Virus record (IMG/VR): IMGVR_UViG_3300024999_000053
Coordinates: 53,964 to 117,963 of that record
Length of the DNA stretch: 64,000 nt
Strand: one strand, 5' to 3'
DNA from: a virus
This document shows positions 1-64,000 of the stretch, in pieces. The notes beneath the pieces were generated by a model. The model worked only from the letters and a program-made list of their open reading frames with translations. It was not told where the DNA came from and made no database searches. Within the stretch, counting starts at the first letter, position 1, and the number at the start of each line of letters is the position of its first letter. The translations under genes were made by a program, and so were the position numbers.

Positions 1-57
1 GAATTCTCTCTTTTTATTATGTTCAAAAATAAATAAATTAAAAAGGAATGATGTTAG

Positions 58-225
58 ATGATAATCAAATCCAAACGAGTGAAAAGATTTTTATATAATT
101 TAGGGTTTGAATTTACTTTAACAAATATTAATGGTAAAGAAGGATATTTATTTCAAGAAAGTCCAGAATTAAAAGAATCAATAGCATTCTATTATAAAAT
201 AAGAAAGACTTTTGAAAATAAATAA
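58..225 (+). CDS. Small DUF5659-like protein
   Basis: A 55-residue protein starting at an ATG 8 nt after an AAAAGGAATG Shine-Dalgarno-like stretch. The pattern (basic N-terminus with SKRVKRFLYNLGF, then a YLFQES strand and a helix) resembles DUF5659, a family of small phage/plasmid proteins of unknown function. It sits just upstream of the broken helicase gene. The family match is from memory of the pattern. Confidence 0.65.
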   Translation: MIIKSKRVKRFLYNLGFEFTLTNINGKEGYLFQESPELKESIAFYYKIRKTFENK

Positions 226-259
226 CCTCTTTAATTAAAGAGGAGGTCGAAAGACTAAT

Positions 260-934
260 ATGAATTATGTAAGCGATTTAATAAAATTAAAAGACATTGA
301 ACGATGGGTAGAGGGCTATATTATTGCTATAAATTCACCAACTGGTTCAGGAAAAACTCATTTTATTAAAACCGTATTAAAGGATTATTGTAAGATTAAT
401 AAGAAAACTATACTCCTATTGACAAATAGAGATATTTTAAAAGATCAATTTATTCATGAATTAATAGAAGATGATAAAGATGGAATAATTACAGTTAAGA
501 ATTATCAAAGTATAGAAACAAAAATAATGTATGATATACCTATCGATGATTATGATTATATAGTATGTGACGAATATCATTATTTCTTCAATGACACCTT
601 TAATTTTTGTACAGATATGTCTTTAAATTATATTTTAGGGCAAACTTCCAGTATCAAAATATTGCTTAGTGCTACATCTACTGTTCCTATTAAATATTTA
701 GAAGAAGTTAAAAACATTGATATAATTAAATATTCAATAGAACCAGATTATAGTTACATAGAAAAATTATACTTTTATAAAAACGATGACGTAATTCTTA
801 AACTGTTGAATGAATTACCGGAAAACGAAAAAGTAATATATTTTACAAAAGCAAAAACGTCTTATGATTTTAGTAAACAAATTGAAGATAGTGCTTTTAA
901 AATAAAAAAAATTTTACAACAAATAATATTTTAA
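260..934 (+). pseudogene. DEAD/DEAH-type helicase, N-terminal fragment
   Basis: The first 224 residues of a superfamily 2 helicase. Walker A is SPTGSGKTH (about residues 27-35), the DExH box is DEYHYF (about 104-109) and the SAT motif is LLSATS (about 136-141). Domain 2 begins with EKVIYFTKAKTSYDFSKQI and then stops after about 25 residues, so the rest of the RecA2 domain (motifs V and VI) is missing. A homing endonuclease gene follows at once, and the ORF at 2414-2677 looks like the tail of the same helicase family. I infer a gene broken by homing-element insertion plus loss of its middle. The fragment is unlikely to be an active helicase. Confidence 0.7.
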
Positions 935-957
935 AAAACTCTGCAATATGTTATAAT
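929..957 (+). promoter_or_regulatory. Putative promoter of the homing endonuclease gene
   Basis: An extended -10 (TG-T-TATAAT, 949-957) with a weak -35 TTTTAA at 929-934 and a 17-nt spacer. It overlaps the end of the helicase fragment and would give the inserted nuclease its own transcription. Confidence 0.4.
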
Positions 958-1007
958 TAAGGAAATACCACAAGAAAACAACTAAAATTAATGGGGGTAT
1001 ATAAAAT

Positions 1008-2414
1008 ATGGCAGACAAAGAAAGTGATGTGGAAAGTAGGAAAATATTTTTAGAAGAATTACCAAGAAGAGGTAAGACTTCTCAAATTGATTGGAAAAAA
1101 TCAATAGGATCTAAAATAAAGTTTATTTTTAATGATGTTCAAGGTGAATTGCCCGTTTTAAATTATATACGAGAAAAGGGCGTTGGTTTTATAATTACTG
1201 AGTATAATGATTGTAAAGATTTTAAAATATGTACTAGTAGTTTGTCAAAATGCCTTATTGGTGAAATAATTAGAACGCAAACAAAGCAATATAGTTTTGA
1301 TATTGGAGACATTGTTGAAAATGTTAATCTTGGTAAACTAGAAATTTTAGAACAAATACGACTATTAAGATATAATGGGTATACACAGAAAGGTTACAAA
1401 TATAAATGTTTAATATGTGGAAATATTGATGAAATAAGTGAATCAGATTTAAATTTAAATAAAGGTTGTAATGTTTGCTGTAAACCTTCGAAAAAAATAC
1501 TTAAAGGATATAATGATTTATGGACTACTCATCCAGATATAGCTAAATTATTAAAATTTCATGAAGTAGGGTATGAATTATCGTATGGGTCATCTAATAC
1601 AGAAATATTTATATGTCCAAATTGTGGACTTGAAAAAGATATGCGTGTATCTAGTTTACTTACGCAAGGGTTATCATGCTCTAGGTGTGGAGATGGTATC
1701 CCATATCCTGAGAAGTTCCTATTTTGTACTATACAGCAATTAGATTTAGAATTTATAACACAGTTAAATAAGGTAGTATTTGATTGGTGTGAAGATTATA
1801 AATATGATTTATATACAAGTAAAAATAAATGCATTATTGAGGTTCACGGAAGACAACATTATGAAGAACATAAAGGAAGCAGTTGGGGTTCACTAGAAGA
1901 AATTCAAGAAAATGATTTAAATAAAGAATGGTTGGCAAAAAGTAATAATATTAAAAATTACATTGTATTAGATTGTCGAAAGTCGGAGTTAGAATGGGTT
2001 AAAAACAGTATAATGAATAGTAGACTTCCTAAGTTATTAAACTTCAGAGAATCAGACATTGATTGGATAAAATGTCATGAGTATGCTTGTAATAGTTTAG
2101 TTAAAGAATCATGTAAACTATGGAATGATGGTATTAAAAGTACAACAGAAATAGGGAAAATATTGAGATTAGATAAGTCAACAATTCGCAAATACTTAAA
2201 ACAAGGCACAGAATTAGGTTGGTGTGATTATGATCCTAAATTCAAAAGAGTGGTAATATGTTTAAATACAAATGTTGTATACAATTCCATTGCAGAGATA
2301 TCAAGAATATTGAATATAAATGTTAGTAATATATGTGATTGTTGTAGTGGTAGGATAAAGTCGGCGGGAAAAGACCCTATAACTAGTGAAAAATTAGTAT
2401 GGAAATATTTATAA
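1008..2414 (+). CDS. Vsr-like homing endonuclease with zinc ribbons and NUMOD1
   Basis: A 468-residue protein. Two zinc-ribbon modules (CLICG ... CNVCC near 134-158; CPNCG ... CSRCG near 203-228) precede a nuclease core with KYDLY (D267), IIEVHGRQHYE (E278, H280, H284) and NDLNKEWLAKS. This pattern recalls Vsr-like phage homing nucleases (the I-Bth0305I type, EDxHD). A resolvase-like helix-turn-helix (STTEIGKILRLDKSTIRKYL) and a C-terminal NUMOD1 module (VICLNTNVVYNSIAEISRIL) would bind DNA. The start follows a GGGGG SD. The stop overlaps the next ATG as TAATG. It is paralogous to the protein at 17780-19813 through the nuclease core. Role: cutting an unoccupied target locus to spread its own gene. 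Confidence 0.8.
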   Translation: MADKESDVESRKIFLEELPRRGKTSQIDWKKSIGSKIKFIFNDVQGELPVLNYIREKGVGFIITEYNDCKDFKICTSSLSKCLIGEIIRTQTKQYSFDIGDIVENVNLGKLEILEQIRLLRYNGYTQKGYKYKCLICGNIDEISESDLNLNKGCNVCCKPSKKILKGYNDLWTTHPDIAKLLKFHEVGYELSYGSSNTEIFICPNCGLEKDMRVSSLLTQGLSCSRCGDGIPYPEKFLFCTIQQLDLEFITQLNKVVFDWCEDYKYDLYTSKNKCIIEVHGRQHYEEHKGSSWGSLEEIQENDLNKEWLAKSNNIKNYIVLDCRKSELEWVKNSIMNSRLPKLLNFRESDIDWIKCHEYACNSLVKESCKLWNDGIKSTTEIGKILRLDKSTIRKYLKQGTELGWCDYDPKFKRVVICLNTNVVYNSIAEISRILNINVSNICDCCSGRIKSAGKDPITSEKLVWKYL

Positions 2415-2677
2415 TGACATTAGAAGACAAACTTGATAAATTAGTTGGAATAAAAATGTTTAAAGATGGTCAAGAAAAGCTTATTAGTTTTATGAGAGAT
2501 GAATTATTCAATGGAATAACTGATAGACATGGAACTGTTAAAATTAATACTATTAATGGATATTTTAAAGACAATAATATTCCTTATGAAATTGAAAGTA
2601 AAAAAGAAACAATTAGAAAAGATGCCAATTATAATAAAAGATATTGGATTTTGTGTAAAAAGATATATGAATTATAA
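2414..2677 (+). pseudogene. Probable C-terminal remnant of the interrupted helicase
   Basis: An 87-residue ORF whose ATG overlaps the stop of the homing endonuclease (TAATG), so it may be translated by coupling. LEDKLDKLVGIKMFKDGQ at its start and the RYWILCKKI end resemble, from memory, the tail of plasmid/phage helicases of the type truncated at 260-934. No motif of its own supports an independent enzyme. Alternatively it is a free-standing small protein. Confidence 0.45.
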
Positions 2678-2680
2678 AAT

Positions 2681-2737
2681 TTTGCATCCAGATTGGTTGA
2701 TTTACTATAAGCGTATATTTACCAATCTGGATGCAAA
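2681..2737. repeat. 17-bp perfect inverted repeat
   Basis: TTTGCATCCAGATTGGT (2681-2697) is the exact reverse complement of 2721-2737, with a 23-nt loop. There is no U-tract on either side, so it is not a standard intrinsic terminator. The rest of the 2678-3008 intergenic stretch holds a second small dyad (CTAAATAT...ATATTTAG near 2880-2907) and a terminator; no gene is evident. Confidence 0.75.
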
Positions 2738-2941
2738 TAAGAAAATTAATTATAATACAATCTCATGAAGGAATTTTGGCACAAAATTACTGAAATGACG
2801 CTCCGCAAGACTAATGTTAAATTAATTATCTCATGACATGTCAAAGGAACGTGCGGTCATTCACAAGTTCATTCCCTTACTAAATATTCGCTATCGCTCA
2901 TATTTAGGATTTGATTATTTAATTAAATGATTTGTTTTCCT

Positions 2942-2976
2942 GAGAGAAGAAACATAAAATCTTCTCTCTTTTATTT
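2942..2976 (+). terminator. Rho-independent terminator
   Basis: Stem GAGAGAAGA (2942-2950) / TCTTCTCTC (2960-2968) followed by TTTTATTTG. It separates the leftmost region from the lysis-like cassette. Confidence 0.75.
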
Positions 2977-3008
2977 GTTTTCATTTAAGTTTAGATTGGA
3001 GGTGAAAA

Positions 3009-3488
3009 ATGCAATACAAACCAGCAGATATTCTAGCGTGTCATTCGAATTCATTTATAAGCAAATTTATAAGATTTCTAACCAAATCAAAATATTCACA
3101 TCTTGCAATAATTATAAATGAAAATGAAATTGTAGAAGCAGATGGTATAGTTGGACATATTCGCTACAGAAATATTAGTGATTATAAAAATTATGCAGAT
3201 GTATATTCTTGTGATTTGACTGATGAGCAAATAAATAATATATGTGAATATGCTAAGTCAAAAGTTGGTCAAAAATATGATTATTATTTGTTGTTTGTAA
3301 TGTTTTGCAAATATGTGTTTGGTGTGAAAATTAAGATTAGAGATTCTGAGTCAGATATTTGTAGTGAATTGGTCAATGATTCCTATATGGAAGGAGCTGG
3401 AATCAGATTAAGTAAAAAGAGATTCCCTATACCAGATGAGGTTGTTGGGAATGAGAATAATTTGTTGAGATTTGTTGGGAAGGTTTGA
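3009..3488 (+). CDS. YiiX/NlpC-P60-like permuted papain-fold hydrolase
   Basis: A 159-residue protein. KYSHLAIII (His31), VEADG (Glu43) and the later DICSELV (Cys118) match the circularly permuted YaeF/YiiX-type NlpC/P60 fold, in which the catalytic His precedes the Cys. Known members are amidases or peptidases acting on cell-envelope or lipid substrates. It starts 7 nt after GGAGG and is first in a cassette with a papain-like peptidase, an amidase and a holin, which suggests a role in lysis or wall processing. No signal peptide is visible. Confidence 0.6.
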   Translation: MQYKPADILACHSNSFISKFIRFLTKSKYSHLAIIINENEIVEADGIVGHIRYRNISDYKNYADVYSCDLTDEQINNICEYAKSKVGQKYDYYLLFVMFCKYVFGVKIKIRDSESDICSELVNDSYMEGAGIRLSKKRFPIPDEVVGNENNLLRFVGKV

Positions 3489-3516
3489 TTAAATTACAAA
3501 GGAGGAATAAATAATA

Positions 3517-4908
3517 ATGCAAAAAGATTTTTCAAAACGTCCATTCGGATTAATAAGTTCTCCACCTGATGATAGAGATTATTCTTTATCAAAATTAATG
3601 TCAGTTGTTGGAATGTCTACACCAATTGAACCTGAACCAGATATATTTGAATATGAAGTGCCAGATATTAAAGATCAAGGAGATATCTGGCTTTGTGTTA
3701 GTGCGTCTGGATGTGTCCAGAGGGAGATAATTGAAAAACAACAGACTGGTGAATATAAAAAATTATCAATAGGATTTAACTACACCTTTAGAGAAAATTG
3801 GGATCTTCAGGAAAAGGGTTTGCGTCTTAGAGAATATTTAAAGGGGTTAGTAAAGTATGGAATACCTGAATATGAGTATTTTCAAATACAAGATAAAGAA
3901 TACCCTTTCATTAAAGAGGAATTAGGTAAGGTAAATTTACCAAGTGTATTAAAAAATGCACATGAGCATCGCATCACAGCTTTTGCCAACATAAAACAAG
4001 AAGAAATTAAACTAGCTTTAAGAACTCTTGGCCCAGTTTTAGTTAGTATTAGTATATATACTTCTTTTGGATATATCTCAGCAACTAATCCAATTATTCC
4101 TATACCAGATGTAAAAAAAGAACGAGTTTTTAATGGTCATTGTTTATTAATAATTGGTTATAACAATCAAACTAAACTATTTAAAATAGCTAATTCGTAT
4201 GGTAAAGGTTGGGCAGATAATGGATGTTGCTATGCAAGTTATGATTACAAATTTCAAGAATTGTGGAGTATTACAGACCTTGAAAAACCAAATTACACCC
4301 ACGACTTCAAATTAAATTTCACAACAAACAAAACTCAAACTACTCCTAATAACACAATTAATCTCTCATTTTCAACATTCGATTCAATCACACCTTTAGG
4401 AACTCAAACTATTGAATGTAGAATGCAATGTGGAAATTCATCATCTCAATATACATATACCACCAATTCAAAAGGAATAGTTAATGAGAATATAGTTCTT
4501 AATAAAGTAGGAGTAACAAAAATCACATGTTCTTGGAAATCTCCAGATAATAAAATTAATACAAAAACTATAAATGTATTAGTAGAACCAAAACAAATCA
4601 ATCCTATTACTCCTATTGAACCTAAGAAAATTTATTCATTATCTATTTCATCAGACAAAAGCAAATGTAATGTTAAATATATATTTTATATTACAATTAA
4701 AACATCAGCACCAAATCAATTAATTTCATTAAAAACTATTAGGTCAAATGGTAAAATTCGTAATACTACTGAGAAAACAGATAATAAAGGTGAATTTGAG
4801 ATGGGATTTGCTGAAGGTGTTGTAGGGATATTTAAACAAGAAGTAAGTTGGAAAGATGGTAATAATGAAATTAGAAGTGCAAGTGTAAATGTTAATATTG
4901 TAAAGTAG
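3517..4908 (+). CDS. Papain-type (C1A) cysteine peptidase with Ig-like tail
   Basis: A 463-residue protein. The N-terminal domain has the C1A residues in order: Gln54 in KDQGD, Cys60 in WLCVSAS, His208 in NGHCLLIIGY and Asn226 in ANSYGKGW. From about residue 265 the composition changes to Thr/Asn-rich beta-strand repeats (two segments of about 90 residues with TTNSKGIVNENIVL and TTEKTDNKGEFEM), which look like bacterial Ig-like (BIG/invasin) domains. There is no signal peptide, so export would depend on the holin or lysis. It lies between the NlpC/P60-like gene and the amidase with a good SD (AGGAGG). C1A peptidases are unusual next to phage lysis genes. Confidence 0.75.
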   Translation: MQKDFSKRPFGLISSPPDDRDYSLSKLMSVVGMSTPIEPEPDIFEYEVPDIKDQGDIWLCVSASGCVQREIIEKQQTGEYKKLSIGFNYTFRENWDLQEKGLRLREYLKGLVKYGIPEYEYFQIQDKEYPFIKEELGKVNLPSVLKNAHEHRITAFANIKQEEIKLALRTLGPVLVSISIYTSFGYISATNPIIPIPDVKKERVFNGHCLLIIGYNNQTKLFKIANSYGKGWADNGCCYASYDYKFQELWSITDLEKPNYTHDFKLNFTTNKTQTTPNNTINLSFSTFDSITPLGTQTIECRMQCGNSSSQYTYTTNSKGIVNENIVLNKVGVTKITCSWKSPDNKINTKTINVLVEPKQINPITPIEPKKIYSLSISSDKSKCNVKYIFYITIKTSAPNQLISLKTIRSNGKIRNTTEKTDNKGEFEMGFAEGVVGIFKQEVSWKDGNNEIRSASVNVNIVK

Positions 4909-4945
4909 GATTAGATAAATAATATAAATAATATGAGGTGAAATA

Positions 4946-5650
4946 ATGAAAATCTGTATAAATGCCGGACATGGAGCAAAAGGAGTTAATAATTCAAGTT
5001 CAAATGGAATTGACCCTGGAGCAATTGGCCCATCAGGATATCAAGAATATATTGAAACAAAAGAAATAGCTTATTTAGTATCTACAAAATTAAAATTCAA
5101 TGGAATTGAAATATTAGTAGTTCAAGATGGAGATTTATGGGATGTAACAGAAAAATCAAATAGTTGGAAGAGTGACTATTTTGTTAGTATTCACTGTAAT
5201 TCTTTTTCAGCAGATTCTCATGGGGTAGAAACTTTTTCATTATCATCGACGGGAAAAGGTCGAGTATTAGCAGAAAAAGTGCATAAGGAATTAGTTCCTG
5301 CTACCAATTTATTTGATAGAGGTTTGAAGACTGCCAACTATCATGTTTTACGTGAAACAGATTGTCCTGCAATATTAACAGAAATTGGATTTATTTCTAA
5401 TTCTACAGAAGAAGCATTAATGAAAGATTCTACATGGGATAATAAGGTTTCGAGTGCAATAGCAAGAGGGATTTGTAATTTCTTAGGGATTATTTATAAA
5501 GAAGGAGTTGTAAATAAAGTGTCAGATATAACAACAAAAGATGATAAAGATGTATATTTATCAGTACGTGTTCTTGAAAGTAAAGCAGATGAAGTAATAA
5601 AGCAGATTATAAAATTTGGCTATGCTTGTAAAAGATTAGAACTTGCTTAA
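4946..5650 (+). CDS. N-acetylmuramoyl-L-alanine amidase (Amidase_3), endolysin
   Basis: A 234-residue zinc amidase that cleaves the bond between N-acetylmuramate and the stem peptide. The family residues are present: His9 (INAGHG), Glu40 (ETKE), His83 (SIHCNS) and Glu146 (LTEIGFISN). The C-terminal 40 residues (VYLSVRVLESKADEVIKQII) form a small extra domain with SPOR-like length, perhaps for wall binding. It has an SD of GAGGTG. The gene is followed by an elongated hairpin and then by the membrane-protein/holin genes, the usual endolysin-holin layout. Confidence 0.85.
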   Translation: MKICINAGHGAKGVNNSSSNGIDPGAIGPSGYQEYIETKEIAYLVSTKLKFNGIEILVVQDGDLWDVTEKSNSWKSDYFVSIHCNSFSADSHGVETFSLSSTGKGRVLAEKVHKELVPATNLFDRGLKTANYHVLRETDCPAILTEIGFISNSTEEALMKDSTWDNKVSSAIARGICNFLGIIYKEGVVNKVSDITTKDDKDVYLSVRVLESKADEVIKQIIKFGYACKRLELA

Positions 5651-5687
5651 ATAATTATTTCTATATTCAGTTGTCATATGTATAGGT

Positions 5688-5726
5688 GGCAGATATTACT
5701 GAATTGCCCTCAGTTTTTTATCTGCC
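5688..5726 (+). other. Elongated hairpin between amidase and holin genes
   Basis: The outer stem GGCAGATA (5688-5695) / TATCTGCC (5719-5726) encloses a second stem ACTGA (5698-5702) / TCAGT (5710-5714). It has T-rich sequence inside rather than after the stem. It may slow transcription or protect the amidase mRNA end. Confidence 0.5.
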
Positions 5727-5806
5727 GAATCCTGATTGTAATGTTCGTAGCACTACAACCATTAATTCATTATAACATATAAAATAAAGGAGGGCAAATA
5801 TTATTT

Positions 5807-6283
5807 ATGGATAATATAGCGAAAGAGGTGTTAAATGTGGACGAAAATGAAATTAAAGAAGTTTTACAGAGCCATTCTGGTAAAATCATAGACTTACAAA
5901 CTAAGACAAACATACATGAAGAAAAGATTTGTGGATTAGATAATAAAATTATTAATCACGGTGAAAAACTCCATGAACTTGAGTTAAAAGACATTGCGTA
6001 TGAAACTAGATTCAATTCTCTGGATAGTACCTTAGCTAGAGTTGAAAATACTACATTGCAAAATTTACAAACTTCTAACCTCTTAATAAATACAATTAGT
6101 CAAATTGCTATTGGAAATTCAACAGGTAATACAGAAATAAAAAAACAGGAAATATTAAGTGATACAGAAATAAAAAAAATAAAATTAAACAACAATTTAA
6201 GTATGGCATTAAAAATTATAGGGATTGTAAGTTTGCTAATAACTTCATTTGTGGCTGTTAAATATGGAATTACTATTAAATAA
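5807..6283 (+). CDS. XhlA-like coiled-coil protein with C-terminal membrane helix
   Basis: A 158-residue protein. Residues 15-115 are predicted coiled coil (repeated IHEEKICGLDNKIINHGEKL-like heptads) and 135-155 form one hydrophobic helix (ALKIIGIVSLLITSFVAV). This layout matches XhlA/haemolysin-type proteins found beside Gram-positive phage holins, where they assist lysis. A GTG 30 nt downstream (AGAGGTGTTAAAT-GTG) is a plausible alternative start because the ATG lies 12 nt from GGAGG. Confidence 0.6.
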   Translation: MDNIAKEVLNVDENEIKEVLQSHSGKIIDLQTKTNIHEEKICGLDNKIINHGEKLHELELKDIAYETRFNSLDSTLARVENTTLQNLQTSNLLINTISQIAIGNSTGNTEIKKQEILSDTEIKKIKLNNNLSMALKIIGIVSLLITSFVAVKYGITIK

Positions 6284-6307
6284 ATAAAAGTAAGGGAATG
6301 ATTCTAT

Positions 6308-6538
6308 GTGAACAAATTAAATAAATTCATAAATTGGATTACATCAAAAATAACATTAAGAATTACAACCGAATTAAAAGAAGAAATTTTAAAACAGAAT
6401 GAAAATATTTACATGTTACTTAAAGAAGAATTGGCAATTATTAAAGAACAGAATCTTTCAAACACAAAACAAGTAGCAGAGATATTAAAACAATTAGATG
6501 TACTTGGAAGGATGTTAAGAGGCAAGGGATTTAATTAA
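6308..6538 (+). CDS. Small coiled-coil protein of the lysis cassette
   Basis: A 76-residue protein with a GTG start 8-10 nt after AAGGGAA. It is entirely helical and charged, with KEEILKQNEN and AEILKQLDVL repeats and no membrane segment. It lies between the XhlA-like and holin genes and may interact with either. No family recognised. Confidence 0.5.
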   Translation: MNKLNKFINWITSKITLRITTELKEEILKQNENIYMLLKEELAIIKEQNLSNTKQVAEILKQLDVLGRMLRGKGFN

Positions 6539-6568
6539 AGTATAAAAAAATTAAGGAGAATGATTAAT

Positions 6569-6961
6569 ATGGATCAAACTATTTTATACCTTGGAATCAG
6601 TTTATTAGCACTCGTTACAATAAATATAATTCTAGGATCAATTTCGTCCCTCTTCCAAAAGCAATTTGATAAAACAAAATTATTTCAAGGAATCATAAAG
6701 GGAATAGTGGTAACAGCGTGTTTTGTGGCAGTTATTTATGTCGGAAAATTGACTCCTAATATAATCGTTGTCAATGTAAATGGAATTAATGTTGATTTAT
6801 TTACCGCAACGCATATGCTAATGCTTTCGTCTTATATTTTCTATGGCAAAGAGGTTTTAGTTAAATTATCTAGTTTTGTTAGTGGTAAATATAAAACAGA
6901 GGAAATTGCAACAACTGATGATACAGTAAATAAATCTATTACAATTGAAGGAGAGAAATAA
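6569..6961 (+). CDS. Phage holin
   Basis: A 130-residue protein with three hydrophobic segments (about residues 6-26, 43-65 and 80-100) and a charged C-terminal tail. The second ATG (10 nt after AAGGAG) is preferred over the one at 6560, which is too close to the SD. Size, topology and position after the amidase fit a holin that permits release or activation of the endolysin. Confidence 0.7.
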   Translation: MDQTILYLGISLLALVTINIILGSISSLFQKQFDKTKLFQGIIKGIVVTACFVAVIYVGKLTPNIIVVNVNGINVDLFTATHMLMLSSYIFYGKEVLVKLSSFVSGKYKTEEIATTDDTVNKSITIEGEK

Positions 6962-6963
6962 AA

Positions 6964-7080
6964 ATGACAATTATAAAAAATATTATTAACAAGATTGATA
7001 AATTATACACAAATTTCTGCATCGCTTTATATTTTGGTGCAAGAAGGATTTTATTGAAACTTGATTTAATTGAGTATTAA
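6964..7080 (+). CDS. Small protein downstream of holin
   Basis: A 38-residue product starting 3 nt after the holin stop, with AAGGAGAG as SD. It is amphipathic, with a basic N-terminus and a central hydrophobic stretch (FCIALYFGARRILLKL). It could be a lysis accessory peptide; no family recognised. Confidence 0.5.
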   Translation: MTIIKNIINKIDKLYTNFCIALYFGARRILLKLDLIEY

Positions 7081-7266
7081 CAAAACCAATAACCCATAAT
7101 AATAAATTTTAAACAACCTTTAAGCGTTTCAAATACAAGAGTGGTATAATCTTATACAAAAACTATTTGCTACGCTTAGAGGTGTATTGTGGTTTCTATA
7201 ACCCTTGTTACAGTAGGGTTTTATGTGGCAACAAATTAAAAAAGTAATTGAGGTAAGTTAAATATT

Positions 7267-7347
7267 ATGACTTATATTTATTCTGTGGTGGTTGGTATTT
7301 TGATTTATAGTATTTATATTATTCATCTATCTATGAGAGAATCATAA
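7267..7347 (+). CDS. Possible 26-residue hydrophobic peptide
   Basis: ATG-started peptide with one membrane-spanning stretch (YIYSVVVGILIYSIYIIHL) and a short polar end, GAGG lying 13 nt upstream. Just before it a GTG frame with SD AGAGGTG (near 7192-7242) encodes another short hydrophobic peptide over a hairpin (AACCCT...AGGGTT). A TATAAT box lies at 7145-7150. The layout recalls type I toxin loci, but no antisense promoter was found. Confidence 0.3.
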   Translation: MTYIYSVVVGILIYSIYIIHLSMRES

Positions 7348-7386
7348 ATCCGAGCAAATTCCAGTTTTAATGGATAGGTATAGACT

Positions 7387-7439
7387 AGGTAGTAAATCGA
7401 AGTAATCAAGAGCAAATGAAAGTATAAGAGAGGTAAAAT
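7387..7439 (+). repeat. Dispersed 53-bp repeat, copy 1
   Basis: This copy aligns without gaps to 39689-39741 with 44 of 53 bases identical. Both begin AGGTAGTAAAT and end GAGGTAAAAT. Inside there is a 20-bp periodicity (GTAAATSGAAGTA..., GYAAATGRAAG..., GGTAAAAT). It is not coding on either strand. Function unknown. Confidence 0.65.
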
Positions 7440-7489
7440 AGGGTATAAAACGTAATTTAGGTTAATTTGATAATATTTAGTTGGTTTTG

Positions 7490-7525
7490 GAGAGATGGTT
7501 TTATGATCATCTCTCTTTTATTATT
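7490..7525 (+). terminator. Rho-independent terminator
   Basis: Stem GAGAGATG (7490-7497) / CATCTCTC (7508-7515) followed by TTTTATTATT. It ends transcription from the lysis cassette and small peptides. Confidence 0.7.
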
Positions 7526-7534
7526 GATAATTTT

Positions 7535-7612
7535 ACTAAATGGCTTTTATGGGTAGCTCCCATATCAAAAAGAAGGTGTCCTTTCCTTCGCCATTTAGTT
7601 TTTATATTTTTA
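7535..7612 (+). ncRNA. Three-way-junction RNA element 1
   Basis: The outer stem ACTAAATGGC (7535-7544) pairs with GCCATTTAGT (7590-7599). Inside lie two hairpins: ATGGG/CCCAT (7549-7553/7559-7563, loop TAGCT) and GAAGG/CCTTC (7572-7576/7585-7589). A T-rich run follows, so it could act as a branched terminator, attenuator or RNA tail upstream of the antirepressor gene. The same architecture occurs at 9281-9346 and 14890-14968. Confidence 0.5.
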
Positions 7613-7666
7613 AATTAAAGGACAAGAAAAAGTGAATAAAAATAAAAAAGAAAAGGACGTGTTAAA

Positions 7667-8788
7667 ATGGAAAATGTATTAACAAAAGTTTATGAAGAAC
7701 AAGAAGTAGCATTCAGAGAAAACAATGGACAAAGTGAAGTAAGAATTGATGAAGTGGCTAGATTTTGTGGTTGGACAGAAATTGCAAAAAGCGGAAATGA
7801 ATGCATTAAATGGGCAAGAGTCAATAAACATTTAGTTGATTTAGGAGCGTCGACAGTAGTGGCGACAGGTGATTTTATTCCAGAATACATTATGTATCCA
7901 CTTATAGGTAAAGCAAAAAATGATAGAGCAACACAATTTATGTTATGGGTAGGAAAGGTATTAGTAGAAATTAGACAGAATGGTGCTTATATTTCTCCAA
8001 ATATAACAGAAGAGCAAGAAATCAAGTTAGATAAATTCTCGACAAATAAAAAGATGAAGAATACATTCAAAACTTGTAATATAGAATCGATAGAGAATGA
8101 ATATCGTGAATGCATGATGTATCATAAAAATAAAGATGGTAAAGAGAAAAATGGTATTCAGAATATAATAATTAATGCTTTAAGTGACAGAAAACAAACA
8201 TTAATAGATAGTGGCAAAGGGTCTTTTGCTTTAGTTTTAGCAGAAGTTGTGAATACAATCTCAAAAAAGAAAACTGAAACTAGCAATAAGAGAAATGGAC
8301 AAACAATTAGATATAAGAATGGAATTATAGATAAGCAGACACAAATAATCAATGAAAAGGATGAGGAGTTAAATAATTTAGAAAGTAAACTGAATTATTA
8401 TGAACCAGAAGACTATGAATGGATTGAGTTAAATGTCCATCCATTTTCTCATAATTACATGACAAGCGCAGCAAAAGATTGGAATACTGGAAATCCAAAA
8501 ATCGTCAAGAGTGAAGGATATTACAAATGGCAAAATAAATTTCCATATCAAGAACTTCCTACATTTGATGATTTAGGAATAGATTTTAATAAAAGAGTTT
8601 GTGCTTGGTTTAGATTTGTTGCAAAATCAACTTTTGACCCAACTAATTGTTCAAAAACTGCATTAGATACTATATGTAAGTATTACGACGTAGATGATAA
8701 TAAAATAGAAATGATGGAGTGCAAGAAAATAAATAGTTGTAAAGAATTTTGGGAAGGAAAAATCTATATAGCATTTAGGAATCAATAA
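7667..8788 (+). CDS. BRO-N-type phage antirepressor-like protein
   Basis: A 373-residue protein. Residues 10-105 carry a BRO-N-like domain (VRIDEVARFCGWTEIA, then FIPEYIMYPLIGKA and ATQFMLWVGKVLVEIRQNG), found in prophage antirepressors that bind DNA or the repressor. The middle is a lysine-rich coiled coil (about 205-245), and the C-terminal 130 residues (YYEPEDYEWIELNVHPFS ...) form a domain I do not recognise. It likely acts in the lysis/lysogeny or plasmid/lytic switch. It is a single gene behind a structured leader. Confidence 0.65.
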   Translation: MENVLTKVYEEQEVAFRENNGQSEVRIDEVARFCGWTEIAKSGNECIKWARVNKHLVDLGASTVVATGDFIPEYIMYPLIGKAKNDRATQFMLWVGKVLVEIRQNGAYISPNITEEQEIKLDKFSTNKKMKNTFKTCNIESIENEYRECMMYHKNKDGKEKNGIQNIIINALSDRKQTLIDSGKGSFALVLAEVVNTISKKKTETSNKRNGQTIRYKNGIIDKQTQIINEKDEELNNLESKLNYYEPEDYEWIELNVHPFSHNYMTSAAKDWNTGNPKIVKSEGYYKWQNKFPYQELPTFDDLGIDFNKRVCAWFRFVAKSTFDPTNCSKTALDTICKYYDVDDNKIEMMECKKINSCKEFWEGKIYIAFRNQ

Positions 8789-8872
8789 TACATAAATAAA
8801 ATAATATTGAATAACGAGGGGTTGTCCGATCTGGACAACTCTTTAATAATCAATAAAAGGAGAAATAAAACA

Positions 8873-9136
8873 ATGCACACCTATTTAAAATTAAATGAAG
8901 AAAAGTTAGATTTATTGATTAAAGTATTACATGATTCACAATATGAAACTGAACATGAAAAGGTCATAGCAAATGAATTATATGAGAAATTTAGACATTT
9001 GTGTTTAGATAATTTTTATAATCTTGGTGAAGGTTGGGATGATGAAGAGGAAGATGTGGATGAGAATTGTGAAAATGATTTATCTCTTGTGAAGAAAAAG
9101 GATATAGCAGGTTATGATGATGATTTGGGTTGGTAA
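8873..9136 (+). CDS. Small acidic protein
   Basis: An 87-residue protein from the ATG 10 nt after AAAGGAG; this start is preferred to in-frame codons upstream, which lack an SD. The C-terminus is highly acidic (GWDDEEEDVDENCENDL), a composition seen in DNA-mimic or nucleoid-interacting phage proteins, but nothing more specific supports that. A hairpin (GTTGTCC...GGACAAC) sits in its leader at about 8821-8839. Confidence 0.5.
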   Translation: MHTYLKLNEEKLDLLIKVLHDSQYETEHEKVIANELYEKFRHLCLDNFYNLGEGWDDEEEDVDENCENDLSLVKKKDIAGYDDDLGW

Positions 9137-9230
9137 TACTTGTCCAATTTAATTATGTACAGATAGAACGCATATCCTATTAGTAAATTAATAAATAAAG
9201 TTAACAAATAAAATATTTCAATAGAAATTG

Positions 9231-9264
9231 AGACATTTCATTAATTTGAAGTGTCTTTTATTTG
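9231..9264 (+). terminator. Rho-independent terminator
   Basis: AGACATTTCA (9231-9240) pairs with TGAAGTGTCT (9247-9256, one G-U pair) followed by TTTATTTG. It terminates the small acidic gene. Confidence 0.7.
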
Positions 9265-9280
9265 TGTTGAAATAACACAT

Positions 9281-9346
9281 AAGCAGACTAGGATAGGCCA
9301 TCCGAAAGAAACACTCGCCTTAGTGTTTTTGTCTGCTTCTATTTTT
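9281..9346 (+). ncRNA. Three-way-junction RNA element 2
   Basis: The outer stem AAGCAGAC (9281-9288) pairs with GTCTGCTT (9331-9338). Internal hairpins are GGAT/ATCC (9291-9294/9300-9303, loop AGGCC) and AAACACT/AGTGTTT (9309-9315/9322-9328, loop CGCCTT). The loop bases AGGC and GCCT are complementary and could form a loop-loop contact. A CTATTTTTT tail follows. It lies in the leader of the AEP primase gene. Confidence 0.55.
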
Positions 9347-9385
9347 TAATAATTAAGGCAAATAATAAAAGAAGGCGGTATAAAA

Positions 9386-11242
9386 ATGATTAAATGTATG
9401 TTAGACAGAAAGACTTTTGCAAAGAAACCAAATGGATTTGAATCTAGTGGAATCCAACTAAGATTAATTAAAACAGAAATAGAAATTGAAGAATTAGCAA
9501 ATTTATTGTGCAATGGAGCAACATTTAAACCTGCATATCTTAATGGTACTAAAAGTAAAGATTGGATCAGTCAACAAATATTTGCTTTAGATTTTGATGA
9601 AGGGACTACTATTGCTAAAGAGTTAGAAAGATGTAAGGAGTTAAATATTAATCCAGTATTCGGGTATAAAACATTTTCTTATACAGAATATAAAGAGAAA
9701 TTTAGACTAGTATTTTGTAATAATGAAGTAATAACTGATGTTGAGATAAGGAATGACTTTCAAAATCTATTAATTAAATTATTCTCTAATAGTGATAGTG
9801 TTACTTTTGATCCTACTAGACTATTCTTTGGAGGTAAAGGGTTAATAGAGTGTAATTATAATAATAAAATAAATGTTAAAGAAATAATGGAAAATAATAA
9901 AGATTTATTAAATGAAATAAATAATGATAATAATAAATCTCTTTCTTCTTCAAATAAATCATCTAAGGGTAAATTGAGCTTTCTCAATACTAATACACTA
10001 AACTCTTCTTCTATTAGTATTGCAGAAGCTCACACTCCTACCCCTATGGGCGTTACAGGTGTTTTAGGGAATATTGAGGCTATAAAATCCCTTGATATTG
10101 TTGCTATGAAGGAAATTCTTAATATTGATGAAGAATTTAAAACAATATGTACTAATAAGCAAGAAGTTTATAATTATATGAATGGAATAGACTTGTGTGA
10201 ATTTACAAATATCTATGGAATGATAAATTGTATTCTACCAGAACACGAAGATGATACACCTTCTGCTCATATCTATGAAACAGATAATGGTACTCAGATA
10301 TATAAGTGTTTTGGATGTAAAGCAAAATATACAATAATATCGTTAGTAGAGAAATTAGCAAAATGTAAAAGAGTCAAAGCTATAGAATTTATTAAACAGG
10401 TTTATAATATTGAATTGCAACAAACTGAATGGCAAAAAGAACAATTAGAAATACTCGATACGAATATAGAATTATTGTTGTCCGATGAATTTAAGGAGAT
10501 TTATCCACAGTTACATTCATTAATAAGGACTAGGAAATCTAATCTCATTGCATTAAATAATTATGCCAAGATGAATGTTAAGGACGAGGATTTTAGTCTA
10601 GATGGAAATCCATTATTCTTTGTATCTTTAAATAATTTGATGGACGTATTTGGATCAAAAGATAAAACTAGAACATCTCAAAGTATTACATTATTTACTT
10701 TACTTAGTTTACTTAATAAAATTCCTCATGATAATTTGCCAGAAGAAACTTTAAAGAAAGCAAAACATATTGCTGCAAAATATAAGCATAAGAAGTTGGT
10801 TAATTATTATAGTATTGATCAATATGGAACAGAAACTTTAGAAGAAAGTAATAAGATTGCTATTTTATTAAAGGAAAACAATATTTCTTTGAAGGGTTTG
10901 TCAAGAGAATATTTACTGAGGACTTTTGGCGTAGAATTTACTAATAAGGTATTCCCTCAATATGAATATGAGAATAATTTAGGAACAACAGAACAATCCG
11001 ATGAAAATAGTAGTAGATTAGTTGGATACATATTGAAAGGAATAGAGGTACAAGGATATGTATTAGAGAAAGATTTAAAAGTAAATGGTATGACTGAGAA
11101 TCAATGGAGACGTAGTATTCAGGAAATATTGGATAGTTATGGATTGGTAAAGGTGACTGCTAATAAGGAGATTAAAGAAAAATATAATATTGATTGTCCT
11201 GTTAGAAGTTATCCTAAAATTATTATTAAGAGGGATAACTAA
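9386..11242 (+). CDS. AEP-type primase with CHC2 zinc finger
   Basis: A 618-residue protein. The N-terminal half has archaeo-eukaryotic primase (PrimPol) features: QIFALDFDEG with metal-binding Asp69 and Asp71, KFRLVF, and FDPTRLFFGGKG (142-152). After a Ser/Asn-rich linker (about 170-215) comes a CHC2-like zinc finger (Cys282, His287, Cys308, Cys311) normally found in DnaG primases. The remainder is helical and ends in a basic DNA-binding-like region. It would make primers at an origin, distinct from the DnaG-like primase at 54643-55725. The SD is AAGGCGG. A GIY-YIG gene follows 2 nt later. Confidence 0.7.
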   Translation: MIKCMLDRKTFAKKPNGFESSGIQLRLIKTEIEIEELANLLCNGATFKPAYLNGTKSKDWISQQIFALDFDEGTTIAKELERCKELNINPVFGYKTFSYTEYKEKFRLVFCNNEVITDVEIRNDFQNLLIKLFSNSDSVTFDPTRLFFGGKGLIECNYNNKINVKEIMENNKDLLNEINNDNNKSLSSSNKSSKGKLSFLNTNTLNSSSISIAEAHTPTPMGVTGVLGNIEAIKSLDIVAMKEILNIDEEFKTICTNKQEVYNYMNGIDLCEFTNIYGMINCILPEHEDDTPSAHIYETDNGTQIYKCFGCKAKYTIISLVEKLAKCKRVKAIEFIKQVYNIELQQTEWQKEQLEILDTNIELLLSDEFKEIYPQLHSLIRTRKSNLIALNNYAKMNVKDEDFSLDGNPLFFVSLNNLMDVFGSKDKTRTSQSITLFTLLSLLNKIPHDNLPEETLKKAKHIAAKYKHKKLVNYYSIDQYGTETLEESNKIAILLKENNISLKGLSREYLLRTFGVEFTNKVFPQYEYENNLGTTEQSDENSSRLVGYILKGIEVQGYVLEKDLKVNGMTENQWRRSIQEILDSYGLVKVTANKEIKEKYNIDCPVRSYPKIIIKRDN

Positions 11243-11243
11243 T

Positions 11244-11966
11244 ATGCAGAATAATTTAGTTTATAAATTCTATAATAGCAATAATGAATTACTTTATGTT
11301 GGTATCACAAATAGTATGAAACTTAGGCTAAAGCAACACAAGCAAGATAAAGAATGGTTTACTGAAATCAAAAAAATATGTGTTAGTGATAAAATGACTA
11401 GGAATGAAGCACATATCTATGAAATATACTATATTGCAAATGAAAATCCAAAATATAATGTAGACTATATCAATGGTGGCAAGGTAAGTTTTATGATGGG
11501 TGAATTATCATTCAAAGAATATAAAAAAGAGAAGAGAAAGAAGATAGACGTTGATGTTGTTTTGAGAATGTATAATGAAGGTAAATCAATAGATGAAATA
11601 GCCACAGAATTAAAATACTCTACTGAATACATTACTCAAAACTTGAGATCAAAATTAATAGAATTAGGGGAAGTAAAACCAAATCGTAGAAATGGGAAAA
11701 ATGAAAGATTTGAAATGTTTGTTAATTGTCTTACATACTTGTCTAATAAAAAATATTTTACAATAGAAGATATTGTATATAAGTTCATGAATGATTATGA
11801 ATGTACAGAGGAAACTGCAAAAACATATTATAAAGACGAGTTTGCAGTTTTACTTATTGAAGAGGTTAATAAAATAGGTTTGAAAAGAATTAGAGCGAAT
11901 AAGATAATTAAAGAGCAATTTGGAATGATAGGGGATGGGTATCCATTTATTATTTGTGAAATTTAA
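11244..11966 (+). CDS. GIY-YIG nuclease with helix-turn-helix
   Basis: A 240-residue protein. The N-terminal GIY-YIG domain shows VYKFY, LLYVGITN and the downstream Glu of EAHIYEIYYI. A helix-turn-helix segment follows (KSIDEIATELKYSTEYIT, about 113-130), with a second possible one near the C-terminus. It starts 9-10 nt after GAGGG, right behind the primase stop. A free-standing homing-type nuclease is likely. The upstream in-frame codons inside the primase gene lack an SD and were not used. Confidence 0.7.
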   Translation: MQNNLVYKFYNSNNELLYVGITNSMKLRLKQHKQDKEWFTEIKKICVSDKMTRNEAHIYEIYYIANENPKYNVDYINGGKVSFMMGELSFKEYKKEKRKKIDVDVVLRMYNEGKSIDEIATELKYSTEYITQNLRSKLIELGEVKPNRRNGKNERFEMFVNCLTYLSNKKYFTIEDIVYKFMNDYECTEETAKTYYKDEFAVLLIEEVNKIGLKRIRANKIIKEQFGMIGDGYPFIICEI

Positions 11967-11996
11967 TAATAAATCAATAAAAGGAGTGGATACTTA

Positions 11997-12221
11997 ATGA
12001 GTAACAATTGCAAATACTGTTCTAATAATAAATCTGATGAGATTAATGAGATTATTATTTCAAATAAAGATAATATATGGAATGAAGATGAAGAATTTTT
12101 CATTTATATAGAAGACAATTTAATGATTATGTTGGAAGCAGACGATAATGGTTCAAGTTATCTTGGAGATAGGGTAATTAATTATTGTCCAATGTGTGGA
12201 AGGAAATTGAATGATAAGTAA
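11997..12221 (+). CDS. Small zinc-ribbon protein
   Basis: A 74-residue protein with CKYC at its start and CPMCG near its end (YCPMCGRKL), a two-knuckle zinc ribbon common among small phage proteins of unknown role. The centre is acidic. Good SD (AAAGGAGTGG). Confidence 0.65.
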   Translation: MSNNCKYCSNNKSDEINEIIISNKDNIWNEDEEFFIYIEDNLMIMLEADDNGSSYLGDRVINYCPMCGRKLNDK

Positions 12222-12241
12222 GTTATAAATAAATATCCCCA

Positions 12242-12270
12242 TTGACATAAATATAAAAATAATGTTACAA
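12242..12270 (+). promoter_or_regulatory. Sigma-A-type promoter of a putative small RNA
   Basis: TTGACA (12242-12247), 17-nt spacer, TTACAA (12265-12270). It lies directly downstream of the zinc-ribbon gene, with no SD or ORF before the terminator at 12328-12367. Confidence 0.6.
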
Positions 12271-12276
12271 TACATT

Positions 12277-12367
12277 TGTAAATGATTCATTATTATTTTC
12301 CATTTCATTTACACTCTCTTTCTTTGTGAGGGAGTTCTAATTTTATTAGGATTCCCTCTATTTTTTT
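12277..12367 (+). ncRNA. Candidate small RNA of about 90 nt
   Basis: The segment between the promoter and a strong terminator. The 5' part can form TGTAAATG/CATTTACA. The terminator is GAGGGAGTTCTAAT (12328-12341) / ATTAGGATTCCCTC (12345-12358) followed by TATTTTTTT. No start codon with an SD lies inside. The remaining 12368-12528 is very AT-rich with short dyads (such as ATTATGAATCATAAT) and shows no gene. Confidence 0.5.
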
Positions 12368-12528
12368 CTTTTTATTAGTTTCTAAACATTTATTATGAAT
12401 CATAATTTAAATCATGTTTCATAAATGATATTTCTAATAATAATTAATATGATAATTATCAAGATATTATAAATGATAATAAATATAATTACATATTCAA
12501 TTATTAATTAATGCAAAAATAAAATCCC

Positions 12529-12557
12529 TTGACTTCTGCACTAGATTGTGCTATGAT
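12529..12557 (+). promoter_or_regulatory. Sigma-A-type promoter
   Basis: TTGACT (12529-12534), 17-nt spacer, TATGAT (12552-12557) with an extended TG (TGCTATGAT). It is 35 nt upstream of the next start codon. Confidence 0.65.
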
Positions 12558-12591
12558 AAGTCATCTGAAATAAGGGGAGAGTGCTAATATT

Positions 12592-12894
12592 ATGTTAAGT
12601 TCTGTTATATATGGGGTACTGAATAAAGTTTTAGACATAACAGGAGAGGTAGATTGTAATTTAGTGGATAATTGTAGACTAGAATTAATGGTAGACAAAA
12701 TATCATGTGAAGATTTTGTTCAGAAGACCAAGCATTTTATACTAGAAGAAGATATTTTGAGCTACAATGAAAAAGATTCTAAATTTGTTTTAAAAGTTAC
12801 TATGAATTTAACAGAAGACTTTATAAACAAAGTAATCGCTTATGCAAAACAATATTGTTTAGAGGAATTTGAAGAAATGAAGAAAAATAAGTAA
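12592..12894 (+). CDS. Hypothetical protein
   Basis: A 100-residue protein with GGGGAGAG as SD and its own promoter and terminator (monocistronic). It appears mixed alpha/beta with a LEEDI/EEFEEMKK acidic-helical end and three Cys without a zinc pattern. No family recognised. Confidence 0.6.
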   Translation: MLSSVIYGVLNKVLDITGEVDCNLVDNCRLELMVDKISCEDFVQKTKHFILEEDILSYNEKDSKFVLKVTMNLTEDFINKVIAYAKQYCLEEFEEMKKNK

Positions 12895-12908
12895 GTAATT
12901 AACTGAAT

Positions 12909-12940
12909 AAAGGGGAATTAAATTTCCCTTTCCTCTTTTA
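12909..12940 (+). terminator. Rho-independent terminator
   Basis: AAAGGG (12909-12914) pairs with CCCTTT (12926-12931) around an AATT-rich loop and is followed by CCTCTTTTA. Confidence 0.6.
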
Positions 12941-12971
12941 CATTTGTATAAATACAAAAATAAAATTATCC

Positions 12972-13000
12972 TTGACAATAAAATATGCTAGTGGTATAGT
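12972..13000 (+). promoter_or_regulatory. Sigma-A-type promoter
   Basis: TTGACA (12972-12977), 17-nt spacer, TATAGT (12995-13000). It drives the short leader frame and the genes from 13127 onward. Confidence 0.7.
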
Positions 13001-13031
13001 TAGGACAAGAGAAAGCGAGGTGAGGGAATAT

Positions 13032-13061
13032 ATGATTGTATTAGCAGATATCAATACATAA
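13032..13061 (+). CDS. Possible nine-codon leader peptide
   Basis: ATG with the excellent SD GAGGTGAGGG gives MIVLADINT and a stop, just after the promoter and 66 nt before the next gene. It could be a leader peptide or a remnant. Confidence 0.25.
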   Translation: MIVLADINT

Positions 13062-13126
13062 ATTACAAAGTTTACAATCTCCATAAATTAAAAAATAAAA
13101 TAATAAACGAAAGAGGTAATTTGTAA

Positions 13127-13369
13127 ATGAATCAAAATATTATTAATGCAAAAGTTAAAATTGTAACAGTTGATGGAAAAGAATATATCCAATTAGAAGG
13201 TGATACAATGGTTGATGAAATGAGTGGTCGAATATTTGTTGCAAGAATGAGTTTAGAAGATGTAAAATATTCTGTTGGTATGGGAGAAGATGGTAATAGA
13301 ACTGGTGATATTACATTTAAACTTTCTCCCGATGAAAGTCATCAGATGGTGAGTTATAGTTTTAGGTAA
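13127..13369 (+). CDS. Hypothetical protein
   Basis: An 80-residue beta-rich protein (KVKIVTVDGKEYIQLEGD, RIFVARMSLEDVKYSVG) with GAGGTAA as SD. No family recognised. A hairpin without a U-tract (AGCAGAG/CTCTGCT, 13387-13408) follows. Confidence 0.55.
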   Translation: MNQNIINAKVKIVTVDGKEYIQLEGDTMVDEMSGRIFVARMSLEDVKYSVGMGEDGNRTGDITFKLSPDESHQMVSYSFR

Positions 13370-13454
13370 GTTAGTAAATTACCCATAGCAGAGGGGTTAT
13401 ACTCTGCTGATTAATTACTAAATGCACAAATAAATATATAGGAGATGATTTATT

Positions 13455-13745
13455 ATGATGCAATTTATACATGGATCAAGACAATTAATAGATAGTTTAG
13501 TTTGTAATTATTGTGAAATAAAATCTAATAATTATATTGAAGCAGAATATCGAGAAAATGAAGAATATGATGTAAAATGGTCTTGTGATAATTGTGGTAA
13601 AGAAAATAATATACATATGACTTCTACTATTAAGGGAGGTTTCGCACTTCCACCTAGTTATGGCAGAGAAATAATTGTAATGCCAAATTGGAAAGTTCTT
13701 AAAGAACATGTGATTGAATTACCAAAAGGTACATGTATTATTTAA
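13455..13745 (+). CDS. Small zinc-finger protein
   Basis: A 96-residue protein with CNYC (about residue 17) and CDNCGK (about 44), a probable zinc ribbon, followed by a short beta-rich tail. Second gene of this transcription unit. Function unknown. Confidence 0.55.
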   Translation: MMQFIHGSRQLIDSLVCNYCEIKSNNYIEAEYRENEEYDVKWSCDNCGKENNIHMTSTIKGGFALPPSYGREIIVMPNWKVLKEHVIELPKGTCII

Positions 13746-13810
13746 AATATAGTTTTAATAAAAGTAAAGTTAATAAATAAAATATACGGGAGAGAACTTG
13801 CAAGTGTAAT

Positions 13811-13837
13811 GGGTGGCCACCCTCCCTGATCAGGAGG
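13811..13837 (+). promoter_or_regulatory. Hairpin masking the ribosome binding site of the GIY-YIG gene
   Basis: A perfect palindrome GGGTGGCCACCC (13811-13822) runs into CCTCC-CTGATCA-GGAGG (13821-13837), whose 3' arm is the SD of the nuclease gene. Masking the SD would keep nuclease synthesis low, as is known for some T4 homing endonucleases. Confidence 0.5.
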
Positions 13838-13848
13838 ATGATTTAATA

Positions 13849-14847
13849 TTGGAAGAGAACGTTTTTATGGTTGAATACATAATTGAGAATGGTTTAGATA
13901 AATTAGCATATGGTTTTATTTATATAACTACTAATTTAATTAATGAGAAGAAATATATTGGTCAAAAGATTTTTGACGATTATGGAAATGGTAGATGGAG
14001 GAAATATTTAGGTAGTGGGAAATATTACAAAAGAGCAGAAAGTTTATATGGAAAAGATAATTTTTCCAGAATTATTGTTGCAATTGCTTATTCTAAAGAA
14101 GAACTTAATGAGTTAGAAATGATATTTATAAAAAAATATAATGCCGTAAAAAATATAAATTTTTACAATATAACCGAAGGAGGAGGTGGAATGTCAGGAT
14201 ATCGTCTATCAGAAGAAACTATTCAAAAAATACGTAAGAAAAATTTAAATATGTCTAAAGAGACAAAGGATAAAATGAGTAAATCAGCAAAAGGTAAAAT
14301 TGTCTCAGAAGAAACAAAGCAAAGAATGAGTGCATCTCACTTTGGAAATAAACACTCAAAAGATACTATACAAAAAATGAAAAAACCAAAAACCGAAGAA
14401 CATAAATTAAAAGTCGGTTTGGCGTTAAGGGGGAGAAAAAGAACAGAAGAACACAATAGAAAATTAAGTATCGCATTAAAAGGAAAGAAACACTCTTTAG
14501 AAACCATAGAGAAATTTAAATTAATACAAAAAGGTGAAAGAAACCCAATGTATGGTAAACATCATTCAAATGAAACAAAAAATAGAATTCGTAAATCAAA
14601 AATTGGACGCTGTTTAGGAGAGGATAACCCCAATGCAAAAAAAGTTATATGTATCAACACATTTAAAATATTTTCAACTCTAAAAGAAGGAGCCAGTTTT
14701 TATAATGTTTGTGAATCAAGTATATCACTATGTTGTAACAAAAAGTTAAAATCAGCAGGTAAACATCCAATTACAAATGAAAAATTAGTCTGGCAATATT
14801 ATTCAGAATACATAAAGTCAAACCCTCCACTTCCAACTGCAATATGA
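13849..14847 (+). CDS. GIY-YIG homing endonuclease with NUMOD3 and NUMOD1 modules
   Basis: 332 residues from a TTG 11 nt after AGGAGG; an ATG 18 nt later is the alternative. The GIY-YIG core is GFIYITTNLINEKKYIGQ, followed by NFSRIIVAIA and an ELEMIFIKKYNA helix with the catalytic Glu. Three to five NUMOD3-like repeats follow (SEETKQRM, KHSLETIEK, NPMYGKHHSNETK), and a C-terminal NUMOD1 helix-turn-helix (VICINTFKIFSTLKEGASFY). This is the SegA/I-TevI-like arrangement of a free-standing homing endonuclease. The NUMOD1 end closely resembles those of the two Vsr-like nucleases in this window, showing module exchange. Confidence 0.85.
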   Translation: MEENVFMVEYIIENGLDKLAYGFIYITTNLINEKKYIGQKIFDDYGNGRWRKYLGSGKYYKRAESLYGKDNFSRIIVAIAYSKEELNELEMIFIKKYNAVKNINFYNITEGGGGMSGYRLSEETIQKIRKKNLNMSKETKDKMSKSAKGKIVSEETKQRMSASHFGNKHSKDTIQKMKKPKTEEHKLKVGLALRGRKRTEEHNRKLSIALKGKKHSLETIEKFKLIQKGERNPMYGKHHSNETKNRIRKSKIGRCLGEDNPNAKKVICINTFKIFSTLKEGASFYNVCESSISLCCNKKLKSAGKHPITNEKLVWQYYSEYIKSNPPLPTAI

Positions 14848-14889
14848 CCAAATACATAAATAAATTATTCTATCCATTAAAGCAAATTT

Positions 14890-14968
14890 TGAGGACTAAC
14901 AATTAGATAGTGCAATATCTAATAAAAGTAAAAGAATACTCACTCCTCTACTTTTAAGTTAGTCCTCA
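14890..14968 (+). ncRNA. Three-way-junction RNA element 3
   Basis: TGAGGACTAAC (14890-14900) pairs with GTTAGTCCTCA (14958-14968). Internal hairpins are TTAGATA/TATCTAA (14903-14909/14916-14922) and AAAAGTA/TACTTTT (14924-14930/14949-14955). No U-tract follows on the + strand, so it is not simply a terminator. It lies between the homing endonuclease and the next gene. Confidence 0.5.
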
Positions 14969-15012
14969 TTAATATAAATAATTTATTATAAATTGGATGA
15001 GGTGATATAAAA

Positions 15013-15384
15013 ATAAAAATCGAAATAGGAAGCACAAGAATAGTTTTTGTATTTAATAAATTTGTGATTAAAATTCCTAATCTATTCGTTCAATATGACC
15101 ATTTTCTTTATGGATTATTAGCAAATTTAAAAGAAAAGAATATGTCAGGTAAACATAAAGATTTAGCAAAAGTCTTTTATTGCAATAATCTTGGAATATT
15201 TTTAATTATGGAAAAAGCAGAAGTTGTATTAAATGATATAGACATTGGTGAGTTTTGTGATTTATTAACTGATAAATATAAGGATGATAAATTAAAAGAA
15301 TTTATGTTGTCGGATTGGAAACCTAGTAACTGGGGTTATATACGAGGGAGATTAGTAAAAATTGATTATGGAGATTTTAAGTAA
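15013..15384 (+). CDS. Hypothetical phage protein with ATA start
   Basis: 123 residues. The frame has no ATG, GTG or TTG near the SD; GAGGTG is followed after 8 nt by ATA (15013). The sequence from that ATA (KIEIGSTRIVFVFNKFVIKIP) reads as a natural N-terminus, whereas the first GTG (15064) would cut off the first beta strands and has no SD. The body includes a kinase-like DWKPSNWGY stretch that resembles the hydrophobic cores of phage proteins of unknown role. Low-efficiency initiation at AUA is inferred. Confidence 0.6.
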   Translation: MKIEIGSTRIVFVFNKFVIKIPNLFVQYDHFLYGLLANLKEKNMSGKHKDLAKVFYCNNLGIFLIMEKAEVVLNDIDIGEFCDLLTDKYKDDKLKEFMLSDWKPSNWGYIRGRLVKIDYGDFK

Positions 15385-15428
15385 GTTTAAGAAGGATTAA
15401 TTATATTAATTTAAGGAGGTGATATAAA

Positions 15429-15539
15429 ATGGAAACTATTAAATTATCTATTGAAGAAGTTATTAAAATATTGGAATCTAAGACAGATAAAGATCAAAAT
15501 ACTTTTAAAATAATAAATGCATTGAAAGGACTTGAATAA
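15429..15539 (+). CDS. Small helical protein
   Basis: A 36-residue product with a perfect SD (AAGGAGGTGATATAAA-ATG) whose TAA is followed directly by the next ATG. It is helical and charged (IEEVIKILESKTDKDQ). No family recognised. Confidence 0.55.
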   Translation: METIKLSIEEVIKILESKTDKDQNTFKIINALKGLE

Positions 15540-15833
15540 ATGAATGAAATAAGTAAAGAAGAAAGACAAGTAATTATTGATAATTTTAATTATGAACATA
15601 ATAAATTATTTTTAAGAATGGAGTACAAACCAATTATCGATCAGATTTTAGACTTATTATCTGACAATAAAATAACTCTTGATAATGCTATTTCTATCTT
15701 AGATTGGACAAAAGATGAAATAGAGAATATGAAAATTGTTAGGGGAGGAAATGTGCCAAAATATTTCAGTTCAGCTCATTATATTAATTCTGTAAATTGT
15801 GTAGGTCAATGTGTCAAGGATGTAATGGAATAA
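15540..15833 (+). CDS. Hypothetical protein
   Basis: A 97-residue mostly helical protein, translationally coupled to the preceding small gene (TAA-ATG adjacent). EERQVIIDNFNYEHNK and ISILDWTKDEIENM helices; two C-terminal Cys. No family recognised. Confidence 0.55.
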   Translation: MNEISKEERQVIIDNFNYEHNKLFLRMEYKPIIDQILDLLSDNKITLDNAISILDWTKDEIENMKIVRGGNVPKYFSSAHYINSVNCVGQCVKDVME

Positions 15834-15875
15834 GAGACTGTATTTAAATTATTAAGTAGTAAAAGAGGTGATATA

Positions 15876-16016
15876 ATGGAAAAGTTTTTAAATGAATTGA
15901 GTTCAGTTTGGAATGATTTTTCAGATGAGGCGAGAGATAATTGGGCAATATTGCTTGGTGGTAAGAATGGTAAGAGTGAAGTTATGGCTATTATGAGTAA
16001 GGAAGATGATATATAA
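15876..16016 (+). CDS. Small protein resembling a tape-measure fragment
   Basis: 46 residues from ATG with SD AGAGGTG. The sequence SSVWNDFSDEARDNWAILLG and the following GGKNGKSEVMAIM resemble a short segment often repeated in phage tail tape-measure proteins, but here it stands alone. It may be a remnant. A small hairpin (AGAGTG/CACTCT, 16018-16036) follows. Confidence 0.4.
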   Translation: MEKFLNELSSVWNDFSDEARDNWAILLGGKNGKSEVMAIMSKEDDI

Positions 16017-16107
16017 AAGAGTGCTGGTAACACTCTCTGGGAAATAATTTATGTAGTGAGAGCAAATAAAAATAAATGGGTGATGGCCGACATTAAGGAG
16101 AAAATAT

Positions 16108-16707
16108 ATGATTTATTTATTGGACGAAATTAATTTATTAACACAATTGAATTCTTTAGGGAAAATTAAGAGCAAAATTATCAATATAGATACAGGAGAA
16201 TTAATTTTAGATAGATTAGAAGTGGCATCTCAGAATAAAGAGTTAATACATACACAATGGTTAAGAGGAATTGGAAAGACACATGGATTAGTTAAATTTG
16301 CTAAGAAATATGGGTATATTGTTTTTCATCCAAATGCAACACAAATTATAGAAGAAGAGGGATATAAATATATTTATGGATGGTATGAAGTACATAATGC
16401 TAAAAGAGAAACAGATATAAGAAATGTAGTGATTGATGAAGGTTTTAGCGATTCACAAATTATGACCATAAAAGAACATGGTTTTAAAATAATCACTGGA
16501 TTTTATACTTGCTCCAAAATAAAAGACGAAAGACCATTTAGTGAAAAAGTATTAGAAACCCTTGTAGGCGAAATAGAGGAACTTACTCCTAAATTGGAGA
16601 AACTTAGAAAAAGTGAGGACTATGGGACATATAAGAATCTGATCAATGCTTATAAAGAAATTTTAGGTTTAATACAAAATCATATACAAAATTACGATAT
16701 TAAGTAA
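16108..16707 (+). CDS. P-loop NTPase-like protein
   Basis: A 199-residue protein with a Walker A-like RGIGKTHGLVKFA (about residues 53-65) and a Walker B-like NVVIDEGFSD (about 106-115), then a helical C-terminus. It is short for an ATPase and lacks recognisable sensor motifs. A terminator lies right after the stop. Function unknown. Confidence 0.55.
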   Translation: MIYLLDEINLLTQLNSLGKIKSKIINIDTGELILDRLEVASQNKELIHTQWLRGIGKTHGLVKFAKKYGYIVFHPNATQIIEEEGYKYIYGWYEVHNAKRETDIRNVVIDEGFSDSQIMTIKEHGFKIITGFYTCSKIKDERPFSEKVLETLVGEIEELTPKLEKLRKSEDYGTYKNLINAYKEILGLIQNHIQNYDIK

Positions 16708-16719
16708 ACTAGTAAACAA

Positions 16720-16758
16720 ATACTCCTAACTGCTTTAATTAGTAGTTAGGAGTATCAA
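16720..16758. terminator. Bidirectional terminator between convergent genes
   Basis: ATACTCCTAACT (16720-16731) pairs with AGTTAGGAGTAT (16744-16755) between the + strand NTPase and the - strand zinc protein. U-tracts are weak. Confidence 0.6.
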
Positions 16759-16782
16759 TATAAGAATTAGAGAATAATTATT

Positions 16783-17055
16783 CTATTTCCACTTTTCATT
16801 TTCTTCGGTATCTTTTAATTTTTCTTCTTCAGTTTTAATTCTCATAAAGAACATAAGATAACCACAATCATTGCATATTTGTGTAATAGTTGGTGCATGA
16901 TTTATTGTAAGCCCTGGTGATTCCATACGAATACAAGCAACCATGTTAAACGGTTTAACATTTTCACTTTTACATATTGGACAAGTTATTGGGAAATTTG
17001 GATTTCTTTGGGAATTTATGCTTGTGTCTCCAGTTGTATACACATATTTAGACAT
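16783..17055 (-). CDS. Zinc-ribbon protein
   Basis: 90 residues from ATG 10 nt after AGGAGG. Two zinc knuckles, CPIC and CNDCGYL, frame a beta-rich middle. It is the only - strand gene in this + strand region and faces its own promoter region with a 20-bp palindrome, so independent regulation is likely. Confidence 0.6.
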   Translation of the reverse strand: MSKYVYTTGDTSINSQRNPNFPITCPICKSENVKPFNMVACIRMESPGLTINHAPTITQICNDCGYLMFFMRIKTEEEKLKDTEENEKWK

Positions 17056-17138
17056 TGATTTAATACCTCCTATCTTAGTTATAATCATTGGATAATATGT
17101 GCATGTATATTATACCATTATTCATCGTAATTATACTA

Positions 17139-17158
17139 ATCTAAACTGCAGTTTAGAT
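17139..17158. promoter_or_regulatory. 20-bp perfect palindrome, probable operator
   Basis: ATCTAAACTGCAGTTTAGAT is a perfect 20-bp palindrome between the divergent zinc-ribbon gene (-) and the small genes at 17235 onward (+). TATAAT-like boxes for the - strand gene lie within 45 bp (17106-17136). A dimeric repressor site is inferred. Confidence 0.6.
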
Positions 17159-17234
17159 AGTTTTATTTATCCAATAAAAGTATGTTTTCCTGCGGTAAGT
17201 TAAATTTAATAATAGGAGTAAATAATGAAAAATA

Positions 17235-17369
17235 ATGATAGAGTTTTTATTGTCAGTAAAGAAAAAATCAAAGCAGTTTTTAGAAGATAGTAAAAAGAAT
17301 GTTATTAGTCCTGAATTTTTGAAGAAATGTTTGTATGCTTATAAGATGTTGAATAAGGGAAGGGAATAG
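17235..17369 (+). CDS. Small protein, start uncertain
   Basis: A 44-residue helical basic product (LLSVKKKSKQFLEDSKK). The ATG lies 16 nt after GGAG. An ATG at 17225 in another frame has better spacing but gives only 21 residues. The 44-residue frame is preferred because it runs up to the SD of the next gene. Confidence 0.35.
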   Translation: MIEFLLSVKKKSKQFLEDSKKNVISPEFLKKCLYAYKMLNKGRE

Positions 17370-17382
17370 GAGGAAAATTATT

Positions 17383-17568
17383 ATGTCTGGTTTGACACCT
17401 AAAAAGAAAGAAGAATTGAAACAGATGATGGGTAAGTATTCAGGGAAAGTTGGATTGAGTTTGTTGTTGAGGGAGAATAGGGATGTAGATGATATTATTC
17501 CTATTAATTGGTCTGAGGATGTTTTGAGTGGTAAGAAGAGGGTTTTGATTTGTGGGTGTGATGATTAG
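17383..17568 (+). CDS. Hypothetical protein
   Basis: A 61-residue protein with SD AGGAGG. Basic N-terminus (TPKKKEELKQMMGKY), then an aliphatic-acidic middle (VDDIIPINW) and a CGCDD end. No family recognised. Confidence 0.5.
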   Translation: MSGLTPKKKEELKQMMGKYSGKVGLSLLLRENRDVDDIIPINWSEDVLSGKKRVLICGCDD

Positions 17569-17605
17569 AGTTAGTTTATATAATTTTATATTGATTTAGT
17601 TTTTG

Positions 17606-17630
17606 AGAGCTGTTTAGGCTCTTTTTTGTT
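17606..17630 (+). terminator. Rho-independent terminator
   Basis: AGAGC (17606-17610) pairs with GCTCT (17618-17622) followed by TTTTTTG. A second hairpin (AGACACT...AGTGTCT, about 17708-17741) lies in the leader of the next gene. Confidence 0.65.
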
Positions 17631-17779
17631 TTGTTTGGGTTTTTAAGTGAAATTGAATTTAATATTGGTTGGATAGGAGTCAGGCCAGACTTTTATCTGT
17701 AAAACGAGACACTTTAGTTTTCCTTAGAACTTGAGTGTCTTATTCCAATTAGTAAACCTATTAAGGAAGGGGATAAATA

Positions 17780-19813
17780 ATGTTAATAACAAAAGAAGTT
17801 TGGGTTGGAGTGAGTTCTAGTAATATACAATATTACGAAAATTTAGGGTATGAAATTCCAAGATACTATAATGAACATCATAAAATAATGTTAGTTAAAA
17901 AGGGGACAAAAATCAAAGTAAATGTTAATGATTTACCAAATGGTTCCTATGTATTAGTAGATGTTCGATGCGATGGTTGTGAAGAAATATTAGAAAATAT
18001 GCATTGGAAAGATTATAAAAGGAGTGTTCGTGAAGATGGAAAATATTATTGTCATAAATGTAATATGCGATTATTTGGTGCTGAAAAAATAAGAAAAATA
18101 AAATTGAATAACGGCATATCTTTTGGACAATGGTGCTATGATAATAAACCAAAAAATATAGCAGATATAATAATTAAGAGGTGGGATGAGAATTTAAATA
18201 TAGATAAAGATGGTAATAAATTAAGTCCTTTTGATGTAGGTTTCAGATCCAATGGATTTAATAAGAAAGGTTATTGGTTCAAATGTTTGGATCACCTAGA
18301 GCATGAATCAGAACAAAAAAGTATTAATTCTTTTGTAGGTGGGAATGGAAGTATTACTTGTAATCAATGTCATATGATAGCAATAACACATTCATATTCA
18401 ATAGATAATTTTGTAAATAAAGAAGATCCTTATAAATATCCCGCAGGTTCAAACAAAAAAGTTCCTATGAAATGCTCAGATTGTGGACTTGAAAAGTTAA
18501 TAACTATTACAAACTATTTCTATCAAGGATTTGGATGTCCCCGTTGTAGTGATGGAATATCATTCTCTCAGAAATTTCTATTTAATCTATTTGAACAATT
18601 ATTAGATAAAGATTTTCAAGTAGAGTTATCAATAAAAACTTTTAAATGGTGTAATAAGTATAAGTATGATTTTTATCTAAATAAAATTGATGGAATTATT
18701 TGTGAGTGTCACGGAATTCAGCATTATGAGGAATCAAATAATAATTGGGCAACATTAGAAGAAACGCAAGGCAACGATTTTGACAAAGAATGGCTTGCCA
18801 GAAGCAATAAAATTATTAATTACATAATATTAGATTGTCGAGAATCGACATTAAAATGGGTTAAAAATAGTATTATGAATAGCAAACTTCCAAGACTTTT
18901 AAATTTTAAAGAAGAAGATATTAATTGGAAAAAATGTTATGAAGCATCTTTTAAAAGTTTTGTAAAAATTGCTTGTGATTTATGGAATAAAGGGATGAAT
19001 AGTGTCGCAAAAATAGCAAATGAATTAAAATTAGGAAAAAAGGCAGTTGGGAAATATCTTAAGCAAGGGGTTGAGTTAGGATGGTGTAATTATGATCCGA
19101 AAGAAGAAATGAGAAAACAATATATTTTAATGGGAGAGAAGAGTAGTAAGAAAGTTATATGTTTGAATACAGGAGAGATATTTAATAGTCAAACTGAGGC
19201 ATCAATCAAATATAATATTAATTCATGTGGTATTTCTGCCTGTTGTGTGAAAAGATTAAATTCATCAGGTAAATATTTAGAAAAACCATTGTTTTGGATG
19301 TATCATGATGAATATTTAGCTCAAAATAAAACTTTAGATTGGTTATATAATAATTATTTAGATACTTACAATAACGAGATCGATTGTAATATAAAGGTAA
19401 TTTGTTTAACTACTGGAGAAATTTTTAATTCTCAGACAGAAGCAAGTAAGGCGTATAATATCAACAAATCTAGTGGCATATCTAATTGTTGTAATTATAG
19501 ATCGAAATCATCAGGAAAATTACCAGACGGGACGTTACTTCAATGGATGTACTATGATGAATATATTTTAAAGAATGAAAAAGAAATTAAAGAAATAATA
19601 AATAATACACAACAAATAAACCCCGTTAAAAAAATTATATGTTTAACTACAGGAGAAGTTTTTGAAAATCGATCAGAAGTTATAAGAAAATATTCTAATG
19701 CATCACATGTATCTAAATGTTGTAATGGAGAAGAGAAATCAGCAGGTAAGTTAGAAGATGGGACAAAATTAAAATGGATGTATTATGATAAATATTTAGA
19801 AAGTAATAAATAA
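17780..19813 (+). CDS. Large Vsr-like homing endonuclease with three NUMOD1 repeats
   Basis: A 677-residue protein. N-terminal zinc knuckles (CDGC, CHKC, then CNQC, CSDCG and CPRCSDG) precede a nuclease core with KYDFY, IICECHGIQHYE and NDFDKEWLARS, matching the core at 1008-2414. A resolvase-like HTH (KIANELKLGKKAVGKYL) follows. Then come three successive NUMOD1 modules, each beginning VICL(N/T)TGE(I/V)F, at roughly 455, 545 and 625. Repeated DNA-binding modules suggest a long recognition site. It is monocistronic with its own terminator. It probably homes into a phage-specific locus. Confidence 0.8.
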   Translation: MLITKEVWVGVSSSNIQYYENLGYEIPRYYNEHHKIMLVKKGTKIKVNVNDLPNGSYVLVDVRCDGCEEILENMHWKDYKRSVREDGKYYCHKCNMRLFGAEKIRKIKLNNGISFGQWCYDNKPKNIADIIIKRWDENLNIDKDGNKLSPFDVGFRSNGFNKKGYWFKCLDHLEHESEQKSINSFVGGNGSITCNQCHMIAITHSYSIDNFVNKEDPYKYPAGSNKKVPMKCSDCGLEKLITITNYFYQGFGCPRCSDGISFSQKFLFNLFEQLLDKDFQVELSIKTFKWCNKYKYDFYLNKIDGIICECHGIQHYEESNNNWATLEETQGNDFDKEWLARSNKIINYIILDCRESTLKWVKNSIMNSKLPRLLNFKEEDINWKKCYEASFKSFVKIACDLWNKGMNSVAKIANELKLGKKAVGKYLKQGVELGWCNYDPKEEMRKQYILMGEKSSKKVICLNTGEIFNSQTEASIKYNINSCGISACCVKRLNSSGKYLEKPLFWMYHDEYLAQNKTLDWLYNNYLDTYNNEIDCNIKVICLTTGEIFNSQTEASKAYNINKSSGISNCCNYRSKSSGKLPDGTLLQWMYYDEYILKNEKEIKEIINNTQQINPVKKIICLTTGEVFENRSEVIRKYSNASHVSKCCNGEEKSAGKLEDGTKLKWMYYDKYLESNK

Positions 19814-19818
19814 TATCC

Positions 19819-19862
19819 AATAGAGAGTATCAGTTTTAATTACTGATACTCTCTATTTTTTA
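19819..19862. terminator. Strong bidirectional terminator
   Basis: AATAGAGAGTATCAGT (19819-19834) pairs with 19842-19857, followed by TTTTTTA on +. It separates the convergent homing endonuclease and DGQHR-type genes. Confidence 0.85.
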
Positions 19863-19873
19863 CAATTTTTACT

Positions 19874-21508
19874 TTACTTTACTTCTTCTCTGCCAATTTC
19901 CTCTAAACTTTTACCTTCTAAAACATACTCAATAAAGACTTTATTAATCCAAGTTGCACTACTAGAAGTATTGATTATCTTAAATCCCTCTCTCATTATC
20001 TTTCGGAAGATTGGGTTTTCTTTGTCTAAGAAGTTTCCACGCCAACCTTTGTAATCAACCTTAGAATCAAATTTATTAAGAATACTTAATATCTCTTCAC
20101 GACTTTTACCTTGTAACCTAGTGCTTAATTTTAAATAACCTCCCCAACTGAGGGCTTCCATAGCTAGGTTATGTGTTCTCAACTCAGCCCTTTCAGTTAA
20201 GTCTTTGCTTGCCATATATTTTGGAAAGGTAGAAATTAATGAGTCGATGAACAATGAAAGATAATTACTTAATTCTTCTACTTCTATTTTACTTTTAGGA
20301 TTATAATTATCCTTTATATTCTTGGAGAATACTCCAAATGTGATTATATTTTCTGAATTAGCTTTAATTGATGTAGAAACAACCTCTACCTTAATATCGG
20401 ATTTTTTCATAATATCTCTACATAGTTTGTTCGTATAGTCTTCCACGTTTAAATATTCCCCTCTGCTTTTGCTAATTTTAAGAGATTTTGTCGCATATTC
20501 AGAGAAAAGGGATTTTGCATCGTCATCATTAAGCGTTTCAATCATGACACTTATATAATAATCAGCAGGATTAGGTACTGACTCTGGATTACGCTTATAT
20601 AATTTAGCCCAACGTGAGAAGCTATTTAATCTGTGATTTCCGTCCAAAATTTGTAATTTCTGATTTATAGAACCTGAAATTGTATGATCTTCTTCATTAT
20701 AATTAATTTCATAACCATCGCTCGGATTTAGGTTTAACGTAATGAACCCTCCATGCATTTTATCGTGCAACAGACTATCAAGGATGAGTTTAATTTGCTT
20801 CTCACTTTTCACAGCTATCAATTCATTTTTGCTGTTTTTACGCCATCCACGTTGTAAATCACCAACATATGTCGCAATTTGCCGATCTAGGAGATTTCCA
20901 AGAAATTCCGCATTGGCAATGGTTTGAAATTTACAAGATTCTTTATTCCGACATATTTCAGTGGTATTCTCAAATACCCACTCATCAGCATTGTTCATCT
21001 GCTTTAGTCTTTCTTTTGCTTCGCGTTTTAATTTGCTTGCTTCTTTCTTTTTTCTCGCCTCTTCTCGTTTAATATCTAACTCATTTCTAGTTTCATTAAG
21101 CTCATCCTTCACCATCTTCTCTTTATCACTTCCTACTCCTTCCCCTTCATCTTTCATCTTAGTTAAATTACTCAAGCTAGGCATATTCCTCATATTTAAT
21201 TCTCTCATTTGTTGCTTTAATTTTTCATCATCTACTTCTGTGTCCATTTCCTTAACCAACTCTGTTTCATGTTGCTGAACCATATCCTCATCATTCTCAT
21301 CCATTGCTTCTTGATACCCAACTGCTGTTTGACTTGCTGCCTCATTTACCATTCCTAAAACCTCTTCCTTTACCTGATTAACCACATTCATATCCATTTG
21401 ATTAAACTTATCCTTTTCCTTTTCTTTACTTTTTCTTGCCATATCCTGTATATCTCCTTCCACACTTGTATCTTCCATATTTCCACCTTTATCAAATTTA
21501 AAAATCAT
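19874..21508 (-). CDS. DGQHR/DndB-like protein with charged N-terminal coiled coil
   Basis: A 544-residue protein. Residues 1-180 are strongly charged coiled coil (KEEVLGMVNEAASQ, RKKKEASKLKREAKERLK). The C-terminal part has LQRGWRKN, a long helical hairpin and QILDGNHRLNSFSRW, in which DGNHR resembles the DGQHR motif of DndB-type proteins or the GxxR box of ParB-like domains. DndB regulates DNA phosphorothioation, but no dndCDE genes are present, so a different DNA-related role is likely. The start follows GAGGAG by 8 nt and a promoter lies at 21530-21558. Confidence 0.45.
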   Translation of the reverse strand: MIFKFDKGGNMEDTSVEGDIQDMARKSKEKEKDKFNQMDMNVVNQVKEEVLGMVNEAASQTAVGYQEAMDENDEDMVQQHETELVKEMDTEVDDEKLKQQMRELNMRNMPSLSNLTKMKDEGEGVGSDKEKMVKDELNETRNELDIKREEARKKKEASKLKREAKERLKQMNNADEWVFENTTEICRNKESCKFQTIANAEFLGNLLDRQIATYVGDLQRGWRKNSKNELIAVKSEKQIKLILDSLLHDKMHGGFITLNLNPSDGYEINYNEEDHTISGSINQKLQILDGNHRLNSFSRWAKLYKRNPESVPNPADYYISVMIETLNDDDAKSLFSEYATKSLKISKSRGEYLNVEDYTNKLCRDIMKKSDIKVEVVSTSIKANSENIITFGVFSKNIKDNYNPKSKIEVEELSNYLSLFIDSLISTFPKYMASKDLTERAELRTHNLAMEALSWGGYLKLSTRLQGKSREEILSILNKFDSKVDYKGWRGNFLDKENPIFRKIMREGFKIINTSSSATWINKVFIEYVLEGKSLEEIGREEVK

Positions 21509-21529
21509 AGTAAAAACTCCTCTTCTTAT

Positions 21530-21558
21530 AATATATAATCATTTTATTAATTTCGCAA
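21530..21558 (-). promoter_or_regulatory. Promoter of the DGQHR-type gene
   Basis: Read on the minus strand: TTGCGA (21558-21553), 17-nt spacer, TATATT (21535-21530). Confidence 0.5.
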
Positions 21559-21600
21559 CTTTTTAGCACTAGTTTTTATAAAATTATTAAAAAATCCTCA

Positions 21601-21632
21601 AAAAAAAGAAAAGAGCAAGCCAAAACTCACTC
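21601..21632 (-). terminator. Terminator of the transfer-like operon
   Basis: An imperfect stem (GAGTGAG with CTTGCTC, including G-U pairs) followed on the minus strand by TTTTCTTTTTTT. Confidence 0.5.
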
Positions 21633-21648
21633 CATAAAATACACTCTA

Positions 21649-22329
21649 TCACAGTGCAAACACTAATACTTTTGCAAATAACATCAAACCACCTAATAAT
21701 ATTGAACCACCAATTATTTGTGTTTTTGCGGTTTTGCTTTCTTCTGTATCTGGCATATTATCAGGTTGAACTATAGGTGGAAATACAGGATCTTTTATCT
21801 CTTGTGTTTGTCCTGCATCTGTAGTTAAATGCGTTTTTACTTTAGATATTAATTTTTCTAGATTATCATTATCTTTAAAATGCTTTCCAATTTCTACTTC
21901 GATCTCATCAGTAACCCCTTCTGCTGTAACAGTTCTTCGATATTTAAAAATATCCTTATCATATTTTCCATTATCTGATCTGCCTTTTATTTTATTTTGT
22001 ACATATCTTCCAATTCTATCTAACCCACCTAAACTTGCTAATTGCATATTTGATGGAACTGCTACAATCATATCCCCTTTGCTTAGTTTTTTATTCCATT
22101 CTTGCAGAGTCCCGTATCCTAAACTTGGATTTGATTCCAACCAAAATATACCATTATTTTGTGGCATCGGATAAAGGTAATATAAGTTAGAATGTGTTTT
22201 AGTCACATAATCTGTTGGTGTTGCTTTTGCTACAAATGGATTTATTAATGTGATTCCAATCAATATCATCATGATAGATAATGCTAAATTTCTACGAATA
22301 GATGATTTTTTCAATATAATTAATCTCAT
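21649..22329 (-). CDS. Secreted protein with C-terminal membrane anchor
   Basis: A 226-residue protein. A signal peptide (KKSSIRRNLALSIMMILIGI... with likely cleavage after VAKA) is followed by an extracellular domain, a Pro-rich linker (DPVFPPIVQPDNMPD) and a C-terminal hydrophobic helix (IIGGSILLGGLMLFAKVLVF). It is the last gene of the FtsK-like/M23 operon. It may be a surface component of a transfer or attachment apparatus. No family recognised. Confidence 0.55.
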   Translation of the reverse strand: MRLIILKKSSIRRNLALSIMMILIGITLINPFVAKATPTDYVTKTHSNLYYLYPMPQNNGIFWLESNPSLGYGTLQEWNKKLSKGDMIVAVPSNMQLASLGGLDRIGRYVQNKIKGRSDNGKYDKDIFKYRRTVTAEGVTDEIEVEIGKHFKDNDNLEKLISKVKTHLTTDAGQTQEIKDPVFPPIVQPDNMPDTEESKTAKTQIIGGSILLGGLMLFAKVLVFAL

Positions 22330-22330
22330 A

Positions 22331-22540
22331 TTAATTAATCTCCTTCATTCCCCAATTTTTATCAGTAATTGATAATTCAATAATTAATTGTCTTTTGCAT
22401 TTATTACAAACTACATCAATACTGAATGACTTGCCTATTAATTTGTTTGAATTTCCTGCATAAATCATTTCATCATTTACAATTTCTGATCCAATTAATA
22501 CAATATCTTTCCCACATAAACACTCTAAAATTTGATTCAA
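22331..22540 (-). CDS. Small zinc-binding protein
   Basis: 69 residues from a TTG 9 nt after AAGGAG; an earlier TTG abuts the SD and is rejected. Cys pairs CLCG and CNKC suggest a zinc site. It lies between the M23 peptidase and the secreted protein. Confidence 0.5.
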   Translation of the reverse strand: MNQILECLCGKDIVLIGSEIVNDEMIYAGNSNKLIGKSFSIDVVCNKCKRQLIIELSITDKNWGMKEIN

Positions 22541-22554
22541 TTTTACCAACTCCT

Positions 22555-23208
22555 TTATTTTAAATAACTCATTGGATCAACAGTTTTACCATTAATTCTG
22601 ATTTCAAAATGTAAATGATTGCCAGTTGAATTATTTCCAGTTGATCCGATTTCCGCAATCTTTTCGCCACTAAAAACCATTTTGTCTTCCATAACAACAA
22701 CTTTTGAACAATGAGCATACAAAGTCTCATAACCATTACCATGATCAATAATAACGTGTAATCCATATGGGCCTTCAGAATTAATAATCTTCTCAATTTT
22801 ACCTGTTCGACTAGCTTTAATCGCGTCTCCTAAATTTCCTGCAATGTCTAAACCATGATTATGTTCATTATAACCTTGTGTAATTTTACCCTTAATAGGC
22901 CAATCAAATTTTGCTCCTAAATATCTCTCCCATATATTTTTATAACCAACATCCATAGTTTCACTATTACTTTCAATTCCTAATGCATTACTAACTTTTT
23001 CCTTTCCTCCACTATAAGTCATAGCAATAGAATGAATATCATCACTAAACTGTTTTAGAGGGGCAAGAGTACATGATAAAACCATTAATCCTAGACTCAC
23101 AACTGCCAACCATTTGATTGCTAATGCCATCTCCCTACCAGACGTATGCCTAACGTAGATATACACTACTAAATATAAAGCACTCAATCTTACAAAGTTC
23201 TCAATCAT
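22555..23208 (-). CDS. Membrane-anchored M23 peptidase
   Basis: A 217-residue protein. Two N-terminal hydrophobic helices (about 5-20 and 30-48) precede a lysostaphin-type M23 domain with HNHGLD (His118, Asp121) and NHLHFE (His198, His200), the zinc ligands and catalytic His. It would cut peptide cross-bridges of peptidoglycan from the outer face of the membrane. Its ATG overlaps the stop of the preceding small gene (ATGA). Such hydrolases open the wall in conjugation systems, which fits the neighbouring FtsK/HerA-type ATPase. Confidence 0.8.
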   Translation of the reverse strand: MIENFVRLSALYLVVYIYVRHTSGREMALAIKWLAVVSLGLMVLSCTLAPLKQFSDDIHSIAMTYSGGKEKVSNALGIESNSETMDVGYKNIWERYLGAKFDWPIKGKITQGYNEHNHGLDIAGNLGDAIKASRTGKIEKIINSEGPYGLHVIIDHGNGYETLYAHCSKVVVMEDKMVFSGEKIAEIGSTGNNSTGNHLHFEIRINGKTVDPMSYLK

Positions 23209-23411
23209 TTAAATACTTCTTTTACTTTATTAAGGAAATCTAGAGAAGCATTTAGCACTAAGAGAGTGACAAGTATTAAACCTAATGTATCAGCATAATA
23301 TGTCCATTCACCTTTCCCAAATATTTTTAACCCCATTTTAACGACTTGTAAACCCACAGCAATGCCAAGAATAGCTAAAATTGGGGTAGCTGCTTGAATC
23401 CCTGGGAACAT
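23205..23411 (-). CDS. Small two-helix membrane protein
   Basis: 68 residues from ATG 6 nt after GGAGG; upstream in-frame codons lack an SD. Two hydrophobic helices (TPILAILGIAVGLQVV and TLGLILVTLLVLNASL) flank a short basic loop. The size and topology resemble VirB2/TrbC-like pilins or TcpD-like channel proteins, but this is by topology only. Overlaps the M23 gene by 4 nt. Confidence 0.55.
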   Translation of the reverse strand: MFPGIQAATPILAILGIAVGLQVVKMGLKIFGKGEWTYYADTLGLILVTLLVLNASLDFLNKVKEVFK

Positions 23412-24127
23412 TTTAATTCCTCCTTTTTTGCCAAATGAAGTTTTAAGCAAAAGTTTCTAATCTCATCAAGATTAAGAAGTTCTATTGAATATGGAAATGC
23501 TTTATCCTTATCGATTATCTTCTGGATTTTGTTTTTTGCTGTATCACCTCCATCAGTTACAATTAAAACTACAAATGTTTGATTTTTGGACAAGTCTATC
23601 CACCAATAAGTAGAAATGCCTTGATATTTATCTTTAATTAATTTTTCTGCTAATTGATTATACTGTTTGATTTTCTTAAATTCATTACCCGATTCATATC
23701 TAGTAAATTCATTGAAATATATCTTTTTATCATTAAATGTATCAAATGTCACAAATTGGTCTGGTTTTATAATTGGTAAGAATTGAGTTGGTTCATTTTC
23801 AAAAGTAAGATTTGTATAATTACTTGCTTTAGAATTAAGGATAATAAAAGTATAAACCCATGATTTACCTAATGTGTGTTCAATATTCTTAGGTTTTTTC
23901 TCGTCAAATAACCAAAAATAATCTTTTTCTAAAAATGAAATTCTATCACCTCTCTTAATCCTATGCTTTTTCTCTAATCTCCTACAACAACGATGTGCCA
24001 TTTCAATTGAAAGACCTTGAAATTCAAGTAAATGGATTTGTGTTGTGTTCAAGCAGATACAACGTTCTAGATGTGCCAATACTCTTAAATCTCGGTAATA
24101 ACCCTTTGTATGATTTGTTTGATTCAT
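23375..24127 (-). CDS. Replication-relaxation-family protein
   Basis: A 250-residue protein. The N-terminal winged-helix region (RDLRVLAHLERCICLNTTQI ... CCRRLEKKHRIKR) and the alpha/beta remainder (VYTFIILNS, IYFNEFTRYESG) resemble the replication-relaxation family (PF13814) of Gram-positive plasmids, linked to plasmid DNA relaxation or transfer. It starts 9 nt after GGGGAGG and overlaps the upstream ATPase gene by 104 nt. The start is well supported, so the overlap is probably real. Its end overlaps the SD region of the next gene. Confidence 0.55.
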   Translation of the reverse strand: MNQTNHTKGYYRDLRVLAHLERCICLNTTQIHLLEFQGLSIEMAHRCCRRLEKKHRIKRGDRISFLEKDYFWLFDEKKPKNIEHTLGKSWVYTFIILNSKASNYTNLTFENEPTQFLPIIKPDQFVTFDTFNDKKIYFNEFTRYESGNEFKKIKQYNQLAEKLIKDKYQGISTYWWIDLSKNQTFVVLIVTDGGDTAKNKIQKIIDKDKAFPYSIELLNLDEIRNFCLKLHLAKKEELKCSQGFKQLPQF

Positions 24128-25397
24128 AATCGTAGACCTCCCCTTGAATATCTGTATATGGCATAGGATATTGAATTAATTTAGAGAGTAATTCTTCATA
24201 TCTATCTTGGTCTGATACTACGCTAGGAAAGTACATAGATTGAACTTCTATTTCTTCATCCCAATCAAATATTGCTCTCCCTTTTGCTTTTTTAGGGATA
24301 AATGCTGCTTTTGAATTTCCTAAAACCATATTAGAATTTATTGGGTCTTTTACACGGTATACAAGATTAGCGTCAAACATGGCTTTGAGTTCACTAAAGT
24401 TACCTATTTTGCCTAAACTATTTGCACTCGGCCTTTGAATCGCACCAATGCTAAATATACCTTGTGAACGACCTTGATGAAGTAAGCGATTAAATGATTC
24501 ATAAGCAGGAGAAGTAAACTCAGCCATCTCATCACAAATGACTACAATTGCTGGCATTTTGTTACCTAACTTTAAGAATTCAGGGAAATTTCTAGCTCCA
24601 GTTTTACTAACAATTGGCGATCTTCTGTCATTCTCATCATTAACTTGTTTTAATAATTTCTCAATATGTTGAGGTTCTTTTGCCCACATAGCACCATACT
24701 TTTCAAAATATTTAAATTCTCCTAGTTTTGGATCACATATTACTGGGATTACAGAAGGTTCTTTATCCATGCCTTTTATACTGTTTATTAGTAGCATTGT
24801 ATAAATGGCTGTATGACTGAAATTTGACTTACCACTTCCCATCATTCCACAAACGAGCAATGTTAAAATCTCTGCTAAATCCTTTACAATAAATCCATTA
24901 ATCGAATACCCAAAAGGAATAGGAATCATCATACCTTTTTTTAGATATGAAGTCGGGTCAAAATTATAAGGATACATTTTTGTTCTATTCACATTAGATA
25001 TCGTCATATGAACCGCCATTCCATGTTGCTCAATTTGACAATTGCCTGTTTCTCCTAAAGAATCTGCAAATGTTTGTTCTAATTTTTTAAAATTTTCGAA
25101 ATTTAATCCAGCAGGAAGATTAATTACAAAAAACCAAGTTTCATTATTATGTTCATCTAAACTTTTAATCCTTTGGATTACTTCTTTAATACTTTTTGGT
25201 CTTCTTAATTTAGTTTGTTCTATTAAATTTTCATCTTTTGGGTTTACAAGATGTCTCTTGATAATTATCGGTCGATAATCTTCTCCATAATGAAACACAA
25301 TTACATCGTAGACTTTTGCAGGAATCCCACCACCACGTTCTCTTCCTTTTTTCCATTGTTTAATTGCAATATCATAAGCATCCAATTTTTTTGACAT
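24024..25397 (-). CDS. FtsK/HerA-like DNA translocase ATPase
   Basis: A 457-residue protein. Walker A is GMMGSGKS (184-191) and Walker B is AIVVICDEMAEF (283-294). The segment LLHQGRSQGIFSIGAIQRPS (305-324) is the FtsK/TcpA-type motif region. The N-terminal 180 residues form a beta-rich domain without membrane helices. TcpA-like proteins drive double-stranded DNA through the membrane in Gram-positive plasmids. Here it is the first gene of an operon with a relaxation protein, a small membrane protein and an M23 wall hydrolase. The ATG follows AAGGTG; an ATG 39 nt upstream lacks an SD. A phage packaging role is less likely. Confidence 0.7.
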   Translation of the reverse strand: MSKKLDAYDIAIKQWKKGRERGGGIPAKVYDVIVFHYGEDYRPIIIKRHLVNPKDENLIEQTKLRRPKSIKEVIQRIKSLDEHNNETWFFVINLPAGLNFENFKKLEQTFADSLGETGNCQIEQHGMAVHMTISNVNRTKMYPYNFDPTSYLKKGMMIPIPFGYSINGFIVKDLAEILTLLVCGMMGSGKSNFSHTAIYTMLLINSIKGMDKEPSVIPVICDPKLGEFKYFEKYGAMWAKEPQHIEKLLKQVNDENDRRSPIVSKTGARNFPEFLKLGNKMPAIVVICDEMAEFTSPAYESFNRLLHQGRSQGIFSIGAIQRPSANSLGKIGNFSELKAMFDANLVYRVKDPINSNMVLGNSKAAFIPKKAKGRAIFDWDEEIEVQSMYFPSVVSDQDRYEELLSKLIQYPMPYTDIQGEVYDYESNKSYKGLLPRFKSIGTSRTLYLLEHNTNPFT

Positions 25398-25443
25398 AAA
25401 TTCACCTTCTTTATAATGATTATGAATAATTAACAAAAGTGTG

Positions 25444-25471
25444 TATATACGTTTGCTAAAACCTTATTCAA
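25444..25471 (-). promoter_or_regulatory. Promoter of the transfer-like operon
   Basis: On the minus strand: TTGAAT (25471-25466), 16-nt spacer, TATATA (25449-25444). The -35 touches the palindrome at 25471-25494, and a half-site (CAAACG) lies in the spacer. Confidence 0.5.
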
Positions 25472-25494
25472 ACCGTTTGCCTATACAAACGGTT
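25471..25494. promoter_or_regulatory. Operator palindrome of the transfer-like operon
   Basis: AACCGTTTG (25471-25479) and CAAACGGTT (25486-25494) form a 9-bp dyad with a 6-nt centre, directly upstream of the -35. A third half-site CGTTTG is at 25450-25455. Binding would block the promoter. Confidence 0.6.
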
Positions 25495-25554
25495 AACAAG
25501 CTAAAAACCGCATGTAGCAAGGATTCTAAAATCAAAGAAGAGAAGGAGGAACAA

Positions 25555-25584
25555 TATGACGACTGATATAATTGAATGTATGTG
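25555..25584 (+). CDS. Nine-codon mini-ORF with strong SD
   Basis: AAGGAGG-N5-ATG encodes MTTDIIECM and a stop. The SD is too good to ignore but the product is tiny; it may be a leader or chance. Confidence 0.2.
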
Positions 25585-25646
25585 AGGGGATAGCAGATAA
25601 TGTTTGGTAAATATTGCGAGCTTGTGATAAAAAGGATAAAGTAAAA

Positions 25647-25695
25647 TAAGGTAATCTATAAATATCCCAAAATAAGGATACAATAGATTACCTTA
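25647..25695 (-). terminator. 13-bp inverted repeat, probable terminator of the small membrane gene
   Basis: TAAGGTAATCTAT (25647-25659) pairs with ATAGATTACCTTA (25683-25695). On the minus strand it is followed by a T-rich stretch (TTTTACTTTATCC). Confidence 0.55.
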
Positions 25696-25715
25696 ATATA
25701 ATAAAAAATGTTTGA

Positions 25716-25802
25716 TTATTTGATTAGATTTAATAAACTCGCAGAACATGCAATCACTAAGGATGATCCAGAAACAATACATATAACTCCTATCAATGCC
25801 AT
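25716..25802 (-). CDS. 28-residue membrane peptide
   Basis: ATG 9-10 nt after AAAGGAG. The product is one hydrophobic helix (ALIGVICIVSGSSLVIACSA) with a Lys at the end. It is located behind an array of GTATAC sites that overlap its likely promoter, so it is probably regulated. Roles such as a toxin, signalling peptide or membrane anchor are possible; none can be chosen from sequence. Confidence 0.55.
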   Translation of the reverse strand: MALIGVICIVSGSSLVIACSASLLNLIK

Positions 25803-25878
25803 AACTATTCAACTCCTTTGGAAATTATCATAAGTTTAATATCTCCAAAGAAAAGATAAATATACATTTTAAGTATTG

Positions 25879-25931
25879 GTATACAAAAAGTTTACCAGTA
25901 TACAAAGGTATACTTATTAAAAGTAGTATAC
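25879..25931. promoter_or_regulatory. Array of four GTATAC operator boxes
   Basis: GTATAC occurs at 25879, 25898, 25908 and 25926, within TGGTATAC / GTATACCA contexts. On the minus strand these boxes coincide with possible -35/-10 elements (TTGGTA-N16-TATACC and TTTGTA-N17-TATACC), suggesting an autoregulated promoter for the 28-residue gene. Confidence 0.55.
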
Positions 25932-25941
25932 CAAAAGAAAA

Positions 25942-25961
25942 AGCCCTGATTTTTCAGGGCT
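25942..25961 (-). terminator. Intrinsic terminator on the minus strand
   Basis: AGCCCTGA (25942-25949) pairs with TCAGGGCT (25954-25961); the minus strand continues TTTTTCTTTTGG. It would shield the GTATAC promoter region from leftward transcription coming from the par region. Confidence 0.7.
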
Positions 25962-26073
25962 AAAAATTAATCGTCAAACATCTAATTCATTCTATATAAT
26001 AACTTTCCTCATCCTCTAGTATTACTTTGTCCTGATTTTTAAAAAAATAATCACATAACATTCTTCTAAAAAG

Positions 26074-26212
26074 TAGACATACTAATACAAATATACTTAT
26101 CTTAATAAATAGACATACTTGTCCACATTAACAAACATACAATTGTAGACAAGTATATATACTTACAACTGTAGATATATTTACACACAATCGTATACTT
26201 GCAATAGTACAC
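26074..26212. repeat. Iterated repeats upstream of parM, candidate centromere
   Basis: Imperfect repeats of (G)TAGACATACTT type start at 26074, 26110 and 26146 (36-bp spacing), with degenerate copies at 26172, 26193 and 26205. Type II partition loci usually carry parC repeats just upstream of parM, and ParR binds them. The remaining 25962-26073 shows no gene. Confidence 0.5.
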
Positions 26213-26264
26213 AATGAATGATAAACTACATTATATTGAAATATCATTTAAGGAGGCATTTATA

Positions 26265-27233
26265 ATGAACGAAGAGGTTATTTTAGGTCTTGATGCAGGA
26301 AATTCTTACTACAAAACCAGCGCAGGAATAGTTTTAAGAGCAAGAATTAAGTTCAATACTGAGGGTGATGGTCTACTCAAAAGTAATACTTACCTAGTTA
26401 AAAAAGATGGTTTGAGCCATCTTGTAGGAGACCCAGAAGGTAAAACATACACCAATCCAGATAAATACACCACAACTCATTTTGATTTGTGTACATTAAC
26501 TGCTATTGCTTTAAGTTTTCCAAACTGTAAGGACATCAAAGTAAAATTAGTTGTTGGTACTCCTGCAGGGTACTATAAACAACACGCAACACTATATTTG
26601 GAAAAGTTACGAACTATGGGAGCACAAACAATTAATATTGGTGATGGCAGAGGCAATATTAATATTGAAATCACTGATTCTATTTGTTACATTCAATCTG
26701 GAATAACTGATTCTCAAAAAGAAAAATTCGATTATCCCCTATTAGTTTTAGATTTTGGTGGTGGAACTTTAGACGCTTCATTGTGGCGCAAAGGTGATGA
26801 TATTAACCCTGAAAATACTGAAGTAATTTTGGATTCAAAAGTTAGTTATACTCAATTTGGTTTTGATCAAATATTAGAACAAATGACAACGACCTTTAAT
26901 TCTAAAAATGGAACTAAATTTAAACCTCATGAATTATTGCAGTATCTCAAACGATCAGAAATTACTTTGCGAAAACAAAGTTATGACTTGCAAAAAACAA
27001 AAGATGAAATTCTTGTAGATTATATCGATAATGTAATTTCTTCTTTGGAGCAAACATTTGATTTACAACAAGCATTAGAAACATGTGTCATGGGTGGCCC
27101 TGCTGAAATATTGTTACCTTATCTTAATATTAAACTTGATAATACAGCAAAATTATCTAGTGAACATCCTCAATTAACTAATGCTTTAGCATATCTTGAT
27201 GGAGGAAAACAATATTGGGATTTGGATGAGTAA
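26265..27233 (+). CDS. parM: ParM-like actin ATPase (plasmid segregation)
   Basis: A 322-residue actin-fold ATPase. Phosphate-1 is LGLDAGNSYYK, phosphate-2 is LVLDFGGGTLDASLW and the adenosine motif is CVMGGPAEI. ParM-type proteins form filaments that push plasmid copies apart. The ATG 8 nt after AAGGAGG is chosen over one 51 nt upstream that lacks an SD. ParR-like gene follows 2 nt after the stop; repeats lie upstream. Together they form a type II partition locus. The precise ParM/Alp subfamily is not determined. Confidence 0.75.
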   Translation: MNEEVILGLDAGNSYYKTSAGIVLRARIKFNTEGDGLLKSNTYLVKKDGLSHLVGDPEGKTYTNPDKYTTTHFDLCTLTAIALSFPNCKDIKVKLVVGTPAGYYKQHATLYLEKLRTMGAQTINIGDGRGNINIEITDSICYIQSGITDSQKEKFDYPLLVLDFGGGTLDASLWRKGDDINPENTEVILDSKVSYTQFGFDQILEQMTTTFNSKNGTKFKPHELLQYLKRSEITLRKQSYDLQKTKDEILVDYIDNVISSLEQTFDLQQALETCVMGGPAEILLPYLNIKLDNTAKLSSEHPQLTNALAYLDGGKQYWDLDE

Positions 27234-27235
27234 CT

Positions 27236-27595
27236 ATGGGTAGCCTAAGAAAATATGTTGGCACAAATCTTAGTTCAAAAAATGATACAATTTTAATTGA
27301 TTATGTAAATCAAATGGAAGAACAAGGAATTTCTAATTCACAGTTGGTTAAAACTTGTTTAAAATTTTATATGGATTATTATCCAAAAAAACTTAAACTG
27401 GATGAATTTAATGAGAAAATTACTGATAATATTGTGTCAGGCAATATTAAGGTTTCTGTAAACAGTGTAAATCCAAGAAAGACTAGAAAGAAAAATGAAG
27501 TTGTTGTGGAGCCTGAGCAGTTTGAAGTGGTTATTCCTGATAAAAAGAAGGACAGTATTTTTATTAAAACTATGAATAATCTTATGTCCGAGTGA
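27236..27595 (+). CDS. parR: ParR-like adaptor
   Basis: A 119-residue protein directly behind the ParM-like gene. The N-terminal half looks like a ribbon-helix-helix type DNA-binding domain (LIDYVNQMEEQGISNSQLVKTCL) and the C-terminal half is basic (NPRKTRKKNEVVV) with a short helix. Size and position match ParR, which links the centromere to ParM filaments. Assigned mainly by context. Confidence 0.55.
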   Translation: MGSLRKYVGTNLSSKNDTILIDYVNQMEEQGISNSQLVKTCLKFYMDYYPKKLKLDEFNEKITDNIVSGNIKVSVNSVNPRKTRKKNEVVVEPEQFEVVIPDKKKDSIFIKTMNNLMSE

Positions 27596-27616
27596 TTAAT
27601 TTGATTTAATTTATAA

Positions 27617-27657
27617 AAACACTATCCAAAATTAACTGGATAGTGTTTATTTTTTTC
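27617..27657 (+). terminator. Terminator of the parMR operon
   Basis: AAACACTATCCA (27617-27628) pairs with TGGATAGTGTTT (27637-27648) followed by ATTTTTTT. Confidence 0.85.
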
Positions 27658-27707
27658 GCTTATTTCATCCGACCCGAACACATAAACATTTTGTCAAAAA
27701 AGATATA

Positions 27708-27736
27708 TACATGTTGATAACTTTTTATGCTATAAT
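27708..27736 (+). promoter_or_regulatory. Extended -10 promoter upstream of the rep leader
   Basis: TACATG (27708-27713), 17-nt spacer, TGC-TATAAT (27728-27736). A possible SD (AAGGAG, about 27772) follows but only very short frames are open, so the transcript to the terminator at 27969-28013 may be untranslated (about 270 nt). Confidence 0.45.
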
Positions 27737-27968
27737 ATTCCTGTGGATAATTTAATTTATTAGAAGGAGAATTGTATCAACCTGTCGAATATATAACTTA
27801 ATCAAATTAACTCAATAAAATGCAAAAACACCTGACCTCTTGCAAAGATCAAGTGTTTTCTGGCAAAATGTTCTCACCAACATTAAGCTTTTAGTTCTTA
27901 AAGATATTGTACCCTAAGTTTAAGATAGAATCAAGTATAAACTTAGTGAATAATTTAGTAAGATTGCT

Positions 27969-28013
27969 AAAGTTAGTAGTTGGTGCAGAGATGTACATGC
28001 TACTAACTTTTTT
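27969..28013 (+). terminator. Intrinsic terminator in the rep upstream region
   Basis: AAAGTTAGTAG (27969-27979) pairs with CTACTAACTTT (28000-28010) and runs into T6. It would end transcripts from the 27708 promoter before the antisense-RNA region, unless it acts as an attenuator. Confidence 0.75.
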
Positions 28014-28047
28014 ATTGAGTAAGGTTATTAAAATTTAATAGGTAATG

Positions 28048-28128
28048 AAAAAATCTCCTAGTTAGTGCTTGAGTTGTGGCGACACATCACTAAACTAGGA
28101 GACCCCTGAAGACTCGTATTGAATTCTT
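28048..28128 (-). ncRNA. Antisense RNA controlling the replication initiator
   Basis: A minus-strand transcript of about 80 nt, bounded by a consensus promoter (28135-28163) and a strong terminator. The terminator stem is TCTCCTAGTTAGTG (28054-28067) against CACTAAACTAGGAGA (28088-28102, one bulge), with T6 on the minus strand from 28053 down to 28048. It is complementary to the rep leader and covers CTGAAGACT (28106-28114), the element that can free the rep SD. The start at about 28128 is estimated from the -10. Confidence 0.7.
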
Positions 28129-28211
28129 TAAGTCATTTTATCATGATTTTAAAAATTTGTAAACAGTCTTCAGCATCGCTACGCTCATTTTTTGAAAATG
28201 CTGAAAGAAGG
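28106..28211 (+). promoter_or_regulatory. Alternative-pairing leader of the rep gene
   Basis: CTGAAGACT (28106-28114) can pair with AGTCTTCAG (28165-28173). The overlapping TTCAGCAT (28169-28176) can instead pair with ATGCTGAA (28198-28205), which abuts the rep SD AAGAAGG. The two pairings exclude each other. Antisense RNA binding to the first segment would favour the SD-occluding hairpin. Confidence 0.6.
28135..28163 (-). promoter_or_regulatory. Promoter of the antisense RNA
   Basis: Minus strand TTTACA (28163-28158), 17-nt spacer, TAAAAT (28140-28135). Confidence 0.7.
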
Positions 28212-28219
28212 TTTTAATC

Positions 28220-28933
28220 ATGGATCTAATTATTCCTAACGAATTACCAATTGTTGTTCAACCTACTGTAGTTAATGTTTTTGGTCAGACCCAAGCTGAA
28301 TTATTATCTCGTTTAAAATACTGGATGAATAGAGCAACTAAATATCGTGATGGTTTTCTATGGGTTTATAAGACTGTAAATGATTGGGCCTTAGAACTCA
28401 ATAAATCAGTCAAGACGATTCAAAGAGCAATTAAGGATTTAGAGAATAAGAAAGTTCTTATCTCAGAACAATTTGAATCTAAAGATTGGTATCATGGAAA
28501 ATCATATAGAATTGATTTAGATGTATTGTATAAATTATTAGGTGTGCCTAAACCTGTGGATAAAAAAAGACAAGATGTCCAAGAAGTTGAACAAAATGTC
28601 TCAATCATTACACCTATACCATCAATATCTAATTCTGTATGTATGGATTCTAAAAATTATGATTGTCAAAAAGAAGAATTTTGGAAAGATGAAGATTGGC
28701 CTTTGGTGAAGATATTAGGTGATTGTCGAGTAGATCCAGATTCCAATTTCGGTGTAACAATAGGTAAAATCTGTAAGGAATTAAAAGTATCATCAGACCA
28801 ATTGAAAGAAGCACTTTCAATATTATTTAATGCGAAATTTCATATTAAGAATCCATTTGGTTTCGTTAAAAAAGTTCTTAGAGATTTTGTTTCAGGAGAA
28901 AGTGCCTATTTTAATTATCATTATCAATCATGA
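28220..28933 (+). CDS. Plasmid-type replication initiator
   Basis: A 237-residue protein. The N-terminal half is a winged helix-turn-helix (RDGFLWVYKTVNDWALEL followed by SVKTIQRAIKDLENKKVL), the arrangement of many Gram-positive plasmid Rep and DnaD-like initiators. A linker (about 112-150) joins a C-terminal helical domain (ITIGKICKELKVSSDQLKEA-like) similar to DnaD-type tails. The SD AAGAAGG is 8 nt before ATG. Upstream lie an antisense RNA and alternative hairpins, the classic copy-control layout. No catalytic nuclease motif is seen, so theta replication is more likely than rolling circle. Confidence 0.65.
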   Translation: MDLIIPNELPIVVQPTVVNVFGQTQAELLSRLKYWMNRATKYRDGFLWVYKTVNDWALELNKSVKTIQRAIKDLENKKVLISEQFESKDWYHGKSYRIDLDVLYKLLGVPKPVDKKRQDVQEVEQNVSIITPIPSISNSVCMDSKNYDCQKEEFWKDEDWPLVKILGDCRVDPDSNFGVTIGKICKELKVSSDQLKEALSILFNAKFHIKNPFGFVKKVLRDFVSGESAYFNYHYQS

Positions 28934-28947
28934 AAGGATATGTTGAA

Positions 28948-29166
28948 ATGCAAAGACAAAAAACATGGGAACTTAAAGAATGTCAAGATTCATATCAAGA
29001 ATTAATTGATTCAGTCGAATCAGAAGAAATTCAAGTAAGTGAAAGAATGAAAGTTATTGCTAAAGAAATAGCAATAACTTCATATTTGAATAATTTAGAA
29101 CCTAATTTAGAAAATTTCAAGAATAGAGTTGTTAGAGAAAATAGAGTTATGAATCATAATTATTAG
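28948..29166 (+). CDS. Small protein coupled to rep
   Basis: 72 residues from ATG 9 nt after AAAGGA; an ATG overlapping the rep stop lacks an SD. It is helical and charged (ERMKVIAKEIAITSYLNNLE). Its position suggests a replication or copy-control accessory. Confidence 0.5.
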   Translation: MQRQKTWELKECQDSYQELIDSVESEEIQVSERMKVIAKEIAITSYLNNLEPNLENFKNRVVRENRVMNHNY

Positions 29167-29181
29167 ATTTATTAATTAATA

Positions 29182-29553
29182 TCAACCCTCCACAATATCA
29201 ATGAAAAATTCACCTTGACTATTACCTAATTTTCCATCCATTCGACCAAACAGCAATTGTCCACCATTACTATATTTTACAGAACTAACATTTTCACCAC
29301 AACATTCGCATTTCATATCCTTTGTCATAAATAATCCATCATGTGTGGCATCAGGAAACATATCTTTAATAATTTCATTAAATGTTATAATTACTTCTGC
29401 TTTTGCTTTTTCAATTGATGAGTAATATTCAGGTTTTGCAAAAACTCCAGATTCATCTTCATTATTATTTAATTGCACTCCAAATCTCACTTGGTATTTG
29501 ATGTTGTTAGTATTAGTGGTATTTTTACATTTGAATTGTTTAATTTTACTCAT
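29182..29553 (-). CDS. Hypothetical protein with CECCG motif
   Basis: A 123-residue protein; mixed alpha/beta with a KCECCGENV cluster near residue 83 that may bind metal. It is the last gene of the - strand nucleotide-metabolism region, convergent with rep. No family recognised. Confidence 0.55.
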   Translation of the reverse strand: MSKIKQFKCKNTTNTNNIKYQVRFGVQLNNNEDESGVFAKPEYYSSIEKAKAEVIITFNEIIKDMFPDATHDGLFMTKDMKCECCGENVSSVKYSNGGQLLFGRMDGKLGNSQGEFFIDIVEG

Positions 29554-29660
29554 TTTTTCCTTCTTTCATTGCTTTATTTTTATTATTAACATCCATTCTC
29601 ACAAACTAAATACCTTTCTGATTCTCTTTTTGATCCCCCATATCTCCTCGTATTCCACCT

Positions 29661-30011
29661 TTAGAACAAGATTTCCTCTCGACATTCAGGACAAATTCCC
29701 TCTTGTTTGCAATATTTTTCATTTTCTGTTTCAAGATAGTCATAGAATGCATTTTCATCCAGTATTTCTATAATTGGTATTTCTTTATTAATAAACTTAA
29801 TCCATATGTCATTTGAAACATCGTACTCAAGGAAGTTTTCAATGTCATTATCATCATTGCTTTTATTGCGTTCAGATTTTTTAACATTATTTTTTAATGA
29901 TTGATTATACATATAATCTGCATAATCATTGCATGGGAAATTACAAGAACTATTCTTTGCCCTATCGCACATATTACACATTTTATGTATTTCCTTATAA
30001 TCTTCCTTCAT
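29661..30011 (-). CDS. Cys-rich hypothetical protein
   Basis: A 116-residue protein with CNMCDRAKNSSCNFPC near the N-terminus and CPEC at the C-terminus, probably zinc-binding at both ends, separated by an acidic middle. It has an SD (AAAGGAG). The 29554-29660 gap holds no convincing gene. Confidence 0.55.
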   Translation of the reverse strand: MKEDYKEIHKMCNMCDRAKNSSCNFPCNDYADYMYNQSLKNNVKKSERNKSNDDNDIENFLEYDVSNDIWIKFINKEIPIIEILDENAFYDYLETENEKYCKQEGICPECREEILF

Positions 30012-30049
30012 TTATTTCTCCTTTATTTATTATATAGTAATTTGTTTTA

Positions 30050-30477
30050 TTAAATATTTGGCAAGTAATAATCAACGATATATCTTACTGCTTCTTCTAA
30101 TGTTTCGCATCTTTTTGTAATACACAATTCCATCCAAGGATGACTTTTATTTTTACCAAATCCAATAACTGGCTTATCCCATACATCATGTGCCATACAA
30201 ATTTCCATTGCAGTGCCAATACTATCAGAAAAATCAAGATTTACTATAGTTAAATCGCTTCTTTTTACCATTTGTAAGTCAAATTTTTAACTTCTGATTC
30301 GGTATATGTATTTGGATTCATTTCAAAATTATAATATCCCACAGGATTGATTGTGTGTATTTGATTATCAGAAGATATTCTTAGTAATCTTTCTGCTTTT
30401 AATCTCCAAGAATTCATTTCTTCTAATGTTAGTCCACTCATTTTTCCTGCTATGTAAATGGTAAATTTATTATTCAT
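30050..30477 (-). CDS. Nucleoside 2-deoxyribosyltransferase-like enzyme in two frames (-1 frameshift)
   Basis: Two overlapping frames together make one protein. The first (30477-30265, 70 residues) has the family start IYIAGKMSG and NPVGYYNFEM, then ends out of frame. The second (30271-30050, in the -1 frame) supplies VKRSDLTIVNLDFSDSIGTA and KPVIGFGKN. The junction contains AAATTTG (30286-30280) in the phase X XXY YYZ. A -1 slip there yields ...VKNLDLQMVKRSDL..., the expected uninterrupted sequence of about 139 residues. Either programmed frameshifting or a one-base deletion explains it. The enzyme family transfers deoxyribose between bases and fits the neighbouring nucleotide genes. Confidence 0.65.
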
Positions 30478-30480
30478 TTA

Positions 30481-31050
30481 TCAACATTCTCCAATCTTCT
30501 CTAAAATATATTCTACACAAAGCTCAAAATCATAGTTTTTAACCATATAATCTACTTCTTGATTGACTATTTCATATGTGAATTTTTCTTCATCATCTGA
30601 TTTCCTTCTATTCCATTCCGTTTGATCAAATCCATCCCTATTAATTGCTCTTTGTTTTCTAGTTGGTTCATTTACATCAATGAAAAATGATATGATATTG
30701 TCTTTGAAATATTTCTTGAGTTCGATTAATCCTAACAAATCGAGGACTACTATGTAACTATGTTTTGATAAATCAATGCTGTTTTTGCTGACTCCATAAA
30801 ACCATGTGTCTTTTTCCCCTCCAACTAAGGTATTGTATTTTCTACATTCAATAAATTCTTCTTTCTCAATCATATCTTCAAATTGTTTTCTTGTAATGAA
30901 ATGATACGGATTCCCTTCTGATTCATTGGGACGCATACTTCTAGAAGTATGCGATACTACCATAGAATAATTGTAATTATCTGATATATATTTTGTGATT
31001 GTATCTTTACCAGCCCCACTAAAAGCACAAATTACTACAAGGTGATTCAA
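30481..31050 (-). CDS. Guanylate kinase-like protein
   Basis: A 189-residue protein. Walker A is SGAGKDT (11-17). The GMP-binding signature is SHTSRSMRPNESEGNPYHF. A lid-like RAINRDGFDQTEWNRR follows. It would phosphorylate (d)GMP, or a related nucleotide, for dNTP supply. Start is a TTG 7 nt after GAGGTG, overlapping the end of thyX region by spacing of 1 nt. Confidence 0.75.
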   Translation of the reverse strand: MNHLVVICAFSGAGKDTITKYISDNYNYSMVVSHTSRSMRPNESEGNPYHFITRKQFEDMIEKEEFIECRKYNTLVGGEKDTWFYGVSKNSIDLSKHSYIVVLDLLGLIELKKYFKDNIISFFIDVNEPTRKQRAINRDGFDQTEWNRRKSDDEEKFTYEIVNQEVDYMVKNYDFELCVEYILEKIGEC

Positions 31051-31051
31051 A

Positions 31052-31678
31052 TTACTTCACCTCGATATCATCAAAAATTACAGGTATTTTACTTTTTAAT
31101 TCTTCTAATAGCATAATAGCAACTTCACGCATTTGTGGGTGTGCTACCTTTGCTGTTCTTAATCTAAAGAAGTGTCTTAATTCTCTAAGATTCATAGTAA
31201 CAACAATTTCGGTCTTTAATGAATTAGGCAATACTGAACGTGCTTCTTGAGGACTTGCTCCTAATGCTAGTAATTCAAAATATGTAATTTCTGCTTGTAA
31301 ACATCCAATTCTCCAAGATTGATATAATTTAGAATCCTCATCCCAAAACAAAGGTTTAATAACTGTAATTTCTTTACCAAATTTCTCTTGATTATAATTA
31401 CAATATCTGGTGCTTTCTTGAGCATAGGAAGCAATTCTATGTCTCACAATTTCATGTGTAACGCCTCTATCGCAGATGAACTTAACTGAGATATTAAAAT
31501 GTTCAATCATAGCCTCATGGCCTCTTTTAATTAGGTCTGCAACGAATTTTTTAGATGAGTCTGGAGTAATTTTGTCTTCACTTTTATAACAGGTTCTTCC
31601 TACTATTTCAATATGTTTAAGAATTTCATATCCATTGACTTGATCTAATATTTCTACACTTGCATTAATAATTTTCAT
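31052..31678 (-). CDS. thyX: Flavin-dependent thymidylate synthase ThyX
   Basis: A 208-residue protein with the ThyX signature RHRIASYAQESTRY (79-92), equivalent to RHRxxSxxExSxRY, and the C-terminal LRELRHFFRLR. It makes dTMP from dUMP using FAD, NADPH and methylene-tetrahydrofolate. Length matches the family (about 210-250). It is followed by the guanylate kinase gene and preceded by a hypothetical gene with a promoter at 32251-32279. Confidence 0.92.
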   Translation of the reverse strand: MKIINASVEILDQVNGYEILKHIEIVGRTCYKSEDKITPDSSKKFVADLIKRGHEAMIEHFNISVKFICDRGVTHEIVRHRIASYAQESTRYCNYNQEKFGKEITVIKPLFWDEDSKLYQSWRIGCLQAEITYFELLALGASPQEARSVLPNSLKTEIVVTMNLRELRHFFRLRTAKVAHPQMREVAIMLLEELKSKIPVIFDDIEVK

Positions 31679-31704
31679 TTAATTATTCCTTCTTTCATTT
31701 TTAA

Positions 31705-32205
31705 TTAAAATTTAATCTTATCATATATCCCTTTAAACCTATAAATGCATTGATGTCTATGGGTACATTCTCCACAATTTCTATGATAAAAATCTAACTG
31801 CGAGTAGCATGATAAACGGTTCTTATAAGGAACATATCCATTTTCAATAACTTTTAATTCTTCATCTGACATTTCAACATTGTCTTCTGATTCATTTTCA
31901 TTTTGTGATAATTCTAATTCATATTGTTCAGGGGTTCTTAAAAAACCATAAACAACAGATTCAATTATCTTTCCATCATCAAACTTTACAATATAATAAT
32001 CTGTAGTTTTCTTTTTCATGTTTCTTTTTATAATAGTACATTCCAGACCTCTATAGTCACTAACCAATCCTAAAAATATAACTCTATCATCTATATTAAA
32101 TTCATATTCTTTTACAATAGATGATGTTTCATCATATTTATCTTGCTTTTTAGGCTTGCTTGATGTTTGACTTAATAAACTTTTACCCTTCGCTATAACT
32201 TTCAC
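31705..32205 (-). CDS. Hypothetical protein with KOW/Tudor-like domain and Cys cluster
   Basis: A protein of 163-166 residues. FNIDDRVIFLGLVSDYRGLE and IVKFDDGKIIESV suggest a small SH3/KOW-like barrel; the C-terminus has CYSQLDFYHRNCGECTHRHQC, a possible zinc or iron-sulfur site. The GTG at 32205 is only 2 nt from AAAGGA, so the ATA at 32196, 10 nt from it, may be the true start, as in several other genes here. Confidence 0.5.
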   Translation of the reverse strand: MKVIAKGKSLLSQTSSKPKKQDKYDETSSIVKEYEFNIDDRVIFLGLVSDYRGLECTIIKRNMKKKTTDYYIVKFDDGKIIESVVYGFLRTPEQYELELSQNENESEDNVEMSDEELKVIENGYVPYKNRLSCYSQLDFYHRNCGECTHRHQCIYRFKGIYDKIKF

Positions 32206-32250
32206 ATCCTTTACAATTTATTTACTTCATATGTATTCCTTCCAAAAATA

Positions 32251-32279
32251 ATTATATCTCAATTCATTCACAAAGTCAA
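32251..32279 (-). promoter_or_regulatory. Promoter of the thyX gene cluster
   Basis: Minus strand TTGACT (32279-32274), 17-nt spacer, TATAAT (32256-32251). Confidence 0.75.
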
Positions 32280-32309
32280 AATAATTATTTATGTATTTGT
32301 ACTTACAAA

Positions 32310-32624
32310 TCAATACTGAGTAAAACCAATAACCCTATCATCCACCCAATTGTCACCTTCTGGCAAATAAATATTAATCAATGCATCTTCATTGCGATGC
32401 ATACTTAAACAATTATTATCAAATGCATCAATTTCAAATTTTTCAAAATAAATTTTTATATTTTCATTAATGGTTAAAATATCAAAACAACTATTGCTTT
32501 GAATTCTAGCATCATTTATAACCAATTTAATTTTAGATAACAAATTGCCATCTGATGCTGATTCAATTGTAATGGGTTTATTTAATGTTTTTGCCATAAA
32601 AAATTCTAAATCAAAATCTTTCAT
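32310..32624 (-). CDS. Hypothetical protein
   Basis: A 104-residue protein with an SD (AGGAGG) 8 nt before ATG. Mixed alpha/beta with a DNWVDDRVIGF end. No family recognised. Confidence 0.55.
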   Translation of the reverse strand: MKDFDLEFFMAKTLNKPITIESASDGNLLSKIKLVINDARIQSNSCFDILTINENIKIYFEKFEIDAFDNNCLSMHRNEDALINIYLPEGDNWVDDRVIGFTQY

Positions 32625-32637
32625 TATGTAATTCCTC

Positions 32638-32859
32638 CTATTCTACTTCAGAAACCTTTTTCATCTCTAAGTCATTAGGGATAAACACAATTTTACCAGT
32701 AATATCATTTCTAATCATTTCTGCTAATTCTGCAATGTATTGAGGACGATATTTAATTTGATCATATCTGAATAATAAAAACTCATTTTCTTTTAGATTT
32801 ACAGTTTGAATATTGTCAATAATATATTTAATTTTCTTTTTATTTTGTCTTTTATTCAT
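32638..32859 (-). CDS. Hypothetical protein
   Basis: A 73-residue basic protein with SD GAGGAGG. NKRQNKKKIKYIIDNI is followed by a beta strand and an amphipathic helix. A promoter lies at 32885-32913. No family recognised. Confidence 0.55.
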   Translation of the reverse strand: MNKRQNKKKIKYIIDNIQTVNLKENEFLLFRYDQIKYRPQYIAELAEMIRNDITGKIVFIPNDLEMKKVSEVE

Positions 32860-32884
32860 ATTTCATTCCTCCTCAAATTTGCCA

Positions 32885-32913
32885 TATATAAGCCTTCGTA
32901 AATCAATCCTCAA
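32885..32913 (-). promoter_or_regulatory. Putative promoter
   Basis: Minus strand TTGAGG (32913-32908), 17-nt spacer, TATATA (32890-32885), directly upstream of the 73-residue gene. Confidence 0.5.
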
Positions 32914-32981
32914 CACAATCTTCTCACCCTAACAAAATTAAAACTCATTCTACACACCATTCTGTCGCTCACAAAGCATTT

Positions 32982-33176
32982 CTACTTCAATAAGTCAGGT
33001 TCATTTAATAAATCATGAGCGACCTTAATGATTTGTCTCAAAATAATATCACACTCGTTAAAATCTTTACCTTTAAAATCTGTAATTAAAAATTCCATCA
33101 TTCTGTCATAATGTTTTGCCTCAAGTTCTTTATTTGTTAAAATTTCTTTGTTTAATATATTTACATTATTTCTCAT
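32982..33176 (-). CDS. Hypothetical protein
   Basis: 64 residues from the ATG 11 nt after AAAGGAG; an earlier in-frame TTG is inside the SD region. All helical. No family recognised. Confidence 0.5.
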   Translation of the reverse strand: MRNNVNILNKEILTNKELEAKHYDRMMEFLITDFKGKDFNECDIILRQIIKVAHDLLNEPDLLK

Positions 33177-33223
33177 ATTAATCAATCTCCTTTAAGTTTA
33201 TTTATTTATTTCATAAAATGTTG

Positions 33224-33270
33224 GCAAAGTGAAATAAGAATTATATTTTCTATTGCTTATTTCACTTTGC
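33224..33270. terminator. 15-bp inverted repeat, probable terminator
   Basis: GCAAAGTGAAATAAG (33224-33238) pairs with 33256-33270 across a 17-nt loop, between two - strand genes. The U-tract is weak. Confidence 0.6.
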
Positions 33271-33284
33271 ATTTTAATTCATGT

Positions 33285-33476
33285 TTATGTAACGACAATC
33301 TTTCTTATAAATAATGGTCGAGTTTCAAATCTTCTGGTGCTAGTAGGGTCGTAACAACTGCATTTATTACATGGACAATTTATACAGTCAGTAATAGAAC
33401 CAAAATATTCTAAACTCATTTTTGAAAATTTCCAATTTACACAATCTGTACAGGTAATACGTTCATCTTTATCCAT
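33285..33476 (-). CDS. Cys-rich small protein
   Basis: 63 residues from ATG 10 nt after AAAGGA. Seven Cys (CTDC, CINCPCNKCSCYDP) suggest a structural metal site. No family recognised. Confidence 0.55.
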   Translation of the reverse strand: MDKDERITCTDCVNWKFSKMSLEYFGSITDCINCPCNKCSCYDPTSTRRFETRPLFIRKIVVT

Positions 33477-33522
33477 GATAATCACATCCTTTCTTTAATA
33501 TTATTTAGATTTTTTTACAACA

Positions 33523-33744
33523 TTATCTTAAACCTAATTCTCTTTGCAACATACTAACTTCACCTTCTAATTCAAAGATTTGCTTTTGCAATTCTTCTCT
33601 TGTATCACCATAGTTTAACTCATTATCTAATTCCTCAAATAAATTATCTAATTCTTCACCTTTAAGATAAATTGAAGAAAACCCATCAAATTCTACAATC
33701 CTATCTCTATTGTTTTGATATGGATTAATAATTTTTATATCCAT
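33523..33744 (-). CDS. Small coiled-coil protein
   Basis: 73 residues from ATG with AAAGGAAG 7-9 nt upstream. The C-terminal 35 residues form a heptad coiled coil (REELQKQIFELEGEVSMLQR). No family recognised. Confidence 0.5.
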   Translation of the reverse strand: MDIKIINPYQNNRDRIVEFDGFSSIYLKGEELDNLFEELDNELNYGDTREELQKQIFELEGEVSMLQRELGLR

Positions 33745-33781
33745 TTTATTTCTTCCTTTCATATCCGATAAATTTTATCTT

Positions 33782-33927
33782 CTATTTGCCGAACTCCTCA
33801 TATGTTTCCCAAATCATGTCTATTACATCTCTCCGTATTTCTTCTTCGCTATAACCAGAACTGAGTACACCTTTTCATTTATTTTTGTAATTAAAAACTC
33901 AATAAAACCTCTTATTCCTATAGACAT
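33782..33927 (-). pseudogene. Small gene broken by a one-base frameshift
   Basis: The ATG at 33927 with SD AAAAGGGGG opens a frame for SIGIRGFIEFLITKINEK that is lost near 33870. The -1 frame continues GVLSSGYSEEEIRRDVIDM... to a TAG at 33782 just before the next SD. The combined product would be about 48 residues. The GAA-AAG site is not a canonical slippery heptamer, so mutation or sequencing error is more likely than programmed shifting. Confidence 0.5.
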
Positions 33928-33972
33928 TTTATATCCCCCTTTTCTAATTATCCTTAAAACATTTCTTTAAAG

Positions 33973-34215
33973 CTAATAATTTTTATGCTGTATGTCTTCA
34001 TCTTTTATATTAAATCTGTTTTTAATTACATCTAACATTAGAAAAGAATGTGCAAGTTCTTCAGTTAAATCGTCTATTGAGAATTTTTTACTACATCTTA
34101 GAAATCTTGTTAATACTTTTGTAACTTCACTCATTTCCTCAATTGTACAATAAATAGCATCATTTATGTCTTTTTCGGTTTCCAATCTTTTTTGAAGTGT
34201 TTTTAATTCTTTCAT
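33973..34215 (-). CDS. MazG-like NTP pyrophosphohydrolase-type protein
   Basis: An 80-residue helical protein. TIEEMSEVTKVLTRFLR and DLTEELAHSFLMLDVI match the two EExxE / ExxD helices of the all-alpha MazG-like fold, except that the expected Asp is His in EELAH. It may be a reduced or inactive family member. Fits the nucleotide-metabolism context. Confidence 0.55.
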   Translation of the reverse strand: MKELKTLQKRLETEKDINDAIYCTIEEMSEVTKVLTRFLRCSKKFSIDDLTEELAHSFLMLDVIKNRFNIKDEDIQHKNY

Positions 34216-34267
34216 TGATTTTATTCCTTTCTTTTTTAATACAACGAAATAGGTTTTTCGAGGGATA

Positions 34268-34546
34268 TTATTTTTCTGCTTTATACATATCTACTAATTC
34301 TGATCTAAATAAGTCTAATTTTTTTAAAGCATATTCTAATAATTCCCCATCTTCAAAATCTTCTTCTCTACAATATTTACAACTCCTATAAACATCGCTG
34401 TCTTTATTCTCTTCTTCGTTTCTCCATCCATCTTCTTCAGCACATTCATCTGAACACCATTTTCTACCGCAATCACAACTTACATAATAACCACATTCAC
34501 AAGTTGACTCACCACATACATCGCAATCAAAGAAATCTACACTCAT
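34268..34546 (-). CDS. Zinc-finger protein
   Basis: 92 residues from ATG after AAGGAAATT; an upstream in-frame start would overlap the next gene. A dense Cys cluster (CDVCGESTCECG, CDCGRKWC, CKYC) suggests two or three zinc sites, followed by an acidic helix. Function unknown. Confidence 0.6.
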   Translation of the reverse strand: MSVDFFDCDVCGESTCECGYYVSCDCGRKWCSDECAEEDGWRNEEENKDSDVYRSCKYCREEDFEDGELLEYALKKLDLFRSELVDMYKAEK

Positions 34547-34571
34547 TTTAATTTCCTTCTTTCTTTTATTT

Positions 34572-35069
34572 CTAAAACAACTTTTTAGCATCTTCAACGA
34601 CTAATTTATTTTGATAAATTTTCTCAAAACCATTCTTTAATTCTGGAAGAAAATAGTGTGTTTGTGGATAAGTTGTTTTCAATTCAAAATTACCTTCTGC
34701 ATAATCAATAAAGTCCAAATATTTTTTAATAAAATTAGAATCACAATTATCAAAACATGTATTTATAAAAAATTTTGTATTTACAATTTCTGCTATTGAT
34801 TTTAAGAATAACATTATTGAATCAGTAAGTTCCTCATTTGTTTCTATTCTATCTGGATTTTCTTGTTTAGTTTTATTTACGTATTCGGTTATTTCACCAT
34901 ATGCTTTCTGATAACCATTAATTTCTCCTTTCTCAAAACCAATATTATATCCTTCGGTTTGACCATTTTTAAATCCTAGTTTTTGTCCAGTCTCTGCTCC
35001 TTTAGCGTACCCTTGGTCATATCCTAATTGTAATATTTTGTTGTAAAATTTAGAGATAGGATTGAATAT
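34572..35069 (-). CDS. Protein with Gly-rich helical repeats, ATA start
   Basis: About 165 residues. Residues 15-60 are repeats of the type GYDQGYAKGAETG and GYNIGFEKGEINGY, as in FliH-like amphipathic GxxxG helices; the rest is helical. The only TTG abuts AAGGAG (no spacing). The ATA at 35069 lies exactly 9 nt after AAGGAG and is taken as the start. Confidence 0.5.
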   Translation of the reverse strand: MFNPISKFYNKILQLGYDQGYAKGAETGQKLGFKNGQTEGYNIGFEKGEINGYQKAYGEITEYVNKTKQENPDRIETNEELTDSIMLFLKSIAEIVNTKFFINTCFDNCDSNFIKKYLDFIDYAEGNFELKTTYPQTHYFLPELKNGFEKIYQNKLVVEDAKKLF

Positions 35070-35082
35070 TGTAATCAACTCC

Positions 35083-35514
35083 TTAATTTAATCTCATTCC
35101 CCAACACTTATATTCTTTTTTATTCATCTCGTTTCCATTTAATAATACATTTATGTAATTATCATCTAGAATTTCTGTGACAATTCCCATTTTATGATTG
35201 TAATAAACCTCATCATCAATTTTAAAATCAAAATCAGTTAAATAGTAATTTAGATAATTATATCTCTCACAAAATTTATTTAATTCATCATATGTAATAA
35301 TTTCACACTTTTTATTATATTGGTTAAAAGAAAAAGTAATTGTTGTTTGTGATAATTCGAATATATACTTTTCTAGTTTACTGTCAGTTTCTCTTTTAAT
35401 ATCTAAAATTTCTAAATCAAATTTCTTTCTGAAGTTTTCTATAACCGTGAAAATAGAATCAATTGATCTCATAGCATGATAATCATTATTCATTTCAATG
35501 GTTTCGTTAAACAT
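35083..35514 (-). CDS. Hypothetical protein
   Basis: 143 residues from ATG 9 nt after AAAGGA. The C-terminal part (FKIDDEVYYNHKMGIVTEIL) looks like a small SH3-type barrel similar to that at 31705-32205. No family recognised. Confidence 0.5.
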   Translation of the reverse strand: MFNETIEMNNDYHAMRSIDSIFTVIENFRKKFDLEILDIKRETDSKLEKYIFELSQTTITFSFNQYNKKCEIITYDELNKFCERYNYLNYYLTDFDFKIDDEVYYNHKMGIVTEILDDNYINVLLNGNEMNKKEYKCWGMRLN

Positions 35515-35558
35515 TTCCCATCTTCCTTTCTTAGTTTGGATAATCATTATTTCTTGGA

Positions 35559-35855
35559 TTATATCACATCTTTTCTTATATATTCATTAATAATACTCTT
35601 TAAATCACTCTCAATTTCATTATTCCAAAACCAAATAGGAGTATTAAATTTAACTTCACAATAATCATATCTTTCACACCACTCACAATCATGCATAGAC
35701 TGAGCAGTACCTAGTGGTTCATGTTCTATATTACCTTGATTGATGTAATAATTACATCCAGACCATTTATAGTTCTTTTCTTGTGGGTGATGATTAAAAT
35801 AATCGGCATTAATGGCATCTAACTCTTCTTGTGTGGTAATTTTATATAATTTCAA
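35559..35855 (-). CDS. Hypothetical protein with Cys motif
   Basis: A 98-residue protein; CEWCERYDYC in the centre suggests a metal site. SD AAGGAGA. No family recognised. Confidence 0.5.
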   Translation of the reverse strand: MKLYKITTQEELDAINADYFNHHPQEKNYKWSGCNYYINQGNIEHEPLGTAQSMHDCEWCERYDYCEVKFNTPIWFWNNEIESDLKSIINEYIRKDVI

Positions 35856-35882
35856 TATTAATTTTCTCCTTTTTTGATTTAT

Positions 35883-36260
35883 TTAATTTTCAAATTTTTC
35901 TTTAAGTTTTAAATATATCTCATATTCTTTATCAACTTCACTCTTTATCTCCCTATTCCAACATTCGCTACAGATTCTATATTCTTTAAGAAATTCTTTT
36001 TCAAATTGTTCTTTGCTATCATAATCTTCTAATTTAATAGTTTCATGATTTGCTTCTTGATATTTACATTCACCTTTTTTATTCTTTGATTTGAAGGCTA
36101 TTTCAAATCCTGTGCCAATTAAACAGTCAAAATACATAGGACAATAATCATAAATTAATAATTTGTCTCCTAAATCATTTTCTCCACTTCTCCATTTTAG
36201 AAAGTCTGATTCTTTATCATTCGCAAGGACATATTCCCATAGTTTTATTTCAATCACCAT
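35883..36260 (-). CDS. Hypothetical protein
   Basis: A 125-residue protein with scattered Cys (YDYCPMYFDC, CSEC). The ATG is 4 nt after AGGAA; the adjacent GTG (36257) is also possible. No family recognised. Confidence 0.5.
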   Translation of the reverse strand: MVIEIKLWEYVLANDKESDFLKWRSGENDLGDKLLIYDYCPMYFDCLIGTGFEIAFKSKNKKGECKYQEANHETIKLEDYDSKEQFEKEFLKEYRICSECWNREIKSEVDKEYEIYLKLKEKFEN

Positions 36261-36266
36261 TCTTTC

Positions 36267-36944
36267 CTACAATAAAATTCCAACACTAAAATCAGCATAA
36301 TATGTTATTGTTCCTTGTTTATTATCTTCACACCATTTGTCTAATAATGATTGAAGTTCTTTTTGGTCTTCATCTGAGATATTGTCCATAGCATCTTCAT
36401 GTAAATCACTACAAGCATCTTCAATAATATCAGAGGCATCAATAGATAATTCCATTATATATGTGCCATAAATCCACAAATCACATTTAGATATATAATC
36501 ATGCTCTTCTAAATATTCTTCTATTTCTTCAGGAGATAAATATTTATCATAATTATCAATATAGACCATTTCATAATCTTTGCATGCTTGTTCATATGAT
36601 ATTTTCGTTGCTTTATTCCATACTTCTAAATCTTTTTGCCATAATTCCTCTTCTCTTTTCCATCTTGCTTCATCGCAATTACATTGTGATGTACCTCTAT
36701 CAAGAATTTCTCCACAATGTAAGCATTTACTTTGCACTCCATTATAACAATGATTACAACCTACAATAGTTTGTTGTTTATATGGAAAATGAATTTTACT
36801 ATTTTCTTCTTTAAGGCCAAAAGGACTATCATCTACTTGAAGCCCTGTGCCTCCACAGTGAGAGCAGATAACTTCATGTTCTTGTAAGTCTTTTTGGAGT
36901 TTTAGGTTGAATGATACATCAATTTGTTCAGTTCTTATTGTCAT
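36267..36944 (-). CDS. DnaJ-type zinc-ribbon protein
   Basis: A 225-residue protein. CSHCGGTGLQ and CNHCYNGVQ resemble the CxxCxG repeats of DnaJ, followed by CLHCG and CNC; these form about two zinc modules in residues 23-90. The rest is acidic and helical (LSPEEIEEYLEEHDY). There is no J domain, so it is not a chaperone of the DnaJ type. Function unknown. Confidence 0.55.
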   Translation of the reverse strand: MTIRTEQIDVSFNLKLQKDLQEHEVICSHCGGTGLQVDDSPFGLKEENSKIHFPYKQQTIVGCNHCYNGVQSKCLHCGEILDRGTSQCNCDEARWKREEELWQKDLEVWNKATKISYEQACKDYEMVYIDNYDKYLSPEEIEEYLEEHDYISKCDLWIYGTYIMELSIDASDIIEDACSDLHEDAMDNISDEDQKELQSLLDKWCEDNKQGTITYYADFSVGILL

Positions 36945-36964
36945 TTATTTATTTTACTCCTTTA

Positions 36965-37690
36965 TTATTTAATTTGAATCAATTTATTCCATGTTGTAAT
37001 AAACATCCTAGGCAATATAGTATAATCAGCAAACCCATATAATCCACAAGAGAAAAAATCGTGGCATTCAATAATAAAAGTCCCATTTTCATTATTAATA
37101 CCGACATCTAAGGTATATGCAGAATTTTCATCATAATTCCAATGATTATTTGCAATTATCATTTCTTCCATGAGTTTAATGTCAGGAAATAATGTGAAAT
37201 CCCCAGCATAATTTTGTAATCCTACTAATTTATCATTATATATAAATGCTCTCCATTCAGATTGAATATTAATTAATTCGGACAGCATAAAATTACCTGC
37301 AGGTAGAATACTCCCATGATTTAAAATATCTGTAAAACCTTTAATTTTATCATCTGATTTAACAAACCATTTCTTTTTAAGTGGTTCTTTGTGGTTGTTT
37401 ACAGTAATAATTTCACGTTTTGTAAAATGTTTATTCCTTAAATTAATAGGTATATTTAATGGTTTAACATTTTTAATACCATGAAAATCAGATAAAAATT
37501 CTTGAACAAATTCCACAGAACCTATAGGAATATAATTTAAGGCATTGAATCCTATCATTTCGTTAACTAAATCATAATCATATATTCTTTCATTCTGAAA
37601 CCAATTATTATATTTAATAGCTTCAATTAAGTGAAATGAAAAATCATGAGTAATTTCTTTATTAATTGTTTGTATTAAAAATCTTTTCAT
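36965..37690 (-). CDS. ATP-grasp protein (R2K-like clade)
   Basis: A 241-residue protein. KKKWFVKSDDKIKGF, MLSELINIQSEWRAFI and YTLDVGINNENGTFIIECHD match the lysine, glutamate and metal-binding segments of single-domain phage ATP-grasp proteins (R2K clade). These are predicted to ligate an amino acid or similar to an unknown substrate. Good SD. It stands among small Cys-rich genes, with no obvious peptide substrate beside it. Confidence 0.6.
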   Translation of the reverse strand: MKRFLIQTINKEITHDFSFHLIEAIKYNNWFQNERIYDYDLVNEMIGFNALNYIPIGSVEFVQEFLSDFHGIKNVKPLNIPINLRNKHFTKREIITVNNHKEPLKKKWFVKSDDKIKGFTDILNHGSILPAGNFMLSELINIQSEWRAFIYNDKLVGLQNYAGDFTLFPDIKLMEEMIIANNHWNYDENSAYTLDVGINNENGTFIIECHDFFSCGLYGFADYTILPRMFITTWNKLIQIK

Positions 37691-37735
37691 TTAATTTTTC
37701 CTTTCCTTTCTTTTAGTTATTATAACATAAATTTA

Positions 37736-37933
37736 TCAATTAGAAGTATATAATTCTATTTTTTTTTGATAGTTTTTAATTTCTCTTTGCCATTTACATA
37801 ATTCATTTGGTTTTGAGCAAACAACTTTACCAAGTTTAAATAAGTAATTGAAACTAGTATGATAACACCAAGCCGAACAACAAAATGGCCTACAAGTGCA
37901 TTGATATAATTGATTACTAATACTTAGATTCAT
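37736..37933 (-). CDS. Cys-rich small protein
   Basis: A 65-residue protein with CTCRPFCCSAWC near the N-terminus. SD GAGGAAAA. No family recognised. Confidence 0.5.
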   Translation of the reverse strand: MNLSISNQLYQCTCRPFCCSAWCYHTSFNYLFKLGKVVCSKPNELCKWQREIKNYQKKIELYTSN

Positions 37934-38089
37934 TTAATTTTCCTCATTCTCGATTTTCTTCTTAATAATATCTAAAATTTCCAAGCAAGCTTTCTTGTAC
38001 CCTTTTGACCACGCATAGGTACTTTCATTATGATAATCTATATTGATAGAATTTATCTCATTAATTAACCATTCTTTCAACTCTTTCAT
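37934..38089 (-). CDS. Small helical protein
   Basis: A 51-residue product (KELKEWLINEINSINIDYH ... KKACLEILDIIKKK) with GGAG 11 nt before ATG; its stop is followed directly by the next gene's ATG region. No family recognised. Confidence 0.55.
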   Translation of the reverse strand: MKELKEWLINEINSINIDYHNESTYAWSKGYKKACLEILDIIKKKIENEEN

Positions 38090-38168
38090 TGCGAACCATT
38101 CTCCTTTCTTTTTGTGTCACCTCCCTTCTGTCATTTTATTTTATGTTTATTTAAGAAAATTGTGAGTA

Positions 38169-38330
38169 TTATATTTCGTCTCTGATAAATTTAATATAAT
38201 CATTTATCTGACAAAGATGGCAAACGTATTGTTTATCTAAAAGATATCCATCCCAATCTTCAATTCCGATTTTATTTAAACAATACAATTTACAGAATTG
38301 TTCTTTTAATTCTAATAATTTATCTTCCAT
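38169..38330 (-). CDS. Small protein
   Basis: A 53-residue product with GAGGAA as SD; its ATG overlaps the stop of the preceding gene (TAATG). CKLYC and CHLC may bind metal. No family recognised. Confidence 0.55.
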   Translation of the reverse strand: MEDKLLELKEQFCKLYCLNKIGIEDWDGYLLDKQYVCHLCQINDYIKFIRDEI

Positions 38331-38641
38331 TAAAATTCCTCATCCAGTGCTAATTTCCAACATTCAGAACAAAATATGTTGCTTCCTAAAATACATTTGT
38401 TGTGCTGATTCTCATTTAAATTTACATGACTTGGACATACGCCAATTAATTTATACAATTGAGAATTTGGTTCTAATTGAAGATATTCTATTAATTTATC
38501 TTTTCCTGTCATTAAAGTATTTGGGATATAATTAGGATGAGGACATGAATCTTTATGGTTTAATAAGCATCCTTCTCCAAAAGGTTCTTCCCAATCAGGT
38601 GAATAGCAAACTCCACTGTCGAAATGTATGCATTGTTTCAT
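38330..38641 (-). CDS. Cys-rich hypothetical protein
   Basis: A 103-residue protein with 10 Cys spread through it (CIHFDSGVC, GCLLNHKDSC, CSECW). Coupled to the next small gene. No family recognised. Confidence 0.55.
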   Translation of the reverse strand: MKQCIHFDSGVCYSPDWEEPFGEGCLLNHKDSCPHPNYIPNTLMTGKDKLIEYLQLEPNSQLYKLIGVCPSHVNLNENQHNKCILGSNIFCSECWKLALDEEF

Positions 38642-38659
38642 TTTTTAACAACAACTCCT

Positions 38660-38824
38660 TTATTCATCAGTTTCTTCCTTATCTTTTTTACCACTATTAG
38701 ACTTCATACTGATCATTCCTGGAATCAACATTGCCCAAAGACAATTTGCATCTTTAGTATAATAAATTCCAATTGATGTTGCGAGGGCTGTTGCTATCCA
38801 TGCCATCCCATATGCAATCCGCAT
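38660..38824 (-). CDS. Small membrane protein
   Basis: 54 residues from ATG 10 nt after AAAGGAG; an in-frame ATG 24 nt upstream lacks an SD. One or two hydrophobic segments (AYGMAWIATALATSIGIYY, LWAMLIPGMI) and a charged tail. No family recognised. Confidence 0.55.
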   Translation of the reverse strand: MRIAYGMAWIATALATSIGIYYTKDANCLWAMLIPGMISMKSNSGKKDKEETDE

Positions 38825-38869
38825 ATTATAAATACTCCTTTCTCTCACATAAATTATTATTTTACTTGG

Positions 38870-39253
38870 TTAATTATTTGCTTTCTTAACATCGGCAAAA
38901 CCAACAAAACAAGTACAATCATTGAACTCAGGATTATCATCTAATCTTATTGCTAATGGTCTTTTTGAATCACAAATATCAACGTCAAATATTTTACCAA
39001 AATATCCTTTAAAGATTCCATTAATTACTTCTACAAAATCGCCTACTGATGGCATGTTTTCATAATATACAATTATTTCATTTAGTGAATCTCTAATAAA
39101 TTTTGCTTGTTGTAAATCAAAACTAAGACAATTAGTACCATCTACTTCATTTAGCATAATAAAATCATTATCTTTAGGAGCATTGTGAGTCCATTTATCA
39201 GTATAGTTTGGTTCAATAAAAATATTATCTAGAGAATATTTATTTTTTAACAT
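38870..39253 (-). CDS. Hypothetical protein with KOW-like segment
   Basis: A 127-residue protein. GDFVEVINGIFKGYFGKIFD looks like a KOW/SH3 motif, preceded by a helical region. Good SD. No specific family recognised. Confidence 0.5.
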   Translation of the reverse strand: MLKNKYSLDNIFIEPNYTDKWTHNAPKDNDFIMLNEVDGTNCLSFDLQQAKFIRDSLNEIIVYYENMPSVGDFVEVINGIFKGYFGKIFDVDICDSKRPLAIRLDDNPEFNDCTCFVGFADVKKANN

Positions 39254-39277
39254 TAGTTATATTCCTTCTTTCTTATT

Positions 39278-39478
39278 TTAATATAATTTTTCGCTCAATT
39301 CTTCTATAAGTTTATATATTGTTTTAATCTCTGTAAGATTACTATATTCTTCAAGCATATCTTTGATTGTATTTACTTCATTTTCTACAATTTCAATAAT
39401 ATTTAAAGCATCTTCTAAATTAACTTTTCCATCTTCATTTGAATCATATTCTAATTGTTTTCTATATTCTCCTCTCAT
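39278..39478 (-). CDS. Small protein with EF-hand/dockerin-like loop
   Basis: A 66-residue protein. DSNEDGKVNLED (12 residues from about residue 12) fits a calcium-binding EF loop with acidic residues at positions 1, 3, 5 and 12, followed by an ALNIIEIV helix. The rest is coiled coil. It overlaps the preceding small gene by 17 nt. Calcium binding is inferred only from the loop. Confidence 0.5.
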   Translation of the reverse strand: MRGEYRKQLEYDSNEDGKVNLEDALNIIEIVENEVNTIKDMLEEYSNLTEIKTIYKLIEELSEKLY

Positions 39479-39632
39479 TTAATAAATCCTCCTCTTCGTC
39501 ATTAGTATCATTTATAACATTAATGCTATTGGTAATACCATTATTACCTAATATTTCATGAATATCATGTGCAATATCTTCAGCATCTTTTTCAGAATCT
39601 ACTTCTATGTATACTTGTAATATGAAGTACAT
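39462..39632 (-). CDS. Small acidic protein
   Basis: A 56-residue product, ATG 7 nt after AAAGGAG. MYFILQVYIEVDSEKDAEDI suggests a small ferredoxin-like strand-helix unit and an acidic tail. It ends 17 nt inside the next gene, whose SD (GAGGAGG) it contains. Confidence 0.55.
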   Translation of the reverse strand: MYFILQVYIEVDSEKDAEDIAHDIHEILGNNGITNSINVINDTNDEEEDLLNERRI

Positions 39633-39688
39633 ATTTTTGCTCCTTTCTAAGCAAATGAAACATATTTTTTATTGGGTGCTATCATATT

Positions 39689-39741
39689 AGGTAGTAAATG
39701 GAAGTATTAATGAGTAAATGGAAGCATGAAAGAGGTAAAAT
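39689..39741. repeat. Dispersed 53-bp repeat, copy 2
   Basis: Gap-free match to 7387-7439 (44/53 identical). Here GTAAATGGAAG occurs twice 20 bp apart. It lies between the dCMP deaminase stop and the 56-residue gene, so it sits in that gene's upstream region. Confidence 0.65.
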
Positions 39742-39753
39742 ATGATATTTTGA

Positions 39754-40233
39754 TTAATTTTGATTAATATCGGTTAAATTAACCTCGATTTTACTATTGC
39801 TAACCAATTGTCTATATTTAACTCCTGCTATATCTAGAATAAATCTAGAAGCAATTGTTTGTTCTGAATCGCTGTATTTATTACTCAAGTATACAATTTC
39901 TGATATACCAGACTGGATTATACTTTTTGAACATTCGTTACAAGGAAATAATGTTGTGTAGAGAATACAATTAGTTAGGTCAACTTTTGCATGAAGAATA
40001 GCATTTTGCTCTGAGTGGACTACATATAGATATTTTCCTTCCAATCCTTCTTTATTTTGCCAAGGCATTTGAGAATCATCACAATTATTTGGCATACCAT
40101 TATATCCAGTAGAAATGATTCTATTTGATTTATTGACAATACATGCACCAACTTGAGTTCTTGTGTCTTTACTTCTAAGTGACGATATGTATGCTACGGA
40201 CATGAAATATTCGTCCCAATTTATGATTTGCAA
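39754..40233 (-). CDS. dCMP deaminase
   Basis: A 159-residue zinc deaminase with HSEQNA (His73, Glu75) and PCNEC (Cys98, Cys101), matching the ComEB/dCMP deaminase family, which makes dUMP for ThyX. The N-terminus (INWDEYFMSVA) is the family's usual one and requires the TTG start at 40233, 12 nt from GGAG. Works with ThyX and dUTPase in dTTP supply. Confidence 0.88.
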   Translation of the reverse strand: MQIINWDEYFMSVAYISSLRSKDTRTQVGACIVNKSNRIISTGYNGMPNNCDDSQMPWQNKEGLEGKYLYVVHSEQNAILHAKVDLTNCILYTTLFPCNECSKSIIQSGISEIVYLSNKYSDSEQTIASRFILDIAGVKYRQLVSNSKIEVNLTDINQN

Positions 40234-40302
40234 TTTGTTCTATTGCTCCTTTCTTGTGAGGTGGGAGAGATATATTTCAATCTCTCCATATTAAAATTAA
40301 TT

Positions 40303-40734
40303 TTATTTTCTACCTGTGCTTCCAAACCCACCCCGATTTTCATTTTCTAAATCATCAACTTCATCGAATGTTACAGTTGGCATTTTCTTTTGAATCCTAA
40401 ATTGGCAAATACGATCATTAATTTTAATCTCTGTATCTCGCATTGCTAATGCAGGATATTTCCAAATATCATTATTCCCTTTATAGATTTCATCAATTAG
40501 TCCTAAATGATTTGTTTGAATAATTCCAAATGTTTTATACGTACTTGAGCGTGGAATAACATACGCCTCATATCCTTCTGGTAATTCCATTGACACACCA
40601 AGAGAAATTAGTTTGAATTCTCCTGCTTTTAGGGAGATATTTTCTGCTGATCTTAGGTCAAACCAATCTGATTTATTTTCAATGTTTGTAATTTTATCAA
40701 TTTCCTTTGAGTGGTATTTGATTTTAATATTCAT
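40303..40734 (-). CDS. dut: Trimeric dUTPase
   Basis: A 143-residue protein with all five motifs recognisable: the first Asp-rich strand, [11 protein letters not shown] (motif 2), [11 protein letters not shown] (motif 3), DRICQFRI (motif 4) and NRGGFGSTG (motif 5). It hydrolyses dUTP to dUMP and pyrophosphate, limiting uracil in DNA and feeding ThyX. SD GGAGG. Confidence 0.92.
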
Positions 40735-40751
40735 TATTTATATTCCTCCAA

Positions 40752-41549
40752 TTAATTATTTAATGATTTATTCTTAAACACAGTGTTTACATCATTGTCT
40801 CTATTAACCATTGCACCAAAGTATTTGATTTCTCCTTCTCTTCTTAATTCTATAGCGTCTTCTATATTTGCACGATAACCTAAAAACTTCTTCTTACCAT
40901 TTAATTTTATATTAGCTTCCCATTTTTTATGACAACTATCCCAAGATACACCAGGAAATCCAGAAGTATTATTAGATTGCTTCCCTTTATTAATTCCATT
41001 AATTTGATATGTAGTAATTTCAAGATTGTATTTTCTACAATTCTTTCTATCTCTGTCTATATGATTTACAACCTTTGATTTGTCTTTAGGAGGTTTAAAA
41101 TTCATTACATAATTATGTAATCTTCCTATAGCGTGATTAGCAACATATTTTTCTACAGTTAAATTCCATCTATGAATTTTACACTTTTCTACATCTTCTA
41201 TGTCTATTGGTGCTCTTGCCTCTTCAATTTGATCTTCATTATATAGTATTATTTCAGCATATGTATCATGTAAAACTATTTCATTTAAATCCCTATTAGT
41301 TCTCCGTTTTGTATAACCAAATGTTTTCATTTGTTGATAATGTCTTCCGCAATAATATTTATCTTCTATACAGCCAACTTTTGTATCACTACCACAAATT
41401 TCACAAATATGTTTTGTTTTATCTATGTCTTGTAATATCTCTCCGAATTTCCATAATTGCCAATAGTGTCTTTTACAAATATTTTTATTTAATTTTTCAT
41501 TAAATCTAACACCTTTATTACTATTACATATTTCACAAAATCTCTCTAT
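40752..41549 (-). CDS. HNH-AP2 homing endonuclease with zinc finger, ATA start
   Basis: 265 residues if begun at ATA (41549), which lies 9 nt after AAGGAG; the first ATG (41330) would remove an obvious N-terminal zinc module (CEICNSNKG ... CKRHYWQ, then CEICGSDTK ... CGRHYQQ). The core has an HNH-like VVNHIDRDRKNCRKYNLEI, and then an AP2-type DNA-binding domain (SGFPGVSWDSCHKKWEANI). This is the usual order in phage HNH homing enzymes. It sits between the dut and nrdG genes, in a dNTP operon, a common home for such elements. Confidence 0.8.
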   Translation of the reverse strand: MERFCEICNSNKGVRFNEKLNKNICKRHYWQLWKFGEILQDIDKTKHICEICGSDTKVGCIEDKYYCGRHYQQMKTFGYTKRRTNRDLNEIVLHDTYAEIILYNEDQIEEARAPIDIEDVEKCKIHRWNLTVEKYVANHAIGRLHNYVMNFKPPKDKSKVVNHIDRDRKNCRKYNLEITTYQINGINKGKQSNNTSGFPGVSWDSCHKKWEANIKLNGKKKFLGYRANIEDAIELRREGEIKYFGAMVNRDNDVNTVFKNKSLNN

Positions 41550-41564
41550 TTTTCTCTTCTCCTT

Positions 41565-42044
41565 CTAACTTATTTTTATTCCATATTGATTATTTGATGA
41601 CAACCAAATACCCAACGCATCATCAAATACATTGCTACTGTCCTCTTTGTATCTTCCAAATTTAATAACAATATTTTTATATTCAACTAATTTACACAAT
41701 TTATTTATTAACTCATCAGGATAGTAACCAGTGTAAATAACTATATCATCTTCAGATACTAATCTAAAATCATCTACAAATTCTAAAACTTCATCAAATT
41801 GCAACATTGGTTCTAACCCACCAATAACGATAGCTTGAGTAATGGGGTTATTGAGGTATCTATTTATAATAGATTTAATAGATACCTCAATATTTTTCTG
41901 ATTTGCTAATTTAGAATTTTGACAAACTGAAATGTCAAATTTTCCTTCTATAGCACATTTCCAATCACATTTACAAGTTGCTATCATCATTGATGTTTTT
42001 TTATAATCTTGGAAATTCTCATCCATTATGTTCTTAATCCACAT
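41565..42044 (-). CDS. nrdG: Anaerobic RNR activase-like radical SAM protein
   Basis: A 159-residue protein 13 nt after the nrdD stop. The Cys cluster is ATCKCDWKC plus a later CQNS rather than the canonical CxxxCxxC, followed by AIVIGGLEPMLQFDE (GGEP-like motif) and IVIYTGYY. It resembles the 4Fe-4S proteins paired with NrdD in phages. Its task would be to generate the glycyl radical on NrdD using S-adenosylmethionine. Position next to nrdD supports this; the odd cluster lowers certainty. Confidence 0.7.
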   Translation of the reverse strand: MWIKNIMDENFQDYKKTSMMIATCKCDWKCAIEGKFDISVCQNSKLANQKNIEVSIKSIINRYLNNPITQAIVIGGLEPMLQFDEVLEFVDDFRLVSEDDIVIYTGYYPDELINKLCKLVEYKNIVIKFGRYKEDSSNVFDDALGIWLSSNNQYGIKIS

Positions 42045-42057
42045 TTTAATACCTCTC

Positions 42058-43962
42058 TTAATCTAACAAGAACCATTTGCGCTTATCAAATTCTTGCTTT
42101 CTTTCTTTGCTATATGATTGTGTAGGAACAAGATACCCAACTATGCGACTAAAGACATCTTGAACTGATTTTCCACACGTTGGACAAATATTTCCAAAGA
42201 ATCCATGTCCTTCATCACACACAGATATTTGAACATTATATGCAAAATAGATTATACCTGAATTGGCTAAATGATTTAACATATCCCATGATTGTTCTTC
42301 ACCGGCAAATTTACCTTGTAGATTGACATGAAGGATCTGGCCTCCTCCACATTCCTTATCTAACACAGCACCAAGTTTTATTTTTTCTTGAATTGTGCTA
42401 TTCTCCATTAATGGTATCCATTGATTACTGTAGAGAAAATCTTGTTCAAATTCTGGATATAGTAGATTATCTTTAGTACATAGAATTGAATTTGCACGTT
42501 CAGCCGGAACAGCTTCAACATTTATACTATAATCAAAACTATAACTATCTTTAATTTCATTGATAGTTCTTAGAATTTTTGTAGCAAAATCAAACCCTTC
42601 TTCAGTATAAGAATTACTACCAAAAGCATCTTCTTGAATTAACCCCATATCTCTAATTGCTTCATACATTGCGGTAATACCTAGAGTATTATATTGATTA
42701 TCCATTTTTACAAGTCCATATGTATAATTTGGAAGAAGTCCTTTCTCAATGTTTCTTTTGATGATATTTCTTACAACATCTAATACCTTAATACTTAAAT
42801 GAATTCTTTTTGATAAAAGGCTGATATATTTATCTTTATTTTTATTAGATAATAAAGCAATTCTACGTAAATTCGTGGTATTAACTTGAACACTACCAAC
42901 AGAAAGAGAAGTCCCTCCAATACTATTGATAAATCCATTTAATTTAGAAGTGTTACTTAAGAGTCTGCAACAATTTGAGAGGGTTGTAACATCATTTCCA
43001 ACATAGAAATTACTATCAAACCACTTCATATTGTGTTTATTGCACCATCTAGCAAACTCTTCATCTACAAATTTACCTTCTTGGAACAATAATGAATATG
43101 TCAATACCGGAAATGTCATCATTAGTTTTTCTCTAATTTTAGCTGCCACTCCCATAAATACTTTTTGATGTTCAATAATCCCATCAATGTGATCAATTAC
43201 AAATTCTCCATCAGGAAATTGTCTTGCTCCAAATAACTCTACTAAGTAATTTTTATCCATAATAGAAATGTTAGTAAATGCACATTCTGTCACACGTAAA
43301 TATGGTTGATTTAAATCATATATGAATTTTTGGAAACATTGTTCCCTATAATATTCAGGATCTTTAAGAAAAAAGTTATTCTTAACATCATTGTTCCAAT
43401 AATAATACGAATAAACTAAGTAACTTGGTAGGCCAACTGCACCAGAACTACGATTAGCAGTCCAACTAATAAATTCTAATACATGGTCATTATATGTGGT
43501 TAAATGTTTTGCAGGAGTTGACTTAAATTTGTCAATAAAATATAATCCTTTTTCTACAATTTGATCTAAATCGTATGCATAACAATACGGAAGATACGTA
43601 CTGGTCGTAGCGTTATGTAAGTAATAATCACCATTCCATTCAGATTCTAACCATTCTTCTGCTGTAGACAATCCATATTTTTTAGTAATTTCATAAAAAA
43701 TCTTATTGAAAGAAAGTAATTTTAAATGAGGTTTAGTCATATCTGATTTTAATGTATTAATATCTTTTGTACTACTATTAGCATTTGCATCAATACTAAC
43801 ATCTGCAACAGTTTTACTATCTATAAAATTGTCAATAAAAGAATTGAAATTTAAATTGTCATTGTGAAATCCATTGATGCGCTCAAATTTTTCACCATAT
43901 TTTTGTTCCATTTTATTCAAACAAGCTACAAAATTTTTGTTAAGTTTTAATCTAATATCCAA
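42058..43962 (-). CDS. nrdD: Class III (anaerobic) ribonucleoside-triphosphate reductase
   Basis: 634 residues from a TTG 8 nt after AAAGGGG (an upstream in-frame TTG is inside the previous gene). The glycyl-radical motif FSRIVGYLVPTQSYS places the radical Gly at about residue 609; CPTCG just before it is part of the C-terminal zinc site. Active-site regions such as NTTNLRRIALLSN are present. No N-terminal ATP cone is visible, so allosteric overall control may be missing. It reduces NTPs to dNTPs without oxygen and forms a unit with nrdG and a glutaredoxin-like gene. Confidence 0.9.
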   Translation of the reverse strand: MDIRLKLNKNFVACLNKMEQKYGEKFERINGFHNDNLNFNSFIDNFIDSKTVADVSIDANANSSTKDINTLKSDMTKPHLKLLSFNKIFYEITKKYGLSTAEEWLESEWNGDYYLHNATTSTYLPYCYAYDLDQIVEKGLYFIDKFKSTPAKHLTTYNDHVLEFISWTANRSSGAVGLPSYLVYSYYYWNNDVKNNFFLKDPEYYREQCFQKFIYDLNQPYLRVTECAFTNISIMDKNYLVELFGARQFPDGEFVIDHIDGIIEHQKVFMGVAAKIREKLMMTFPVLTYSLLFQEGKFVDEEFARWCNKHNMKWFDSNFYVGNDVTTLSNCCRLLSNTSKLNGFINSIGGTSLSVGSVQVNTTNLRRIALLSNKNKDKYISLLSKRIHLSIKVLDVVRNIIKRNIEKGLLPNYTYGLVKMDNQYNTLGITAMYEAIRDMGLIQEDAFGSNSYTEEGFDFATKILRTINEIKDSYSFDYSINVEAVPAERANSILCTKDNLLYPEFEQDFLYSNQWIPLMENSTIQEKIKLGAVLDKECGGGQILHVNLQGKFAGEEQSWDMLNHLANSGIIYFAYNVQISVCDEGHGFFGNICPTCGKSVQDVFSRIVGYLVPTQSYSKERKQEFDKRKWFLLD

Positions 43963-43964
43963 TA

Positions 43965-44162
43965 TTATTGCCCCTTTACCCAATTTATTGCGTCTAAATA
44001 ATTCATTGTTTTTTCTTCAACTTCTAACATTGGGGTTGATTGGAATCCTTTTGATGTCATGATATCTATATCAGAGCATAATTCGTAGTTAATATTTTTA
44101 CTGTCAAGTTTGAATTTAAGAATTTTACATTTAGGACAATCGTTTGAATAAAGTGTAGTCAA
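43965..44162 (-). CDS. Glutaredoxin-like protein
   Basis: A 65-residue thioredoxin-fold protein with CPKC near the N-terminus (YSNDCPKCK) and the cis-Pro segment STPMLEVE. Start is TTG 8 nt after GGAGG. It directly precedes nrdD and may supply electrons to the reductase or another enzyme. Confidence 0.75.
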   Translation of the reverse strand: MTTLYSNDCPKCKILKFKLDSKNINYELCSDIDIMTSKGFQSTPMLEVEEKTMNYLDAINWVKGQ

Positions 44163-44236
44163 TTATGTATCCTCCAATTATTTATTTTATTCTTACATTA
44201 TCTAATACGATAAAAAGATTGTTTGATTGATATCTA

Positions 44237-44524
44237 TTATTCCACTAACAAATCATATGTCTTTTCAAATATATCAATTTTACAAGGATAAATTTCTTCA
44301 CTAACTCCAATAATAAGCATATCTTGTGGCGTAAAATACATAAATCCTTCAAGTGTAGGAATTAAATAACATTCATCATTTTCATGAGTAACAGGATGAC
44401 CATTATAATTAAATGACCAAGGCATATCACATATTATATTTGCTCCATTATTCCTTCCGTATTCTAAGAACTCGTCAAATGTAATTGCATCAATTATTAC
44501 TGGTTTCTTACGATATTTTGCCAT
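44237..44524 (-). CDS. Conserved small phage protein
   Basis: A 95-residue protein. KYRKKPVIIDAITFDEF, LIPTLEGFMYFTPQDMLI and IYPCKIDIFEKTY follow a pattern frequent in Gram-positive phages (PGDYG-like proteins) of unknown function. Good SD. Confidence 0.6.
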   Translation of the reverse strand: MAKYRKKPVIIDAITFDEFLEYGRNNGANIICDMPWSFNYNGHPVTHENDECYLIPTLEGFMYFTPQDMLIIGVSEEIYPCKIDIFEKTYDLLVE

Positions 44525-44568
44525 TTATTTTACCTTCTTTCTTATAAACTATCCGATAAAAATCTTCT

Positions 44569-44715
44569 TTAATTGCTCCAACTTTCTATAATGTGATCTA
44601 TTTCTGAAATTAATAAATACGACAACCCTTTTAACCATTTAAATTCATCTTTTGTAAGATTAGGATATTTATTTAATAAAACTTTATATTCCTCTTTTAC
44701 TTTATTAAAATCCAT
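44569..44715 (-). CDS. Small helical protein
   Basis: A 48-residue product with AGGAGGTG as SD, lying in the gap after the ATA-started gene. Helical and amphipathic (FNKVKEEYKVLLNKYPNL). No family recognised. Confidence 0.55.
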   Translation of the reverse strand: MDFNKVKEEYKVLLNKYPNLTKDEFKWLKGLSYLLISEIDHIIESWSN

Positions 44716-44730
44716 TATATGTCACACCTC

Positions 44731-44985
44731 CTACAAATCCCAATGTCTATTTTTCTTCAGAATCTCAATAACCTCTCCTGCATATGGTTCATCAATATTT
44801 ATAACCAAATACTGATTGCTAGGGTTTTTATTAAACTTAACTCTACTAATTCTAATATTTTTAAGAATTCTACTTAAATCAATAGAATCTTGCTCTGGTG
44901 CATGTTTGTATAAGTCATCTTGTTTTATGACTACATATTTGTGGAAGTCAATACCATGTAAAGAAATATTATTTATATAAATTAT
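44731..44985 (-). CDS. Hypothetical protein with ATA or ATT start
   Basis: 83-84 residues. The frame (INNISLHGIDFHKYVVIKQD ... AGEVIEILKKNRHWDL) looks like a real small alpha/beta protein, with a TAG stop just before the next SD. It has no ATG, GTG or TTG near its 5' end. AAGG TG lies 6 nt before ATA (44985) and 9 nt before ATT (44982), so initiation at one of these is inferred. It overlaps the stop of the upstream gene. Confidence 0.5.
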   Translation of the reverse strand: MIYINNISLHGIDFHKYVVIKQDDLYKHAPEQDSIDLSRILKNIRISRVKFNKNPSNQYLVINIDEPYAGEVIEILKKNRHWDL

Positions 44986-45170
44986 GTATCACCTTCTTTC
45001 TTAACAATAAAATTATCAGGTGCTTGCCAATACCATTGATATTGATTAAATTCACCACAAATATTCTTAAATTTCATGTAAACTTGCTCTGCATCAGGTG
45101 TTGCTAATATTCTCAAACAACTAGAAGATTTTTCACAATCAGTAAATTGACACATTGATATGTTAGCCAA
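44982..45170 (-). CDS. Small protein, possible metal site
   Basis: A 62-residue protein from TTG 8 nt after GGAAG. CQFTDCEKSSSC in the first 20 residues may bind metal; aromatic middle (YQWYWQAPDNF). No family recognised. Confidence 0.45.
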   Translation of the reverse strand: MANISMCQFTDCEKSSSCLRILATPDAEQVYMKFKNICGEFNQYQWYWQAPDNFIVKKEGDT

Positions 45171-45238
45171 ACTTTAATCTTCCATCCTTTCATTTTTAAT
45201 TTCTGATTCATTATTATAGAACTCTAATGATTCAATTG

Positions 45239-45322
45239 TCACCTTTTTATAATATAGTTTTTATTATACTCTTCAAAGTCACACTGAATCCAATCGCCAT
45301 CTCTGCCGTGTAAAATTTTAAT
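45239..45322 (-). CDS. Mini-gene with ATT start
   Basis: AGAGGTG is followed after 7 nt by ATT, opening KILHGRDGDWIQCDFEEYNK and six more residues before TGA. The other frame at this SD is less protein-like. A further very short frame (45174-45242) follows before the next gene. Initiation at ATT is inferred and uncertain. Confidence 0.3.
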   Translation of the reverse strand: MKILHGRDGDWIQCDFEEYNKNYIIKR

Positions 45323-45343
45323 ATGTATTCACCTCTTTTGATT

Positions 45344-45396
45344 TAGCAAGAATTTGATTGGTGGTTCTAATAATCTGTATGATCAAACTCTTGCTA
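45344..45396. other. 15-bp stem-loop in the operon leader
   Basis: TAGCAAGAATTTGAT (45344-45358) pairs with 45382-45396 with one mismatch across a 23-nt loop. No U-tract follows on the minus strand; it could be a processing or stability element. Confidence 0.55.
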
Positions 45397-45443
45397 ATGT
45401 TATGATAATTATTTTATGATTTGTGTTTAGGAATTATGATTAT

Positions 45444-45590
45444 TTAACCAATCTTTTTGTAATATGTAGTTGTATTGGTTAGATCGCTTTTACTGAACAT
45501 GAAGTTTGCTGTGTCTTGGGAATTGTATTCTTGAGAAGTGCAGGTAGTCCAAATTCCGTCGATTCGATTGATGAGTTTTGTGGGATTCAT
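45444..45590 (-). CDS. Small protein directly behind a consensus promoter
   Basis: A 48-residue product with SD GGAGGTG and the promoter 45617-45645 upstream. Polar and Thr-rich (GIWTTCTSQEYNSQDTANF). No family recognised. Confidence 0.5.
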   Translation of the reverse strand: MNPTKLINRIDGIWTTCTSQEYNSQDTANFMFSKSDLTNTTTYYKKIG

Positions 45591-45616
45591 TTTTGTTTCA
45601 CCTCCTCTCTATTTAT

Positions 45617-45645
45617 ATTATAGCATGTGGGGAATTTGATGTCAA
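45617..45645 (-). promoter_or_regulatory. Perfect-consensus sigma-A promoter
   Basis: Minus strand TTGACA (45645-45640), 17-nt spacer ending in TGC, TATAAT (45622-45617). It restarts transcription after recD2 for the small-gene and nrdD region. Confidence 0.85.
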
Positions 45646-45663
45646 GGAATTTTATTTATTGGT

Positions 45664-48600
45664 TTAAACAATTGTCTGAAACATATCTTTCAAATATGTT
45701 TGCTTCTTTTTTGTTTCTCTCGTTTTGATTGCGGTTCTTATTGCTGAATTTTGCCCGACTAATACACAATATTTCTTTGCTCTTGTAACGCCAGTATAAA
45801 GCATTTCTGTGTTCAGGAGGACATATGCTGAAGATTCAATACATACAATTGCCGTATGAAAACCTGATCCTTGAGAACGATGAATTGTGCAAACGTATGC
45901 CAGTTCTAATTTCTTAACCCCTGCTCTATCTAACACTATCTCTCCAATTCCCACAAAATCAACAACACAAACTCCATTGTCAATTTCTTTTACTATTCCC
46001 ATATTCCCATTGAAGATTGGAGTTATCTCTCCATTAGTATTAATTGCCCTATAATTATTTTTAGTGTTAATAACTTTATCTCCAAGTTTAATTTTATAAA
46101 ACTTATCCTTGTCAATTTTTACTTCAATAAAAATATCTTTATCGTCTACTGGATTGATTATTGATTGAATTTTATTATTTAAGTTATATGTTGATAAATC
46201 TCCTCTTGTTCTCATTGGAGATAATATTTGTGTTTCTATGATGTCATTGGTAATTTTATAATGTTTCAAGAAATGTTTTAAAACTCTATCAGATGGAGAA
46301 TCATCTTCTTTATAGATGTCTAATTCCATATCTTGAAGTTCTCCAAGTATCAAATTACCTTCAAATTTAGGTTTTAGTATTTGTTCTTGTTCAGAAATTT
46401 TAATTGAGGTAACAATAATTCCTGACATTTCTGCTTGTCTGTGGATTTTAGTTAAAGTTATACTTGGTATTACATTTGAATTTAGTATGTCCGAAAAAAC
46501 TTGACAATTTCCTATTGGAGTTAATTGTTTTATATCACCAACTATGATTAATTTTGCTCCGTTTGGTATTGCTTTAAGTAAACTTAAAAATATATCACCA
46601 TTTATCATCGTTGTCTCATCGATTAGTACTACGTCTGTATCCAGTGGATTCTCTTCATTATATGTAAATTCACCATGAGAATACCCTAAAAGTCTATGTA
46701 TGGTGCTTGCTTTTAAACCTGTTGCTTCTGTAATTCTGACTGATGCTTTCCCTGAGAGGGCAGCTGCCGATATAATATAATCTTTAAAAACTTGAACAAT
46801 TCCATTTAAAGTAGCAGTCTTACCACAATTACCAGTGATAAAAATACTTCCATTTCTTCTTAAAATCAACATATGAGAAGGAACTGTAAAACAATATTTA
46901 TATCCATCGATTGTTTTATACTTTTCTATTTTATTTATATTATATTTGTCTTTTGCTTGAATACCTACCGTAATAGCTCTCTGTGATACATGTACATCAT
47001 AGTCTATAGATTTTCTAGTATATAGTTTTCCACTCGTTAAATAAGATTGCCCCCTTCTGTCTTGAAATCCTAATTTTGCTCTTTTCCCAGTTGCAGAAAA
47101 AACAAATTGCACGAAATCGGCAGTAGATTTTACGTTTGCGGAAAAACTTTCTCTATTGTTCCTAATAGAGCCATCCCAATTTAAAACTTCAGACGCAATT
47201 ATTTTCAATTGTTCATAAGAGCAATTATACCAATATTCTGCGGTGAATTCTTTTTCTAGTCTGGGGGGATTTACATAGAAATCTGAAAACCCCTCTGCTG
47301 CAGAATCTGCTTCTCTCCATTTCAAATTATTGAGTTTAAATAATTCTATTAATCTTTTCTTTTTCCTATCTTTTCTAACATGAAAGCGGCAAGTGAAATT
47401 TGAATTCCCTATCATTAATGATCCGTCTGCTATTACAGCAACCATCAATCTAATTTGGTCATCAGTTAAATCAATCCCCTTTCCATCATATTTGAATGTT
47501 GTAATAAATCTACCAGAAAAACCATGTTGGTTTCCATAGTGCATTTCTATCAAATCACTACATTTCTTTATATTTAAATTATTTTTGGAACTTAAATATA
47601 CTATATTATGATTATCACAAACACATTGATCAACGCTCCCAGTTTCATTTTTAATATGATTTAAGTATTCTTCTTTTTCTTTTATGTATCTTTCTGGTAA
47701 TACTAACTCTGCTGTTCCGTCTCTATTATACTGAAGTACATTTTCACCTTCAATATAATCGGAAATCTTCTTCCATCCAACCCCATTAAAATATTCCGTA
47801 TCACAATCCACACACCCTGCTGATCCAGTTAATGCAACAATATTCTTATCGATAATTAATTTAACTGCTTCAATTTGTTCGGAAGTGTAAGCAAAACCTT
47901 GTTCTTCCTCCACACTTTTAATCGTATCTTCCCAGTCTCCAAGTTCAAATTCTTCACTACGTTCTGCATTTAGTAATCTAATTAATTCATTGTGAATATT
48001 CATTTCTAAATCGTAGTATCTCTTTAGTCCAATTAATTGACCGTCATCAGAAACATTAATTTCTTTTTTATCAACTAATTGTTTAGCTACATCATTTATA
48101 ATATCTTGTTCAATAAATCCAATTTGATCAAAAACAATATTCATTAATTCACTAAAATGTAAGTAACTCCTTCCTATTTCTCCATTTCCAGCCAATGTAT
48201 TTATAATACAAGCTTTTACTCTCCTTGAATCATTCCCTATCATACCCATTTTCTGTGCTATTTCATCAGCTTTTTTAAAACCAACACCACTAACCTCAAC
48301 TAATCTATATGGATTATTTTTAACAATATCAACCACTGTGTCAGGAGATTTATAAAAATCCAATAACTTATTTATTAGATTAGCACTCAAGTTGGCATTG
48401 CTCAATTCTGTATAAATTTGAGAATAGTCTTTACAATCTTCAAATTCTTCAATTATTCTCATCGCGGTAGCATGACCTATTCCATTAATTGACGTAAGTG
48501 CAGAAATGTCTTTATCTTCTAATAAGGTAATTACATCATCATATTTTTCAAATAATTTATATACTATATTTGGATTAATTATGCCTTCTAAAAAATCAAT

Positions 48601-48915
48601 TTGTTGTGACTTATTAGTTAAATCTATTTTTTTATTGATAAAAAGTATTTCGTATGTGTCTCCATACTTTTCATGTCTTTCGATTAACCTACAAGCAACC
48701 TTATAAGTTACATAACTTTCTAACTTGCATACTTTTCCTTTTAATTTAATTTTGGATTGCCCCCATAGTTTGGGTAAGCCATCACAATTTTCAAGTTTAT
48801 TTATTATGTTGGCTACAAAGATGGCATGTTCACCAGAAGCAACCTCATATGAATTTTTAGGAAAGAATATCCTACCTAATTCTATTTCACATTTAATTAT
48901 TTTATTATCTACCAT
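45664..48915 (-). CDS. recD2: RecD2-type helicase carrying an intein
   Basis: 1083 residues, of which 368-696 are an intein; the spliced host protein is 754 residues, normal for RecD2. The N-terminal region has helix-hairpin-helix motifs (LTSINGIGHATAMRII, LVEVSGVGFKKADEIA). The intein splits Walker A: GSAG before, CGKT after. Downstream are DVVLIDETTM (Walker B), IIVGDIKQLTPIG and the C-terminal motif VCTIHRSQGSGFHTAIV with VTRAKKYC. It is a 5'-3' DNA helicase, the last gene of the replication operon. It can work only after splicing. Confidence 0.88.
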   Translation of the reverse strand: MVDNKIIKCEIELGRIFFPKNSYEVASGEHAIFVANIINKLENCDGLPKLWGQSKIKLKGKVCKLESYVTYKVACRLIERHEKYGDTYEILFINKKIDLTNKSQQIDFLEGIINPNIVYKLFEKYDDVITLLEDKDISALTSINGIGHATAMRIIEEFEDCKDYSQIYTELSNANLSANLINKLLDFYKSPDTVVDIVKNNPYRLVEVSGVGFKKADEIAQKMGMIGNDSRRVKACIINTLAGNGEIGRSYLHFSELMNIVFDQIGFIEQDIINDVAKQLVDKKEINVSDDGQLIGLKRYYDLEMNIHNELIRLLNAERSEEFELGDWEDTIKSVEEEQGFAYTSEQIEAVKLIIDKNIVALTGSAGCVDCDTEYFNGVGWKKISDYIEGENVLQYNRDGTAELVLPERYIKEKEEYLNHIKNETGSVDQCVCDNHNIVYLSSKNNLNIKKCSDLIEMHYGNQHGFSGRFITTFKYDGKGIDLTDDQIRLMVAVIADGSLMIGNSNFTCRFHVRKDRKKKRLIELFKLNNLKWREADSAAEGFSDFYVNPPRLEKEFTAEYWYNCSYEQLKIIASEVLNWDGSIRNNRESFSANVKSTADFVQFVFSATGKRAKLGFQDRRGQSYLTSGKLYTRKSIDYDVHVSQRAITVGIQAKDKYNINKIEKYKTIDGYKYCFTVPSHMLILRRNGSIFITGNCGKTATLNGIVQVFKDYIISAAALSGKASVRITEATGLKASTIHRLLGYSHGEFTYNEENPLDTDVVLIDETTMINGDIFLSLLKAIPNGAKLIIVGDIKQLTPIGNCQVFSDILNSNVIPSITLTKIHRQAEMSGIIVTSIKISEQEQILKPKFEGNLILGELQDMELDIYKEDDSPSDRVLKHFLKHYKITNDIIETQILSPMRTRGDLSTYNLNNKIQSIINPVDDKDIFIEVKIDKDKFYKIKLGDKVINTKNNYRAINTNGEITPIFNGNMGIVKEIDNGVCVVDFVGIGEIVLDRAGVKKLELAYVCTIHRSQGSGFHTAIVCIESSAYVLLNTEMLYTGVTRAKKYCVLVGQNSAIRTAIKTRETKKKQTYLKDMFQTIV
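46828..47814 (-). mobile_element. LAGLIDADG intein inserted in Walker A of RecD2
   Basis: A 329-residue intein. It starts with Cys (CVDCDTEYFNGVGWKKI, block A) and ends HMLILRRNGSIFITGN followed by extein Cys (blocks F and G). Block B-like NHIVYL region is NHNIVYL. The middle carries a two-motif homing endonuclease: MVAVIADGS and EVLNWDGS, each with the acidic catalytic Asp, so the nuclease looks intact. Insertion within the ATP-binding P-loop is a typical, hard-to-lose site. Confidence 0.85.
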
Positions 48916-48929
48916 AGTTCCTCCTTAAT

Positions 48930-51900
48930 TTAAACTCTTGCTCTTTCTTCTTGGACTATAATTTCACCATTGTCCATTAATTTTGTAATTTTCATAATTG
49001 AGTGTTGAAATATAGAATTTTTATATTTCCTTGGTTTAAATTGATCTCCCATTCTAAATCCAGATACAAGCAATTGATTTCCTCTTTTAAAGAATGATTC
49101 TTCAACTCTTTTTTTCTTACCGTCTGATAATGTTTCAGAAAGAGTTTTATTATAATGTAAAAACAATCCTCCATATAGTTTTAATGTTACAACACCACTA
49201 GGGGTCAATAATTCTACTGTATGCTTTAATTTATCTCTATCCAAAACTGTGCCTAAAATAAGACTCAATTTATATCTGCTGAATTCTCTTCCTCTAAAGA
49301 ATCCTGTTTCAGTGGCAATTGGATCTTCAGGTAAATCATTAAAATCATCAATGGTATATCGTTTGGTATTTACTTTAGATAATTCGTGTTCCGTTTTATA
49401 GTAACTCATACTGTCCATTTCCCACTTTGCTAAACTTCCTTCACTATATTTATTATAAGTATTATTGTAAATAAGAGTATTGTATTTTTTAGCAACTTCT
49501 GTATCTTTTAAAAGCATTGATATTTTAACAATATTTTTATCCAATCCTTTTTTAAATCTTCCTTTATGAACCATATATAAACCATTGTTTGCTTGAATGT
49601 AATCTAAATCTTCTCTTAATTCATTATACTTATCTAAGAAAACATCTAGTACATTATTAGGAACATAATACCATTCACCTTTCAAACCTTCTGGTAAATC
49701 TTCTTTAATAACTAAATTTGTTTTCGTGCAAATTGCCTTATAGATATTATAGAAGATAATTTCTTGCTCATAGGTTTTTGAAATTAATCCATTTTCAATT
49801 AACATAGGAATATTTGCCATAGTAAAAGAATCTTTAAATTCTACAATGGAAGTAATATATTTATTCATCAATTCAACTCTACTTCCAAAGGAATCAAGTG
49901 AACCACATTTTATTAAATTAACTACGGCGTTCTTAGTTAATTGATTTCCACATCTTTCAATGAAATCAGAGTAAGAATCAAATGGTCTAGTTTCTAATAT
50001 TTTGGCAATATCTTCTGAACCAACTTCCGATAATGCTCTTAATCCATAGAGTATTTTATTTTCATAAATAGAAAAAGCTTCCTTAGAATAATTAATATGA
50101 GGAGAATCTACTATATTATTCATTTCTGATACCGCTTTTGCAATTTTCCCGTAGTTTGTTGTTTTCCCTTCTCCGATTGCCCCTGAATTAACTGTTAGGC
50201 AAGAGCATTTCCAGTACATATGACCATATTGATAAGCAAGATTCATTTCTTGAAGAAGTATCCCTGTATATGGGCTAACATGATTTCTTGAGAAGGAATA
50301 CCCAAGACTTGGCGTAATTTGATATTCCCAAACATAATCCAATAGTAACTGTCTAGTTTTATTCTTCAAACCCTCTTCGAAAAAAAGTTTTTTAGAATCT
50401 TCGATTGTTTTCTTTGATTTCTTTGAGATCCCTTTTCTGAGCTTGTTGGCTTGTGTTAAGGTAAAGTTTGAAATCTTAGAATCCATTGAAATTTCCATTA
50501 CGGTTTCTTGCGTATCTGCAATCCCATATAAATGTAATAAATGAGGTTCTAATACGGTAATTTCGTCTTCATTTAGTCCATATTCCCTCATCTCTTTGTA
50601 CCATAAGCTGATGTCATTCTTAAATCGAACATATTTATCAAGAGGTTGTTCGCCACCCTTATTAGCCAATCTCATAAGTGAATTTCCTGTAACTAATTCC
50701 AAGAAGGTTTGAGGTTGAATTTTCATTAGTGCTTGATGCCCGACTGTTCCCTCGTATTGAAATGCGTTTGTTACATCTCCACTGTAAAGCATTTTCCACA
50801 TATCCTTGTTTGTATAATTAATTACGTCAGGGTGTAAATAATAATTATATGTGTCTCTAATAGTTCCCCTCCATTCCATTTTACCTTCTTCCAGTAAGGT
50901 GTTCATACAAGTGTGAATACGATCTAAAGCCTCAATAGTTAGAATATCAAATTTAAGTCCCCCTGAATACTCTGAATCATGTAAGTTCCAACAAGTAATA
51001 GGTTCTCCATTGGGAGCCTTCATCATAGAATTCTGAGCAACATAACCATTGGGGAAAATAATAACTCCTGAAGCATGAATACTTCTTCCCACAATCAACC
51101 CCTCTAGTTCCAAAGCTGTCTCTCTTAGTTGTGGATAGTTTTCTAGAAGATTGATTAATTCTTTAATAGGTTTTCTTTCATCTTCTTCATTACCCAATAA
51201 ACAATCATTTAGACTCCATTGCGCCCCTCTTTCTACTGGAATCATATCAGAAATAGCTTGAATTTCATCGTAGTTGAAGTTTAAGCCTCTTCCAGCAGTT
51301 AATATAGCTAACTTAGGTTTTAACGTCTTAAAAGTGGCTACATTAAGAGTATTTTCATGTCCGTACTTATCCTTAATTGCATTTAGAATATTTTGTCTGG
51401 ATGCTGCATTAGAATCCAGATCAATATCGGCCAGTTCAGGTTTACTACTATGAATGTGCCTCCATGATGGTAAGTTAAATGTAATTGGATTCATTTGAGT
51501 AATGTCAATGAGATAGGCTATATAGAATCCTGTGACACTTCCTCTTGCAATTCCACAGAGGCTTACTTGCCAAATCAAATCTACTAAATCTTTCGTTAAA
51601 CTATAATAAGAACTTAGTCTCTGATTAATCTTTTCACTAATCAACCAAAGTTGCTTACACTCTTCTTCAATTCTTTCTAGATTAATTTTATTGAATTCTT
51701 GTTTTTTATTAGTCATTCCTTCTTGAATTAAAAACAATAAATATTTATCAACAAGATATTCAGAGTAATAAAATTTATTTATGTATTCATAATCAATGAT
51801 ATAATCTTTCATTATATGATTATCATTAAACTCTGGAATCTGAGTTAGCGGTACAACTGGATCGAGTGCTAAATCATATGTTTCAATTTTACTAGCAATT

Positions 51901-52790
51901 TCTAAAGTATTGTTTGTCATTTCTTCAAATAATTCTCTGTCGATGTAATCTTTTAAATAATCCCAAACTTCATCTTTTGTCATCACATAAGTTGAAGAGT
52001 AGAACGCACTAACTTCTCTATCTCCCTGTTTTGAGTTTAAGAATGACTCGTGAATTTGTCTGTGATTTTTAGTTAAATAATGAGCATCAGTAGTATAAAT
52101 AACTTTAATATTATATTTAACACCTAGATCAATAATAAACTTGTTGTAAGCTATTTGATCTTCTTGGAAACTTGGTTGGCACTCTAAATAAAAATCATCT
52201 TCAAAAACATATTTACAACCATTAATGAAGTCTTCAATCTCCTTCAATGCAGTAGAACTTCCTCCTTGAAACTCTTTAAATTTATTGCCTATAAGAGACC
52301 CTAAACAGGCAGAAGATGCAATCACCTGTCCTTTGTGTTCTAACATTACCTCGACCATCTGTTGGGTTGTGAGAGGTGTTCTTTCCATAGGCCCAGTCCT
52401 AAAAGAATTCATCCATGCTAATGTTGACATTTTTCTTAGTGCTAAATGACCTTCTTTATTTTTAGCTATAAGTATAAAGTGGGGAAATTTAGTTACTCCA
52501 GAAATATAATTATCTTTTACTTCTTCTATTGAATTTATTAAATAGATTTCATTTCCTAATCCCAATGTAAAATTAGGATTTGTTTTATGTATTTCTTTTG
52601 TTACTTTTATAGCCTCTATGTGACCACTTAAACACTCATGATCCGTGACAGCCAGACCATTAAGACCTATTTTTTCAGCATACTCAATCAAAGCTTTAAC
52701 TTTATTTGTCGAATCCGATAATTTCAAATTACTTAATTCTGTGTGGCAGTGCCCTGAAAAATAAGACAAGTCAGTTTCTAATTCCTGCAT
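48930..52790 (-). CDS. dnaE: DNA polymerase III alpha subunit, DnaE type
   Basis: A 1286-residue C-family polymerase. The N-terminal PHP domain begins GHCHTELSNL and has LAVTDHECLSG and YTTDAHYL. The palm has ADIDLD (two catalytic Asp) and the third Asp in LKFDILTIEALD; RGSVTGFYIAYL matches the PDRSxxG region. HhH-like segment RALSEVGSEDIAKIL follows. There is no exonuclease insert, so it is DnaE rather than PolC. In SPbeta the equivalent YorL also follows a RecJ-like gene. It would copy phage DNA with the helicase and primase encoded upstream. Confidence 0.92.
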   Translation of the reverse strand: MQELETDLSYFSGHCHTELSNLKLSDSTNKVKALIEYAEKIGLNGLAVTDHECLSGHIEAIKVTKEIHKTNPNFTLGLGNEIYLINSIEEVKDNYISGVTKFPHFILIAKNKEGHLALRKMSTLAWMNSFRTGPMERTPLTTQQMVEVMLEHKGQVIASSACLGSLIGNKFKEFQGGSSTALKEIEDFINGCKYVFEDDFYLECQPSFQEDQIAYNKFIIDLGVKYNIKVIYTTDAHYLTKNHRQIHESFLNSKQGDREVSAFYSSTYVMTKDEVWDYLKDYIDRELFEEMTNNTLEIASKIETYDLALDPVVPLTQIPEFNDNHIMKDYIIDYEYINKFYYSEYLVDKYLLFLIQEGMTNKKQEFNKINLERIEEECKQLWLISEKINQRLSSYYSLTKDLVDLIWQVSLCGIARGSVTGFYIAYLIDITQMNPITFNLPSWRHIHSSKPELADIDLDSNAASRQNILNAIKDKYGHENTLNVATFKTLKPKLAILTAGRGLNFNYDEIQAISDMIPVERGAQWSLNDCLLGNEEDERKPIKELINLLENYPQLRETALELEGLIVGRSIHASGVIIFPNGYVAQNSMMKAPNGEPITCWNLHDSEYSGGLKFDILTIEALDRIHTCMNTLLEEGKMEWRGTIRDTYNYYLHPDVINYTNKDMWKMLYSGDVTNAFQYEGTVGHQALMKIQPQTFLELVTGNSLMRLANKGGEQPLDKYVRFKNDISLWYKEMREYGLNEDEITVLEPHLLHLYGIADTQETVMEISMDSKISNFTLTQANKLRKGISKKSKKTIEDSKKLFFEEGLKNKTRQLLLDYVWEYQITPSLGYSFSRNHVSPYTGILLQEMNLAYQYGHMYWKCSCLTVNSGAIGEGKTTNYGKIAKAVSEMNNIVDSPHINYSKEAFSIYENKILYGLRALSEVGSEDIAKILETRPFDSYSDFIERCGNQLTKNAVVNLIKCGSLDSFGSRVELMNKYITSIVEFKDSFTMANIPMLIENGLISKTYEQEIIFYNIYKAICTKTNLVIKEDLPEGLKGEWYYVPNNVLDVFLDKYNELREDLDYIQANNGLYMVHKGRFKKGLDKNIVKISMLLKDTEVAKKYNTLIYNNTYNKYSEGSLAKWEMDSMSYYKTEHELSKVNTKRYTIDDFNDLPEDPIATETGFFRGREFSRYKLSLILGTVLDRDKLKHTVELLTPSGVVTLKLYGGLFLHYNKTLSETLSDGKKKRVEESFFKRGNQLLVSGFRMGDQFKPRKYKNSIFQHSIMKITKLMDNGEIIVQEERARV

Positions 52791-52872
52791 TTACTCACTC
52801 CTTCCTTCTTATATAATATATCACACTCAAAATATATAATTAAGTGTAATATATTATATTTTGGTTTATAAT

Positions 52873-54618
52873 CTAGAATCTAAATTTTACTACACTTGGA
52901 GCATACATATATTCTTCAATCATAACTTGTGGTGTAATTTTACCCATGTATTCATTAACACTAAATTTACCAATGGCAGTAAGATTAATAGCAGGATGAC
53001 TTTTGATTTCATTAAATTTTTCTTCATTGGTAAAAAACTTAATTAATGAGATTCCATTGAATTTAAACTTAATTGTATTTTTGTTTTTACCCATTAATTC
53101 AATATCACTTGTATTGATTAATAAATTTTCTAAAGCGAACAATGGCTCATCTACTGAGTTTCCCCAAATGTTTTTATGTTTCCCTACTGATTCAATTAAA
53201 ATCTTATTTAGTGTTTTTTCAGTAAAAATTGCATCAACATCAAACAATAAGAAATTTGAAACTTCCATCTCTCCAACCATTGTATATAACTCATCCATTT
53301 TTTCACTAGGAACTGAAATTCCACAAGCATTAGGATGACCCAAAGCATAATCAAACAAACCACTATTATTACACCATTTTTTAACATCTTTAATATCTTT
53401 TTTATCATATCCTCTGGCACTTCCTGCAAAACTACTACCATGAGCACTAAGTAAGAAACATGGTCTTTGATAAAAATTAGTAAGTTTATTTGCTAATAGT
53501 CCATTTAATGATTTCTCAGTAAGTCCAGTTGCATTGAGAATTATAATTCCATTATTGTCCAATTTAAAATCATTTACTTGAGTTTTAGCTATTTCCATTG
53601 CATCATCTACGAGTTTCTTTTGTTTTCTCTTACATTTCCCTGCGATACGTACAACGTAATCTTGAAGAGATAGTTCGACTTCTCCTTTCCCTCTAATTTT
53701 ATCAATATGTGGTTCATCGATATTGAGGAATGCTTTGAACATTAATTCTTTTTCTTCGTATGTCCCCATTCTGATTAATGCATTGACTAGAGGAGCAATA
53801 TAGAATCCGATTCCGATAATAGATACTTCATTTTTCATATCATACGCCTTATCTTTAACTAAAGCTGAAATGAATTTGTTCTTATTTTGTTCTTTGGACA
53901 TTTGTTTGATGCCCTTTAAGACTAAATAACGACTCTCTAAGTTCCTTAAATCTGCAACGTCAGCAATCATACCAACAGCTACTAAATCGAGGTAATTGTC
54001 TGCGAAATTTAGGTTTAATTTCTTATCAATGTATGTAAAGAATTTCCAACAAACCCCTACTCCTGTCATAGATTTGTTCGTAACCTTTTGAGAGAGTTGA
54101 TTATTTATAACAATTGCATCTTCACTGTATCGATCACATTCATGATGGTCTAAAACTAAAATGTCAATTCCTTTTTTCTTGTAATATTTATGTTGTGCAT
54201 AGTCATTACTCGATGAATCTGGTAAAATTATTAAACTACAATCAAACTTATGGATTTTAGTCATTGTAATATCATCTAATCCATGTGCTTTATCGTCGTG
54301 AATAACGAAATGAAGTTTAGCTTTACTCCCAAATTTTTCGATTAGAAGTGAAGCATACTGATAGGTAAAAGAAGCACTAGAACTACCATCAAAATCTGGG
54401 TCTACTACAATGACGATATCACTTCCTAATTCAATATGCCTCATTAAACACTTATATCCTAATTCCATATTATCATATAAGTCCTCGGATTCTAAGTGAG
54501 ATTCATTAGGATTAAGAAAATCAGGGATATTGATAATGTCTCTGTTTTTTAAAACAGTATCTAATATATTATTAAATCCTATTACATTACCCTTTAGGCT
54601 ATATTTAAAATTACTCAT
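52873..54618 (-). CDS. RecJ-like DHH phosphoesterase (single-strand exonuclease)
   Basis: A 581-residue protein. DPDFDGSSSA (Asp73/75/77), SLIILPDSSSND and VLDHHECD are the metal-binding DHH motifs I-III; the DHHA1-like region has FAGSARGYDKKD and GHPNACGISV. It should digest single-stranded DNA 5'-3' during replication or recombination. It matches SPbeta YorK in position between primase-like and DnaE genes. Confidence 0.85.
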   Translation of the reverse strand: MSNFKYSLKGNVIGFNNILDTVLKNRDIINIPDFLNPNESHLESEDLYDNMELGYKCLMRHIELGSDIVIVVDPDFDGSSSASFTYQYASLLIEKFGSKAKLHFVIHDDKAHGLDDITMTKIHKFDCSLIILPDSSSNDYAQHKYYKKKGIDILVLDHHECDRYSEDAIVINNQLSQKVTNKSMTGVGVCWKFFTYIDKKLNLNFADNYLDLVAVGMIADVADLRNLESRYLVLKGIKQMSKEQNKNKFISALVKDKAYDMKNEVSIIGIGFYIAPLVNALIRMGTYEEKELMFKAFLNIDEPHIDKIRGKGEVELSLQDYVVRIAGKCKRKQKKLVDDAMEIAKTQVNDFKLDNNGIIILNATGLTEKSLNGLLANKLTNFYQRPCFLLSAHGSSFAGSARGYDKKDIKDVKKWCNNSGLFDYALGHPNACGISVPSEKMDELYTMVGEMEVSNFLLFDVDAIFTEKTLNKILIESVGKHKNIWGNSVDEPLFALENLLINTSDIELMGKNKNTIKFKFNGISLIKFFTNEEKFNEIKSHPAINLTAIGKFSVNEYMGKITPQVMIEEYMYAPSVVKFRF

Positions 54619-54642
54619 ATTTTCCTCTTTTCATTATTATTA

Positions 54643-55725
54643 TTATTTACCTTCCGTACACCCAACATATATTTTACTATCCATTAACTTTAGTAATGTT
54701 TCCTTATTAATATCTGAGGGGGAACTTTTGTAAGGAAGTAATCCTTCCGTATCCCATAGAACTGTTACTATACAATAAGGAGCTAATTTATTTACAAATC
54801 TTTCAATAATGTGGTTTGCCCATTTTTTAGCTTCAATACTATCCACCTCTTGATATTCTTTATCTAGAGCAATAATAACTTCTCTGACTTCTAAACTAAG
54901 TATTAAATCCCTTTGAAAATTACTAAAACTACCTCCACATAGAGCCACTGCAAAATTATCTTCTTTAAAAAAAGAATAACATTGAAGGACAGATTTTTCC
55001 GACTCCACAAGCATTATTTTACTTTTCCTCTTAATTGCTTCTTTATTAATATTTATCCCATAAAGATTCTGAGACAAAGGATGAGAATACATCACGTTTC
55101 TCATTTGAAAAGGACAATACTTACCATATTGTTCAACTTCCTCTTCTAGCATCAATCTAGCTCTTATTCCCATTAATTGGTTGTCAATATTATAATGAGG
55201 TATTATTATTTTTTGCTGTAATGTGCAATAAAGAATTCCATATTTAATCATAGAGGGTATATCAATACCTTCGTCTACCCAACCTTGCCAATACATTCTC
55301 TGAAAAATATTTAAGATACTTGCATCATAGAAATCTTTTTTAGTAATTGGCATTAAGTCTTTCTTTTTTCTTCTAATATTATTAATAAAATCCCAATCAC
55401 TTATTTTTCCATTTTGTGTACCAAAACCACAAGTTAAAGTTGGAATATCAAGTTGAATGCAAATCCAATTAATTGCCTCACCAAAAGAATAATCTTTATT
55501 TCTGCAAACTAATTCGATAATGTCAAAACTGTCAAAGCATTCTGAGTAGCAATGGAAATATTTACTTTCCTTGTAGTAATAAAGTTTATATTTTTGTCCG
55601 TGGTGACATGCGGTTCGGAAGAGGAATGCTTCCTCTGTGTCTATGTATTCATCTGACCCCATTCTGCCCAACAACTTAATAATGTCACTCTCTGTAATTT
55701 TAGATTTTAATTCTTGTGCATTCAT
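54643..55725 (-). CDS. DnaG-like primase
   Basis: A 360-residue protein. A CHC2-type zinc region (TACHHG ... FHCYSECFDSFDIIELV, residues 38-72) precedes a TOPRIM core with IMLVESEKSVLQCY and EVIIALDKEYQ. It is shorter than chromosomal DnaG (about 600) and lacks the C-terminal helicase-binding domain. Corresponds in position to SPbeta YorJ. It makes RNA primers for DnaE. Confidence 0.8.
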   Translation of the reverse strand: MNAQELKSKITESDIIKLLGRMGSDEYIDTEEAFLFRTACHHGQKYKLYYYKESKYFHCYSECFDSFDIIELVCRNKDYSFGEAINWICIQLDIPTLTCGFGTQNGKISDWDFINNIRRKKKDLMPITKKDFYDASILNIFQRMYWQGWVDEGIDIPSMIKYGILYCTLQQKIIIPHYNIDNQLMGIRARLMLEEEVEQYGKYCPFQMRNVMYSHPLSQNLYGININKEAIKRKSKIMLVESEKSVLQCYSFFKEDNFAVALCGGSFSNFQRDLILSLEVREVIIALDKEYQEVDSIEAKKWANHIIERFVNKLAPYCIVTVLWDTEGLLPYKSSPSDINKETLLKLMDSKIYVGCTEGK

Positions 55726-55737
55726 AAAACCACCTTA

Positions 55738-57339
55738 TTATTCTTCAAGGTTTATTTTATTAAATTCAGTAATCAATTCAGAGGCACTAGTTACTGCTTC
55801 AATTGGTTCACATACTCCAACATCTTCTAATGCAAATTCAATAAATGTTGGTTCTATATCTGTAATTAATTCAAAGTCTACATTAGTTACAAAACAATCA
55901 ATCTCACGAACAGTTCCAAGGTTTAATTTTGTCCAAACAATAACACTCTTCCACTTTCCTCCCCTATTTTTAATTATGTAATATGCCATTGTTGGAACAA
56001 GATAAAAACCCTTATCTAATATAGGTTTTAATTTTTGTAAATCCGCACTAGTTACTGGTAAAGCTAAAATACCATAGTCTGGTTTTTCAAGAATTGCTTT
56101 ACTTCCTTTTAGAGCATTGCCATCTTTCTCCTCTTTGTAATTGGAGGATAATTGAGTTGAAGAACCTAAGAAGATATCATATTTATTTGCTAATTGCTTT
56201 AATGCTGCTGAGAAAAGGAATAAGATTTGATCAGTCCTTAGTTTTGTTCCTGTTTTTTGTCCATAATAAGCATAAAGTGAAGGAGAGTCATTTATGTAAT
56301 CGAAAAAACAATGAGTTATATTTTGATTTATAATATATGTTTCTATAGTTTCTTCTATTGTTTCTATTGTGAAATCAGGTTGATATTCACCATATAATAA
56401 ACTTTCCTTAACAATTTCTCCCGATTCATAGACTATTTTTGATTCTTCTTCTGTGATATCTTTCCATTCAGTCAATCTATCCTCATCTATTCCACTAATA
56501 TGAGCCAGTAAACAAGTTTGTAGTTCTTCTTTGGATAATTCTGTTGAAATGAACAATACAGGTGATTTTGCTCCTGTGGACAACCAAATATGTTTATTCC
56601 AATCAAATATTTTGTCAGACGATATATTACACGCTTCTGCTAGAGAATTTCTTGTTTTACCTCCTCCTGATACCGAACTTCTAATCATACATTTTCTTGG
56701 TCTTAATCCCCTAAAAATCGTAGTCATATAACCAGATTGCATAGGATATCCATAACTTGTTTCTTGATTTTTACAATCTTCAATAATGCCCACAATTCCA
56801 TCTCCAGCATGAAAATTATAATTATCACTAAAACTACTTCCCCAAAGATTCTTAAATTCATTAAATTTATTTAGAAGTTGAGCTAACACTTGTCTACTAT
56901 TCATTTTATTAAATAATTCTAATTTACTTTCATTGTTTTCATCGTATATAAAACTAATATCCATCTTCAAGGATTCTGTAGCTATTCTTAAAATAGAAAA
57001 CTTTCTAACAGTGTCAAAATATAATTCAATATTTTGAGTTTTATCGGCAGTTTCCTCAATAGCACGTTCTATGTATAATGCACCATCATTAATATTCCAC
57101 AAACTCATAGAAGCTGGAAATTGAGATATTTCATTTTCAATTTCCAAGGAAGTAATTTTACTAACTCTAGATTTTTTTGCAATATTTTGGATACTACCAA
57201 AAATTAACTTATGAAACGATTCTGCGAAATCATTAGCATTGGCTTCATATTTTTTATTTAAAATTAAACGAGGGTTGTGACAATATACTCCAAATAATAA
57301 GAAAATATATCGTTTGTCCATCAGTCCTAGTACATCCAT
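55738..57339 (-). CDS. Replicative DnaB-like helicase
   Basis: 533 residues from ATG behind GGAGGGG (a TTG directly before it is not needed). The RecA-type core has Walker A SVSGGGKTRNSL (about residue 219), LFISTELSKEELQTCLL, ITHCFFDYINDSP (Walker B) and FLGSSTQLSSNYKEEKDG. The N-terminal part is helical. Ring helicase, equivalent to SPbeta YorI. Adjacent to the primase gene as expected for a primosome. Confidence 0.82.
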   Translation of the reverse strand: MDVLGLMDKRYIFLLFGVYCHNPRLILNKKYEANANDFAESFHKLIFGSIQNIAKKSRVSKITSLEIENEISQFPASMSLWNINDGALYIERAIEETADKTQNIELYFDTVRKFSILRIATESLKMDISFIYDENNESKLELFNKMNSRQVLAQLLNKFNEFKNLWGSSFSDNYNFHAGDGIVGIIEDCKNQETSYGYPMQSGYMTTIFRGLRPRKCMIRSSVSGGGKTRNSLAEACNISSDKIFDWNKHIWLSTGAKSPVLFISTELSKEELQTCLLAHISGIDEDRLTEWKDITEEESKIVYESGEIVKESLLYGEYQPDFTIETIEETIETYIINQNITHCFFDYINDSPSLYAYYGQKTGTKLRTDQILFLFSAALKQLANKYDIFLGSSTQLSSNYKEEKDGNALKGSKAILEKPDYGILALPVTSADLQKLKPILDKGFYLVPTMAYYIIKNRGGKWKSVIVWTKLNLGTVREIDCFVTNVDFELITDIEPTFIEFALEDVGVCEPIEAVTSASELITEFNKINLEE

Positions 57340-57342
57340 CAA

Positions 57343-57840
57343 CTACCCCTCCTTTATCAATTCATCTAAGTTAAATACAAAATCTTTCTTTTTAACATAC
57401 ACTTTATCCATATTTACTTTTACTACATTTATTTTTTCTTCACCATTATCATTACTATCCCGAACACTTGCTTCAATTTTTTGTTGATTATTAAAATAAT
57501 TTCTCGCTTTTTCATAGGAATATTTCACTAGTGCTATTCCATATTTGGAATCTGAGAAAGATTTACCCTCGATAGATTTAATATACCACATGGTATAAAC
57601 CATCCCATCATATGAATATCCCAATTGATCTTTATATTCTTTCATTTGTTTGAATATCAATCCTGTTGGTCTTTCAACATTAAGATACTCACAGATTGTT
57701 TTTATTAATAAATTATATGATTGTCCAGTAAGTTGAATTTGGTCGTAACACTCTTTGCAGTATGTTTTATTACTATGAACAAATTTTTCTTCCTTAATTA
57801 TTAATTTGTCACAACCCTTACATTTAGACTTTCTTCCCAA
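57343..57840 (-). CDS. LIM/zinc-finger protein of the replication operon
   Basis: 165 residues from TTG 10 nt after GGAGG; an ATG overlapping the SD was rejected. CKGCDKLIIKEE and CKECYDQI form one zinc finger near the N-terminus; the rest is helical and basic. Matches the position of SPbeta YorH. It might load or bridge replication proteins; no direct evidence. Confidence 0.6.
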   Translation of the reverse strand: MGRKSKCKGCDKLIIKEEKFVHSNKTYCKECYDQIQLTGQSYNLLIKTICEYLNVERPTGLIFKQMKEYKDQLGYSYDGMVYTMWYIKSIEGKSFSDSKYGIALVKYSYEKARNYFNNQQKIEASVRDSNDNGEEKINVVKVNMDKVYVKKKDFVFNLDELIKEG

Positions 57841-57906
57841 ACTATAAACACCTCCCATATAAGAAAGGGAAGCATTAAAACTTCCCTATTCTCATTAAAC
57901 CAATAC

Positions 57907-58899
57907 TTATTGTAGTTTATATTTAATTACTAATTCTTCTAATTCAAACACAACCACCTTAGCCAAATCTAATTGTGTTTCTTTTAATCCATCAAAGAGC
58001 TTAGGTGTGACTCCATCTTCTTCTAATCCTAAATTTCTTTTCAAAACAGTCATTGCTTCTTCAAGATATCCATTATTAGCTAGAATTCCTCCAAGTTCAC
58101 TACCCCTAGATTTAATAAATTCGAAGGTAGTTTCTTCTTGATATTGAACAATAGTAGTTTTAGCAGTAATGTTTTCCTCACCTAATCCCCCTATGGCTGT
58201 TTCAACTGTTGTTCTTAAATCCTTAGTATTAATCTTAATGGGGAGGTTGAAGGTATCTTTTAAATTAGGTAGCATAGGACTTGAACTAAAAGTTACAAAA
58301 CGCTCTTCCTTTCCTTCAATCAATTCCTTCCACATAAACCCAACAAGGTAAGCCCCCTCCTTTATGTATGAAAGTGAATTTTTACTAAGTTTCATGTCAA
58401 TCTTTTTTGTTCCATCAGAATCTTGCCCTGGAACTGACTGTGCAACAAAATGAACTGGATAACCTAGATTTCTTAGGTCTCCGATTGCACGTAGAATTTT
58501 CTTAAAATATTGAGTCCCTTTACCATATGTTCCGACATCTGCAAGAATCGCTACATCATGACCATCTGTTACATACTGTTCAGCAAGTTCTTCAAATTTA
58601 TCTACTGTGTCAATTACAAGGCAGGAGAACTTTTCTTTCAAAAGAGGATTTTTCAATTGAGAAATCGTACTTTTTAGTTCTGCAACATTATTAATTTTAA
58701 TCGCCATAATGTTTGGGATGTTTTGATATCTATCTTCAAACATTAGAAATAAAGGTTTTCTACCATCTGTACTTAGTGACTCAAGATATTCCTTTAACGT
58801 AAATGTTTTACCTTCTCCACTATTACCAATCCAAACCATTGAATATTGTGTTAAATCCATTGATACCTTATTTGGTTGAAGATCCATTAAATTTGCCAT
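57907..58899 (-). CDS. Sak4/RecA-like AAA ATPase
   Basis: 330 residues from the ATG after AAGGGG-N11. Walker A GNSGEGKT (25-32), Walker B FSCLVIDTVDKF, and a VHFVAQSVPGQ sensor-like strand match phage Sak4-type nucleotide-binding proteins (RecA superfamily), which act with SSB in single-strand annealing. Position corresponds to SPbeta YorG. The neighbouring upstream gene encodes an SSB-like protein, in keeping with this pairing. Confidence 0.75.
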   Translation of the reverse strand: MANLMDLQPNKVSMDLTQYSMVWIGNSGEGKTFTLKEYLESLSTDGRKPLFLMFEDRYQNIPNIMAIKINNVAELKSTISQLKNPLLKEKFSCLVIDTVDKFEELAEQYVTDGHDVAILADVGTYGKGTQYFKKILRAIGDLRNLGYPVHFVAQSVPGQDSDGTKKIDMKLSKNSLSYIKEGAYLVGFMWKELIEGKEERFVTFSSSPMLPNLKDTFNLPIKINTKDLRTTVETAIGGLGEENITAKTTIVQYQEETTFEFIKSRGSELGGILANNGYLEEAMTVLKRNLGLEEDGVTPKLFDGLKETQLDLAKVVVFELEELVIKYKLQ

Positions 58900-58991
58900 A
58901 TTATACATTACCCCTTATTTAATTTATTATTTTTGTTGGAGTAGATGATTTTTCAATCTACTTCAACTCTCAATTTTAAGTAAGTTTGTTT

Positions 58992-59939
58992 CTATTTTTG
59001 TTGTTGAAAAGGATTAAAGGTAACTGGAGGAGTTGTAGTTCCTTGAACAAAAGGATTTCCAACTGGTGTATTTGTGGAGGGTTTAGCTACTTTAGCAGGT
59101 TCGTTTTTGATTTTATCAAGTTTAAGTTTACGTTTAGTCAATGCTTGACTATATTCAGTTTCATCTATTTCATGTTCTGGAGGAGTACCCATTGGATTTC
59201 CACCAGTAACTTCCTTGCGACTAATAGTATTTGTAACTAATCTAACATTGTCAGCACCAAATGCCATTTTTTCAACAATTTCAACAGTTTCTTTGGTGTT
59301 TACAAGTTTTCCGACCAGTTTAGCGAAGCCACCTTCAAAGAATCCAATTGATATGAAGGGTTCAGCTATTGCTTTTGGTACAATAGTCACCACTGGGATG
59401 ATAGCACCTTGATAACCAAGCACATTCATTGTTACTTTTTTATTTCCAGATAATTCACCTTTGAATGATTCATCCTCAATCTTAGTAATAATTCCTGTAA
59501 TCTCAAACTTTGATTCCAAGGGAGTTTTTTCTAAGTCTTTAGCTTCAATTCTATTAGCAAAATTCCCCTTTACTCCTGAGTATGTTTTTACTTCGCCATC
59601 TTTACCTTTGTAGTCTTGAACATTGAATTGACCAGATCCAATTTTAATATTATCTGCTTCATTTGGAAATTGCTCTAATGCTTTATATTCGTTCATTACT
59701 GTTTCTAAACCTTTAAAGATTAAATTCTCACCAGAACCATCTTTTTTTACTTTTTTAGAGAAATAAGATACTTCAATTTCACTACCATCTGAAGTTCTTA
59801 CAACAAGATCACCACTAATAGCTTGTTCCTTTCCAATTACATTACCATCTTGATCTTTTTTGTCTACTTCTTTAATTGTCAAGTCTTTTTTAACGAGAAC
59901 TCCAGCGATAAACACATTATTCATTGTTTCTTTTAACAT
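58992..59939 (-). CDS. SSB-like OB-fold protein
   Basis: A 315-residue protein. NVFIAGVLVKKDLTIKE and ISGDLVVRTSDGSEIEVSYF are OB-type strands; a second barrel-like part (KFEITGIITKIEDESF, KLVGKLVNTKETVEI) follows, and the C-terminus is disordered and Pro/Thr-rich, ending NPFQQQK rather than in the acidic tip of typical SSB. First gene of the replication operon behind a perfect promoter. A single-strand DNA-binding role is inferred from fold pattern and position. Confidence 0.55.
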   Translation of the reverse strand: MLKETMNNVFIAGVLVKKDLTIKEVDKKDQDGNVIGKEQAISGDLVVRTSDGSEIEVSYFSKKVKKDGSGENLIFKGLETVMNEYKALEQFPNEADNIKIGSGQFNVQDYKGKDGEVKTYSGVKGNFANRIEAKDLEKTPLESKFEITGIITKIEDESFKGELSGNKKVTMNVLGYQGAIIPVVTIVPKAIAEPFISIGFFEGGFAKLVGKLVNTKETVEIVEKMAFGADNVRLVTNTISRKEVTGGNPMGTPPEHEIDETEYSQALTKRKLKLDKIKNEPAKVAKPSTNTPVGNPFVQGTTTPPVTFNPFQQQK

Positions 59940-60116
59940 ATGTATTAATTCCTTCTTTCAATTATTATTTGTTTTATTATTTAATGCACATGATCTATTA
60001 AAATATATTGAAAGAAGGTGGCCCACAAATTCTTTTTACAGGAACCCTACACTTGCCTTTGTTTTTCAACCAATCAATCCTCTCTATAAAATATTATTTA
60101 ATTATTAACCACTATA

Positions 60117-60145
60117 ATTATAACATAATCAAATCTCCATGTCAA
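60117..60145 (-). promoter_or_regulatory. Perfect-consensus promoter of the replication operon
   Basis: Minus strand TTGACA (60145-60140), 17-nt spacer ending TGT, TATAAT (60122-60117), 178 nt upstream of the SSB-like gene. The rest of 59940-60355 is AT-rich; apart from this promoter I see no gene. Confidence 0.85.
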
Positions 60146-60355
60146 CAAATTTTATTTCTTACTTCTAACAAAACTAAACCACATAAAATTCCACTTTCAT
60201 TGGATAGAATATATAACATAATTATTTATACATATTTTATGACCACAAACCCTTATATAGCAACGGTTACAGGGTTATTTTTAGTAATTTTGCTTAAAAT
60301 TAAAGTTTATAGTCATTTTAGACATAATCCAATAAAATGAAAATTTCTTGAGGGT

Positions 60356-60790
60356 CTAATAATTGCTGATATTTTTGATTTTTGAAGATAATTCTCTCAC
60401 AAAATCATTAATATCCATTTTTGAATCAATGGTAATATTAATTGTAATATTTTGTACAGTGTTTTCAACCTTTGATTCTTCTTCTACATCTTCTTTCTCA
60501 ATCTCTTCAACCCAATCCCATTCTTTAGGTTCTCTATTACATAACACTTGTGATAAAACTTCTACACAGCTTTCATATTGTTTAATAGCCATAATATCAT
60601 AATTGCTATCATCACAATGTTCTAAGTCGTCACATATGTCATTGAAAAATACTGTTCCTTCAGTATACCCTGCATTAATATCTTCTACATCGTAAAAAAC
60701 TAAGTCGTTTTCATGATCGGGTAATAATGCATAAATTTTTTCATCTCTCATTTTAAACAACATTGAACTATTTAATTCTGATTTTTTCAT
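60356..60790 (-). CDS. Acidic hypothetical protein
   Basis: 144 residues from ATG 8 nt after AAGGA; upstream in-frame ATGs overlap the previous gene. The middle is very acidic (EWDWVEEIEKEDVEEESK), the ends beta-strand rich. No family recognised. Confidence 0.5.
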   Translation of the reverse strand: MKKSELNSSMLFKMRDEKIYALLPDHENDLVFYDVEDINAGYTEGTVFFNDICDDLEHCDDSNYDIMAIKQYESCVEVLSQVLCNREPKEWDWVEEIEKEDVEEESKVENTVQNITINITIDSKMDINDFVRELSSKIKNISNY

Positions 60791-60791
60791 T

Positions 60792-60953
60792 TTATCCATC
60801 CTTCCCTTCAATTTCATCTATAGTATCCAAACATCTTCCACTTAGATTCATAATTTTTGCATTTTGTTCTTTTGATAATCCATTATCTTTAACACCTGAC
60901 ACTAAATAATTCAAATGATTGGTAATTTCACTTAATTCAAATACACTTAGCAT
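60792..60953 (-). CDS. Small helical protein
   Basis: A 53-residue product ending just inside the start of the next gene. LSVFELSEITNHLNYLVSGV is helical. The SD lies inside the preceding gene (GGAGAG). No family recognised. Confidence 0.5.
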   Translation of the reverse strand: MLSVFELSEITNHLNYLVSGVKDNGLSKEQNAKIMNLSGRCLDTIDEIEGKDG

Positions 60954-60958
60954 TTACT

Positions 60959-61135
60959 CTAACTCCTCTCCACTACCACAAACAAATCTCCACAATCTAT
61001 CTTATGCAACCAATATAATTCATCGCTATCTAAATTAACTTGAATGCGATAATGCAATGAAGTTTCTTCCATAATAACTCTATAAGTATCTTTTTTAAAT
61101 GATTTAAAATCTTTAATGAATCTCACTTTTCTTAT
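60959..61135 (-). CDS. Small protein with ATA start
   Basis: 58 residues. The in-frame GTG (61144) is part of the SD itself (AAGGAGGTG) and cannot be the start. ATA at 61135, 8 nt after AAGGAGG, is correctly spaced and gives RKVRFIKDFKSFKKDTYRV... A beta-rich basic domain. No family recognised. Confidence 0.5.
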   Translation of the reverse strand: MRKVRFIKDFKSFKKDTYRVIMEETSLHYRIQVNLDSDELYWLHKIDCGDLFVVVERS

Positions 61136-61152
61136 GATTGTCACCTCCTTAA

Positions 61153-61317
61153 TTATTTACCGATCTTATGTATTTGAAGTGCATTATATTTTTCAGAATA
61201 CACATTCTTAACTTTTTCTGGTATTAGTTTATCATTAAACATTTCCTTGCAAAATTTATTTAATTTTTCATAATCTTCCATAAAGATTTTCAAGTTTTTT
61301 ATAAAGTCTTCGTCCAT
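61153..61317 (-). CDS. Small helical protein
   Basis: A 54-residue product with a perfect SD (AAGGAGGTGAATC-ATG). Helical and charged (FIKNLKIFMEDYEKLNKF). No family recognised. Confidence 0.55.
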   Translation of the reverse strand: MDEDFIKNLKIFMEDYEKLNKFCKEMFNDKLIPEKVKNVYSEKYNALQIHKIGK

Positions 61318-61351
61318 GATTCACCTCCTTAAATGAAATAACTGTTTTAAA

Positions 61352-61705
61352 TTATTTTATTAAAGATTCGATAGTTCTCTCTAACCCTAATTCTTGTCTA
61401 CAATAATGTAAGAAATCTTTACTATTCATTAAACTTTGAAGTTCATTTAATGAGTAATTTTTAGTAGATGAATAACATACCACTTCTTTTGTAATATTTC
61501 TTCCTTCTGATTGCCAAAGACTTAATTCACAATTATCAACCATATGCCTACTATTAAATAATTCGATTGCTTCTTCCTTAGATTCTGCAAATATTGGAGT
61601 AATCCATCTATATGAATAATCTTTTCCTTTGAATCTATATTTAAACAAATATAATTTATATAGGTCATATGTGAACTTAACTGCAATAGTATAGACTTTC
61701 CCCAT
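61352..61705 (-). CDS. Hypothetical protein
   Basis: A 117-residue mixed alpha/beta protein, SD GAGGTG. WITPIFAESKEEAIELFNSRH resembles a short ribosomal-protein-like strand-helix unit. No family recognised. Confidence 0.5.
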   Translation of the reverse strand: MGKVYTIAVKFTYDLYKLYLFKYRFKGKDYSYRWITPIFAESKEEAIELFNSRHMVDNCELSLWQSEGRNITKEVVCYSSTKNYSLNELQSLMNSKDFLHYCRQELGLERTIESLIK

Positions 61706-61746
61706 AATTCACCTCTTTTCATCCCTAAAACTAAACTTTCCTTGGA

Positions 61747-61953
61747 TTAGTGTACTTCAGTTCCAAATTCACAAACACACTCATAATTTCCTTGTGTTGT
61801 ATTATCGATATGTATTGGAACTAATGAGTTTTCAAGATTATAAATATCTCCATCTTTAACTTCTTTCCCATTGACTGTTTTTAAAGGAAGTTTATCAACT
61901 GTATATTTTAAATATAATGCTTTCCCAACTTTACCATGATTATCTTTATTCAA
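61747..61953 (-). CDS. Hypothetical YopX-like protein
   Basis: A 68-residue protein from TTG. PLKTVNGKEVKDGDIYNLEN and VCEFGTEVH hint at a YopX/DUF1642-type small phage domain, but it is too short for certainty. The SD (GATGGTG) is weak. Confidence 0.4.
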   Translation of the reverse strand: MNKDNHGKVGKALYLKYTVDKLPLKTVNGKEVKDGDIYNLENSLVPIHIDNTTQGNYECVCEFGTEVH

Positions 61954-61973
61954 ATTTTCACCATCTTTATAAT

Positions 61974-62207
61974 CTATTCCTCAATAATCTCAACATCATC
62001 TTCATACATCCATAACCACTCACCCTTGCTATCTTGAACAAATACATCAAGATCGTCCCATAATGTCTGTGATTCTTCCTCACCAGTTAAAACATTTGCC
62101 CATTTTACCTTTTCTTCTGATGACATATTTTTAAAATATTTTGCTTCGATTAATGATCCGACAGGAATATCTTCGATAAAATCATTGGTTAGAATTTTAA
62201 CTTTCAC
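61974..62207 (-). CDS. Small acidic protein
   Basis: A 77-residue protein from GTG 9 nt after GAGG. Acidic, especially the last 30 residues (WDDLDVFVQDSKGEW, EDDVEIIEE), and SH3-like in its first half. First gene behind the promoter at 62258-62286. Confidence 0.5.
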   Translation of the reverse strand: MKVKILTNDFIEDIPVGSLIEAKYFKNMSSEEKVKWANVLTGEEESQTLWDDLDVFVQDSKGEWLWMYEDDVEIIEE

Positions 62208-62257
62208 TTTCTTCGCCTCGATTCATTATTTATTTCACATAACCCAACCACATATTA

Positions 62258-62286
62258 ATTATAACATATCGAACTACGTGTGTCAA
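62258..62286 (-). promoter_or_regulatory. Perfect-consensus promoter
   Basis: Minus strand TTGACA (62286-62281), 17-nt spacer ending TGT, TATAAT (62263-62258). Confidence 0.85.
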
Positions 62287-62351
62287 ATATTTTATTTTTA
62301 TATTTAATAAAATTATTCATCTTTCTAATCCCATGAAAATATCCTTTCAAG

Positions 62352-62663
62352 TTATCGATATGTAACTCCTTTATATTCTTTCATATCGCTATTTAATTTA
62401 ACTTCTTCTTTTAATGAATATTCAATATCCAAATGTTGCAAAGCACTCGTAAACCCATCCATAAAATCGTCAGGATTCCCATGAATGTTATCATTCCAGT
62501 ATATGATATATTTTTGATCTTCATCAATTAGAGCAGTTTGTGCGTAATCTCCGAATTGAGCATCACTAAATCTTACATCGTTAATTGACGTACACTCACC
62601 TTCATTGATTAATTCATCTAATGTTTCTTGATCAATAACTGCTACTTGAGTTAGATTTAACAT
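62352..62663 (-). CDS. Hypothetical acidic protein
   Basis: A 103-residue protein, SD AAAGGAG 9 nt before ATG. Acidic (IDQETLDELINEGEC), predicted alpha/beta. No family recognised. Confidence 0.5.
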   Translation of the reverse strand: MLNLTQVAVIDQETLDELINEGECTSINDVRFSDAQFGDYAQTALIDEDQKYIIYWNDNIHGNPDDFMDGFTSALQHLDIEYSLKEEVKLNSDMKEYKGVTYR

Positions 62664-62699
62664 TGCTTATTCTCTCCTTTCAAATGAATGTTCTTTGAG

Positions 62700-62873
62700 T
62701 TATTTATTTTCAATTTTTGCATATGCATTTATACATCTTTTACAAGTCACATTCTTATCTTGAATATCCTGAACATCTTTACCAACATATTGTAGACATA
62801 AACTCATATTGGATTTTAGATATGCGATATGTATGACTCCACCTTTTGTTGCTTGAGCCTTCTTTAAGTCCAT
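62700..62873 (-). CDS. Small protein
   Basis: A 57-residue product with CLQY and CKRC in the last half, beginning MDLKKAQATKGGVIHIAYL. SD-like AAAGAGAA. No family recognised. Confidence 0.5.
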   Translation of the reverse strand: MDLKKAQATKGGVIHIAYLKSNMSLCLQYVGKDVQDIQDKNVTCKRCINAYAKIENK

Positions 62874-62899
62874 ATTTATTCTCTTTTCTTTAAAATTTA

Positions 62900-63094
62900 T
62901 TAGATTTTACTCTTCCATTTTTGATAAGCTTTCTCACATAATATAAATAACATATTATCTCCTAGACAATCGTACCACATTTTATAACATTTCATAATCT
63001 CTTGAGCGTCACTGTCACCATCATTGGCTAATTTACCTATATATAGACCATCTTTTTTTAATGCGTTAACCAATTCTTCTTTTCCTAAAATCAT
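62900..63094 (-). CDS. Hypothetical protein
   Basis: A 64-residue helical protein with SD AAGGAA. No family recognised. Confidence 0.5.
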   Translation of the reverse strand: MILGKEELVNALKKDGLYIGKLANDGDSDAQEIMKCYKMWYDCLGDNMLFILCEKAYQKWKSKI

Positions 63095-63116
63095 CTGAAA
63101 CTTCCTTTCTCTCTAT

Positions 63117-63341
63117 TTATTGAAGTTTATACCCGAAGTTCTCCAAAGTTTCATCATCCATAATTGAATAAAAAATATCATTAAAGGTACCATTAGAAGC
63201 TATATCTCTTTTACAAATACATAAATATTTGGCTTCATGTATTATGAAATTTGGCTTTAATATACTAAATATAAATAACCATTCATTACTGATTGCCTTT
63301 TGGCCATCCAAATAAAAACTATCTCCAATTTTATATTTCAT
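63117..63341 (-). CDS. Hypothetical protein
   Basis: A 74-residue beta-rich protein (YKIGDSFYLDGQKAISNEW) with SD GAGGGAG. No family recognised. Confidence 0.5.
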   Translation of the reverse strand: MKYKIGDSFYLDGQKAISNEWLFIFSILKPNFIIHEAKYLCICKRDIASNGTFNDIFYSIMDDETLENFGYKLQ

Positions 63342-63381
63342 GATTAACTCCCTCTTTTTATAAATATCATAAAACGAATAT

Positions 63382-63660
63382 TTAACTTAATAATTTACCA
63401 CAATCTTTACATGCAATCCAACCATAAGGATGAGTTGATTCAGTATGTAAATGATGACAACCAGTATCCTCTTTTCTACATTCACATTTATCAGATAATT
63501 GTTTAACCTTATCAAGAAACCATTTTTGAAAATCTACTGCATTACCTTCAAAATTCATGTCTGAACTGATTCCTTTTCCACAATACATACAATCATATAT
63601 AACTGCCATTGTATAGTTCACTTTCCTCTCTAGTAAATCTAACATTTTAAGATATTCCAT
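63382..63660 (-). CDS. Hypothetical protein with Cys pairs
   Basis: A 92-residue protein. CMYCG near residue 25 and CKDCG at the end, with CECRKEDTGC and HHLH between, suggest one or two zinc sites. Its ATG overlaps the end of the interrupted gene at 63647-63838. Confidence 0.5.
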   Translation of the reverse strand: MEYLKMLDLLERKVNYTMAVIYDCMYCGKGISSDMNFEGNAVDFQKWFLDKVKQLSDKCECRKEDTGCHHLHTESTHPYGWIACKDCGKLLS

Positions 63661-63838
63661 ACGCCAATAACTTATCTCTCAAATCCTGAATTTTATTAAA
63701 CATAGCAAGAACTAAATTGTCTCCTGTTAAGTCCCTCTACTCTGTCCCATATCGTAAAGCATGGAAATTAAATTCACCATAAGATTGGTCTAAGATAACT
63801 TCATATTTTCCACTGTCTAGGATTACTGATTCTTTCAT
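63647..63838 (-). pseudogene. Small phage gene with in-frame amber stop
   Basis: ATG with SD AAGGCGA opens a 33-residue frame ending FHALRYGTE-TAG. In the same frame after TAG it continues RDLTGDNLVLAMFNKIQDLR... to a TAA at 63647. Related phage proteins, from memory, read YGxxWRDLxGDN here, so TAG probably replaced TGG (Trp). A nonsense mutation is the simplest reading; readthrough is possible. Confidence 0.5.
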
Positions 63839-63840
63839 AG

Positions 63841-64000
63841 TTATTCGCCTTCCTTTTGTAATTCTTGTAAACTCCTATGATAATCAATCCATTCCTGACT
63901 TTCAAGTTTCTTTTTTACTACAATGTCAAAATACTCTTTTCGCATATCTTGTAACGTAAATTTCTCCAACCCTTTCTTTTTTAAACTCTTATTTACTAAT
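63841..64000 (-). CDS. Partial gene at the window edge
   Basis: An open frame of 52 or more residues running off the right edge; it ends SQEWIDYHRSLQELQKEGE. Helical and charged. The start is outside the window or uncertain. No family recognised. Confidence 0.45.
   Translation of the reverse strand, partial: LVNKSLKKKGLEKFTLQDMRKEYFDIVVKKKLESQEWIDYHRSLQELQKEGE

What the first reader, a model, noticed from the sequence alone, without database searches (positions are those of the whole stretch)
28048..28222. Antisense RNA and mutually exclusive hairpins controlling a replication initiator
A minus-strand promoter (TTTACA-N17-TAAAAT) and a strong terminator delimit an RNA of about 80 nt inside the rep leader. 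CTGAAGACT (28106-28114) can pair with AGTCTTCAG (28165-28173); the overlapping TTCAGCAT (28169-28176) can instead pair with ATGCTGAA (28198-28205) beside the SD. The antisense RNA covers only the first element, so binding would push the leader into the SD-closed form. This is a complete copy-number switch readable from sequence, on an element that also carries a phage replisome.
Basis: partly seen in the sequence, partly recalled or inferred. Interest (0 to 1): 0.75.

Follow-up and report, generated by a model that had tools for sequence, protein, structure and literature searches.

The report
Antisense RNA brake on phage initiator
A small RNA made from the opposite DNA strand probably folds the start of a phage's replication-initiator message shut, as in some staphylococcal plasmids, and related phages carry the same switch in front of different initiators, in one case with its recognition loop flipped end to end.

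Summary
Eleven distinct leaders from related viral contigs keep the layout: minus-strand promoter, antisense terminator hairpin, arm A, arm B, SD-side arm C. A and B sequences turn over but stay complementary within each leader (true A-B partners beat all 1,854 mismatched assignments). Masking the stretch the antisense RNA would cover raises the cost of opening the ribosome site in 16 of 16 leaders (window 4.5 to 11.1 kcal/mol; 0 of 150 shuffles as large). Mechanistically this is the pSK41 RNAI type (about 83 nt, SD sequestration), with no detectable sequence kinship.

(1) The cassette stands before four different phage-type initiators, and the same layout is predicted in B. subtilis and Vagococcus plasmids. 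(2) A second antisense RNA gene and a sense terminator lie just upstream in most relatives; their mechanism is unresolved. (3) Antisense loops occur as exact reverse complements between relatives, in one case with a single other change in 230 bp. This would swap antisense recognition in one step.

New variant of a known kind; no transcript or copy-number data exist.

The parts
28220..28933 (+). rep: 237-aa winged-helix, phage O/DnaD-like replication initiator
   Evidence: PHROG 6493 DnaD-like helicase loader E=3.2e-19; 9773/428 O-like and initiation proteins; only weak HTH hits in Pfam
28206..28211 (+). Shine-Dalgarno AGAAGG, 8 nt before ATG
   Evidence: sequence
28198..28205 (+). arm C, ATGCTGAA, pairs with arm B beside the SD (closed form)
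28165..28176 (+). arm B, AGTCTTCAGCAT, shared by two exclusive pairings
28106..28114 (+). arm A, CTGAAGACT, pairs with B (open form); covered by the antisense RNA
   Evidence: A-B covariation across relatives
28047..28128 (-). predicted antisense RNA-2 (about 82 nt): 25-nt 5' tail plus one long terminator stem-loop (28054-28102)
   Evidence: fold z -3.2; promoter and terminator conserved in relatives
28135..28163 (-). RNA-2 promoter TTTACA-17-TAAAAT
27816..27899 (-). predicted second antisense RNA-1 (about 84 nt, two stem-loops, terminator hairpin 27824-27860)
   Evidence: fold z -3.45; terminator scan; conserved in relatives
27906..27934 (-). RNA-1 promoter TTGATT-17-TACAAT
27969..28015 (+). 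sense terminator-like hairpin T1 with U-run between the two antisense units; candidate attenuator
   Evidence: fold z -5.95; conserved
27877..27891 (+). candidate pre-emptor (CCAACATTAAGCTTT) that can pair with the T1 5' arm 27969-27983
   Evidence: p=0.013 in the window, not supported in divergent relatives
27708..27736 (+). candidate sense (rep) promoter TACATG-17-TATAAT, with DnaA-box-like TGTTGATAA (27712) and TGTGGATAA (27742)
   Evidence: not tested
27766..27793 (+). conserved leader element GGAGAATTGTATCAACCTGTCGAATATA, function unknown
   Evidence: 11 pattern matches in viral contigs, in the leaders examined upstream of an antisense unit
26214..27233 (+). ParM/ALP-type actin-like segregation protein
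   Evidence: Pfam ALP_N 1.4e-10, PHROG 691 partition protein 2.5e-25
27236..27595 (+). small protein in ParR position
   Evidence: position and conservation only

Best explanation
This is a copy-control leader of a phage that is probably kept as a plasmid. The rep mRNA leader normally pairs arm A with arm B, leaving the SD and start codon fairly accessible, so initiator is made. A constitutive antisense RNA of about 82 nt, whose level tracks copy number, pairs with the hairpin and arm A (first contact through the loop and/or the 25-nt 5' tail). That frees arm B, which pairs with arm C next to and partly over the SD and blocks translation. Shown by computation: the elements, their conservation, A-B covariation and the predicted change in SD access. 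Inferred: transcription of the RNA, contact order, effect on Rep and on copy number. A second antisense RNA unit and sense terminator upstream probably add a transcriptional check; this part is weak. The cassette is portable among initiators, and loop inversion is a way to change its specificity.
For: Coordinates and elements. Eleven distinct leaders with the same layout; A-B energies beat shuffles in each (p 0.006-0.058), Fisher 6e-7 over seven representatives, and true partners beat all 1,854 derangements. Opening energy of SD-to-start rises in 16/16 leaders on masking the antisense-covered stretch (mean 5.1 to 11.8; control block 6.1 kcal/mol; Wilcoxon p 0.0005 over 11 distinct leaders), more than with shuffled B regions (0/150 for the window; fractions 0-0.06 in five others). 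Same layout before four different initiator types and, with the same tests, before initiators of B. subtilis pNIB353_1 (A-B p 0.0145, ddG 6.8, 0/100) and Vagococcus p35B2_c1 (p 0.0025, ddG 3.9, 1/100). Published precedent with the same logic: pSK41 RNAI (PMC5703833).
Against: No transcript evidence. The window's own minus promoter and SD hairpin are not above chance alone. B-C pairing shows no significant covariation in the cross test (28% of derangements as good), because SD-side arms are alike. Full-length ensemble SD-unpaired probability changes little in some leaders when 25 nt of coding sequence is included (window 0.45 to 0.35; L034 0.00 both ways). Nearly all metagenomic relatives come from few samples. 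The role of this gene in plasmid-mode replication is inferred.
Confidence: 0.8

Rival explanations
1. The antisense RNA acts by transcription attenuation, pT181/pIP501 fashion: the B-C hairpin (or the upstream T1 hairpin) terminates rep transcription when the antisense RNA binds.
For: T1 is a strong conserved sense hairpin with a U-run, downstream of a second antisense unit; a pre-emptor-like pairing exists in the window and close relatives (P-arm p=0.013, 89% of the 5' arm pre-paired in the prefix).
Against: The B-C hairpin abuts the SD and is followed by AGAAGG, not a U-run. For T1 the pre-emptor is not supported in the divergent relatives (p 0.18-0.59) and equilibrium folding predicts T1 regardless of RNA-1 in 10 of 11 leaders.
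Confidence: 0.15
2. The minus-strand RNA blocks or destroys rep mRNA directly (duplex formation, RNase III cleavage), and A-B/B-C alternation is incidental.
For: Any perfectly complementary RNA pair can do this; it needs no leader switch (general knowledge, no tool result).
Against: A-B complementarity is kept while its sequence turns over, and masking only the arm-A tail is enough to close the SD in most models (tail-only column). That points to selection for the switch itself. Both effects could coexist.
Confidence: 0.12
3. The hairpins are DNA signals of a replication origin or plain terminators; the minus promoter is chance.
For: Origins near rep genes are hairpin-rich; AT-rich DNA gives promoter-like matches freely.
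Against: Promoter position relative to the hairpin is kept (TSS 24-27 nt from the hairpin in 14 of 16 leaders), and A-B covariation with SD-linked folding is not expected of DNA origin structures.
Confidence: 0.06

Closest known systems
pSK41/pSK1 RNAI - rep leader (staphylococcal RepA_N plasmids; PMC5703833)
   Same: About 83-nt antisense RNA, complementary to the rep leader about 100 nt upstream of the start; binding induces a stem-loop that sequesters the rep ribosome site; translational control
   Different: Rep here is phage O/DnaD-like, not RepA_N; RNA-2 has one long stem-loop, RNAI has two; no detectable DNA similarity to any plasmid in PLSDB; a second antisense unit precedes it; loop inversion among relatives
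pT181 RNAI and pIP501 RNAIII attenuators (PMC5703833)
   Same: Pre-emptor logic: antisense binding to one arm frees its partner to form a downstream hairpin; module 1 has an antisense RNA plus a downstream terminator
   Different: RNA-2's downstream hairpin closes the SD and lacks a U-run; module 1's pre-emptor is not conserved
REx-C / REx-R exchangeable replicon modules of Pseudomonas plasmids (PMC5304414)
   Same: An antisense-RNA control region is swapped in front of non-homologous rep genes, and loop differences relieve incompatibility
   Different: Firmicute-type phage elements, unrelated sequence; no leader peptide shown; loop change by inversion
pPR9 hybrid replicon (in PMC5703833)
   Same: Phage-type initiator domain behind an antisense-controlled rep leader
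   Different: Only the N-terminal domain was swapped, within one pSK41-like leader
ParM-type plasmid prophages of Bacillus (e.g. pBtic235-like, B83; PMC8026635) and pBS32
   Same: Phage structural genes, ParM-like plus small adapter, tyrosine recombinase; DNA polymerase 42-43% identical to pBS32 and SPbeta
   Different: The word 'antisense' does not occur in PMC8026635

Membership tests
pSK41-type antisense SD-sequestration control (mechanistic class) | short antisense RNA gene with own promoter and terminator opposite the rep leader | tested here: met
   predicted promoter and terminator conserved in relatives; transcription itself not testable here
pSK41-type antisense SD-sequestration control (mechanistic class) | antisense binding favours a hairpin that closes the rep ribosome site | tested here: met
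   in silico only: opening energy rises in 16/16 leaders, above shuffles
pSK41 replicon family (RepA_N) | initiator with RepA_N domain | tested here: not met
   no RepA_N hit; O/DnaD-like PHROGs
pSK41 replicon family (RepA_N) | leader sequence related to plasmid rep leaders | tested here: not met
   no BLAST match in 72,556 plasmids at E<=0.1
pT181-type transcription attenuation | antisense-induced hairpin followed by a U-run before rep | tested here: not met
   B-C hairpin is followed by AGAAGG
pT181-type transcription attenuation (for upstream module 1) | pre-emptor complementary to the terminator 5' arm inside the antisense-covered region | tested here: inconclusive
   supported in the window and L005, not in divergent relatives
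Rfam RNA families | match above gathering score | tested here: not met
   none
phage-plasmid | virion genes plus plasmid partition and initiator genes | tested here: met
   tail and tape-measure genes, ALP/ParM and initiator; a tyrosine recombinase is also present, so an integrating state is not excluded
phage-plasmid | maintained as an extrachromosomal replicon | not testable with these tools
   -

The most novel reading that the evidence does not exclude
Antisense copy-control RNAs of these phage-plasmids change incompatibility group in one mutational step by inverting the recognition loop between the stem arms. The antisense loop of one type becomes the sense loop of the other, so the two no longer recognise each other, while each element stays self-complementary. 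Together with a second, serial antisense unit and swapping of initiators, this lets near-identical phage-plasmids co-reside.
Probability: 0.4. Interest if true: 0.75.

Novelty: new variant of a known kind. Interest (0 to 1): 0.55.

Why it matters
It predicts how a group of Bacillus-like phage-plasmids sets its copy number; the phage-plasmid passages searched here did not describe antisense control of an initiator. It extends the pSK41 logic to unrelated, phage-type initiators and to cultured B. subtilis and Vagococcus plasmids, where it can be tested. The inverted-loop pairs are a natural experiment: two leaders that differ by little besides the orientation of 16 nt, giving a clean test of whether loop orientation alone sets antisense specificity and plasmid incompatibility.

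Tried and rejected
Genome-contig scans with Rep and with the ParR-like alignment found no relatives. Rfam: nothing. Plasmid BLAST with the leader: nothing. Attenuation by T1 as a general rule: not supported by covariation or equilibrium folding. Spo0A control through the conserved TGTCGAA: the heptamer is not enriched in the window (4 found, 6 expected), so left as a note. A conserved leader peptide over GGAGAWTTG...GTCGAATAT: the reading frame varies in length among leaders, so not pursued. Chance origin of the whole arrangement: rejected. Alicyclobacillus pAACI01 (L043), with a related initiator, shows no such leader.

Full report
What is there. The expected antisense RNA runs from about 28128 to 28047 (82 nt), so it covers A and not B or C.

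Is it more than chance? Within the window alone only partly. The promoter scan finds 4 sites where shuffles give 3.7, and the SD hairpin alone is unremarkable (z -0.45), although the antisense RNA itself folds unusually well (z -3.2). The relatives decide it. Rep homologues at 53-81% identity were found in viral contigs, and further leaders came from the ParM neighbour, a conserved leader motif and other initiators. Eleven distinct leaders keep the order antisense hairpin, A, minus promoter, B, C/SD, with the antisense start 24-27 nt from the hairpin in all but two very similar leaders (L026, L028). A and B differ between leaders (CTGAAGACT/AGTCTTCAG; GGCAAAAGTGTT/AACACCTTCTGCC; CAGAAGACTAG/CTAGTTCTTCTA; GGACAAGGGAAA/TTTTCAGTTTGTC) yet pair within each. 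Own partners average -14.2 kcal/mol, against -9.8 for mismatched assignments, and none of 1,854 derangements reaches the true value; Fisher p over seven representatives is 6e-7. The B-C/SD pairing is present in each but does not show significant covariation, because the SD-side arm hardly varies.

Does it switch? Masking the stretch the antisense RNA would cover raises the energy needed to open the SD-to-start region in 16 of 16 leaders. For the window it goes from 4.5 to 11.1 kcal/mol, against 4.8 with a control block; the mean goes from 5.1 to 11.8, with a control of 6.1. With the B region shuffled the effect vanishes (window ddG 6.6; shuffles -0.5 +/- 1.4; 0 of 150). In the version that includes coding sequence the SD-unpaired probability changes less (0.45 to 0.35 in the window), so the strength of repression is uncertain.

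What it controls. The gene is a 237-aa phage-type initiator (PHROG 6493/9773/428) beside an actin-like segregation gene and a small gene in the ParR position, on a 118-kb viral record with tail and tape-measure genes, an SPbeta/pBS32-like DNA polymerase and a tyrosine recombinase. That gene set matches published plasmid prophages of Bacillus (PMC8026635). Plasmid maintenance, and hence copy control, is therefore likely but inferred; control of the onset of lytic replication is not excluded.

Portable cassette. Near-identical or homologous leaders precede different initiators: the window type; an O-like protein (L008, L014, L032); a Pfam Phage_rep_O-like protein just below the family cut-off (L010, L013, L016, L026, L028); and a DnaA_N-containing protein (L009, L034-38). 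L014 and L032 carry the window's antisense hairpin letter for letter in front of another initiator. The same layout is predicted upstream of related initiators in B. subtilis pNIB353_1 (A-B p 0.0145; ddG 6.8, 0/100 shuffles) and Vagococcus p35B2_c1 (p 0.0025; ddG 3.9, 1/100). The B. subtilis leader recurs at 99% or more in seven Bacillus plasmids. pNIB353_1 has another annotated initiator, so there it may serve a second replicon. Alicyclobacillus pAACI01 lacks it.

Upstream module. In most relatives, but not in L009, L026, L028 or L034-38, a second minus-strand RNA gene lies upstream (promoter TTGATT-17-TACAAT in the window; RNA about 84 nt, two stem-loops, z -3.45), followed by a strong sense hairpin with a U-run (T1, z -5.95). 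A pT181-like pre-emptor pairing exists in the window (p 0.013; 89% of the T1 5' arm pre-paired in the truncated transcript) but not in the divergent relatives, and at equilibrium T1 forms with or without RNA-1 in 10 of 11 leaders. I read it as a probable second checkpoint with an unknown mechanism. No clear consensus promoter was seen by eye between T1 and RNA-2, so rep mRNA probably has to read through T1.

Loop inversion. The RNA-2 loops of L009 and L034 are exact reverse complements (16 nt), while the remaining 214 nt of the compared leaders differ at one base. L008 and L002 loops are exact reverse complements over 18 nt. RNA-1 loops (window versus L013) probably show the same, and the plain terminator downstream of the parR-position gene does too (L010 versus L004), so the mutational process is general, like the hairpin-loop inversions known in chloroplast DNA (literature search; PMC2903610). 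In these antisense genes the effect would be special: predicted loop pairing falls from -26.5 to about -9.5 kcal/mol across orientations, although stems and tail stay complementary. L036 and L038 come from the same metagenome with opposite orientations, and their initiators are 93% identical. A change of incompatibility is inferred, with precedent that loop changes in control modules relieve incompatibility (PMC5304414). My literature searches found no report of natural loop inversion in plasmid copy-control RNAs; the library holds open-access papers only.

Comparison with the known. By mechanism this is the pSK41 RNAI type: an 83-nt antisense RNA that induces SD sequestration (PMC5703833). 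It is not a member of that replicon family: no RepA_N domain, no sequence similarity. Control-region swapping is known from Pseudomonas REx modules and pPR9. What is added: an unrelated sequence family on phage-type initiators, a tandem second antisense unit, and inverted loops.

Noticed in passing
window 27766-27793 and the same element in relatives: Element GGAGAWTTGNNNNNNCNTGTCGAATATA conserved in leaders that have the upstream antisense unit; contains a Spo0A-box-like TGTCGAA. Module-2-only leaders have a related TGTCGAT just before their TATAAT.
   Followed up: partly
window 27900-27960 and relatives: A palindrome whose arms covary by eye (e.g. CTAAGTTTA/TAAACTTAG, CAAAGACT/AGTCTTTG) overlaps the RNA-1 promoter spacer; could be an operator or an RNA hairpin.
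   Followed up: no
L004, L006, L010, L014 terminators after the parR-position gene: Loop of an ordinary terminator (CACTATCC..GGATAGTG) also occurs in both orientations, so loop inversion is a general process in these genomes.
   Followed up: partly
window 13813-14847: GIY-YIG/NUMOD3 homing-type endonuclease gene.
   Followed up: no
window 3517-4908: Papain-family cysteine protease domain in a phage protein.
   Followed up: no
window 24024-25436: FtsK/SpoIIIE-like ATPase gene, divergent from the ParM-type gene and kept beside it in relatives (L010, L012, L013).
   Followed up: no
L047 (pNIB353_1) about 45028-46380: The B. subtilis plasmid with the antisense-type leader carries another annotated replication initiation protein, so it may have two replicons.
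   Followed up: no
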